DNA of 37,527 nucleotides from Nitrospira sp. (GTDB taxonomy: Bacteria; Nitrospirota; Nitrospiria; Nitrospirales; Nitrospiraceae). The position numbers were made by a program, and so were the translations under genes. The DNA is taken from NCBI GenBank assembly GCA_029865225.1, contig JAOUHJ010000027.1, positions 1-37,527 on the forward strand. Reading direction: 5' to 3'. Under the pieces are notes generated by a model, which was given only the letters and a program-made list of their open reading frames with translations, did not search any database and had not been told where the DNA came from. Positions 1 to 37,527 of this stretch are shown piece by piece (positions within the stretch are counted from its first letter, which is position 1; every line of letters starts with the position of its first letter).

Positions 1-5
1 GGTGT

Positions 6-227
6 GTGTGCATCCGGCCATCATGCCAGATTTCCAGACTCCGTAGAATGTGGAATGCACGCGCCTATCCCCACGAAGATGTCATTTCACACGCTTCGTT
101 TACCCACTCACCAAGGAGAAGAGCCTTATTAAGGTTGCTTCCAGCGATTGAAAAGGATCTGGAACAGGGAGCGATCATCTCGGTCGATGAGACTGGAATA
201 CGAGTTCGTTTGTTACCGGTGCGATGA
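6..227 (+). pseudogene. C-terminal fragment resembling a DUF5615 PIN-like protein
   Basis: The last ~45 codons (about 90-227) encode a segment with LLRLLPAIEKDLEQGAIISV followed by an arginine-rich end RVRLLPVR. This resembles the usual C-terminus of DUF5615 proteins (PIN-like putative nucleases, often in toxin-antitoxin pairs), which end in a helix, a 'GA(I/V)V(S/T)' strand and a basic RxRxLP strand. The first ~28 residues do not look like the family, and the N-terminal acidic residues of the nuclease core are absent or lie left of the window. It is therefore most likely a decayed or frameshifted relic. The family call rests on pattern memory of a short segment and is tentative. Confidence 0.3.
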
Positions 228-519
228 AGAAGGTTGCATGTGTCGTCCACGATGAGCTGACCGGCCTTCGGGGGGGACGGCGTGATGAGCAGGCGGAAAA
301 CGATTCAATGCGACCCGCATCGCAACAGCGCGCGAGATTTGGCGGTTGATGGACAAGCACATCGTTCCAGCAAGGTAAGGTTATTCCACACCATAGAATC
401 TATGGCGCCGAGTCCTGCTTAACCGGAATCCAGGTCATCTCCTAGTTGACTTGCCCGGTACCCCTAGCCTAGGGTTAAGCATAGGGCTAAAGCGTAACGG
501 AGTTTCGCTAAGGACTGGA
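228..519. other. Intergenic region upstream of the glycosyltransferase
   Basis: No convincing gene is visible. A short frame from ATG 226 (about 41 codons) overlaps the stop of the preceding fragment and resembles nothing known to me. Near the right end is a perfect 6+1+6 palindrome, CCCTAGCCTAGGG (462-474), followed by a second TAGGG word at 483-487. A TTGACT hexamer at 446-451 could be a -35 element, but the matching -10 (TAGGGT, spacer 18) is poor and would lie inside the palindrome. Promoter or operator function is possible but unproven. Confidence 0.3.
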
Positions 520-1494
520 ATGCTGACGACGACTTCTGGACAGCAGCGCACCTCATCATCACCATGCCGGTCGAGGAATCGTGAGATCGGTTCTAGATCA
601 GGTGCGGTATCGCTCATCATCGTAAATTACAATGCATGCGACTGCATTGTCGCCTGCGTCTCGTCCGCCTTGAGTCAGGTGGACGAAGTCATTGTGGTCG
701 ATAATGCCTCAAGCGACGACAGCTTGGCGAAACTTGAAGCCCAGTTTTCAGGTGACCGGCGGTTAAAGATTGTTCGTAATCGAGAGAATCTTGGGTTTGC
801 GGCTGGTTGTAATATAGGGAGTAAGCAAGCAACCGGCAGTTACCTGTTCTTTCTTAACCCCGATTGCGTACTGGCGCTGGACTCCGTGAAGCACCTGATG
901 CGGGTGTTTCACGATCGTCAGGATGTGGGAATGGTGGGTGGACTGCTCCTCAATCCCAATGGTACCGAACAACCGGGTGGGCGGCGGGCTGTTCCAACAC
1001 CATGGCGATCGTTTGTGCGGGCATTTGGGTTGTCACGTTTTGCAGATCGCTGGCCTCGTTTATTTTTTGATTTTCACTTACACAAGCAGCCGCTGCCGAC
1101 TCACCCCATTGAGGTCGAGGCAATTTCCGGTGCCTGCATGTTAGTCCGCCGTGCTGCGATACAAGATGTCGGACATTGGGACGAGGGCTATTTTCTGCAT
1201 TGTGAGGACCTGGATTTTTCCATGACCTTACGACGCAAGGGCTGGAAGATCATGTTTGTGCCTGATGCCAGGATCGTTCATGACAAAGGAGTCTGCAGCC
1301 GCTCTCGTCCACTATTCGTCGAATGGCATAAGCATCGTGGGATGATGCGGTTCTATCGCAAGTTTTTCCGGCATCAGTATCCAGGCCCGTTGATGTGGTT
1401 GGTGGCATTAGGCATCTGGCTGCGCTTTGGCCTCGTCGCGTCATACCACTCCGGATTACTCACCTTGCGGCATCTCGGAATTCAGCGTGGATGA
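520..1494 (+). CDS. Glycosyltransferase family 2 (rhamnosyltransferase-like)
   Basis: Transfers a sugar from a nucleotide donor during cell-surface polysaccharide assembly at the cytoplasmic face of the membrane. GT-A hallmarks are visible in order: VSLIIVNYNA (nucleotide-binding strand, from about residue 30), VDNASSDDS, NLGFAAGCN, LNPDC in the DXD position, and then SGACMLVRR with the catalytic-region HCEDLDFSMTLRRKGW. This layout matches WbbL-type GT2 rhamnosyltransferases; acceptor and donor cannot be read from the sequence. The ATG at 520 was preferred over an upstream 451 start because a TAAGGA ribosome site precedes it and the longer N-terminus is low-complexity and unconserved-looking. 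It overlaps the next gene by 8 bp, suggesting translational coupling. Confidence 0.85.
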   Translation: MLTTTSGQQRTSSSPCRSRNREIGSRSGAVSLIIVNYNACDCIVACVSSALSQVDEVIVVDNASSDDSLAKLEAQFSGDRRLKIVRNRENLGFAAGCNIGSKQATGSYLFFLNPDCVLALDSVKHLMRVFHDRQDVGMVGGLLLNPNGTEQPGGRRAVPTPWRSFVRAFGLSRFADRWPRLFFDFHLHKQPLPTHPIEVEAISGACMLVRRAAIQDVGHWDEGYFLHCEDLDFSMTLRRKGWKIMFVPDARIVHDKGVCSRSRPLFVEWHKHRGMMRFYRKFFRHQYPGPLMWLVALGIWLRFGLVASYHSGLLTLRHLGIQRG

Positions 1495-2365
1495 ATTGTC
1501 GAAAACTGGGGTGCTTGGGGCAAGCAGCTTTGTCGGCGAATGCGCGATCCAACGACTGAGAAAAGACGGCCGCCACGTCTTTGCATTTTCGAGGGCTCCC
1601 CATGATGGCAAGGTCGAATCAGATGTGACGCGGTTGCAGCTCTCACCTGCTGTGGCCGGCTCCCGTGAAGTTCCTCCCATCAAGGATTGGTTATGTGTCG
1701 CGCCGATTCGAGTGCTGCCGCAGTATTTCCCGATGATCGAGGCGAGTGGTGCTCGTCGGGTGGTGGCCCTGTCGTCTACGAGCCTTCTGGCAAAAAAGGA
1801 TTCCTCAGATCAGGGTGAACAGGCGCTCGTGCGTGGACTGCATGCTGGCGAGCAGGCTCTGCGTACTTGGGCTGAGTCCCAGGGCGTTGAGTGGGTTATT
1901 CTGCGTCCTACGCTGATCTATGGTCGTGGGCGAGACAAGAATTTGACGGAGATTGTCCGCTTTGTACGGCGATGGGGTTTTTTCCCCCTGTTGGGACAGG
2001 CTGAAGGCCTGCGTCAGCCCGTGCATGCCGAAGATGTTGCCGCCGCATGTGTGTCGGCACTGACTCTGCCTAATGCGGCCAACCGGACGTACAACCTCTC
2101 AGGCGGGGAGACGCTGTCTTATCGGGAGATGGTATGCCGCGTCTTTTCCACCGTCGGCAAAGTGCCGCATCCAGTGACGGTACCGCGATGGCTGTTCCGG
2201 CTGGCAGTGACAACCGTGCGCCTGTTCCCCCGGTACCGGCATTGGACCGTGGAGATGGCGGAACGCATGAACCGTGACCTGGTATTTGACCACGCCGATG
2301 CCGCGCGAGACCTTGGTTTTTCACCACGGTCCTTTGTGCTGTCGCCTGAAGACCTGCCGGTATAG
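1487..2365 (+). CDS. NAD(P)-dependent epimerase/dehydratase (extended/atypical SDR)
   Basis: A Rossmann-fold sugar-nucleotide or related oxidoreductase. The N-terminus carries a GxxxFxG-type dinucleotide motif, GVLGASSFVGE. Next come an SDR-like VVALSSTSLLAKK strand, WVILRPTLIYGRGRD (typical of the epimerase fold) and PVHAEDVAAACV. The normal YxxxK catalytic pair is not obvious, so it belongs with the divergent/atypical SDRs rather than the classical UDP-glucose epimerases. The start is uncertain: GTG 1487 or TTG 1496 sits directly before the Rossmann strand, whereas the 1427 ATG would add ~20 residues that simply overlap the glycosyltransferase. It is coupled to the upstream GT2 gene and probably acts in the same surface-glycan pathway. 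Confidence 0.75.
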   Translation: MDELSKTGVLGASSFVGECAIQRLRKDGRHVFAFSRAPHDGKVESDVTRLQLSPAVAGSREVPPIKDWLCVAPIRVLPQYFPMIEASGARRVVALSSTSLLAKKDSSDQGEQALVRGLHAGEQALRTWAESQGVEWVILRPTLIYGRGRDKNLTEIVRFVRRWGFFPLLGQAEGLRQPVHAEDVAAACVSALTLPNAANRTYNLSGGETLSYREMVCRVFSTVGKVPHPVTVPRWLFRLAVTTVRLFPRYRHWTVEMAERMNRDLVFDHADAARDLGFSPRSFVLSPEDLPV

Positions 2366-2438
2366 ACGAGAATATTTTCCTTTTGGATTTTCTCCTGTTT
2401 AGGCCGCTTGGGGGCGAGAGGTTGTGGTGTATTTTAGT

Positions 2439-2466
2439 TTGCAAAAAATCGCCTGCCGGGTATGAT
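2439..2466 (+). promoter_or_regulatory. Predicted sigma-70 promoter for kdsC-manC
   Basis: TTGCAA (2439-2444) and TATGAT (2461-2466) are separated by 16 bp, giving a likely transcription start near 2473, about 30 nt before the GTG start of kdsC. It lies in the only sizeable gap between the epimerase and kdsC, so it fits an independent promoter for the downstream block. Prediction only. Confidence 0.5.
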
Positions 2467-2502
2467 AGCGCTTGCCCATGTGTTCTTAGCTGATTTCTCC
2501 TT

Positions 2503-3060
2503 GTGACAACGCACAAAACCGCCAAACGATTACCGGTAAACGGGACTCCCTCTCGCGAGATTCTTCAGCAGATCCGACTGTTCGCGACCGATGTGGACGG
2601 AGTTCTCACCGATGCCGGCATGTACTATTCCGAATCGGGTGACGAATGGAAAAAATTCAACACTCGGGATGGAATGGGAATCAAGCTGTTGCAGAAGGCC
2701 GGACTCATCACGGCCATTGTGACCCAGGAGAGAACCAGGTTAGTGGCGAGGCGGGCGGAAAAACTCGCCATTCCCGAGCTTCATCAGGGGGTGATGGACA
2801 AGTTGTCGGTGATCCGTGACATGGCCGAACGGCATGGGATTGCACTCAGGCAAGTCGCGTATATTGGGGATGACGTCAATGACATCGAGGCGTTGAAAGC
2901 CGTGGGTTTTTCTGCGACTCCTGCAGATGGTCTCCCGCAAGTGCGAAAGGTCGTTGACCATGTCTGCCAACTGAAGGGTGGCGAGGGTGCCGTCCGAGAG
3001 CTTGCAGAAATGATTCTGCAGTCACGCAGCGAGACGAAAAACACAGCACGGAGACGGTGA
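2503..3060 (+). CDS. kdsC: HAD-family 3-deoxy-D-manno-octulosonate 8-phosphate phosphatase (KdsC-type)
   Basis: Hydrolyses Kdo-8-phosphate to Kdo in lipopolysaccharide core synthesis, in the cytosol. HAD motifs are clear: DVDGVLTDA (nucleophile and acid/base aspartates, about residues 30-38), IVTQE (motif II), the lysine in VMDKL, and GDDVNDIEAL (metal aspartates). The C-terminal LKGGEGAVREL matches the conserved KdsC tail that reaches into the neighbouring subunit's active site. At 185 aa it is the normal size for this cap-less tetrameric family. The same fold also includes other sugar-acid phosphatases, so exact substrate identity is inferred. The GTG start has a weak ribosome site. The stop touches the start region of manC, so the two are probably co-transcribed. 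Confidence 0.85.
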   Translation: MTTHKTAKRLPVNGTPSREILQQIRLFATDVDGVLTDAGMYYSESGDEWKKFNTRDGMGIKLLQKAGLITAIVTQERTRLVARRAEKLAIPELHQGVMDKLSVIRDMAERHGIALRQVAYIGDDVNDIEALKAVGFSATPADGLPQVRKVVDHVCQLKGGEGAVRELAEMILQSRSETKNTARRR

Positions 3061-3068
3061 GGGAAAAC

Positions 3069-4529
3069 ATGGGGAAGACACATGCGCTCTACCCGGTAAT
3101 CATGGCCGGAGGGAGCGGGACGAGGTTTTGGCCATTGAGCCGCCACCTTTATCCAAAGCAGCTGCTTCGGATTGGAGGGGAACATACCCTTATTCAGCAG
3201 ACCATGCACCGAATCCTCGGGTGCGCGCCGGCCTCGAACGTTCTTATCTCGACGAATGCAGCCCAGGCGGATCTGATCCGTGTCCAGTTGACGGATTGGA
3301 AAGAAGAGCTTTCTAACGGATTCCTGCTTGAACCGGAAGGGCGAAATACTGCGCCGGCCATCGCGCTGGCTGCGCTTGAGGTATTAGCACGGGATCCCGA
3401 GGGTCTGATGTTGGTGGTCCCTGCCGACCATGTTGTGACAGGCCAACGGGATTTTGAGGCGGCCGTTCAGTTGGCGACCCAATTGGCAACAGAAGGCTAC
3501 TTGGTGACGTTTGGGATCAAGCCGATCCGTCCGGAAACGGGGTATGGCTATATTAAGCCCAAGAACACAGTGCTGCTCGGCAAGCGCGGGACATTGCGCG
3601 GATACCCTGTCCAAAAATTCGTAGAAAAGCCCAATGTCGCTAAGGCCACCCAATATCTTAAGGCTGGTCATTATTTTTGGAACAGTGGCATGTTTATTTG
3701 GCGGGCTGCAACGATTTTGGAGGAGATCGGTGCTCACCAGCCCGCAATTCTGGCTTCGATGGAGCAAATCAGGGCTCTCAAGAACGATGGGTCTCCTCAA
3801 CAGGCGATCGATGATGTGTATCGCCAAATCAAGCCGGTTTCTATCGATAGCGGGGTAATGGAACGGTCGTCGAAAGCTGCTGTCGTCCCGGTGAAGTTTA
3901 GGTGGTCGGATGTCGGGAGCTGGGGCAGTTTGGATGAAGTGGCAGAGAAAAATCGGGCTGGGAATGTGATGACTGGGCGAGTCATCGATCTTGAGAGCAA
4001 ACAGTCGATTGTCTATGCAGATCGGCGTGTGGTTGCGACGATCGGTCTGCAGGATATGGTCGTGGTGGACACTCCAGATGCGACATTGGTCTGTCCAAAA
4101 TCGCGCGCGCAGGATGTGAAAACGATTGTCGATATTCTGAAAAAGCAGCAGGCCCCCGAACATTTGGAACACCTCACGGTTCAACGGCCATGGGGTTCCT
4201 ATACGGTGCTGGAGGAGGGGCCTGGATTCAAAGTGAAGCGTGTCACGGTCAATCCCGGTGGGAGGCTGTCGCTCCAAATGCATCATCAGCGCAGCGAACA
4301 TTGGGTCGTGATCGCCGGTACGGCACGTGTCACAAGAGATCAGGAGATTTTTGATCTGAAGGTAGGAGAGAGCACAGCGATTCCGGTCAAAACCAGACAT
4401 CGTTTGGAAAACCCAGGACAGGAGACCGTCCATATTATCGAAGTGCAGAACGGACCCTATCTCGGCGAGGACGATATTGTGAGGTTTAAGGACGATTATG
4501 GTCGAATATCGAACACCACACCAGGATGA
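3069..4529 (+). CDS. manC: Mannose-1-phosphate guanylyltransferase / mannose-6-phosphate isomerase
   Basis: Makes GDP-mannose from mannose-1-phosphate and GTP; bifunctional members also interconvert fructose-6-P and mannose-6-P. The nucleotidyltransferase domain begins with PVIMAGGSGTRFWPLSRHLY and the PKQ lysine, and contains PADHV and the sugar-binding FVEKPN. The C-terminal third is a type II phosphomannose-isomerase cupin, with RPWGSYTVLEEG, LQMHHQRSEHW (metal ligands) and the IIEVQNG strand. Length (487 aa) is typical of full AlgA/ManC proteins. The ATG at 3069 is preferred because GAGGG precedes it; a GTG at 3057 would overlap the kdsC stop. manB follows, completing the GDP-mannose route from fructose-6-P. 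Confidence 0.93.
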   Translation: MGKTHALYPVIMAGGSGTRFWPLSRHLYPKQLLRIGGEHTLIQQTMHRILGCAPASNVLISTNAAQADLIRVQLTDWKEELSNGFLLEPEGRNTAPAIALAALEVLARDPEGLMLVVPADHVVTGQRDFEAAVQLATQLATEGYLVTFGIKPIRPETGYGYIKPKNTVLLGKRGTLRGYPVQKFVEKPNVAKATQYLKAGHYFWNSGMFIWRAATILEEIGAHQPAILASMEQIRALKNDGSPQQAIDDVYRQIKPVSIDSGVMERSSKAAVVPVKFRWSDVGSWGSLDEVAEKNRAGNVMTGRVIDLESKQSIVYADRRVVATIGLQDMVVVDTPDATLVCPKSRAQDVKTIVDILKKQQAPEHLEHLTVQRPWGSYTVLEEGPGFKVKRVTVNPGGRLSLQMHHQRSEHWVVIAGTARVTRDQEIFDLKVGESTAIPVKTRHRLENPGQETVHIIEVQNGPYLGEDDIVRFKDDYGRISNTTPG

Positions 4530-4599
4530 AGTTGAGAAGTTTCGTGTGGGGGCGAAATTGAATGGGTCTTGTAGGTCGATCTGGCGATAGGAGGGGATT

Positions 4600-6000
4600 G
4601 TGGGGCTGTTTCGTGAATATGATCTTCGGGGAATCGTCGGCAGTGAGTTGACGGAAGATTTGGCCGAGCAGTTGGGTCGTGCGTATGCCACCTATGTGAT
4701 CCCGCGTGGGGTGACGACGATCAGTCTTGGGCGGGATGGTCGCTTAAGCTCTCCGGTCCTCCATAAGGCTCTTCTCAAGGGATTGCTGGCCGGTGGTCTC
4801 AATGTCATCGATATTGGAATCTGTACGTCTCCGCTGCTCTACTTCTCCTTATTTACCCTGCCGGTTGGCGGCGGCATCATGATTACGGGCAGTCACAATG
4901 CAGCCGAGTACAATGGATTCAAGATCTGCATCGGCAAGACCGCCATCCATGGAGCAGAGATCCAGGAACTTCGGCATGTGATGGAGAAGGGCACGTTCGT
5001 TTCTGGAGAGGGACGTCTGTCGGAACATCCGATCATTCCAGATTATCTGGCCTACATTGGAAAGAGCTTTGCGCATGTCAAAGCGGACCGATTGCATATT
5101 GTGATCGATAGCGGGAACGGAGCGGCTTCGATCGTCGCCAAACAAGCGCTTGAGTTGCTCGGATGCAAAGTGACAGGGCTCTATTGCGACCTTGATGGGC
5201 GGTTCCCGAACCATCATCCGGATCCGACTGTTCCAGAGAATCTGTCCGACCTCATACAGGCGGTCAAGGACCAGCAAGCAGATGTGGGCATCGGATATGA
5301 CGGCGATGCTGATCGAATCGGAGCCGTCGATGAACAGGGCGACATTCTGTGGGGTGATCGTCTTTTGGTGCTGTACTCACGTGATATTCTGGCGGTGAAA
5401 CCCGGTAGCACGATCATTTCTGAAGTGAAGGCTTCGCAAAGTCTGTACGATGATATCGCCAAGCGTGGTGGGCGTGGTCTCATGTGGAAAACCGGCCATT
5501 CGCTGATCAAGGCGAAGATGAAAGAGGAGTCCGCCGTGCTGGCCGGTGAAATGTCCGGGCACATGTTTTTCGCAGATCGGTATTTTGGATATGATGATGC
5601 GGTGTATGCGTCATGTCGATTGGTTGAAATTCTGGCGAAATCTGAACAACCGCTCTCTGTCTTAGTCTCAGATCTTCCTCCCTCGGCGGTCACTCCGGAG
5701 ATCCGAGTGGATCTGCCGGATGCGGTGAAGTTCGACGTCGTTGAACGAGTGAAAAAGAAGTTCGTGGAATGTTTGAAAACACAGCAAGGCCTCGGACCCA
5801 AGAAACTCGTCCTCCGCGACCTGATTACCATCGACGGTGTTCGCGCGATATTTGAGGAGGGGTGGGGGCTGATTCGGGCGTCCAACACCCAGCCCGCCCT
5901 CGTGTTGCGGTTTGAAGCGGTGTCTTCTGCGCGTCTCGGTGTCATTCAATCGCTCATCGAGCATGAGCTCCTGGAGGCGAGACGATCTCTCGGGTGCTAG
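4600..6000 (+). CDS. manB: Phosphomannomutase / phosphoglucomutase
   Basis: Interconverts hexose-6-phosphate and hexose-1-phosphate, feeding mannose-1-P to ManC. The alpha-D-phosphohexomutase domains appear in order: the phosphoserine loop ITGSHNAAEYNG (about residues 95-106; the common form is TASHNP), the metal loop GYDGDADRIG (about 232-241), the sugar-specificity loop GEMSGHMFF (about 311-319) and the phosphate-binding loop RASNTQPALVLR near the C-terminus. Length 466 aa agrees with AlgC/ManB proteins. The GTG start is supported by a strong AGGAGGGG sequence. Specificity for mannose is inferred from its position after manC; glucose activity is equally possible in this family. Confidence 0.9.
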   Translation: MGLFREYDLRGIVGSELTEDLAEQLGRAYATYVIPRGVTTISLGRDGRLSSPVLHKALLKGLLAGGLNVIDIGICTSPLLYFSLFTLPVGGGIMITGSHNAAEYNGFKICIGKTAIHGAEIQELRHVMEKGTFVSGEGRLSEHPIIPDYLAYIGKSFAHVKADRLHIVIDSGNGAASIVAKQALELLGCKVTGLYCDLDGRFPNHHPDPTVPENLSDLIQAVKDQQADVGIGYDGDADRIGAVDEQGDILWGDRLLVLYSRDILAVKPGSTIISEVKASQSLYDDIAKRGGRGLMWKTGHSLIKAKMKEESAVLAGEMSGHMFFADRYFGYDDAVYASCRLVEILAKSEQPLSVLVSDLPPSAVTPEIRVDLPDAVKFDVVERVKKKFVECLKTQQGLGPKKLVLRDLITIDGVRAIFEEGWGLIRASNTQPALVLRFEAVSSARLGVIQSLIEHELLEARRSLGC

Positions 6001-6250
6001 CAACTGGTTCTTCCAGGCCTACCGTATCTCGTGCCATCGGGACGCCTAGTTGGCATGCTGCGATTGTCGCGGGCGTCGTTCTTCTGCCGTTGTCTACTGT
6101 CCCCATCGAATCAAAGCTGTGGGGTGACAGCAAACGCCGTTTCAGGTCGGCGAGCGACTGACCTACAAGGTGTCCTGGCTCAATATGACGGCGGGTTTGA
6201 CCTCGGTCGTTGCAAATTTGGTGGAGGGCCTGGAGAAGGCGCAGCTGTAG
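5994..6250 (+). pseudogene. Frameshifted and truncated DUF3108 protein
   Basis: Two reading frames join into one recognisable N-terminus. The first frame, from GTG 5994 (overlapping the end of manB), encodes a signal-anchor-like AAIVAGVVLLPLSTVPIES. The second frame resumes with PFQVGERLTYKVSWLNMTAG, the typical start of DUF3108 periplasmic proteins (xFxVGExLxYxVxW). Restoring one C in the CGCCG run around 6137 would fuse them in frame as WGDSKRPFQVGERL. Even then the product would stop at the TAG at 6248-6250 after about 85 residues, against well over 200 for the family, so the gene is both frameshifted and 3' deleted. The fbp promoter begins directly after it. Confidence 0.6.
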
Positions 6251-6279
6251 AGAAAAAGGAATGGTGTGAATGTAGATTG

Positions 6280-6308
6280 TTGTTCACACAAACTAAACCG
6301 GCTATACT
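6280..6308 (+). promoter_or_regulatory. Predicted sigma-70 promoter for fbp
   Basis: TTGTTC (6280-6285), a 17-bp spacer and TATACT (6303-6308) precede the fbp ATG at 6328. The predicted start near 6315 leaves a leader of only about 13 nt. It lies just past the DUF3108 relic, so fbp and perhaps fbaB are transcribed independently of the polysaccharide genes. Prediction only. Confidence 0.5.
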
Positions 6309-6327
6309 GAGCCATACTGAAGAGACC

Positions 6328-7332
6328 ATGAGAGAATTCCCCCTTACGTTAACCCAGTTTGTTATTCAAAGTCAGGCGGCCTATCCAGGGGCAACGGGAG
6401 AGTTTTCAAGTCTTCTGACCCAGATCGGCCTGGTCGGTAAGCTCATTGCGCAGGATCTCCGGCGCGCCGGGTTGATTAACATTTTGGGAACCACCGGCGA
6501 CACGAACGTCCAGGGCGAAACCGTGAAGAAGCTGGATGCGATTGCCAATGACGACTTCGTGAGAGTCTTTCAATCCAGTGGGCACGTCTGTGCCTTGGCG
6601 TCGGAGGAAATGGAAAAGCCCGTTTTTTTGCCGGGGAATTGGCCGCATGGCAAGTACATGCTGCTCTTCGATCCACTGGATGGATCCTCCAATACGGACA
6701 ACAATATGCCGCTGGGAGCTATCTTTTCCATACTCAAGTATGATCGAACGGATCGCTTGCCGACAGAGGCGGAACTGATACGACGGGGAACTGAACAAGT
6801 AGCCGCCGGATATCTGCTGTATGGGTCGAGCACCATGCTGGTGTATACCGTCGGGCAAGGTGTGTACGGATTTACGCTCGAGCCCGGCATTGGCGAATAT
6901 CTGCTGTCGCACGAGCGGATCAAGATTCCTGACAAAGGGAAAGTGTATGCCACGAACGAAGGGAACTATTCTAAGTGGTCGGAAGGTATAAAAAAGTATC
7001 TCGGTTCACTGAAAGTCAACGATAAGGCCACCGGCCGCCCCTATAGTGGCCGGTATTCGGGCTGCTTGGTGGCCGATGTGCACCGTCTGTTGCTCGGTGG
7101 GGGGATCTACCTCTATCCAGGGGAAGTGGATAAACCTGAAGGGAAGCTGCGGTTGCTCTACGAGGCAAATCCGATGGCGTTGATTGTAGAGCAGGCCGGC
7201 GGCAAGGCCTCAACGGGGACATCAAGAATTTTGGAGGTGGAGGCCAAGAAACTCCATCAGCGCGTGCCTTTGTTCATTGGAAGCCGGCACGATGTTGAGC
7301 AGGCGGAGCTGTATATTCAGGGCCGAGCCTAA
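6328..7332 (+). CDS. fbp: Fructose-1,6-bisphosphatase class I
   Basis: Dephosphorylates fructose-1,6-bisphosphate to fructose-6-phosphate, the committed gluconeogenic step (and Calvin-type sugar regeneration in some autotrophs). Class I signatures are visible: SSLLTQIGLVGKLIAQDLRR, GDTNVQGETVKKLD, the metal site LASEEME, the LLFDPLDGSSNTDNN core, and YSGRYSGCLVADVHRLL with LLYEANPMALIVEQAGGKAS near the C-terminus. The 334-residue length is normal. The reading frame is open back to 6031, but the ATG at 6328 aligns with the family N-terminus and follows a promoter. Its neighbour fbaB supplies the substrate. In an autotroph that fixes carbon by another cycle, the pair would serve hexose synthesis and hence the GDP-mannose and Kdo genes upstream. 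Confidence 0.93.
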   Translation: MREFPLTLTQFVIQSQAAYPGATGEFSSLLTQIGLVGKLIAQDLRRAGLINILGTTGDTNVQGETVKKLDAIANDDFVRVFQSSGHVCALASEEMEKPVFLPGNWPHGKYMLLFDPLDGSSNTDNNMPLGAIFSILKYDRTDRLPTEAELIRRGTEQVAAGYLLYGSSTMLVYTVGQGVYGFTLEPGIGEYLLSHERIKIPDKGKVYATNEGNYSKWSEGIKKYLGSLKVNDKATGRPYSGRYSGCLVADVHRLLLGGGIYLYPGEVDKPEGKLRLLYEANPMALIVEQAGGKASTGTSRILEVEAKKLHQRVPLFIGSRHDVEQAELYIQGRA

Positions 7333-7382
7333 GCGTCTATTTCTTTTATTATATGGTACGGTAATGTCGTCGGGAGGAAACT

Positions 7383-8306
7383 ATGGGAGATCGGGTACAA
7401 GAAATTTTAAGCTGGTACGGGAGTGACAACGCCGGGACAAGGACCAACATTGCGCGCTTACTGCGATCAGGAAAACTTGCAGGGACAGGCAGACTGGTCA
7501 TTCTGCCGGTCGATCAGGGGTTTGAACATGGTCCGGCAAGGAGCTTCGCGCCGAACGCGCCAGGGTACAATCCGCACTACCATTTTCAGCTCGCCATTGA
7601 CGCGGGATGCAATGCGTATGCAGCCCCTCTGGGGTTCCTGGAAGCCGGTGCGGGTCACTTCGCCGGGCAGATTCCCCTTATCTTGAAGTTGAACAATCAT
7701 GATGTGTTGCATGATGAGAAGGATCCGCTCCCGTCGGTGACGGGGAGTGTCAAGGATGCACTTCGATTAGGCTGTTCTGCCGTGGGATTCACGATCTACC
7801 CAGGTTCGTCCCATTGCAACGCGATGTACGAGCAGTTGCGGTCGATCGCTGAAGAGGCGAAGTCCTCCGGTCTCGCCGTCGTGGTCTGGTCCTATCCGCG
7901 TGGGTCGGCCCTGAGCAAAGAAGGTGAGACGGCGATTGATGTGGTGGCCTATGCTGCCCAGATTGCGGCTCAACTCGGTGCTCATGTGATCAAGGTCAAG
8001 CTCCCAAGCGCCCATCTGGAGCAGGCAGCAGCGAAAAAAGTCTACGAAGCTGAAAAGATTCCGATCAAGACCTTGGCTGAACGGGTCAGACATGTGGTCC
8101 AGAGCGCATTCGATGGTCGACGGATTGTGATCTTTTCCGGAGGGGCGAAGAGCGAAGACAAAAATGTGTTCGACGAAGCCCGGGCCATCAGAGATGGGGG
8201 AGGATTCGGAAGTATCATCGGACGGAATTCGTTCCAGCGACCAAAACCAGAGGCAGTGAAGTTCCTCCACACGATCATGGGAATTTATGCCGGGGAGATG
8301 CAGTGA
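7383..8306 (+). CDS. fbaB: Class I fructose-bisphosphate aldolase (FbaB/DhnA type)
   Basis: Condenses dihydroxyacetone phosphate and glyceraldehyde-3-phosphate through a Schiff-base lysine. It belongs to the archaeal-type (DeoC/FbaB/DhnA) aldolases: LVILPVDQGFEHGPARSF near residue 38, the strand HVIKVKLP bearing the expected Schiff-base lysine region, RIVIFSGGAKSE, and the phosphate-binding GSIIGRNSFQRP close to the C-terminus. Length 307 aa is usual. A clear GGGAGGAAACT ribosome site precedes the ATG. It lies 50 bp downstream of fbp, so the two form a compact gluconeogenic pair. Confidence 0.92.
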   Translation: MGDRVQEILSWYGSDNAGTRTNIARLLRSGKLAGTGRLVILPVDQGFEHGPARSFAPNAPGYNPHYHFQLAIDAGCNAYAAPLGFLEAGAGHFAGQIPLILKLNNHDVLHDEKDPLPSVTGSVKDALRLGCSAVGFTIYPGSSHCNAMYEQLRSIAEEAKSSGLAVVVWSYPRGSALSKEGETAIDVVAYAAQIAAQLGAHVIKVKLPSAHLEQAAAKKVYEAEKIPIKTLAERVRHVVQSAFDGRRIVIFSGGAKSEDKNVFDEARAIRDGGGFGSIIGRNSFQRPKPEAVKFLHTIMGIYAGEMQ

Positions 8307-8339
8307 GCACCGTGTCGTTCACGAAAATATATTGAGTGT

Positions 8340-9890
8340 ATGAGTCAGCTGGAGTTCGATAAAAAACCTACACGGGGAGCCAGAAGCTGGATCGTAGCCG
8401 CCACTCTGTTGACGGCGGGGATGATTATCGGCTTTGTGGTTGCTTCGGATCTCGGTTGGCTTCCAACGGGGCACGCGGTACCGGATTCAGCTTCCGTTGC
8501 TCCGTCTCCCACGGTTGCCAGGCCGGTTTCAACTGCCCCCCAACCGACGTTAGCCGGCGGCAGTCAAACCTTCGTGGAAATTGCCAAGTCCGTGAAGCCG
8601 GCGGTGGTGAATATCTATGCGACCAAGAGCGGGCGTAGCGGCGGGTCTGGGATGACCCCGTTCGATGACCCGTTGTTTCGAAAGTTTTTCGGCGACGAAT
8701 TTTTCAGGAAGTTCGAGCACCCAAAGGAACGAAAAGAGCGGGGCCTTGGATCCGGTGTCATCGTCGAGTCGAACGGCGTGATCATTACCAACAATCATGT
8801 CGTCGGCAAGGCCGATGAGATCCGTGTCACGCTCTCGGATAAGCGTGAATTCAAAGCGAAACTCATCGGTACCGACCCGAAAACCGACGTGGCTGTCGTG
8901 AAAATCGAGGCGACGGGACTTCCCACCGTGGCCTGGGCTGATTCCGACAAGCTGGAAGTGGGGGAGTTTGTCCTGGCCGTAGGCAACCCATTCGGGTTGA
9001 CGCAGACCGTGACCTTGGGGATTGTCAGTGCACTGGGGCGAGCGGCCGGTATTGCGGAGTACGAGGATTTTATCCAGACAGACGCGGCCATCAACCCTGG
9101 TAACTCCGGCGGAGCACTGGTGAACGTCCGTGGCGAGTTAGTAGGGATTAATACGGCGATATTCAGTCAGAGCGGCGGCAACATGGGGATTGGGTTTGCC
9201 GTCCCGAGCAATATGGCTCAGTCGATCATGGGACAGCTGGTCCAAACAGGAAAAGTCGTTCGGGGTTGGCTCGGCGTATCGATTCAAGAGCTGACGCCGG
9301 AATTGGCGTCCCAATTCGGCGTGGGTGACGCAAAAGGTGTACTGGTCAGTGATGTGATGGATGATAGTCCGGCCAAGAAGGCCGGGTTCGAACGGGCCGA
9401 TGTCATCATCGAGTATGACGGGAAATCCATGGACTCGCCGACCCATCTCCGGAACGCCGTCGCCCAAACGCCTGTGGGCAAGAAGGTGACGATCAAGTTT
9501 ATTCGGGACAAAAAGACGAGAAGCTTGGACCTCACGATCGTCGAGCAACCCAAATCGATGTCGCAAAACGGGGAAGAGGATGGTGGTGAATCTGCCACTG
9601 CGACGGGTGTGCTCTCGAGTCTTGAAGTTCGGGACTTGAACGAAGAGTTGGCTAATCGGTATGGGCTCAAATCGCGCGAACGAGGTGTGGTGGTCGTCCG
9701 AGTCAAACCCGGAAGTCCGATTGAAGAAGCGGGTGTTCGTGAAGGCGATATCGTGGTCGAGGTGAATCGGCAAGCCGTACCATCTGTCAAGGTCTTCGAG
9801 CGGATTGCTGGAAAATTGCCCGACGACCAAGCTGTGTTGCTGTTATTGAAGCGACAGGATCGGACCATTTTTCTCACACTCCGTCCATAA
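8340..9890 (+). CDS. degP: Do/HtrA-family periplasmic serine protease with two PDZ domains
   Basis: A periplasmic quality-control protease/chaperone. A single N-terminal hydrophobic stretch (about residues 18-42) acts as signal or anchor, followed by a Pro/Ala/Ser-rich linker. The trypsin-like domain shows the triad: His in ITNNHVVG, Asp in TDVAVVKI and Ser in PGNSGGALV. Two PDZ domains follow, the first starting at GWLGVSIQEL and the second around LEVRDLNEELANRYGL with GVVVVRVKPGSPIEEAG. Total 516 aa fits the DegP/DegQ architecture. The ribosome site before the ATG is weak. It is 33 bp after fbaB and could share its transcript. DegP and DegQ cannot be separated from sequence alone. Confidence 0.92.
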   Translation: MSQLEFDKKPTRGARSWIVAATLLTAGMIIGFVVASDLGWLPTGHAVPDSASVAPSPTVARPVSTAPQPTLAGGSQTFVEIAKSVKPAVVNIYATKSGRSGGSGMTPFDDPLFRKFFGDEFFRKFEHPKERKERGLGSGVIVESNGVIITNNHVVGKADEIRVTLSDKREFKAKLIGTDPKTDVAVVKIEATGLPTVAWADSDKLEVGEFVLAVGNPFGLTQTVTLGIVSALGRAAGIAEYEDFIQTDAAINPGNSGGALVNVRGELVGINTAIFSQSGGNMGIGFAVPSNMAQSIMGQLVQTGKVVRGWLGVSIQELTPELASQFGVGDAKGVLVSDVMDDSPAKKAGFERADVIIEYDGKSMDSPTHLRNAVAQTPVGKKVTIKFIRDKKTRSLDLTIVEQPKSMSQNGEEDGGESATATGVLSSLEVRDLNEELANRYGLKSRERGVVVVRVKPGSPIEEAGVREGDIVVEVNRQAVPSVKVFERIAGKLPDDQAVLLLLKRQDRTIFLTLRP

Positions 9891-9991
9891 TGTGCAGAGA
9901 GGACGGTAGAGTCGGGGGGAGGAAGAAGTGTGGGGCTATGGAGACGCCTCTCGAAGGTTGCGTCAGCAGTCATGACGTCTGGATGTGATCT

Positions 9992-10705
9992 GTGAGTAGT
10001 CGCACTGTAGCCCTCGTTCCTGCCGCCGGGCGTGGGCTCCGCATGGGCGGTTCAGTGCCCAAGCAGTTTCTCTCGCTGGGTCACCAGCCTCTCATTCTGC
10101 ATTCTCTCCGTGTCCTCCAAGCGTCCCCCGTCATTGAGGAGATTATTCTCGCTGTTCCGCACGGTGATATGGACTATTGCCTCAAGGAAATCGTTGCCAA
10201 ACATCACTTCACGAAAGTGACCAAGGTGGTGCCTGGAGGGGCGGAGCGACAAGATTCAGTCCGACACGCGCTTGAAGCGGTGCAGGATGAAGTCGATGTG
10301 GTACTCATTCATGACGCGGTCCGGCCGTTCCTTACCGAGCGGATGGTCGAGGAGGTGGTGTCGATGGCCCGTGCAAAGGGGGCAGCGATTATCGCGTTAC
10401 CGATGAAGGATACCGTGAAGCAGGTCGGAGCAGACCATGTCATCGAACGCACGGTTGATCGTACAGGTTTGTGGCTCGCTCAGACCCCGCAAGCGTTTCG
10501 ACGAGATTGGCTGTTGTCAGCCCATCGGAAAGCGCATGGCGAGGGAGTCCGAGCCACGGATGATGCGTATTTGATGGAATGGTGTGGGTACTCCGTTTCA
10601 GTTGTTGAAGGGAGCGGGGAAAATATCAAAGTCACTAGGCCGGAAGATCTGGTTATCGGTGAAGCGATCTTGGCCTCGCGACAAACCCATGCCATGAAAG
10701 GGTGA
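9992..10705 (+). CDS. ispD: 2-C-methyl-D-erythritol 4-phosphate cytidylyltransferase
   Basis: Third step of the MEP (non-mevalonate) isoprenoid pathway: CTP plus methylerythritol-4-P gives CDP-ME. Diagnostic motifs are the N-terminal ALVPAAGRGLRMGGSVPKQF (CTP loop with the PKQF lysine), the VPGGAERQDSVRHAL segment, VLIHDAVRPFL (metal/substrate Asp), the KDTVKQV lysine and WLAQTPQAFRRD; a late ATDDAYLMEW precedes the C-terminus. Length 237 aa is normal. The GTG start has a poor ribosome site but places the first strand correctly. It abuts ispF (2-bp gap), the classic ispDF arrangement. Confidence 0.95.
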   Translation: MSSRTVALVPAAGRGLRMGGSVPKQFLSLGHQPLILHSLRVLQASPVIEEIILAVPHGDMDYCLKEIVAKHHFTKVTKVVPGGAERQDSVRHALEAVQDEVDVVLIHDAVRPFLTERMVEEVVSMARAKGAAIIALPMKDTVKQVGADHVIERTVDRTGLWLAQTPQAFRRDWLLSAHRKAHGEGVRATDDAYLMEWCGYSVSVVEGSGENIKVTRPEDLVIGEAILASRQTHAMKG

Positions 10706-10707
10706 GC

Positions 10708-11193
10708 ATGAAAAAGGGCTGTCGCGTAGGGTATGGCTATGACGTGCATCCGCTTGGATCGGACCGACAATTGATTTTGGGTGGTGTCGACATTCCACAC
10801 ACCAAAGGACTGCTGGGCCACTCCGATTCCGATGTCCTTGTCCACGCGATCTGCGACGCCCTCTTGGGCGCGATGGGAGAAGGCGATCTCGGTCGGCACT
10901 ATCCCAGTTCCGATCCCAAGTACAAGGGGATTTCCAGTTTGAAGTTGTTGGAAGATGTCATGTCGAAACTCACGGCCAAGGGCTATCAGGTGGGAAATAT
11001 CGACACGGTCATTGTGGCTCAGGCGCCTCGCCTTGGCCCGCATCTCTCGGCGATGCAAAAGAAAATTGCGGAGGTGGCAAAGATTGATCCCGATTTGGTC
11101 AATGTGAAGGTGAAAAGCGGAGAAGGATTGGATGCGGTCGGGCATGAAGAGGGAATGATCGCGCACGCCGTATGTTTGATCGAATCGATCTGA
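10708..11193 (+). CDS. ispF: 2-C-methyl-D-erythritol 2,4-cyclodiphosphate synthase
   Basis: Cyclises CDP-ME 2-phosphate to ME-cPP with release of CMP, the step after IspE in the MEP pathway. Visible family marks are GYGYDVHPLG (zinc-binding Asp and His), GHSDSDVLVHAICDALLGA (third zinc His and the trimer-contact helix), the ADLGRHYPSSDP-like loop GDLGRHYPSSDP, and the C-terminal KSGEGLDAVGHEEGM carrying the usual Thr/Ser-region substrate loop. At 161 aa it is the usual size. The ATG at 10708 was chosen over GTG 10702 because AAAGGG lies at a proper distance and it avoids overlap with the ispD stop. Confidence 0.95.
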   Translation: MKKGCRVGYGYDVHPLGSDRQLILGGVDIPHTKGLLGHSDSDVLVHAICDALLGAMGEGDLGRHYPSSDPKYKGISSLKLLEDVMSKLTAKGYQVGNIDTVIVAQAPRLGPHLSAMQKKIAEVAKIDPDLVNVKVKSGEGLDAVGHEEGMIAHAVCLIESI

Positions 11194-11213
11194 CGTCGTA
11201 AGATATTCTGTAC

Positions 11214-11864
11214 ATGTTGAGTCAGATCAAACAAGACCTCCAAGCGGTCTTTGACCGAGATCCTGCCGCGACCAGCAAGCTGGAAGTGATTCTCACCTAT
11301 GCAGGGTTTCATGCACTGTTGGCCTATCGGATTTCCCACTGGCTGAGGGTACAAGGTATTCCCATCTTGCCACGCGTGCTCTCTCAGCTCGCTCGCTGGT
11401 TGACCGGCGTGGAGATCCATCCTTCGGCCAAGATTGGAACGGGTTTCTTTATCGATCATGGGATGGGGGTCGTAATCGGAGAAACGGCCGAGATCGGCGA
11501 TTACGTGACGCTTTTTCAAGGCGTCACCTTGGGTGGAACTGGCAAGGAACGAGGCAAGCGGCATCCGACACTCGGGAATCATGTGGTGGTGGGTGCCGGG
11601 GCTAAAATCCTGGGTGGAATCACTATCGGCGACAACGTCAAGATCGGGGCCAATTCCGTCGTGCTCAAGAACGTTGCTCCAAATTCAACCGTGATCGGTG
11701 TTCCAGGCCGCGTCATCAAATCCCAGGGTGAGCGCCTGCCGGATGCCACGATGGATCAAGTCGATTTGCCTGATCCCATTAGTGACCGCTTCATCGCGCT
11801 CGAACAAGAGTTGATCGAGCTTCGCAAAAAAGTCGAGACAAAAGATGAACGTTCACCTACGTAG
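11214..11864 (+). CDS. cysE: Serine O-acetyltransferase
   Basis: Acetylates L-serine with acetyl-CoA to give O-acetylserine, the carbon skeleton for cysteine. After an N-terminal helical domain comes a left-handed beta-helix of hexapeptide repeats: [20 protein letters not shown] contains the catalytic His region, then [40 protein letters not shown] and [18 protein letters not shown] charged C-terminal tail ([16 protein letters not shown]) follows. The 216-aa length matches the short CysE class found outside enterobacteria. It sits 20 bp after ispF and may be co-transcribed, though the functions are not linked. A strong hairpin lies just downstream. Confidence 0.93.
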
Positions 11865-11902
11865 CGCTTATTGATGCCGGTTGATTTCCTGACAAAATGT
11901 CT

Positions 11903-11926
11903 CCGGCGCGGCACATGCCGCGCCGG
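11903..11926. terminator. GC-rich hairpin between convergent cysE and the PsiF-like gene
   Basis: A near-perfect inverted repeat with a stem of at least 10 bp (CCGGCGCGGC on the left arm) and a 4-nt loop ACAT. It occupies the gap between two convergent genes, the normal place for a shared terminator. Neither side has a long U-tract: AAAAGAAGTTT follows on the plus strand, and ATTTTG lies a few bases beyond on the minus strand. Intrinsic termination is therefore likely but not certain. Confidence 0.6.
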
Positions 11927-11935
11927 AAAAGAAGT

Positions 11936-12256
11936 TTAGGCCGAAAGGCAGTCGCTCATGAACTTTTTCCGTTCATCACCCTTCAGCTCCTTCTCGCCCG
12001 CTTCTTTATTACACGCCTTCATCTTATTCTGCTGAGTTTCTTTACCACCTCCACCCTTCGCCGACTTGGCGGAGAGACATTCCTTCATAAAGGCCTTCCG
12101 TTCCTCACCTTTCCCCTCTCCTAACCCCTTTGCATTTGCCCGATCGTTACAGATCTTCATCTTGTTCTGTTGGGCGGGTGCACCCATAGCGTATGGAGTT
12201 CCTCCAAGACTGAGCAGAAACAACCCAAGAGTGAGCGTACGCACGGCTGTCCACAT
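11936..12256 (-). CDS. Secreted protein with two PsiF repeats
   Basis: A small exported protein of 106 aa. The N-terminus is a signal peptide (TLTLGLFLLSLGGTPYAMGA). The mature part holds two PsiF-like repeats: QQNKMKICNDRA...FMKECLSA (about residues 29-62) and QQNKMKACNKEA...FMSDCLSA (about 73-105), joined by a Gly/Lys-rich linker. Each repeat has a conserved pair of cysteines that may form a disulfide. PsiF was named for phosphate-starvation induction in E. coli, but its molecular role is unknown. A good AAAGGAG ribosome site precedes the ATG. It is divergent from the phosphoenolpyruvate mutase gene. Confidence 0.8.
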   Translation of the reverse strand: MWTAVRTLTLGLFLLSLGGTPYAMGAPAQQNKMKICNDRANAKGLGEGKGEERKAFMKECLSAKSAKGGGGKETQQNKMKACNKEAGEKELKGDERKKFMSDCLSA

Positions 12257-12472
12257 ACTGAATCTCCTTTATGGTAAAGGGTGAGATGCACATATGAATG
12301 GCATCATAACAGAGAAATACGTAAGTGTCTGTAGGCTGAATCGAGGCAGACTCCCGGTCACAGATGGAATGATTTATTTTAGGAGAAAGAGTATCCTTGT
12401 CCGTTACGGGACCTGGATGCTCCAGGGGCGCAATGCCATAGATTGTTTTGCTCGACACAAAGAAAGGGACTC

Positions 12473-14107
12473 ATGAGTGCAACGCCTGGTATCACGCGAT
12501 CACGTCAATTTCGCAAGATGCTCACGTCGGATCAGCTGGAATTCATCTGTGAAGCTCATAACGGCCTGAGCGCGAAAATCGTCCAGGAAGCAGGGTTCAA
12601 AGGCATTTGGGCCAGCGGTCTCTCTATTTCGGCTCAATTCGGGGTACGTGACAATAACGAAGCCAGCTGGACACAAGTTCTCGAAGATCTGGAGTTCATG
12701 TCCGATGCGACCACGATCCCGATTCTGCTCGACGGCGATACAGGGTACGGCAACTTCAATAATATGCAGCGGCTTGTCCGCAAACTGGAGCAGCGCCACA
12801 TCGCGGCCGTCTGCATCGAAGACAAACTCTTCCCCAAAACGAATAGCTTTATCAAAGGGGATGCCCAGCCGATGGCGGATATGCAGGAGTTTTGCGGCAA
12901 GATCAAGGCAGGCAAGGACGCTCAGATCGATCCGGACTTTTGCATTATTGCCAGGGTGGAAGCGTTTATCTGCGGCTGGGGGTTAGCCGAGGCGTTGCGG
13001 CGGGCCGAGGCGTATCGTCAGGCCGGCGCCGACGGCATTCTCATTCATAGTGCCCTGGCGGTGCCGGATGAAATTCTGGCCTTTAAACAGGAATGGGGAA
13101 CTCGATGTCCTGTGGTAATCGTTCCCACCAAATATTATGCCACGCCTACCGAAGTATTTCGGCAGCATGGAATTTCGATGGTCATTTGGGCCAATCACAT
13201 GTTGAGGGCGGCCGTAGCGGCCATGCAGAAGACAGCACGGACATTGAAAGAGCAAGAGCATCTTCTTTCCATAGAAGATAAGGTCGCGCCGGTGTCCGAA
13301 ATCTTCCGGCTGCAAAACGCTGCAGAACTTCAAGATGCCGAAGATCGCTATCTTCCACGAGGTGCTGAGAATACCAGTGCCATTGTGCTGGCGGCCTCTC
13401 GTGGTGAGGAACTACGAGAGTTGACTGAGCACCAACCCAAGACGATGGTGAAGATTCAAGGCGCGCCGATCCTCGCTCACATTGTGGACGGCTATAACGC
13501 CGTGGGCATTAAGGACATCACGGTCGTCCGTGGCTACAAGAAGGAGGCGGTGACGCTGCCTAACCTGACGTATCTCGATAACGACGAGTTTGCGGAAACC
13601 GGCGAGCTGTATTCCTTGGATAAAGCGTTGCGTGCACGGAAGGGCGGAGCCAAAGATTTGATCATTTCGTACGGTGATGTGCTGTTCAACAAGTATATCC
13701 CTCAGGCCTTGTGCCAGGAAAAAGAAGATTTTGTGATCTTCGTCGATAGCGATTGGCAGAACCAAAGCAGTTACGCTCGACTGGGGGGCTTTGCCGAATG
13801 CTCATTGCCGAACTCTAAGAAAGCCTTCAATGCAAAGATCTATCTCAAACGGTTAGGGGATACAGTTTCAAGGGAGCACATCCATGGTGTATGGATGGGA
13901 TTCCTGAAAGTGTCTCCGGCTGGAGGAGATCAGCTTCAGGCGATCCTTGGAATCATGATGGCCGATCCGGCTCACCGCAACGCAGGAATCCCACATCTGT
14001 TGCAGGAGCTCCTGAAACGTCAGCACGCCATTCGAGTCCTCTATACGGTTGGCCACTGGTTGGATATCAACAGTCTGGACGATGTGGTTCAAGCAGGAGT
14101 GTTTTGA
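12473..14107 (+). CDS. Phosphoenolpyruvate mutase fused to a C-terminal nucleotidyltransferase (PepM-PntC-like)
   Basis: The N-terminal ~290 residues are a PEP mutase, forming the C-P bond of phosphonopyruvate. They carry [12 protein letters not shown], the diagnostic [11 protein letters not shown] and the barrel strand IIARVEAFI. From about residue 300 there is a sugar/choline-phosphate-type nucleotidyltransferase: [11 protein letters not shown], then [18 protein letters not shown], the acidic ISYGDVLF and C-terminal [12 protein letters not shown]. Fusions of this order are known in PntC-type proteins that activate 2-aminoethylphosphonate as a CMP ester for phosphonolipid or phosphonoglycan assembly. 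Phosphonopyruvate decarboxylase and AEP transaminase, normally adjacent, are not in this window. The ATG at 12473 is chosen for its AAAGGGA site. The nucleotide loop reads LAASRG instead of the common LAAGxG. Confidence 0.85.
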
Positions 14108-14127
14108 CCTTCTCCCTGCGATCTTGG

Positions 14128-14865
14128 TTACTGGTAGTCCACGCGTACTAAAAAGAGTCCTTGCGGTGGGGCCGTTTTACCGGCAGCCGAACGGTTCCGT
14201 GCAGAGAGGATTGTCGTCAGGCTTCCTGGTGGGCGCTTCTTCAAGCCGACTTCCACGAGTGTTCCTACGATCGATCGCACCATCTGTTTCAGGAACCGAT
14301 CGGCATAGGCCTCGATCCGTAGTTGGTCTCCCTCTCGGGCGACGACAAGTTGTTGGAGACGGCAGATCGGGTCATCATTTTCAGTTGGCTGAGTTTGGAA
14401 CGAAGAAAAATCATGTGTGCCGATGAGGTGAGAGGCCGCCGTATTCATCGCGGCATCGTCGAGTGTCTGATGGATATGCCAGCAGTAATCACGTGCGAGA
14501 GCCGGACGCTCTAGGCGATTCAGGATTCGGTATTCGTACAGCTTGCCTTTCGCCGAGTGTCTCGCGTGGAATGAGTCCGGCATGAGAGCGGCTGAGCGGA
14601 CCACGATGCTCACAGGGAGATGCGCATTCAACGCTCTAGTCCATTCACGCGGCGTCATGTCACGATTGATACGGAAACTCGCGACCTGCCCGAGCGCATG
14701 AACCCCCGCATCAGTACGTCCGGCTCCAATGACCGGTACGTGGGTCTGAGTGACACCGAAGATAGCAACTTCAATGGCCTCTTGAACCGTCGGCCGGTCG
14801 GGCTGGCGTTGCCAACCAACATAGGTTGTGCCGTCATATTCAAGGACGAGTTTGATGGTAGGCAT
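14128..14865 (-). CDS. truA: tRNA pseudouridine(38-40) synthase
   Basis: Isomerises uridines 38-40 in the tRNA anticodon arm. It begins MPTIKLVLEYDGTTYVGWQR as in other TruA proteins, has the catalytic-Asp motif GAGRTDAGVHALGQ (about residues 46-59), the FHARHSAKGKLYEYRI strand, and the C-terminal RFLKQMVRSIVGTLVEVG. Length 245 aa is normal. The reading frame stays open to 15024, but the extra residues are unrelated to the family and overlap amiC, so the ATG at 14865 is the start. It converges with the PEP mutase gene, only 20 bp apart with no hairpin between. It lies 43 bp downstream of amiC and is probably co-transcribed with it. Confidence 0.95.
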   Translation of the reverse strand: MPTIKLVLEYDGTTYVGWQRQPDRPTVQEAIEVAIFGVTQTHVPVIGAGRTDAGVHALGQVASFRINRDMTPREWTRALNAHLPVSIVVRSAALMPDSFHARHSAKGKLYEYRILNRLERPALARDYCWHIHQTLDDAAMNTAASHLIGTHDFSSFQTQPTENDDPICRLQQLVVAREGDQLRIEAYADRFLKQMVRSIVGTLVEVGLKKRPPGSLTTILSARNRSAAGKTAPPQGLFLVRVDYQ

Positions 14866-14908
14866 GGAATAATTGGGACGCTGACCACCGAGAGAACTAT
14901 CGTGGGCC

Positions 14909-16207
14909 TTACTTATTATTGGCAAGGAACGAGAGGATTCCTTGGTAGAGCGATTGCGCGACGCCTTTGATGAATGTTGGTCTTCGAAGGAGGGCTTCTT
15001 CGTCAGGGTTCGAAATATACGCAACCTCCGCCAAAATGCTGGGCATGCTCGTAAATCTCAACACGTAAAACGGGGCTGTTTTGACACCGTGGTCGATGAC
15101 ATCGTATGCCCCATTCATCTGAGTGACCATCGCCTCCTTCGCATTCCACGCGAGCTCCAGCGATGCCTCAATTTTCTTCGTTGTCAGGAGATCTGCGACC
15201 AGATATTCCCACCCCACCCCGGTGTTGCTGATGGGCGTCCCGTTCTCCCGCGCCGCGACCTCCAGGGCTCGCTGATCCTTCGCTTCACCAAAATGGTAGA
15301 TTTCAATACCTTTGACTACACGAGACGGATGTGAATTGACATGGATAGATACGAACAGGTCGGCACCGTGGCTGTTGGCAAACTTGGCCCGTTCTTCGAG
15401 CTCAACATACACATCACGATCTCGAGTCATCAACACTCGCACGTCGGATCGTTTACGGAGGAGTTCTTTGAGATGGAGTGCGACTTTGAGGGTGATGTCC
15501 TTTTCCGCAGTCCGTCGAATGCCGAGCGCTCCAGGGTCTTTCCCCCCGTGGCCGGGGTCGATCACAATCGTTGTATAGTCCTTCGTACGAGGCGGAGACT
15601 GTTGGATGACCGGAGCGGCCGCGAGCGAGGGTGAGCTCGGGCTTTCTTCGGCCGGAGGAGAGGTCTGCGTCTCTTCGGTCGGAGGAGCCTCTTGTTCCAG
15701 GGGAGGCGTCACATCGATGACCAACCGTGGTGGATCGGACAGTGTGAACTGACTGTATGATCCGTAGGATGCAGTTGGAAGGGATATCGCGACGGCGTGG
15801 GGAGTCGTTTGCGTGACGATGAATGGAGCTGGAACCGTGCCATCATCCACCTTTGCTCGTGCGGTTTGGCTGAGGGAGGCGTTCGGAAGGGAGATCACCA
15901 CACGACTCGGATTGTTCACTCGCTTCTCAGAGACATCGGGCTGGCGATCTAAATCCAGCACAAGCCTGGATTTACTTGGACTGCTCGCGCCACGCAGATC
16001 CATGACGGTGACGGGGGCAAGGGAAGCCGGCGTGCCCTTCACGCGAGCCTTCTTCGACGGGGTTGAGACCTTGGGGTGACGACTGTCCTTGGTGCCGGAC
16101 CAAACCGATTGAATGACCACCACATCCACCAAGAAGAACAGAGCGGCACAAGCCAATAGAATGGGAAGGGGCTGGAGCAATAACGGTCGGCGATCTTGAT
16201 TTCTCAT
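14909..16207 (-). CDS. amiC: N-acetylmuramoyl-L-alanine amidase with AMIN domain
   Basis: Cleaves the amide between MurNAc and the stem peptide during cell separation and wall turnover. An N-terminal membrane/signal segment (about residues 10-32) precedes a basic linker. An AMIN domain follows (about 55-150, with VMDLRGASS and SRVVISLPNASLS), which in AmiC-type proteins targets the enzyme to septal peptidoglycan. A Pro/Glu/Ser-rich linker leads to the zinc-dependent Amidase_3 domain: IVIDPGHGGKDPGA (first zinc His), the ELEER glutamate region, FVSIHVNSHPS (second His) and ILAEVAYISNPDEEALL with the catalytic Glu. Length 432 aa fits. No strong ribosome site is seen; a TTCAGGA/TCCTGAA hairpin (16215-16236) lies in the leader. 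Confidence 0.9.
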   Translation of the reverse strand: MRNQDRRPLLLQPLPILLACAALFFLVDVVVIQSVWSGTKDSRHPKVSTPSKKARVKGTPASLAPVTVMDLRGASSPSKSRLVLDLDRQPDVSEKRVNNPSRVVISLPNASLSQTARAKVDDGTVPAPFIVTQTTPHAVAISLPTASYGSYSQFTLSDPPRLVIDVTPPLEQEAPPTEETQTSPPAEESPSSPSLAAAPVIQQSPPRTKDYTTIVIDPGHGGKDPGALGIRRTAEKDITLKVALHLKELLRKRSDVRVLMTRDRDVYVELEERAKFANSHGADLFVSIHVNSHPSRVVKGIEIYHFGEAKDQRALEVAARENGTPISNTGVGWEYLVADLLTTKKIEASLELAWNAKEAMVTQMNGAYDVIDHGVKTAPFYVLRFTSMPSILAEVAYISNPDEEALLRRPTFIKGVAQSLYQGILSFLANNK

Positions 16208-16236
16208 GGTTTTATTCAGGAAATAGATATCCTGAA

Positions 16237-16266
16237 ACTATTCTCAGATGTCCCGCAGCTTGTCAA
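16237..16266 (-). promoter_or_regulatory. Predicted sigma-70 promoter for amiC-truA
   Basis: On the minus strand a perfect TTGACA (16261-16266) is followed, after 18 bp, by AATAGT (16237-16242), about 30 bp upstream of the amiC start. A 7-bp inverted repeat (TTCAGGA/TCCTGAA, 16215-16236) lies between the -10 and the start codon and would form in the leader. Prediction only. Confidence 0.45.
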
Positions 16267-16334
16267 GAATTACGCCGCTTGCGTAGCTCGGTATCCGTAT
16301 TGACTCCCCGGGTCATGCCACGGTAGCGTCGGGG

Positions 16335-16856
16335 ATGCCGACACAGGTGATCATCGATGGGTATAATCTTCTCGGAACCGGCGGAATTCGCAGGGGATAC
16401 AGCGAATCTGACCGTGAACGGTTACTGCATGATTTGGCCAGCTATCGACATCGCACAGAGCATGCCATTACTGTGGTGTTCGATGGGTGGCAGCAGGGTC
16501 GATCAACCGAACAGCGGGAGCATCGTGCCGGAGTCCAGGTGATCTATTCAAAACGGGGCGAGCGGGCGGATCAGGTCATCCAGCGTTTGGCACGGGAGTA
16601 CGGGGCGGACTGCGCGGTCGTCAGTTCTGACCATGAAATCATGAACGTCGCCAGGGCTCATGGAGCATTTATCATAGGGGCTCAGGAGTTTACCCAGAAG
16701 CTCCGCGGACCCTCGGCTCCGTCCAGAACGGTTCCACACAAGGAATTGGATCCTGGAGATGATGTTCGCTCAAGAGGTGCACGGGAGAAAAAGGGGAACC
16801 CTCGAAAGCTTCCGAAGTCTCAGAGGCAACGCGACCGTCAGTTCAGGAGATTTTGA
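16335..16856 (+). CDS. NYN-domain (YacP-like) RNA-binding nuclease
   Basis: A PIN-like NYN nuclease of the YacP/Rae1 group, which in Firmicutes cleaves ribosome-associated mRNA. Seen here: VIIDGYNLLGTGG at the N-terminus (first acidic residue), ITVVFDGWQQGRSTEQRE, IYSKRGERADQVIQRLAREY (second acidic site) and CAVVSSDHEIMNVARAHGA (third), the family's usual order. The last ~45 residues are strongly basic and polar (KKGNPRKLPKSQRQRDRQFR) and probably bind RNA. Length 173 aa matches. It overlaps the convergent tatD gene by 14 bp. Ribosome involvement is known for Rae1 and only inferred here. Confidence 0.8.
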   Translation: MPTQVIIDGYNLLGTGGIRRGYSESDRERLLHDLASYRHRTEHAITVVFDGWQQGRSTEQREHRAGVQVIYSKRGERADQVIQRLAREYGADCAVVSSDHEIMNVARAHGAFIIGAQEFTQKLRGPSAPSRTVPHKELDPGDDVRSRGAREKKGNPRKLPKSQRQRDRQFRRF

Positions 16857-17616
16857 ACAGTCTCTTCGCATTTTCGCTGGTTTGTCCCCCGATCTGCTCA
16901 AAGGACAGAGTGGGACCATGAATGGATGCTAGTTGCTGAGCGACTTGGGATACGTAGGATGGTTCATTGCGTTTCCCGCGATAGGGGACCGGGGTTAGAT
17001 AGGGACAATCGGTCTCGATGAGTATGCGATCCAATGGCGTCGCCTTAGCGATCTCGCGTAACGCTGTTGCATTCTGAAACGTCAAAATCCCAGAAAACGA
17101 GAGGTAAAACCCTAAGTCCAACGCTTGCTTCGCCAGCCAGGCATCTCCGGAAAAGCAGTGAAACACTCCGCTGATCTCGGAGGCGTTCTCCTCCTTGAGA
17201 ATGGTGATTGTGTCTTCCTGAGCTTCCCGCGTATGGATGATCACGGGCAGTGCGAGCTCGCGAGCGAGCTGGAGCTGTTCGCGGAAGCGATCCCGCTGTT
17301 CTTTCGGTGACGAATGGTTGTAGTGGTAATCAAGCCCGATCTCTCCAAAGGCCACCACCTTGCCGTGTTTCGCAAGGTGGCGGAACTCATCGTACCAGTC
17401 GTCCTGGATGTGTTTGACCTCATGCGGATGGACACCGACCGAGGCGTAGACAAACGGGTACTGATCACCGAGTGCAACGGCTGCCCGACTGGTCGGCAAA
17501 TCACAGCCGATTGTGAGAAAAGCTTCGACTCCGGCCTCCCTGGCACGGGTGATGACCGCTTCTCGGTCCTCGTTGTAACGGGCGTCGTCGAGATGGGTAT
17601 GGGTATCAAAGAGCAT
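16843..17616 (-). CDS. tatD: TatD-family metal-dependent hydrolase/deoxyribonuclease
   Basis: An amidohydrolase-fold TIM barrel with 3'-5' DNase or related activity. The metal and signature motifs are all present: FDTHTHLDD (N-terminal HxH), SVGVHPHEV, FGEIGLDYHYN (Glu ligand), VIIHTREAQ, GVFHCFSGDAW and LIETDCPYLTPVPYRGKRNEP (metal Asp). Length 257 aa is standard. An AGGA ribosome site lies upstream of the ATG. The 3' end overlaps the NYN gene on the other strand by 14 bp. The physiological substrate of most TatD proteins remains unsettled, so DNase is the family-level call. Confidence 0.93.
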   Translation of the reverse strand: MLFDTHTHLDDARYNEDREAVITRAREAGVEAFLTIGCDLPTSRAAVALGDQYPFVYASVGVHPHEVKHIQDDWYDEFRHLAKHGKVVAFGEIGLDYHYNHSSPKEQRDRFREQLQLARELALPVIIHTREAQEDTITILKEENASEISGVFHCFSGDAWLAKQALDLGFYLSFSGILTFQNATALREIAKATPLDRILIETDCPYLTPVPYRGKRNEPSYVSQVAQQLASIHGPTLSFEQIGGQTSENAKRLFKIS

Positions 17617-17767
17617 CGCGATTTATCCTACCATGATGCGATAGAAAGATTAGTTGTTGCTTCGAGAGGTGTGCCTGTTATTTGAGAAGCCTGTCACAAT
17701 CAGTAAGGGTTTGCTCATGACGGACGATTCTCAATGCCAGCGACATGTCAATTGTTCGAACTGAAGA

Positions 17768-18829
17768 TTACGAGACGGGCTTTGGCGTGATCGCGGCGGC
17801 GAGGTCGTGCAGCAACTGCTCGGTCTCGTTCCAACCCAGACAGGCGTCGGTAATGGAAACACCATGAAGCAGTGTGCTGCCCTCTTTCCACGCTTGTTTG
17901 CCCGGGTTCAGGTTGCTTTCGAGCATGAGTCCCATGATGGTTTGACGGCCTTCGCGGAACTGCCGGAGCACCTCATGGGCGACCAAGCTTTGCCGGGTAT
18001 GATCCTTACTGGAATTGTCGTGCGAACAGTCGACCATGATCGGCCGTGCGATGCCTTCGCAGGCAACCGCGGCTTCCGCTCGGGCGACGTGTTCGGTTTC
18101 GTAGTTGGTTCTCCCGCCTCCGCCGCGAAGCACGATGTGCCGATCGGGATTGCCCATGGTCTTGATGATTGCCGTTTGGCCGTCGGCGTTGATGCCGACA
18201 AAGTGGTGGGGAGCACGGGCAGAAATCATGGCATTGACGGCAACTTGCAAGCTACCTTCGGTTCCATTCTTGAACCCGACTGGCATGGAGACCCCGCTCG
18301 CCATTTCGCGATGGGTTTGACTTTCGGTCGTGCGGGCTCCGATGGCCACCCAGCTGATCAGGTCGGCGACGTACTGAGGACTGATCGGATCCAGCAGTTC
18401 CGTCCCACAGGGAAGCCCCAATTGATTGATCTTCAGAAGAATCGACCGTGCCAGCTCAACTCCAGTGGCGATATCACAGGTGCCATCCAAGCGAGGGTCG
18501 TTGATAAGCCCTTTCCAGCCCACGGTGGTGCGTGGTTTTTCAAAGTAGGTCCTCATCACAATCAGAAAACGGTCGCGCAGAGCATCGGCCAGGGGCTTCA
18601 GCTTGGCGGCATATTCATAGGCAGCGTCGGGATCATGGATGGAACAAGGGCCCACGATGATAAGCAGCCGGTCACGATCTTGCCCGTGAAGAATTCGGCG
18701 GATCGCTTCTCGAGTTTCAACGACCAGCGCGGCGGCTTGATCGGTAATCGGAAGCTTGGTCTTAATGGCGCGTGGCGAGGGAAGCGCCTTAATTTCTATG
18801 ACATGTTGATTATCGATCGGTCGATTCAT
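17768..18829 (-). CDS. aroF: 3-deoxy-7-phosphoheptulonate (DAHP) synthase, class I-alpha
   Basis: Condenses phosphoenolpyruvate and erythrose-4-phosphate, the first step of the shikimate pathway. The AroF/G/H type I-alpha signatures are clear: IIVGPCSIHDPDAAYEYA (PEP/metal region), YFEKPRTTVGWKGLINDPRL, PCGTELLDPISPQY, SGVSMPVGFKNGTEG, VLRGGGGRTNYE and MVDCSHDNSSKDH. Length 353 aa is typical and matches the feedback-regulated enterobacterial enzymes, but which amino acid inhibits it cannot be decided; the symbol aroF is nominal. ATG 18829 is preferred for a GTGAG upstream; GTG 18841 would add four residues. The 150 bp between it and tatD hold no gene. Confidence 0.93.
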   Translation of the reverse strand: MNRPIDNQHVIEIKALPSPRAIKTKLPITDQAAALVVETREAIRRILHGQDRDRLLIIVGPCSIHDPDAAYEYAAKLKPLADALRDRFLIVMRTYFEKPRTTVGWKGLINDPRLDGTCDIATGVELARSILLKINQLGLPCGTELLDPISPQYVADLISWVAIGARTTESQTHREMASGVSMPVGFKNGTEGSLQVAVNAMISARAPHHFVGINADGQTAIIKTMGNPDRHIVLRGGGGRTNYETEHVARAEAAVACEGIARPIMVDCSHDNSSKDHTRQSLVAHEVLRQFREGRQTIMGLMLESNLNPGKQAWKEGSTLLHGVSITDACLGWNETEQLLHDLAAAITPKPVS

Positions 18830-18910
18830 GATTACGCTCACAAAATGGCTATTGGTCCTATGTGTACTCCGAATATGCTCAGTTTCAGAAAGGGGATGTA
18901 CTGTAACGAA

Positions 18911-18919
18911 ATCATAGCA
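18911..18919 (-). promoter_or_regulatory. Possible extended -10 promoter for the DAHP synthase gene
   Basis: The minus strand reads TGCTATGAT, an extended -10 (TGnTATnAT), about 80 bp before the start codon. The -35 region (TTCGAC at a 17-bp spacer) is poor, which is tolerated by extended -10 promoters. Prediction only. Confidence 0.35.
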
Positions 18920-19043
18920 GAAAAGTCCATACAGTCGAATGAGTTATGACGAGAATTTTAACTCATTGAAGAGTCAAGCAAGGCATCTACCGATTATACG
19001 CCTTGTTTGACAGGCTTCTTCTAATTGTGGTACTTCGAGCGCC

Positions 19044-19355
19044 GTGAATATCCTAGATCGATTAAAAGCTGGTCTGTCGGTTGGCCTCATCCTCCTTCTC
19101 ATGGCCCTCGCGCCCCTCGCGGTGGCCCAGGATGTCCACCATGAGTTGGCTGCGGCTGACTCAGATGCGCACGAACATTCAGATACCGATATCTGCCAGT
19201 GGGTCCAGCATCATACGGCCGGCTCGGTCGATTGTGATGTTCCTCGGTTAGCCCTTTGCGAATCAGTCCGACAGCAGGAGCTTCCGTCTGAACCCCTTCT
19301 GCTGTCAGCAGCCCCTTTGCTCGTTGGTCCTTCCCGTGCCCCTCCCCAAGCCTAG
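19044..19355 (+). CDS. Small His-rich exported protein, DUF2946-like
   Basis: A 103-residue protein with a strong signal peptide (LSVGLILLLMALAPLAVA, cleavage probably after AVA). The mature chain is rich in histidine and acid residues (QDVHHELAAADSDAHEHSDT), has the motif DICQWVQHHTAG, and ends in a Pro-rich SRAPPQA tail. The C-x-W-x(n)-H pattern plus an 'RAPP' C-terminus resembles DUF2946 proteins, which are often beside TonB receptors and thought to relate to metals; the match is from memory and not certain. It lies 113 bp upstream of the TonB receptor. A perfect TTGACA occurs at 19007-19012 but no good -10 follows. It starts with GTG and has no clear ribosome site. Confidence 0.6.
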   Translation: MNILDRLKAGLSVGLILLLMALAPLAVAQDVHHELAAADSDAHEHSDTDICQWVQHHTAGSVDCDVPRLALCESVRQQELPSEPLLLSAAPLLVGPSRAPPQA

Positions 19356-19468
19356 CCGAGCATTACGCCAAACACTCAGAAGGGTTTGATGAGGCGGTGT
19401 GGTTTACGCACGCCTCTCTCATCCATTCTTGTGTATTCATCACCGGCTTTTGAATGAGGAGGAGTACG

Positions 19469-21886
19469 ATGTATCCGGTTATCAGACGTGCGTTGGATCT
19501 GACGATCATGATGATGGTGCTGTCGGCCCCATGGGGGATGTTGCCGGTCGTTCATGCAGAGGACGGCGAACAAGCCTTGGCCATTCAGGGAGTGGTTCAA
19601 AACCAAGACCTTCGTCGAGTGCCGCAGGCGATCATCGAAGTGAAGAGTCAAGAGGGCGACGTCGTATCCTCCGGTGTCTCGAACGATGCCGGTGAATTCA
19701 AACTTTCCGTCAAGGAGAGCGGCACCTACTCCGTCAGCGCGGTGCAGGAGACCTATCGGAGTGAATATGTCGTGTTGACGTTAGGCGAGGAGCCGACACA
19801 GCCGGTGACCCTCACCCTTTCAAAGACGAAAGAAGTCGCCCTTGAGGTGGTGGCACCCTTGCCGCCGATCAACACCAAGGCATCCAGCGAGACCTATTCA
19901 CTCAGCCGAAAGGAAATCGATATCCTTCCGCGAGGGAACAACATCAATCTGGAAGACCTGCTCTTGACGATTCCGAGCGTGGCGTACGGGTCACTTAAGC
20001 AGCTTCACATCCGCCAGGAACATGCCGGTCTTCAGCTCCGTATCGACGGGGTGCCGATTCCGGACACGGTCTCGTCAACCTTTTCGGATGTCATTACGCC
20101 AAGAGCCTGGGAACGGGCCGATATTGTGGTGGGTGGGATGGAAGCGAATGTGGGAAATCGAACGACTGCCCTCATCGACATTACGACGAAGAGCGGGACA
20201 AAACCGGGATTCGGGTCGCTTCAAATGAACGGAGGATCGAATAACACGATCAATCCGTCCTTCGAGTATGGGGGGACGATCGGCCAGAAGTTCCGCTACT
20301 ATTTCTTGAACAGTCATTTCGCCACCAATCGTGGCATCGAGCCGCCGACCGCTGGGCACTCCATTTTTCATGGACAAAGCGAGCGGAACCAGACGATGTT
20401 CCGTGGCGATTATCAGTACGACAATAACAATAACATTACCCTGTTGTTCTTGAACTCCATCGCGAAATATCAGATCCCGACGTTCCCTGGACTGGAGGCG
20501 AACCCAACTATTCTCGGCTTGTTGCCCGGAGGATTCACGCCGGTGCCGTCGCAAATGGTGGATGAAAACCAGAAGGAAAACAACCAATACGGCCACCTGG
20601 TGTGGCGCCACGACATCAATACCAGAAACTTTTTCAGCTTGGCGGGGTATTTCCGCCACACCAGGGCGACGTTCCGGACCGACCCGTTGAATGTACTCGC
20701 CTATGTGCCGGAGGTCGAAGAACCCTTCGCAGCCGGGAGCCAAGATCGTACGGGCTATGCCGGTGGTGTGCGCATGGATTACACCTACGTGCATAGTAAG
20801 GAGCACCTGATTAAAGCGGGGTTCCAGATCGATCGCACCCAAGCCATCAACAAGACCAGACTGTTTACCTTTCTTGATGACGGATTAGGAAATCCCACCG
20901 GCGGAGTGATCAACGCCGGTGGCGACAACCGGCTTATCGGGTGGCGGCAGGAGTTCTGGATCCAGGACCAGTGGACGCCGAACGAGCATTGGACCTTCAA
21001 CCTCGGAGTCCGCGCCGATATCGTGCAGTATCAGCGTAACGAAGGGCAGATCAGCCCGCGAGTGGGTGTCACGTACCGATACAACCAGGCCAACGCCTTT
21101 CATGCGTACTATGGCAGGCTCTTTACTCCCCCGCAGCTCGAAAGGCTTGCCCTTGCCGGCTTGAATTTGGAGGGAACCAAGGCGGCTCCCGAGGACACTA
21201 CCAACAATCTGCCGCGGGCTGAGCGAGCCCATTACTTCCAAATCGGCAGCGTCCATGCCCTGACGGATTGGGCAACTCTCCAGCTCACGGGGTACTATAA
21301 GCTCGCCAATTATATGGGGGACGCCCACCAATTAGGGTCGACTCCTTTGCTGAACCATATTGCCTATGATCGGGGATGGACCAGAGGTGCCGATGCCGCG
21401 CTCAAGGTGTGGTTTATGGAGAACCTGACGGGTCGCGCCAACATCGCTTGGGGACAGTGCAAGGGCTATGGCTTGCAGTCTGGGCATAATATTATACATT
21501 TTGAAGAAATCGCCGATATCAATTCGCCGAGCGGTGTCCATTGTGATCACCAGCAGACCCTGACCGCTTCAGGAATGCTGAGTTATCGATTGCTCGAGCG
21601 AACGACGCTCACGGGGCAGGTGTTGTTCGGATCTGGACTTCGAACGGCGGAAGAAGGGGCGAAGACGAACTCCTCCCATAGTCCGACGTGGACGATCTAT
21701 AATTTTTCCATCGCGCATGTCATCCCGTTACCGTGGCATGGCCAGAAGTTATTGCTGGGGTTCGATATCGTGAATGCGCTGGACCAAAAGTACTTCTACA
21801 ACTTCGGGGAGGGCAGTGTCGGTCTTGGTGTGTCTCATGCCGGGATGCCGCGCTCCTTCTTCTTTCGCGGGCAATGGTTCTTTTAA
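19469..21886 (+). CDS. TonB-dependent outer membrane receptor
   Basis: An active-transport outer membrane beta-barrel of 805 aa. A signal peptide (LTIMMMVLSAPWGMLPVVHA) is followed by a carboxypeptidase-regulatory-like beta domain (about residues 40-125: NDAGEFKLSV, SAVQETYRS), a plug domain (LSRKEIDILPRGNNINLEDL, LQLRIDGVPIPD, MEANVGNRTTALIDI) and a long barrel ending in phenylalanine (FFFRGQWFF), as outer-membrane proteins do. The substrate cannot be read off; His-rich small proteins before and after it hint at a metal or metal complex. ATG 19469 is chosen because AGGAGG lies just upstream; an ATG at 19454 would bury that site. A hairpin (GAGGCGGTG...CACGCCTC, 19391-19416) precedes it and could attenuate or process the leader. 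Confidence 0.88.
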   Translation: MYPVIRRALDLTIMMMVLSAPWGMLPVVHAEDGEQALAIQGVVQNQDLRRVPQAIIEVKSQEGDVVSSGVSNDAGEFKLSVKESGTYSVSAVQETYRSEYVVLTLGEEPTQPVTLTLSKTKEVALEVVAPLPPINTKASSETYSLSRKEIDILPRGNNINLEDLLLTIPSVAYGSLKQLHIRQEHAGLQLRIDGVPIPDTVSSTFSDVITPRAWERADIVVGGMEANVGNRTTALIDITTKSGTKPGFGSLQMNGGSNNTINPSFEYGGTIGQKFRYYFLNSHFATNRGIEPPTAGHSIFHGQSERNQTMFRGDYQYDNNNNITLLFLNSIAKYQIPTFPGLEANPTILGLLPGGFTPVPSQMVDENQKENNQYGHLVWRHDINTRNFFSLAGYFRHTRATFRTDPLNVLAYVPEVEEPFAAGSQDRTGYAGGVRMDYTYVHSKEHLIKAGFQIDRTQAINKTRLFTFLDDGLGNPTGGVINAGGDNRLIGWRQEFWIQDQWTPNEHWTFNLGVRADIVQYQRNEGQISPRVGVTYRYNQANAFHAYYGRLFTPPQLERLALAGLNLEGTKAAPEDTTNNLPRAERAHYFQIGSVHALTDWATLQLTGYYKLANYMGDAHQLGSTPLLNHIAYDRGWTRGADAALKVWFMENLTGRANIAWGQCKGYGLQSGHNIIHFEEIADINSPSGVHCDHQQTLTASGMLSYRLLERTTLTGQVLFGSGLRTAEEGAKTNSSHSPTWTIYNFSIAHVIPLPWHGQKLLLGFDIVNALDQKYFYNFGEGSVGLGVSHAGMPRSFFFRGQWFF

Positions 21887-21940
21887 CCAGATGCCGAACA
21901 AGGTCACCAGCATCGTTCTCAGTCGCCCGTCTCCCTGCGA

Positions 21941-21957
21941 CGTACCACAAGGGTACG
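21941..21957. repeat. Small hairpin in a probable intergenic repeat element
   Basis: CGTACC-ACAAG-GGTACG is a perfect 6-bp stem with a 5-nt loop, within 21887-22145, a stretch with no gene. The word CCTGCGGCCTT occurs twice in the same gap (about 21977 and 22049). The overall look (hairpin, then 'cttcctgcggccttgctgga', then a GGGTGGGTGGG tract) resembles short dispersed intergenic repeats I associate with Nitrospira genomes; that association is memory, not a search. Confidence 0.35.
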
Positions 21958-22145
21958 CCTCAGTCGGCGGGCTTCCTGCGGCCTTGCTGGATGACCCTGT
22001 TGGTTATCTGGTGAAGAATCTTTGAGGTCCTAAGCGAGAGCCTGCGGCCTTTCGGAGTCATACGCGTCTTGGCGCGCTGGGGTGGGTGGGAGAGAATCGT
22101 GGCCCGTTTGAGCATCCGGTCGGTGAGAGCGTAGAATGGGAGCCT

Positions 22146-22574
22146 ATGCGAAATATTTGTAGAATACTCCTTGCTCTCGTCTTGTTGTGGCCTGCGGTGC
22201 TCTATGCGGCGGTTGGTGATGAAGCCACGCACGAAAGCGATCACGAGGAGGATGTTCTCGAACTCCCGGAAGTGCATGTTCACGGACTACCGCTCAACAA
22301 AGACCAGCAATTGGGTCCGGTTGCCAAGTCCACCCCTTGGCCGGTTATCCCTGCTTCGCTGACCGGTCAGGAAATCGATGATTGGATGAAGGCTCGTCTG
22401 TTGGTGTCCAAGCAGGCCCAGGTGACCGTCGTCGTGCTCGAGCCATGCAAACATCGTGAGTTGACTACCGCTGGGGTCCGCGCACTCGGCAAGTGGACCT
22501 TTGATCCTCAAATGAATGGAGACGATCCGGTGGACGGGGAGCTCACAGTCCGAATTCATTTCCGCACGCAATAA
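22146..22574 (+). CDS. Exported protein with a TonB-C-like C-terminus
   Basis: A 142-aa protein with a cleavable signal peptide (ICRILLALVLLWPAVLYA). The next segment is acidic and His-rich (DEATHESDHEEDVLELPEV, VHVHGLPL). The C-terminal ~80 residues have the layout of TonB C-terminal domains: the pattern RALGKWTFDPQMNGDDPVDG followed by ELTVRIHF matches the 'ALRxWxFxPAxxxGxPV...VxVxF' end of energy transducers. It lacks the N-terminal transmembrane anchor and the Pro-rich spacer, so it cannot be a normal TonB; it may be a periplasmic partner of the upstream receptor. The ATG at 22146 has a GGGAG site; an earlier in-frame start at 22086 would lengthen the signal region implausibly. Confidence 0.65.
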   Translation: MRNICRILLALVLLWPAVLYAAVGDEATHESDHEEDVLELPEVHVHGLPLNKDQQLGPVAKSTPWPVIPASLTGQEIDDWMKARLLVSKQAQVTVVVLEPCKHRELTTAGVRALGKWTFDPQMNGDDPVDGELTVRIHFRTQ

Positions 22575-22714
22575 CCCTCGCCGCGATCATCAGAGCCTGG
22601 GGGGGAGGCAATCCTACACGCCCTGTCATTCTTGCCTTGTCACCAAGGCCTATAGACTGCGTATGCCCGGTCACGTATACGTTCCTTCACTGTTCCGGTG
22701 CCTCAGACTCACCT

Positions 22715-22743
22715 TTGTAATCTACTCGCACAACGATTATCAT
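22715..22743 (+). promoter_or_regulatory. Predicted sigma-70 promoter for the two-TM coiled-coil protein
   Basis: TTGTAA (22715-22720), a 17-bp spacer and TATCAT (22738-22743) lie about 40 bp before the ATG at 22785. The -10 overlaps GATTATCATTA, which looks like half of a Fur-type box, though no full palindrome is present. Prediction only. Confidence 0.45.
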
Positions 22744-22784
22744 TAGCAAGGCTGTCCCATCGTTTAAGTGGTAAGGCGAGAACC

Positions 22785-23786
22785 ATGCAGAGTGAGATAG
22801 GTCCGTTCACACTGGAATCGTGGGCATTCTGGACAGGAATAGTTGCTGTAGGGATGACTGCGGCCGGTGCTTTGTTGGGGTGTCTGTTGCTGTGGCTCGC
22901 TTTTAAGGCCAATTCATTGAACGGTGAGATGGGTTCGGCGGAGGAGGTACCCCCCCAAAGGCTCACCGACGCGCGCTCCAATCTGAAACAATCTGCAGAT
23001 TGGATCAGACAGACGGCTGTTGTGTTTACAGCGGCTGGTGCGTTGTTTGGCTGCGTGTCTTGGTGGGTGTCGCTCACGGTCAGTGATGCGAAAGAAGAAG
23101 CCCGGATGCGCGTTGAATCGGACTATGCATCAGCACTGGCTGATTTGGCAGTAGCGAACGAGCGTGCCGGTAAACTGAAAGTTGAAGCGGCAGGTTTTCG
23201 AGAACGAGCCGCTCGAGCAGAAGACTTGATGAAGGTGGCGGAGGCTCAATCAGAGGAAGCGAAGAAAGAGACTGCACTGGTGCGCAAAAGCACAGCCAAG
23301 GCATTGGCTGATATGGCGGCAGCAAAACAGCGCACCGGTAAACTCGAACTCGAGGCGGCTGGTCTCCGAGAACGAGCGGCTCAAACGGAAATTGAACTGA
23401 TGAAGGTCAAAGAGCGAATAGCGAGTAGGATCATTTCGGACGAGCAGCGCACTCGCCTACAACAAGCGTTGAAACCAATTCAGAAGAGCCCGGTAAAAAT
23501 CATCGCCGTGTTGGGGGATGAGGAAGCTGGAAAGTTTGCAAAAGAAGTGTCGAGTATTCTCAAAGACGCCGGGTGGATCGATATCCATGTGAGTCGTGGG
23601 GTGTTCAGTGGAGGCATCGATGGGTTTGAAATCCGAGTTCGAGACCGTGAGAAGGTTCCAGTGTTCGCTCTGCAAATGGCGAGAGCGTTCGATTCCATCG
23701 GATTTGATCCTTCACTCGTGCTCGATCCATCGGTAGCGAAAGGGACAATGGAAATCATCATCGGCACGGAAGCGGACTCCGGATAG
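22785..23786 (+). CDS. Two-TM coiled-coil protein of unknown function with internal duplication
   Basis: Not a family I can name. Two hydrophobic segments (about residues 17-42 and 77-97) are separated by a ~35-residue polar stretch. A long Ala/Glu/Lys/Arg-rich coiled coil (about 100-215) follows. Inside it a ~37-residue unit occurs twice: SALADLAVANERAGKLKVEA...RERAARAEDLMKV and KALADMAAAKQRTGKLELEA...RERAAQTEIELMKV. A globular C-terminal domain (about 220-333) begins SDEQRTRLQQALKPI and contains IIAVLGDEEAGKFAKEVSSI and a final MEIIIGTE strand; it looks like a conserved alpha/beta module found after membrane/coiled-coil regions. The ATG at 22785 has an AAGGCGAG site and an own promoter upstream. 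A membrane-anchored sensor or scaffold is a guess. Confidence 0.75.
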   Translation: MQSEIGPFTLESWAFWTGIVAVGMTAAGALLGCLLLWLAFKANSLNGEMGSAEEVPPQRLTDARSNLKQSADWIRQTAVVFTAAGALFGCVSWWVSLTVSDAKEEARMRVESDYASALADLAVANERAGKLKVEAAGFRERAARAEDLMKVAEAQSEEAKKETALVRKSTAKALADMAAAKQRTGKLELEAAGLRERAAQTEIELMKVKERIASRIISDEQRTRLQQALKPIQKSPVKIIAVLGDEEAGKFAKEVSSILKDAGWIDIHVSRGVFSGGIDGFEIRVRDREKVPVFALQMARAFDSIGFDPSLVLDPSVAKGTMEIIIGTEADSG

Positions 23787-23882
23787 ACTTGTAGGTTGCT
23801 TCTGTTTCCCCAGCGACACCCAGGTCTCTAGATCAGTCGAAATAAAGTCTTTTGGGGGTAGGAGTAAGAGATCGGTTGTCGC

Positions 23883-23911
23883 TTGACCCTTGCGTGGTAA
23901 GGCTTTATCGT
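23883..23911 (+). promoter_or_regulatory. Predicted promoter giving an almost leaderless PAP2 transcript
   Basis: TTGACC (23883-23888), a 17-bp spacer and TATCGT (23906-23911) would start RNA at about 23918, one base before the ATG at 23919. The gene has no Shine-Dalgarno sequence, which agrees with a leaderless message. Prediction only. Confidence 0.35.
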
Positions 23912-23918
23912 CGCATGC

Positions 23919-24503
23919 ATGAGTCTGGACGAAACGCTCTTTCTGGCTATCAACGGATTGGCAGGCCAATCGTCGGCTGCAGACTACTTTTTCCTTCAAC
24001 TGGGACATCGCAGTACGCTCTATCTTCCGGGTGCCTGCGCGATCATCTATTGGATTTGGAGCAATCGGCGAGAGGCGTTGCTGGGGGGGCCGGTTTTAGG
24101 AGGGGCGGTTGGACTCACCGATTTCGTCGGCGGACAGCTCAAATGGGTTTTTGAGCGGGTTCGGCCCTGCCGGGCCATCGCCGAATCCGCTAAGATCGAG
24201 CCAAGCGGCTGCGGGGCATTGTTTAGTTTTCCGTCGAACCATGCAGCCAATACTGCGGCACTTGCAGCGTTCCTTCAAGTCCTGTATCCCAGGTCCGGCT
24301 GGATCACCTGGCCGATTGTCGCCCTCGTCGGATTTTCTCGCGTGTTTATCGGTGCCCATTATGTGACCGATGTCCTCGGTGGATGGATGCTTGGGGGATT
24401 TATTGGAGGGGGAGCCGCATGGGCACTACTCCAATGGCCGAGGTTCCGGAAAAAATTCACGTCACCAGTCATGCCGAGTGAGGGTGCGGAAGCTCGATCG
24501 TAA
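23919..24503 (+). CDS. PAP2-family membrane phosphatase
   Basis: An integral membrane acid phosphatase acting on lipid phosphates (candidates: undecaprenyl pyrophosphate, phosphatidylglycerophosphate). The three PAP2 motifs are intact: KWVFERVRPC (K-x6-RP), FPSNHAANTAAL (P-S-x-x-H, catalytic His region) and SRVFIGAHYVTDVLGG (S-R-x5-H-x3-D, nucleophilic His). Several hydrophobic segments surround them, with the acidic/polar loop between motifs 1 and 2 on the periplasmic side. Length 194 aa is usual for the small PgpB/BcrC-like members; substrate cannot be decided. It converges with the cobW-like gene with a gap of only 3 bp. Confidence 0.88.
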   Translation: MSLDETLFLAINGLAGQSSAADYFFLQLGHRSTLYLPGACAIIYWIWSNRREALLGGPVLGGAVGLTDFVGGQLKWVFERVRPCRAIAESAKIEPSGCGALFSFPSNHAANTAALAAFLQVLYPRSGWITWPIVALVGFSRVFIGAHYVTDVLGGWMLGGFIGGGAAWALLQWPRFRKKFTSPVMPSEGAEARS

Positions 24504-24506
24504 TGG

Positions 24507-25475
24507 CTAGCCTGACTCGGTCGTTTTTTCGACGGTCGACAACAACTCCTCCCGCAGACGATCTACATCGTACCCACGTCCGATCAAGACCAATGCGGGT
24601 TCCGGTTCATCCAAGAGGGTGAGAGGCGTGATCGTGGAGTGACCAGGCAGCGCATATTGGAATTCCTGCAGTTCCGGTTCCTTGGTAAATCGGAAATATC
24701 CTTTCGCTCGCTCTAGTTGCTTCGGGAGCGTCTTTATCCAAGCTAAGAAACGCCGGCGATTCAGTGGACCTGGCAAGGGAACCGTTGTTGCGATGGGATG
24801 GTAGGCGGCACGTTGAGACGACGGAGGTCTGGATTTCCCAAACACTACGTTTGTCGGTTTCGTGTGTTGAGTCGACGGATGCGAAGCCAAGAGCTCTGCG
24901 GCATCGAGTCTCGCGTGGGAGGTTTCCCATAGGCGTGCATAAGGGTTTTGCTCGACGATCGATGCGCGGAATCCTTCCCAGTGACCGGGGACATACAGGT
25001 CTCGTTTGTTCAAAATGAGTTCATCGGCGCACCGGATCGCCTGTGTCGTCACATAGGCGCTGGAGTGGCTTTCTTCTGTCGAAACTGGGTGCAAGAGCGC
25101 AATCACGCGGTCAAGCGTCGCCAACCGCGCGGTGTACGCATCCGTCACCGCATCAATCACTTCAGCGGGGTCCGCCAATCCGGAACATTCGAGAATGAGG
25201 ACATCCGATCCATGATCGCGCACGAGTTGCGCCACTCCCCAGGAGAGGTCTTCCTTCGTATCGCAACAGACGCAGCCGCCGGCCAAGTTCATCACCTGTT
25301 CGGCGAGTGTGCCGGCGCGAGGCCCATCGATACTGACGGAGCCTGCTTCATTCATCAGGACGCCGGCTCGTCGGCCCTGCGTTTTCCAATGTTCTAGGAG
25401 CCGCATCAAGAGTGTGGTTTTGCCGGCACCGAGCGAGCCACAAAGAATATAGAACGGGATGGGCGTTGAGAGCAT
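24507..25475 (-). CDS. CobW/COG0523-family GTPase metallochaperone
   Basis: A G3E GTPase that delivers metals (zinc or cobalt in characterised relatives). Seen: Walker A GSLGAGKTTLLMRLL near the N-terminus, the family metal motif GGCVCCDTKEDL (CxCC, about residues 68-79), the Walker B/switch ECSGLADPAEV and the guanine motif LNKRDL. A CobW C-terminal domain follows (FLAWIKTLPKQLERAKGYF and the late LVLIGRGYDVDRLREELL). Length 322 aa is typical. AAGGA precedes the ATG. Which metal it serves cannot be read; proximity to His-rich secreted proteins and a TonB receptor points to zinc or a related metal. The SUI1-like gene lies 97 bp upstream on the same strand. Confidence 0.88.
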   Translation of the reverse strand: MLSTPIPFYILCGSLGAGKTTLLMRLLEHWKTQGRRAGVLMNEAGSVSIDGPRAGTLAEQVMNLAGGCVCCDTKEDLSWGVAQLVRDHGSDVLILECSGLADPAEVIDAVTDAYTARLATLDRVIALLHPVSTEESHSSAYVTTQAIRCADELILNKRDLYVPGHWEGFRASIVEQNPYARLWETSHARLDAAELLASHPSTQHTKPTNVVFGKSRPPSSQRAAYHPIATTVPLPGPLNRRRFLAWIKTLPKQLERAKGYFRFTKEPELQEFQYALPGHSTITPLTLLDEPEPALVLIGRGYDVDRLREELLSTVEKTTESG

Positions 25476-25572
25476 AAGGTTCCTTAACTACGCGAGAGCC
25501 ATTGTACCGGCATTGCACTGGAACATGAAGAGCAAGAGGGCACATCACCCGCCGCATGGGAACTCGTGAAAC

Positions 25573-25968
25573 TTATCCGCCAGCGAAGACTGGGCGAAAT
25601 CCCGCGTCAGTGAGAATGCGAGCGACCGCCTCGCGCTGATCGCCTTGAATTTCGATCCGCCCCTCCTTGACTGTTCCGCCTGCTCCACAGGCTTTCTGCA
25701 TGCGCTTGGCAAGGGTTTCTTTCTCCGCCTGGCTGATCCCAACGAACCCTGTGATCACCGTGACGGTTTTGCCACCACGGTGCGCCGTCTGGCGAATGAC
25801 ATCTACTCGCCCACGATTCTTCTTGGATGTGGCTGACAGCGAAGCATTTCGGTCGGAAACAGGCTGCGTAGGCGAAGCCGCTGGAAATGATGAGTGCTTT
25901 AATGAGGCAAATGGGCTGGTCCACTTGATCGGTCCACCGTCAGTGGGAAGGTGTTTCTTCTCTTTCAT
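25573..25968 (-). CDS. yciH: SUI1-domain translation factor (YciH/DenR-like)
   Basis: A small RNA-binding protein related to eukaryotic eIF1; bacterial YciH affects start-site selection. A poorly ordered, Ser/Lys-rich N-terminal third (about residues 1-55) is followed by the SUI1 domain: RGGKTVTVITGFVGI, the lysine-rich helix EKETLAKRMQKACGAGG, TVKEGRIEIQGDQREAVAR and the final LTDAGFRPVFAGG. This is the order expected for COG0023 proteins (G-G-K-x-V-T, C-G-x-G-G-T, E-I-Q-G). The ribosome site AAGGA touches the ATG, so the true start may differ slightly. Cellular role is inferred from the family. Confidence 0.88.
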   Translation of the reverse strand: MKEKKHLPTDGGPIKWTSPFASLKHSSFPAASPTQPVSDRNASLSATSKKNRGRVDVIRQTAHRGGKTVTVITGFVGISQAEKETLAKRMQKACGAGGTVKEGRIEIQGDQREAVARILTDAGFRPVFAGG

Positions 25969-26049
25969 TCCTTGGATCGCTCCGCGCGAAGGCTACACCG
26001 AAGCGGACATTAGGACAAGTGGCCTTAGGAGCATAAGTTTGAGGCAGAG

Positions 26050-26352
26050 CTAGTCATACCCATAGAGCCAATGCGTCGTAGAGGAGGCAATATTCTTAAC
26101 CGAATGGACCACTCCTCGAGGGATAAACACTTCGTCGCCAGGTGCGGCGACGATTTCTTCATCGCCAATGGTCAGCTTGAGCTTGCCGGCCATGACGGTC
26201 ACAAGTTCGTTCGTCGTATGGACGAAATCATTCCACTCTCGACCGGGAGGATCGGTGAACAGGTCACAGGAGTAGCCTCTCCGTCCCCAGTCGCGGGCGA
26301 TCTGGTCTCGGTCGGGGGGTATCGAGAATTTATGTTGGGCAAGATAGGACAT
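26050..26352 (-). CDS. Small cupin-domain protein
   Basis: A single-domain cupin of 100 aa. The two cupin motifs are recognisable: VHTTNELVTVMAGKLKLTIG (motif 1, where the usual G-x5-HxHx3,4E is reduced to H..NE) and PGDEVFIPRGVVHSVKN (motif 2, G-D-x-x-x-x-P-x-G-x-x-H). Metal binding by fewer histidines than usual is possible. Enzymatic or sugar-binding function cannot be assigned. The same-strand SUI1 gene lies 81 bp downstream. The sequence just upstream leads into a degenerate transposase, so this gene sits at the edge of a mobile scar. Confidence 0.75.
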   Translation of the reverse strand: MSYLAQHKFSIPPDRDQIARDWGRRGYSCDLFTDPPGREWNDFVHTTNELVTVMAGKLKLTIGDEEIVAAPGDEVFIPRGVVHSVKNIASSTTHWLYGYD

Positions 26353-26699
26353 GGTTACGTTACCAGCCTCAGGTTCCCATCAAATCGACAAAGGAGCGTC
26401 TCTGCCATTTTCATCATACCTCATCAATCCAATGAGATTCACGGTTGTTATCAGGTAAGCGTACACCTTCCGTACCAGCCTCTGCCCACTTGTTCCATAT
26501 ACTCGCACATGACGAGCTTCAGCGGCGTGTCCGCGGCGGCACGCCCTCTGCATCTACAAGCTATCGTTCACCTCGGGCAAATAGCGCGTCCCGTGCCGTC
26601 CGACAACAAGTCCGAAACGAAACTTGCGCTGCAGAATCTGATCCTGCTTGCGGGACGGTTCTCGGAACGATCTGGGTCTATAGCCCTCCTGACGGACGG

Positions 26700-26955
26700 A
26701 ACACCGCTCTCTGGGGATCACGTCGAGCCCGGTGTTCGTGGGAAGGCAACGGCGTCGCAGAGCGGTTCATTCGGACGCTCAAGGTGCAGCTCTTGTTGGT
26801 GCAAACGTTCCTCAGGCCGTTGAAGACATCCGCCTCGCCCTTCACGGCTGGCTCCGTCTCTATTCTATAACGAGCAGTGGTTTGTCGAGCGGCATGGATT
26901 CTGTTCGCCAGCTCAGGCGAGGCGGGCCTTCCTGGCGATGTCGGCAGCCATATGA
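26700..26955 (+). pseudogene. Degenerate rve-type (DDE) transposase C-terminus
   Basis: The C-terminal part of an integrase-core transposase is readable only by switching frame several times. LGITSSPVFVG (frame of 26711) leads to EGNGVAERFIRTLKVQLL in another frame, containing the last acidic residue of the DDE triad. Then comes VEDIRLALHGWLRLY in a third position, and YNEQWFVERHGFCSPAQARR to the stop TGA at 26953-26955. At least three frameshifts are needed. The layout fits IS3/IS481-like elements with an rve domain; exact family is open. No start, no catalytic N-terminal half and no terminal inverted repeats could be found in 26353-27058, so it is a dead fragment. Confidence 0.7.
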
Positions 26956-27058
26956 GGACGCGGCTGAACCCGGGAATCTAGAAGCCCAATGTCTCGTCGA
27001 GAACACTCGACGCACACCGTTGGTCCAGGAGCGACGATCGTCGAACGACGCGACCCAC

Positions 27059-27586
27059 TTACCGGTGGTATGGATGGATGTCAATCAACACATTCGTTTC
27101 GTCTAACTCCGCTCGTACTAAGGCCCCTTCTTGAAGCACACCAAGTTTGCTACTCGTTAAAGGGTCAACCGAAAACGACTCCAACCCTTTGCTAGTAGAA
27201 ATCCCGACTACCTCCCAGACCGGATCCGCGTACGCGAGGTTCCCAACTAACACGCGATGACCATGGATAGGACGGTTTGGATCGTGAATGTCCAGGAGAA
27301 CATTCGATTCATCCAACGTCACGATCACTTTATCTCCCACCTTGGCTTCGTGTAGTCCCATGCGGTCCGCCTTCTTTACACTGACCGATCGGGGAGACAC
27401 CTTCTCTCCTGAGGATCCTTGTATGTCAAGATACATCAGCCCCGATTCGATCTTCGTAATCATGGCCGGTACATTCTTGTGGCTATATGGCCCACTGAGA
27501 TCGGCATCGTGGGCCACGGCTGGGGTCGCTAGTAGGAGCAAGGCTAAGCAGGTGGAGGCGCAGAATATGAGATGTCTTCCAGACAT
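27059..27586 (-). CDS. Exported protein with a duplicated beta motif, function unknown
   Basis: A 175-residue secreted protein: signal peptide LIFCASTCLALLLLATPAVA, then a mature chain starting HDADLSGPYSH. Two related segments stand out: VGDKVIVTLDESNVLLDIHD (about residues 83-102) and EGALVRAELDETNVLIDIHP (about 152-171), each preceded by a region of alternating hydrophobic residues. This suggests two small beta domains of the same type, similar to OB-like or DUF5666-like periplasmic repeats, though I cannot name the family. A very good AAGGAGGG ribosome site precedes the ATG. The downstream side is the transposase scar. Confidence 0.75.
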   Translation of the reverse strand: MSGRHLIFCASTCLALLLLATPAVAHDADLSGPYSHKNVPAMITKIESGLMYLDIQGSSGEKVSPRSVSVKKADRMGLHEAKVGDKVIVTLDESNVLLDIHDPNRPIHGHRVLVGNLAYADPVWEVVGISTSKGLESFSVDPLTSSKLGVLQEGALVRAELDETNVLIDIHPYHR

Positions 27587-27881
27587 AACATTCCCTCCTT
27601 GTTGGATTGTTCGTCAACATGCTAAGCGCACCTATTCATGACGCTACGAAATAGTCGCGTGTTCAGTGACAAGAAGGAAAGGATTCCAGACCACCACGGG
27701 TTCTTCAACGCGGAGCATAAACGGAGCGCCTTGCCCTCTTGTCGCCATCTTTCGAGGCGGAAGATTCATGTATCATACGAAATTCAGTTCAAAATGAACC
27801 GCTACTCTTGCTACCTTCCCTTCGCTCCGTTTGGAGAGCGGTTACCTGAATCAGTCAGCGAGATCGTCCGTTGTCATCTTT
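27587..27881. other. Intergenic stretch, no gene seen
   Basis: Open frames here are short and lack ribosome sites or recognisable motifs. It separates the divergent-facing end of the secreted protein's 5' region from the small membrane peptide at 27882-27989. No strong hairpin or promoter was identified. Confidence 0.4.
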
Positions 27882-27989
27882 TTAAAAGGTATAAGGGGGA
27901 ACTGTGTTGTGTACGTAAGTGATAACCAGATAGCCGACAACGGCCGTGCCAATGATAAGTCCTCCGATATACAGCCAAACCTTATCCAT
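27882..27989 (-). CDS. Predicted 35-residue single-TM membrane peptide
   Basis: A short minus-strand frame with strong signs of translation: TAGGAGGAC lies 5 nt before the ATG at 27989. The product starts MDKVWLYIGG, continues with a hydrophobic helix LIIGTAVVGYLVITYV and ends HNTVPPYTF before TAA. Such one-helix peptides resemble small accessory subunits of membrane complexes (for example CydX- or CcoQ-like peptides) in layout only; no sequence family is recognised. It stands alone between a secreted protein and the divergent porin, so no partner is evident. Confidence rests on the ribosome site and clean hydrophobic pattern. Confidence 0.55.
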   Translation of the reverse strand: MDKVWLYIGGLIIGTAVVGYLVITYVHNTVPPYTF

Positions 27990-28261
27990 AATGTCCTCCT
28001 AGTGGCAAAGATGGAATATCAAAGCATGTCCCTTCTGTTTCTTTCATACTCATGATGAACTACGAAGGGGCATACATGAACTAGGAAGATACCTTGGTTC
28101 AGCATAACGATTCCCTGGTGGCAAAAATCCCCACCACAGCCGTGATCTGGAACAAGACTTGGATAGATTATGAGGACGTTGTGTCATTCGGTGACGGCCC
28201 TGCACGGGTCAATTTGTTGTATGCTCCAACGGGGCAAGCGCGAGTGAGTGGTCGGCGTTTC
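27990..28261. other. Intergenic stretch between the membrane peptide and the porin promoter
   Basis: Only short unrecognised frames occur. A small inverted repeat GGTGG...CCACC (about 28118-28135) is present. Nothing else supportable was seen. Confidence 0.35.
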
Positions 28262-28291
28262 TTGACAGCAAACGCTTGGCTTGCATATGAA
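28262..28291 (+). promoter_or_regulatory. Predicted sigma-70 promoter for the porin gene
   Basis: A perfect TTGACA (28262-28267), 18-bp spacer and TATGAA (28286-28291) predict a start near 28298, about 33 nt ahead of the porin ATG. A 12-bp palindrome lies just downstream of this start. Prediction only. Confidence 0.5.
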
Positions 28292-28305
28292 AATATTTGA
28301 AATTC

Positions 28306-28317
28306 CGAAAATTTTCG
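28306..28317. promoter_or_regulatory. Perfect palindrome CGAAAATTTTCG in the porin leader
   Basis: A 12-bp perfect palindrome between the predicted transcription start and the GAGGAGC ribosome site. Position suits a repressor operator or a weak leader hairpin. No known regulator site is recognised. Confidence 0.35.
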
Positions 28318-28330
28318 CGCGAGGAGCACG

Positions 28331-29836
28331 ATGGGCAGTGAAAGGCAAAACGTGGCTATGGGGAAACATGATCTTATCGGAGGTCAGAACCTCTTTTTCT
28401 GGCAATCGCTGATCGCACAGGCGATCGTCATCGTCTTCGCCACAACCTGCATGTCGGCTTCGGCGTTGGCGCAGGACCATCGTGCCGAGGTTCACGGTCC
28501 GGAACCATCCCCTCAACAGTTGGAGATAGAGTCATTGAAGGCAAAGGTCAGGCAACTGGAGCAATCAGTCGAGGACATCAAGAAAAAAGAATCGAAGCCT
28601 ACTCAGCCGCTCTCATCGGGGACCAACACGGTCGTTTCTGCCATCGATCGGGAGCGCGGGCTGGTCACTGACGATGCCTATGCGGATGCTCGACTGGACA
28701 ATGCTCCATTTGATCCAGCTTTTCGAGGATTCTTCCGCATCCTCGGTTCTCACACCATGATGCGGATAGGAGGCTATCTCAGAACCGATGCAATATACGA
28801 TTTCAGCCAACTCGGCAATGTCAACCAGTTTCGCCCCGAGTCGATACCGACGCCGAACCTGGACGTATCAAATTACAATATGGCCGCTAGGGCCTCTCGA
28901 CTCAGCCTTGAATTTCGGACCGATACCCAATGGGATGTCTTGCGGACCTATGTTGAGATTGACTTCGTCGGCCCCGGCAATCGCACCGAGTTTCGTCTGC
29001 GTCATTTCTATGCCCAGCTGAAAAACATTCTGGTCGGGCAAGCGTGGACGACATTCCACGATTCGGATGTCATCCCTGAGACCGTAGACTTCAACGGTCC
29101 CAACTCCTGGATCTTCCAGTTTAATCCGCAGGTGCGATATACGCACCGTCTGGCTACCGGTCACACCGTATCTGTGTCAGCCGAACAACCTTCGTCAGGT
29201 ATTCCATCGGTGAATCCCGTAACAACTCAGCCTGTTTCTTCGACGAGCCCTCTCCCTGATTTTGTGGTGCGCTATCGGTATGAAACCGATGATTATCACT
29301 TCAATACGGCGGGACTGTTTCGTCGTGTCGGTGGTGTGACGAGTTCCGGGCAATCGGACCATGTGTTCGGATACGGGGTGATGGCATCGGGCTTGCTGAG
29401 ATTATGGGGCAGAGACAATATCGTCTTTCAGGCGGTCTATGGTGAGGGAATCTCACGGTATTTTATCGATCCAAAGAATCTCAATCTCGATGCAGGCTAT
29501 GACTCGTCAGGAATTCTCAACGCTCAGCCTGCGTACGGAGGCTACGCGGCCATTCAGCACTTCTGGAATGATCAGTGGCGATCCACCGTGACCTATGGGT
29601 TTCTTCAGATCAATACGACGGAAGGTTCTCCAGCTGATACTTACAAGAGAACGCAGTATCTCGATTGCAACCTTATGTATAGCCCGGCGGAAGGAATCAC
29701 GATCGGTGGGGGATTTCTGTGGGGGCAGCGAGTCAATAAGAACGACGTGTCGGGAGAGGGATTCAGGATTAATTTTCTCGTGAAGTATGACCTGGTCAGG
29801 TTGCAACAGGACGTGAAAAAAGTGTTGCCGTTCTAG
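28331..29836 (+). CDS. DcaP-like outer membrane porin
   Basis: A 501-aa outer-membrane channel resembling the DcaP family (trimeric porins for dicarboxylates and small anions in Acinetobacter). Signal peptide around residues 25-48 (IVIVFATTCMSASALA); a short coiled coil (about 62-90, LEIESLKAKVRQLEQSVEDI) that in DcaP-type proteins trimerises in the periplasm; then barrel strands such as MRIGGYLRTDAIYDF, ARASRLSLEFRTDTQW and ILVGQAWTTFHD. The chain ends in phenylalanine (VKKVLPF), the usual barrel-assembly signal. A GAGGAGC site precedes the ATG, and a promoter and palindrome lie upstream. Substrate is not predictable. Confidence 0.82.
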   Translation: MGSERQNVAMGKHDLIGGQNLFFWQSLIAQAIVIVFATTCMSASALAQDHRAEVHGPEPSPQQLEIESLKAKVRQLEQSVEDIKKKESKPTQPLSSGTNTVVSAIDRERGLVTDDAYADARLDNAPFDPAFRGFFRILGSHTMMRIGGYLRTDAIYDFSQLGNVNQFRPESIPTPNLDVSNYNMAARASRLSLEFRTDTQWDVLRTYVEIDFVGPGNRTEFRLRHFYAQLKNILVGQAWTTFHDSDVIPETVDFNGPNSWIFQFNPQVRYTHRLATGHTVSVSAEQPSSGIPSVNPVTTQPVSSTSPLPDFVVRYRYETDDYHFNTAGLFRRVGGVTSSGQSDHVFGYGVMASGLLRLWGRDNIVFQAVYGEGISRYFIDPKNLNLDAGYDSSGILNAQPAYGGYAAIQHFWNDQWRSTVTYGFLQINTTEGSPADTYKRTQYLDCNLMYSPAEGITIGGGFLWGQRVNKNDVSGEGFRINFLVKYDLVRLQQDVKKVLPF

Positions 29837-30020
29837 GACTCCAGTCTGAGGACGTTGAGTAGGTTTTTGACTCGGTTGTCGGCGGCCGGTCATCATGTGG
29901 AGCGTTCGGTAGTGCATGGTGGGAGGCTGGAAAAAGGTTAACGCATTTACCGGCTGCTATCGGCCAATAGCGGTCGTCGTGTCGCTAGTTTCGAATGTCC
30001 GCTATCGGGAGACGGGGTGC

Positions 30021-30066
30021 GTTGTCAGCTTGGGAAGCTGATGTTCTACCATTGAACTACACCCGC
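30021..30066 (-). pseudogene. 3'-truncated tRNA-Gly (anticodon CCC)
   Basis: The minus strand begins with acceptor half GCGGGTG, then TA, a D-arm GTTC-AATGGTA-GAAC, and an anticodon arm TCAGC-TTCCCAA-GCTGA with anticodon CCC, agreeing closely with known tRNA-Gly(CCC). After the anticodon stem the sequence continues CAACGCACCCCGTCTCCCGA: there is no T-arm (GGTTCGA), no matching CACCCGC acceptor strand and no CCA. About the last 30 nt are therefore missing, replaced by repeat-like DNA. It cannot make a functional tRNA. The break point and the nearby repeats mark an insertion or deletion event. Confidence 0.75.
30030..30046 (+). repeat. 17-bp word shared with 33464-33480 (left copy, inside the tRNA relic)
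   Basis: TTGGGAAGCTGATGTTC here is the complement of the tRNA-Gly D-stem to anticodon-loop segment. An identical copy in the same orientation lies at 33464-33480, on the other side of the DUF1254 genes. Confidence 0.6.
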
Positions 30067-30315
30067 AAATCAGGGAGTTACGCCTCTCCTGGGCTCGGCT
30101 GAGCATAAAAGTGAGCGTACTCGGATTCTAAGCGATTCTGAGGTCCGGAGAAAAGAGATTGGATGAAGGAAGCCGAATTATCATCACGTACATCAGGCAT
30201 TATTTCAAAACCACTTCAGCGTCGAAGCCCCCGTCTAATCCTCGCGATGCTCAGTTCGCAAAACATCTGCATCGTCTTTCATTCCATTCTCGCGAATGAC
30301 TCTCCAAGCTCTATT

Positions 30316-30348
30316 CTGAACCGCCCCGACTTGCTCCGGGCGGTTCAG
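30316..30348. terminator. 11-bp-stem hairpin downstream of the DUF1254 genes
   Basis: CTGAACCGCCC (30316-30326) and GGGCGGTTCAG (30338-30348) pair perfectly around an 11-nt loop. It lies about 70 bp past the stop of the minus-strand DUF1254 gene, a suitable terminator place, but no U-run follows on that strand (AATAGAGCTT). It could equally be an insertion-element end or a repeat. Confidence 0.4.
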
Positions 30349-30415
30349 CATCGTCCCGATGGATGAATGCCCCACTATTTGACGTTCAACGAGGAAATTA
30401 TTTCGGAGGCGTTCC

Positions 30416-31576
30416 TTACTCCTTCTTGACCTTGGCAGGCCTCGGAATCGTCCACTCGCCACTCATAATCTCCGGCTCCGGAAGGTAGTAGCGTGCGGCC
30501 ACGTCGAACGGCCCGGCAGGAATCTCGAGGCAATTCTGGTCGCCGTCTTCGCACTTGACCTTGAAGCGGAAGGTGAAGGTGCCGTCCTCATTCTTGACGG
30601 CGGTCGTGTTGTTGATGTGGTAGCGGTTGTCCTCGTTGGGGTGGAGGCGACCGGTGGTGGAGTCATAGACCGTGATCGACCAGAAGGCGTTGACCGGAGG
30701 CGCCTCCGTCACCATCACGTATTCGCCCTCCGAGCCTTCAAGGGTCTCACCGGACGAGTCGGTAAACATCGACTCGTAGGCACTGTGAGAGGTTGCCGGT
30801 CCACCCCAGCCCACCTTGGTGCCGGCGGAGTGGTAGAGAAAGGGGACATCCTTGCCGGGTTCCTGGCCGGGCCCGACGATCATCTTGGAAAACGGCACGG
30901 ACCTCGCCGTCTCGTCCATGCGCTTGTTGGCTTCCTGCGCCACCTGCTCGTCGAAACCACTCAGGAGATCGACTGCGGGCATTTCGCGGATGGTCGGCCC
31001 TCCAATGGTGATGCCGTCGAAAACGGCCTGTGCTGCCGCCATGTCGGCAGCGTCATTCGGATCCTTCACTTCAATCCGCGTGACCACCGCGGACAGGAGC
31101 GACGGCACTGCAACAGCCTCACCCGTAATGTTCCCGGGTTTCTCGCCATGATAGAGCGTGTAACTGCCGGCCGGATTGATGATGTTGCGGTAATTCGCGT
31201 TGCGGTCATCCTGTAGCTGAAACGAGCTGAATCGCTCCTTCGAAGGCGAATCCGAGCGCAGCACGACCGGCCCATCCCCGAGGTAGACGAACGCCGTCTT
31301 GTAGAGGGTGTCGTTGTTGACCCGGACGATCGAGTCCTCACCGGCCTTGAGCAGCTCCCGTGACGCCTGGCCCCATTGATTCAGCTTTCCGGCATCTCCC
31401 CCCGTGAGCCGCATGGCGTAGTCAAAAGTCTCCTGGTAGGGAAACTCTTGAATGTAGTCTTCTACCTGTTTCTCCAAGTCATCGGTTGAAGTGGACTGTT
31501 CAGGGGAAAAGGCGGCGATCATGATGCCGCACGTTGTCATCGCGATGGCTCGATAAAGGTTCTTCGTTGTGAGCAT
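30416..31576 (-). CDS. DUF1254/DUF1214 domain protein (short form)
   Basis: An exported protein of 386 aa of unknown function. A hydrophobic N-terminal segment (about residues 10-25, MTTCGIMIAAF) acts as signal. DUF1254 follows (LEKQVEDYIQEFPYQETFDY; NNDTLYKTAFVYLGDGPVVL), then the C-terminal DUF1214 (APPVNAFWSITVYDSTTGRL, FDVAARYYLPEPEIMSGEWT). ATG 31576 is chosen because GGAGG lies six bases upstream; earlier in-frame ATGs overlap that site. It is the downstream member of a same-strand pair with the longer paralogue. Composition looks more GC-rich than the flanking genes, which with the tRNA scar suggests acquisition by transfer. DUF1254 proteins are widespread but lack an established biochemical role. 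Confidence 0.85.
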   Translation of the reverse strand: MLTTKNLYRAIAMTTCGIMIAAFSPEQSTSTDDLEKQVEDYIQEFPYQETFDYAMRLTGGDAGKLNQWGQASRELLKAGEDSIVRVNNDTLYKTAFVYLGDGPVVLRSDSPSKERFSSFQLQDDRNANYRNIINPAGSYTLYHGEKPGNITGEAVAVPSLLSAVVTRIEVKDPNDAADMAAAQAVFDGITIGGPTIREMPAVDLLSGFDEQVAQEANKRMDETARSVPFSKMIVGPGQEPGKDVPFLYHSAGTKVGWGGPATSHSAYESMFTDSSGETLEGSEGEYVMVTEAPPVNAFWSITVYDSTTGRLHPNEDNRYHINNTTAVKNEDGTFTFRFKVKCEDGDQNCLEIPAGPFDVAARYYLPEPEIMSGEWTIPRPAKVKKE

Positions 31577-31629
31577 GTTCATCCTCCGAATTCTCACTTA
31601 CGGTACTGTCGTTATCACCCTATGATCTG

Positions 31630-31716
31630 CTACTTTGCTGCCACCGGTTTCACCTCGGGGACCGTCCAGGTGCCATCGAGAATTTCCTTTCGCGGCTGGT
31701 AAAAAAAACGCACCAT
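31630..31716 (-). pseudogene. C-terminal stub of a third DUF1214 protein
   Basis: Between the two DUF1254 genes the minus strand encodes MVRFFYQPRKEILDGTWTVP followed by EVKPVAAK and TAG. It parallels the end of the short paralogue (ARYYLPEPEIMSGEWTIPRP...KVKKE), so it is the last ~27 codons of another DUF1214 gene. It is in frame with the end of the upstream gene, separated by that gene's TGA stop and one codon. No ribosome site precedes the ATG. A deletion between tandem paralogues is the simplest origin. Confidence 0.6.
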
Positions 31717-31719
31717 TTC

Positions 31720-33174
31720 TCAATCCACGCGCACCACACCGGGCATGTTGTAGCTCGCGTCGATCAGGGGGGTGGCGGCGCCGTAGAAACGAGCGGTGAA
31801 GCGGAAGCCCTCCTTTGGTGCGGGCAGCCAGTTCTGGCGCTGCTTCGGGTCCTTCGGCTCATCGTGCTGGACATAGATCACCAGCTTGTTGTCCTCGGTG
31901 TGGAGCTGGCCGCGCTCGAGCATGAAGCTGTTGAGCGAATAGCGGTCGATCGGGTTGTCGTAGAAATAGCCTTCGGAATCGTAGAGCGGCATTTCCCAGA
32001 ACTCGGTGACCGGGGGCATGTTTTTCAGGTCGAAGGTGATCGTGTAGCGGTGCTCGCCCGAGAGCGGCCGGCCATTGGAATCGTCCCAACAGTTTGCGGA
32101 CGTATGCGACCGGGAGGGAACGGGGGCGAGAACAGCCTGCAACCCGGCCCATGCCCGCCATTGCCAGTTGGTGTCCTTGTAGCCGAGGTCGTTGTCGAAC
32201 TTCCAGCCGTTTTGGCCCTCGGTGAAGTTCGCGGCCATCCCCTCCAGCACTTCCTTCTTCCCCTCCTCGATCCCCGCCTCCACCGCAGCGGCGATCTCGG
32301 GGGTCAATCCGGCGGGATCGAAGGGCGTGCCGGCCTTGAGCCCAAGGCGCTCGAAACGCGCAAAGGCGGTGACTTCACGATGGCTGTCGGTCTGTTTGGT
32401 GAAACTGGGATCGTTCAGCACCAGGCTGACCCAGCGCAGAAAGTCCACGCCGGTGAGTTTGCCCGCTTCCTGAACATTCTCCATGCCGGGATAGGTGGGA
32501 TAGTCGGCCTTGGTCAGCGGCACATCCTCCGCCCGCACCTCCTTGCGTCCGGCAGCAATCCACTGGCTGAGCGACATGGCCGTGATGCGGTCCTGGATGG
32601 CGTTGACGATCCGGACCTCTTCCTCCGTAACGTCGGGGAGAGCGACGCGTCCCAGCACCCCGGCAAAGTCCGACTGGGACTGCACGATGTCGGCCCCGAC
32701 GAAGCCGTCGGGCAGCTTGCCGCTCCAGTTCGGGCCGATCAGCAAGCGCCGGACGGGGCCGGGCGCATTGAACTGGCTACCGATCATGTGCCACCAGCGC
32801 GAGTAGTTGTCGTACAGGTGGACGCTCCAATAATGATCCTTGATTTCGGGGACGATGATGACCGCGGGTTCCTTTGACAGATCAAACATGCCCACGCCAT
32901 AGAGCGTGGTGGCATTGGGTGTGGTGGCGACGCGCGGCAAGGCCTTCATGGGTTCGCGAAACCAACTCAGGCGGTTGATGCCCGCAGCGCGCGGGTTCAG
33001 TTCGTTCTGCGCGAAGTTGAAGCGCAGGTGGTAGATGGCCACCGGGTGCATGCCCCACAGGAATGCTTCCTTGGCGATGTCCTTTGCCTCGGCGGGAGTG
33101 GCTACTTCGCTCGGCCCCTGGCAGCCCAAGAACAGAAGCACTAGGGGGAGCAGAAGGATGGGAGAGCTCTTCAT
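31720..33174 (-). CDS. DUF1254/DUF1214 lipoprotein (long form)
   Basis: A 484-aa predicted lipoprotein: the N-terminus SSPILLLPLVLLFLGC carries a lipobox (L-F-L-G-C) with cysteine at about residue 18. The DUF1254 part follows (EAFLWGMHPVAIYHLRFNF, VATTPNATTLYGVGMFDLSK, IIVPEIKDHYWSVHLYDNY), then a helical middle and the DUF1214 end (MPPVTEFWEMPLYDSEGYFY, RGQLHTEDNKLVIYVQHDEP, GFRFTARFYGAATPLIDASY). An excellent AAGGAGGTG site precedes the ATG. It and the short paralogue downstream form a same-strand pair with the stub of a third between. Exact function is unknown; the family is often found next to transport or stress genes. Confidence 0.88.
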   Translation of the reverse strand: MKSSPILLLPLVLLFLGCQGPSEVATPAEAKDIAKEAFLWGMHPVAIYHLRFNFAQNELNPRAAGINRLSWFREPMKALPRVATTPNATTLYGVGMFDLSKEPAVIIVPEIKDHYWSVHLYDNYSRWWHMIGSQFNAPGPVRRLLIGPNWSGKLPDGFVGADIVQSQSDFAGVLGRVALPDVTEEEVRIVNAIQDRITAMSLSQWIAAGRKEVRAEDVPLTKADYPTYPGMENVQEAGKLTGVDFLRWVSLVLNDPSFTKQTDSHREVTAFARFERLGLKAGTPFDPAGLTPEIAAAVEAGIEEGKKEVLEGMAANFTEGQNGWKFDNDLGYKDTNWQWRAWAGLQAVLAPVPSRSHTSANCWDDSNGRPLSGEHRYTITFDLKNMPPVTEFWEMPLYDSEGYFYDNPIDRYSLNSFMLERGQLHTEDNKLVIYVQHDEPKDPKQRQNWLPAPKEGFRFTARFYGAATPLIDASYNMPGVVRVD

Positions 33175-33463
33175 GATCGCACCTCCTTCAAACGTAGCAC
33201 GCTATGCCGATCCGGAGACCGGAGCCGTCAGGGGTGCTACCTACTGATAAGTATATCCCGAAACCCGGGTCAAAAGATATCCGAAGGCGCCAACCCAGCC
33301 GAAACCGCAAGCTCGGCTGCGACATGAGGCTACTTCTGAGCATACTCAGAAAGCTCAGTGGCCTCAGTTGGGTACTCTTGGGGCGATCTAACTCGTTGAA
33401 ACCGGTGGTCACAGGACCACGGAAATCAAGCGGCTATACGAGTGCCCAACTCAGCGACTCCGA

Positions 33464-33480
33464 TTGGGAAGCTGATGTTC
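33464..33480 (+). repeat. 17-bp word shared with the tRNA-Gly relic (right copy)
   Basis: TTGGGAAGCTGATGTTC is identical to 30030-30046 in the same orientation; neither flank extends the match. It corresponds to the D-stem to anticodon-loop of tRNA-Gly(CCC) on the minus strand, but no other tRNA sequence surrounds it here. Confidence 0.6.
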
Positions 33481-33495
33481 GAAGCTTTCAATAAG

Positions 33496-33535
33496 AAAGC
33501 GGACGTTCGATCTCTTTTTGTTGAATGTCCCCTTT
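33496..33535. repeat. Hairpin of the GGACATTC/GAATGTCC repeat type
   Basis: AAAGCGGACGTTC (33496-33508) pairs with GAATGTCCCCTTT (33523-33535), with one mismatch and one G-T wobble, around a 14-nt loop. The GAATGTCC core recurs at 29993-30000. Such GAATGTCCGC/GCGGACATTC words look like a dispersed intergenic repeat family; that is recalled, not searched. Confidence 0.45.
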
Positions 33536-33634
33536 GGGTCGGATGCAGCCATTCGGAAACGCCCGGTTGCGTTGTGGTGACAAGAACAGTAGCTTGAAGG
33601 AAAGCCACTGTTGTCCCCCAGAGGTGCGCCCCCA

Positions 33635-34423
33635 ATGAAGATCACTCACTATCTGTACAACGCGTTTGTGATCGAAGAAGGCGGCGTGAAGGTCGCGATC
33701 GACCCAGGGCAAAACCTTTGGATGTTCGCACTCGAAAGCCTGATTCCTAAGTCGGAATGGTCCACCATCACCCATCTGGTGATTACGCACGGAGACCCCG
33801 ATCACCATTGGCAATCCGATCGTGTTGCGAAGGCTTCAGGCGCTCATGTGATCTGCGGAAAAGGTTTGACCAAGACCATCGACGGTCAAACTCTGGTTGT
33901 CGATCCTCGCGGTCGAGCACTGACGTCATGGGTACACATCGACAACCTGCACCCGCTCGATGTCGGCGAGTCAGTCACTCTCGATCATGTCAAGATTGAT
34001 GCGGTCAAGACAGTCCATGGTCCCATCGCGATCCCGCTTCTTTGTTTAACGCTCAAGGCACAGCCTGGACCGGGCGAGAGAGTGGGGCTTGGATCCATGG
34101 GTTTCAGGATTAGCATCGATGATATCTCCATTCTCAATCTCGGCGACTCGGTGCTGTTGAGAGAGTGGAAAGGCGTGACCGCGGACGTGCTGATGCTGCC
34201 CATCGGTGGCCTCGGCCGGAATACCTGGACCATGGATGTTAATGAGGCGCTGGAAGCCGTCAAATTGATTCGACCGAGGCGGGTCATCCCCTGTCACTAT
34301 AGCATTCCGCTGTTTTGGAAGCGGCGGTTTGCCGTGGCGGACGATCAGCGATTCAAGCGAGAGGCGGAGCGGCTGGGTGTCGAGTGCACAATTCTGAAGT
34401 ACGGTGAAGCGCTGACAATCTGA
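33635..34423 (+). CDS. Metallo-beta-lactamase-fold hydrolase (UlaG/COG2220-like)
   Basis: A 262-aa MBL-fold protein. It starts MKITHYLYNAFVIEEGGVKV (the usual short-N-terminus UlaG-like opening), followed by AIDPGQNLW and the metal motif THGDPDHHW. Canonical members have HxHxDH; here the second His is Asp (H-G-D-P-D-H). Further ligands can be seen at KTVHGP, ILNLGDSVL (bridging Asp) and VIPCHYSIP (last His). The ATG at 33635 has an AGAGGTG site and matches the family start, whereas a 33611 ATG would add an unrelated octapeptide. A lactonase, phosphodiesterase or RNA role cannot be chosen. The alpha/beta hydrolase follows closely and may be co-expressed. Confidence 0.82.
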   Translation: MKITHYLYNAFVIEEGGVKVAIDPGQNLWMFALESLIPKSEWSTITHLVITHGDPDHHWQSDRVAKASGAHVICGKGLTKTIDGQTLVVDPRGRALTSWVHIDNLHPLDVGESVTLDHVKIDAVKTVHGPIAIPLLCLTLKAQPGPGERVGLGSMGFRISIDDISILNLGDSVLLREWKGVTADVLMLPIGGLGRNTWTMDVNEALEAVKLIRPRRVIPCHYSIPLFWKRRFAVADDQRFKREAERLGVECTILKYGEALTI

Positions 34424-34493
34424 ACACGTGAGTCGCAGGCCGAATGGCAGGTTTTCATGTGCAGCCCTGCTGAATGCAGAGATTCTGACCTCG

Positions 34494-35384
34494 ATGACAC
34501 CAGCCCGAATCGATGCGGCCATAGAGTTGTCGGACGAACGACGATTGGCCTATGCCGAGTATGGGGATCCGAGCGGCGTTCCCGTCTTCCTGTTCCACGG
34601 TCTTCCGGGATCCCGCCTCGCCTGGGGTCTTCTCCCGGATGATCCATTCCCACCGGGCTTGCGAATCGTAGCGCCGGATCGACCAGGCTACGGGCGATCG
34701 GATCCCAATCCACAGCGCTCTCTTCTGGATTGGGCAAATGATGTGACTCAGCTGGCGGACGCTCTGGCTATTAACACGTTCACAATTGTCGGCGTGTCCG
34801 GCGGTGGTCCCGGTGCGCTGGCTTGTGCCTGGAAGCTGCCAGAACGCCTGTCGGTTGGTGTTGTTGCGTGTCCTGCTCCAATAGACGCTCCCGATGTCTT
34901 TGAAGGTATGAGCAAGACGAACCGGTTCTTCATAAAACTGGCCCGGCGAGTGCCGAGGCTGTCCACCCTCAATGTACGGTTTTTAGCGTCGATGATTCGT
35001 CGTAGCCCAGCGAGGTACATCGACGCGATGAAGTACAAAGTGCATGACGTGGACAAAGCTATACTGGCTCGTCCCGAAATCAAGGAGTTGTTGGTCAAGG
35101 ATTTTGCCGAGGCACTGCGCAACGGGTCGCAGGGGATGGTGGATGATATGAACGCGAACCATGGGCGTCCGTGGGGATTTCCGCTGGGCGAAATCAAGGT
35201 CCAAGTCCATTGCTGGTTTTGCGAACTGGACCTTAGTGTCCCACCGGCCATTGGGCAATACCTTCGCGATACGATCCCGACCTGCGAGGCTGAGTTTGTC
35301 CCCGATGCCGGGCACCTCTGGATTCTGGAAAATCTGAATGCCGTGCTGCACGCACTGGCTCTCACTCACCAACACCACAAGTGA
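34494..35384 (+). CDS. Alpha/beta hydrolase
   Basis: A 296-aa alpha/beta-hydrolase. Key elements in order: LAYAEYGDPSGVPVFLFHGL with the oxyanion HG motif, IVAPDRPGYGRSDPNP, the nucleophile elbow IVGVSGGGPGALA (serine in G-x-S-x-G), an acid-residue strand CWFCELDLSVPP and the catalytic His in DAGHLWILENL. The lid region (about residues 140-205) is helical. It most resembles epoxide-hydrolase/haloperoxidase-like esterases without specific substrate clues. The ATG at 34494 was chosen since the upstream extension (from GTG 34428) is not family-like; the ribosome site is weak. It follows the MBL gene by about 70 bp on the same strand. Confidence 0.85.
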   Translation: MTPARIDAAIELSDERRLAYAEYGDPSGVPVFLFHGLPGSRLAWGLLPDDPFPPGLRIVAPDRPGYGRSDPNPQRSLLDWANDVTQLADALAINTFTIVGVSGGGPGALACAWKLPERLSVGVVACPAPIDAPDVFEGMSKTNRFFIKLARRVPRLSTLNVRFLASMIRRSPARYIDAMKYKVHDVDKAILARPEIKELLVKDFAEALRNGSQGMVDDMNANHGRPWGFPLGEIKVQVHCWFCELDLSVPPAIGQYLRDTIPTCEAEFVPDAGHLWILENLNAVLHALALTHQHHK

Positions 35385-35470
35385 GAGGATCGACGGGGAT
35401 TCTGTTTCTCCTTTCATCTTACTGCCAAGCCTTTGCTCAAAAACGGATCACATCCGAACCGTGTTCTGTC

Positions 35471-35499
35471 TTGACACCTTGCTCTTCCTCCAGCATGAT
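35471..35499 (+). promoter_or_regulatory. Predicted sigma-70 promoter for the methyltransferase gene
   Basis: A perfect TTGACA (35471-35476), 17-bp spacer and CATGAT (35494-35499) predict a start near 35506 and a leader of about 100 nt before the ATG at 35608. Prediction only. Confidence 0.4.
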
Positions 35500-35607
35500 T
35501 CGCTACGCCTTCACGATTTCGACTCTTGAGAAGGTATGGCCGGTCTGTTGTAGGCCGGACATGATGAATTAGACGGGAACCGTGCGAGAAAATTGAAGGA
35601 GCGTGGT

Positions 35608-36624
35608 ATGCCCAGGAAGCTGTCACCGCCGGAACTCATGAGGAATCTCGCCATTGGGTACTGGGCGTCGCGCCTTGTGCATGTTGCGGCAAAGCTTCGA
35701 TTGGCCGACTTGTTGAAAGGCGGTTCGAGGACGGTTGAAGATTTGGCCTCGGCTGCTGATGTGCAACCGGTTCCTCTCTATCGTCTGCTTCGGGCACTCG
35801 CCAGCCTCGGTATCTTTGCGGAAACGAAGGGCCGGCGCTTCAAACTCACGCCTCTTGCCGCCACGCTCCAAACCGGCGTTCCCAATTCCATGCACGCCTG
35901 GGCCATGATGGTCAACGAACCGTGGATGTGGGATAGCTGGAAGGAGTTGCTTCCCGGAGTGAAGACCGGAGAGATGCCGTTTCTCAAGGCTCACGGAATG
36001 CCGATTTTTCAGTATCTGGAGCACCATCCCGAGGATCTCGAAGTGTTCGGCGAATCGATGTCCAGTCTTTCGCAGGCTGAAAACCCGGCGATCGCAGCAG
36101 CGTATAAATTCCCTAAAGGTCGAACACTGGTCGATGTCGGAGGCGGGCATGGAAGCCTTCTTGCGGCGATCTTGAAGGCGAATCCTTCCTTGAAGGGAGT
36201 CTTGTTCGATCAAAGCGCTGTCATTGCCCGTGCCGAGAACGACAAGCACATCACGGCAAAAGGTATCGCCCAACGATGTCGGCTTGAATCAGGGAACTTT
36301 TTTGAAGGCGTCCCCAAAGGCGGAGACGCCTACATCATGAAGTACATTCTTCATGATTGGAACGATGAAGAGTGCGTCAAGATTCTCGCCAATTGTCGAG
36401 CCGCGATGAATGAGAAGGGGAAAGTCCTGGTCGTCGACAACGTCGTGTCAGCCGGGAACGACCCAAGTTGGGGAAAGTTGCTCGACATACAAATGCTGAT
36501 CATCGGAGGCCGTGAACGCACGAAGCAAGAATTCGCGACGTTGTTTGCCTCGGCTGGACTGAAACTCACTCGACTTGTACCGACGAAATGCCCGCTGAGC
36601 ATCGTGGAAGGCGTCAGAGCATGA
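35608..36624 (+). CDS. SAM-dependent O-methyltransferase (plant COMT / hydroxyneurosporene-type family 2)
   Basis: A 338-aa class I methyltransferase. The N-terminal dimerisation/winged-helix part (about residues 1-100) includes LVHVAAKLRLADLLKGGSRT, YRLLRALASLGIFAE and FKLTPLAATLQ. The catalytic domain has the SAM glycine loop TLVDVGGGHGSLLAAI, GVLFDQSAV, GNFFEGVPKGGDAYIMKYIL and the proposed base His in LHDWNDEECVKIL. A late GRERTKQEFATLFASAGLKL closes the fold. Relatives methylate hydroxylated aromatics, quinones, polyketides or carotenoids; substrate here is unknown. ATG 35608 is supported by AAGGAG; a TTG 15 bases earlier is possible but would bury that site. Confidence 0.88.
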   Translation: MPRKLSPPELMRNLAIGYWASRLVHVAAKLRLADLLKGGSRTVEDLASAADVQPVPLYRLLRALASLGIFAETKGRRFKLTPLAATLQTGVPNSMHAWAMMVNEPWMWDSWKELLPGVKTGEMPFLKAHGMPIFQYLEHHPEDLEVFGESMSSLSQAENPAIAAAYKFPKGRTLVDVGGGHGSLLAAILKANPSLKGVLFDQSAVIARAENDKHITAKGIAQRCRLESGNFFEGVPKGGDAYIMKYILHDWNDEECVKILANCRAAMNEKGKVLVVDNVVSAGNDPSWGKLLDIQMLIIGGRERTKQEFATLFASAGLKLTRLVPTKCPLSIVEGVRA

Positions 36625-36824
36625 TGGAGTTGGACTTACAGGGCATGAATGGACTCGGGGTGTGGTGCTTCTATTCGAACAAATTGCAGAATCCATCCGG
36701 TCCAATAGGCTCCATCCGTTCGGACAGGATTGTGTAACATCGATCTGGTGTATGGTAATACCCTGTATCCGTGGATCATTATGGATGCGAGGGGTGCATT
36801 GAGCCTGAAGCTTTAGGAGGGTGC

Positions 36825-37007
36825 ATGATCGCATGGTTGCTGCTCGGCGGGCTGGTGACGATGATGGCTGGAGGGTTCTTCTATAAGACATGGCGACAGC
36901 GCCGTCAAGTCTCGTCAGGATCCCATACCGTGATGACCAAAACGACGGACGGTGAGCTGCTCCAATTTCTGGTCAGGCCGACCCGGAGATCCGGAAAAGA
37001 CCTGTGA
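36825..37007 (+). CDS. Small single-TM membrane protein, unknown
   Basis: A 60-residue protein: MIAWLLLGGLVTMMAGGFFY forms a transmembrane helix at the N-terminus, followed by a basic juxtamembrane KTWRQRRQ and a polar tail (DGELLQFLVRPTRRSGKDL). An AGGAGGG site lies four bases before the ATG, supporting this start over an in-frame one at 36771. No family is recognised. The upstream ~200 bp gap after the methyltransferase contains no strong promoter that I could identify. Confidence 0.6.
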   Translation: MIAWLLLGGLVTMMAGGFFYKTWRQRRQVSSGSHTVMTKTTDGELLQFLVRPTRRSGKDL

Positions 37008-37275
37008 GTCAGAGTAGAGCGAATTCCAGTCGTAAAGGCGTGAATTCTCTGCCCTCAAGTCGGACCGCGTAACGAGATCGATTGGTACAGGACAGATGTG
37101 CCCGCCACTCCGATCCTCTCGGAAAGGTTCCTTCCAAGGTCGGCGTTCCGTCCCTTCGCTTGACATACATTTTATCCACGGGAAGGAGGGGCGATGTGGA
37201 ATTGTCACGCGGCCCGTTCGCTTTCTTGACGTTGTGCGCAACCGAGGTTTAGTCTAAACAAGAGGGTAGCGGTGC
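37008..37275. other. Intergenic region with a 6+1+6 palindrome
   Basis: No gene seen. GTTTAGTCTAAAC (37247-37259) is a perfect palindrome. TTGACG (37223-ish) with TAGTCT about 18 bp later could be a weak promoter whose -10 falls within this palindrome, an arrangement expected for a repressor-controlled promoter. Speculative. Confidence 0.3.
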
Positions 37276-37392
37276 ATGATGGGGCGCACGACTGTGGGCC
37301 TACTCGTGCGGCTTCTCATGGTATGTGCAGGTGATCGTGGCGCGTTCGGTGCTGGGCATTACGTGCCTTCCCGAGGTGAGATCAATAGCTGA
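37276..37392 (+). CDS. Short frame with signal-like N-terminus, possibly truncated
   Basis: A 38-codon frame beginning MMGRTTVGLLVRLLMVCAG, hydrophobic and basic like the start of a signal peptide, then RGAFGAGHYVPSRGEINS and TGA. It ends 18 bp before the proposed insertion-element end, so it may be the beginning of a once longer exported protein or a real small peptide. The upstream ribosome site is weak (GAGGG, distance about 10). Low confidence. Confidence 0.3.
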   Translation: MMGRTTVGLLVRLLMVCAGDRGAFGAGHYVPSRGEINS

Positions 37393-37410
37393 TAGATGGA
37401 CTCTAATTAC

Positions 37411-37489
37411 GCGGGAGTTCCCCACCTGGGAGGGTGGGGGTGTGAGCAGGGCGCCGTCTGTTGCTCGCCTGGTGCTATGATGGCCGTCG
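37411..37489 (+). mobile_element. Probable left end of an IS200/IS605-type element
   Basis: Directly after a TTAC tetranucleotide (37407-37410) the sequence forms two hairpins: CCCCACC-TGGGAG-GGTGGGG (37420-37439) and GAGCA...TGCTC (37444-37466). A third, GTCGATGAAACTTCATCGAC (37486-37505), overlaps the start of the next frame. IS200/IS605 elements have subterminal hairpins instead of inverted terminal repeats, and several (for example IS608) insert 3' to TTAC. The combination with a TnpA-like N-terminus supports the call, but the element runs off the window. Confidence 0.4.
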
Positions 37490-37527
37490 ATGAAACTTCA
37501 TCGACAGGCTCATGTGGTGTACAAGAC
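37490..37527 (+). CDS. tnpA: N-terminus of a putative IS200/IS605 TnpA (Y1 transposase), cut by the window edge
   Basis: The last 12 complete codons read MKLHRQAHVVYK plus a final T-type codon. TnpA proteins of the IS200/IS605 family typically open with 'xxxHxVYxxxYHxVWxxKYR'; the HVVYK part fits. Everything with the catalytic HUH and tyrosine motifs lies beyond the window, so this is only a suggestive start. Confidence 0.35.
   Translation, partial: MKLHRQAHVVYK

Follow-up and report, generated by a model that had tools for sequence, protein, structure and literature searches.

The minus-strand interval 30038-33471 of the window (the whole stretch of DNA analysed, 37,527 nt) is one complete mobile gene cassette of 3,434 bp that has no recombinase gene of its own. 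Two 17-bp words mark both of its crossover sites. Probably, it is a complete, non-autonomous integrative cassette from a family living mainly in Woeseiaceae-type gammaproteobacteria (the family of genome G079, to which a MAG labelled Woeseiaceae, G080, locus L144, also belongs). Judging from the architecture of its ends, we consider it quite likely that the cassette was recombined at the anticodon loop of a tRNA-Gly gene by a tyrosine integrase supplied in trans.

The cassette, counted with one core copy, has the end order and orientation of 15 other cassettes delimited in G079's family. Its left end (33320..33471, minus strand) begins with the core CTTCCCAA, runs on as TCGGAGTCGCTGAGTTGG... 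and is conserved over ~150 nt; a profile built free of the window scored it at 154 bits (E = 4.7e-46 in 400 kb). The right end (30154-30030, minus strand), scored by a window-free profile at 129.6 bits (E = 1.6e-38), combines a promoter-like block with a tRNA-Gly(CCC) 5′ half that stops in the anticodon loop. The tRNA half spans 30020..30066 (minus strand), of which the cassette portion stops at 30030, the remainder being a tRNA-resembling flank. On the same strand, the right copy of the core (30030..30037) is the junction point in all right ends and the left copy (33464..33471) in nearly all left ends. The second 17-bp copy adjoins a family left end, so that left end, cargo and right end follow one another in the window in the order and orientation of the G079 cassettes, with the conserved left end, the promoter block and tRNA-Gly 5′ half, and the CTTCCCAA cores that define the family. 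The block at 30067..30154 (minus strand) reads TTAGAA ... TATGCT by eye and is conserved across right ends; a consensus promoter scan did not flag it, and its conservation and position make it a candidate promoter. Neither end in the window is a complete tRNA by ARAGORN, the combination of a tRNA fragment at one end and a tRNA at the other being seen in arrays. A structured RNA at the left end was rejected, given a weak consensus fold with little covariation.

The cargo consists of two DUF1254/DUF1214 genes, as a preliminary description made from the sequence had stated, both on the minus strand: one of 484 aa (31720..33174) and one of 393 aa (30416..31597). Proteins with these domains are of unknown function. 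The stub of a third gene in that description turned out to be the C terminus of the first: beyond an in-frame TGA at 31720-31722, ~30 coding-like codons (to ~31630; window 31629-31722) read like the end of the 484-aa gene, which may be a pseudogene, as the in-frame stop could impair it. The higher GC content noted earlier was borne out (0.589 for the island versus 0.546 for positions 1-28300) and is clearest at third codon positions, with a GC3 of 0.77 and 0.83 for the two genes versus 0.59-0.68 for their neighbours. No integrase domain was detected in the interval, again as described, and recombinase domains and integrases were absent from every cassette scanned, in the window and in the family. 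Family cassettes are ~1 to 10 kb long and varied in cargo; cassettes from different genomes share TerC, sulfatase and LysR cargo, the pattern that mobile units would be expected to give. The same cargo as in the window was not found in the family (≤30% identity), a point against our preferred explanation. A cargo donor within the Woeseiaceae-type family was rejected at best identities of 26-30%, and the best plasmid match to the cargo was 40%, in haloarchaea.

Of the 107 genomes searched in G079's family, 21 contained the left-end word, compared with 0 for the reversed control; among 368 other genomes sampled from the same class, 0 did. The left end had no match in plasmid and phage collections and its exact words were missing from viral contigs, and a phage or plasmid origin was rejected on these grounds. 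Within the family, left ends often stand in head-to-tail arrays, the last copy usually being an intact tRNA-Gly(CCC). G079 has ~8 copies of the half-tRNA, clustered and in one orientation; of the copies that lack a tRNA 3′ half behind them, most run into the conserved end TCGGAGTCGCTGAGTTGG... instead. Among the core sites read, right end meets left end at 15, which lie inside arrays. At 11, the left end is instead preceded by a tRNA half whose upstream DNA is unrelated; these are candidate array heads, and several are degenerate. Array tails account for 8, where a right end runs into a tRNA 3′ half (that at L213:7710 is degenerate). At 3 (the window, L282 and L294), no tRNA half precedes the left end. 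In most arrays whose tail was read, ARAGORN predicted that the last copy is a complete tRNA-Gly(CCC). In a compact case (G122:C54, L290), a 1.0-kb cassette lies between a tRNA half with its own upstream region and a tRNA gene reconstituted with the cassette's promoter block. At three further sites (L280:9072, L283:4876 and L293:1551), the right end is succeeded by another kind of left end, T[GT]CTCGGAGCC..., pointing to a second subfamily of cassettes within the same arrays. Another junction type, CTTC[CT]CAATC[AG]GAGTCGCAGGTT, with T-arm-like sequence behind it, was seen at L281:10176, L279:655 and L290:3495.

A fixed 8-bp junction in the palindromic anticodon stem, long conserved ends and words shared between the two ends (TATGCTCAG, and TACTCTCACTT of 11 nt) would fit a tyrosine integrase with arm-type sites; the 11-nt sharing was matched by 6 of 5,000 base-shuffled controls. 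We propose that the cassette circularises and that a tyrosine integrase acting in trans would recombine its CTTCCCAA with an anticodon loop, either that of a tRNA-Gly(CCC) gene or that of the tRNA at an array end. Insertion would detach the old promoter and 5′ half from the tRNA gene and put the cassette's own in their place, so that the split tRNA would stay functional. Cassettes would occasionally land in repeat-like sites holding the core, and the window cassette would have sat in such a site and been imported together with its repeat flanks.

Two other routes to these structures are each unlikely. Homologous recombination or duplication between repeated tRNA-Gly regions, with no site-specific recombinase involved, could draw on ends that are long, similar direct repeats, and no integrase was found nearby. 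However, the junctions all fall at one 8-bp sequence, three kinds of upstream DNA precede the left ends, including sites without a tRNA half, and neighbouring cassettes differ in cargo, which together leave this explanation improbable. We give similarly little credence to movement by the host's XerC/XerD, as proposed for pdif modules. In its favour, the Phage_integrase proteins of several array-bearing genomes number just two and form an XerC/XerD-like pair; however, the array-bearing donor genomes are fragmented MAGs that may be incomplete. By eye, moreover, the CTTCCCAA core and its arms do not look like a dif site, which counts against XerC/XerD. Against our preferred explanation stands that no integrase was found beside the ends or in the cassettes scanned. 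An autonomous parent element was rejected, as the ends were absent around the additional integrases from five array-bearing genomes.

In the host genome itself (G000), a conventional island (C51:14435-28135; L017, L057) seems to be bounded by the host's own tRNA-Gly(CCC): a 48-nt part of the tRNA from the anticodon loop to the 3′ end (GCTTCCCAAGCTAG...) is repeated at a distance of ~13.7 kb, and directly downstream of the tRNA gene lies a Phage_integrase gene. This island has the AGCTTCCCAAGCT core too, so its integrase is a candidate helper. Many host tRNA genes have a Phage_integrase match within ~1 kb (contigs C7, C51, C55, C67, C70, C75, C80, C96, C102, C138, C143, C144 and C145), and the host genome looks rich in tRNA islands.

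By sequence comparison, the tRNA half in the window is foreign to its host. An intact tRNA-Gly(CCC) of the host's own lies on another contig; its sequence clearly differs from that of the fragment, which was found in 0 of 78 other genomes of the window's genus (≤3 mismatches over 37 nt). The fragment's first 42 nt exactly match real tRNA-Gly genes in many actinobacteria and gammaproteobacteria, and one of these matches, in a Gammaproteobacteria MAG (G079, locus L136), extends to 150 bp of similarity to the window, including the same break after the anticodon stem. The XerD-like proteins of the array-bearing family share 85-94% identity with one another and ~43% with the host's, which scores 233 bits against E. 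coli XerD, compared with 333 bits for the family's; the host therefore lies outside the array-bearing family and probably outside Gammaproteobacteria. Cross-phylum transfer of the cassette is likely on these comparisons, and the presence of its ends in gammaproteobacterial arrays suggests that the system has spread to an unrelated host. A contig chimera or misbinning was rejected, the DNA on both sides being genus-like.

These observations bear on the break in the tRNA gene, which the preliminary description had read as a scar. The break itself is real: tRNA-Gly alignments end at 30018-30025, ARAGORN finds no complete gene, and a full-length tRNA match by cmscan in the fragment region is only weak (33.8 bits). 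Entry of an island into the host's own tRNA-Gly would leave a fragment that stops in the anticodon loop and a direct repeat on both sides of the module, as seen here; however, with a fragment foreign to the genus that bears the element's own conserved upstream block, and a different host tRNA-Gly(CCC) intact elsewhere, it is very unlikely. The earlier reading holds in that the module is mobile and has recombination sites within a tRNA-Gly gene at its boundaries; the host scar gives way to a half-tRNA and promoter block that form the module's own foreign end.

The 17-mer TTGGGAAGCTGATGTTC was confirmed at 30030-30046 and 33464-33480, and a genome-wide count found these to be the sole exact copies in the 4.12-Mb genome. 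The next-best sites (14, each with 3 mismatches) compare with 10 for a reversed-pattern control, and none of the window shuffles yielded two matches. For all its modest length, the repeat has next to no chance of being accidental, a doubt raised earlier that is removed by the two sole genome copies and the independent end profiles (E<1e-37). The unusual position of the repeat on the 5′ side of the tRNA, from D-arm to anticodon loop, is likewise genuine, because in such elements the junction lies in the anticodon loop and the 5′ half belongs to the element.

Homology to the genus stops at 29860-29884 and starts again at 33545. Between these limits, foreign flanks adjoin the insertion site: that at 33472..33544 contains CGAACGTCCGCTTTCT (minus strand) and GAATGTCC and is of a type common to L282 and L294, and that at 29890..30029 contains GATAGCGGACATTCG (minus strand) and is 89% identical to L212 and 82% to L282 over ~55 nt. 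The repeat-type words AAAGCGGACA and AAAGCAGACA have 22 occurrences in 838 kb of family DNA and, outside the window, 0 in 363 kb from the host and its genus. The GAATGTCC words are present at 29993 and 33523, as described. They do not bound the module, as had been supposed, and are part of repeat-like flanks around a non-tRNA insertion site that also occur beside Woeseiaceae-family cassettes; they are probably Woeseiaceae-like repeats that arrived together with the cassette. We infer that repeat flanks and cassette entered the genome as one piece of ~3.66 kb (~29.9-33.54 kb). The flanks may instead be decayed tRNA relics, given the weak full-length cmscan score. No empty site with these flanks was found for the window cassette, which also weighs against our preferred explanation. 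In the closest relative found (L236, G035:C190:7728-8075), only remnants of a porin gene are present and everything from there to ~35425 is missing, so the region is variable beyond the cassette.

The nearest recombinase-less cassettes are those of integron arrays and pdif modules, which use other sites. Integron arrays, especially CALINs, likewise string together small cargo units without an integrase, which are believed to be mobilised in trans (PMC11389934). Here, by contrast, the anticodon loop of a tRNA serves as the site, the ends are long and conserved, and the junction CTTCCCAA lacks the GTT triplet of integron crossovers. Acinetobacter pdif modules share the lack of a recombinase and the short flanking sites, but these are XerC/XerD sites on plasmids and not tRNA halves (PMC7399989). 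The tRNA-targeted islands surveyed by Islander resemble our cassettes in the anticodon-loop crossover, in restoring the split tRNA, in having a 5′ fragment class and in forming tandems (PMC4383910). In that survey, a displaced 5′ tRNA fragment marked a rare class (159 of 3,919 islands), only 4 tandems had three or more members, and candidates without an integrase or shorter than 2 kb were rejected (PMC4383910). In contrast, the present cassettes are 1-10 kb, stand in arrays of several members and lack an internal integrase, both in the window and in the other cassettes scanned. Archaeal pTN3-like elements also use the 5′ half of a tRNA gene as attachment site and give the tRNA a new promoter, but this is the promoter of an integrase that they carry themselves (PMC8371274). 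Additive flexible islands and tycheposons stack genes with tRNA pieces repeated at their boundaries; there, however, either 3′ ends of tRNAs form the repeats or there is a recombinase (PMC10872708).

We encountered no account of such an arrangement in the open-access literature searched. On balance, we lean towards an undescribed, non-integron cassette system. In it, an in-trans integrase would array small cargo-only units at one tRNA gene, each unit bringing a tRNA-Gly promoter and 5′ half; the tRNA would gain a new promoter with every insertion, and cassettes would now and then spread to unrelated bacteria. If so, this split-tRNA system would give bacteria a further way of gathering and exchanging metabolic genes. 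Island searches that require an internal integrase and a minimum size would miss such units. The testable question that it raises is which recombinase recognises CTTCCCAA with these ends.

Elsewhere in the window, a PEP mutase domain and a nucleotidyltransferase domain are fused in a single reading frame at 12443-14107.
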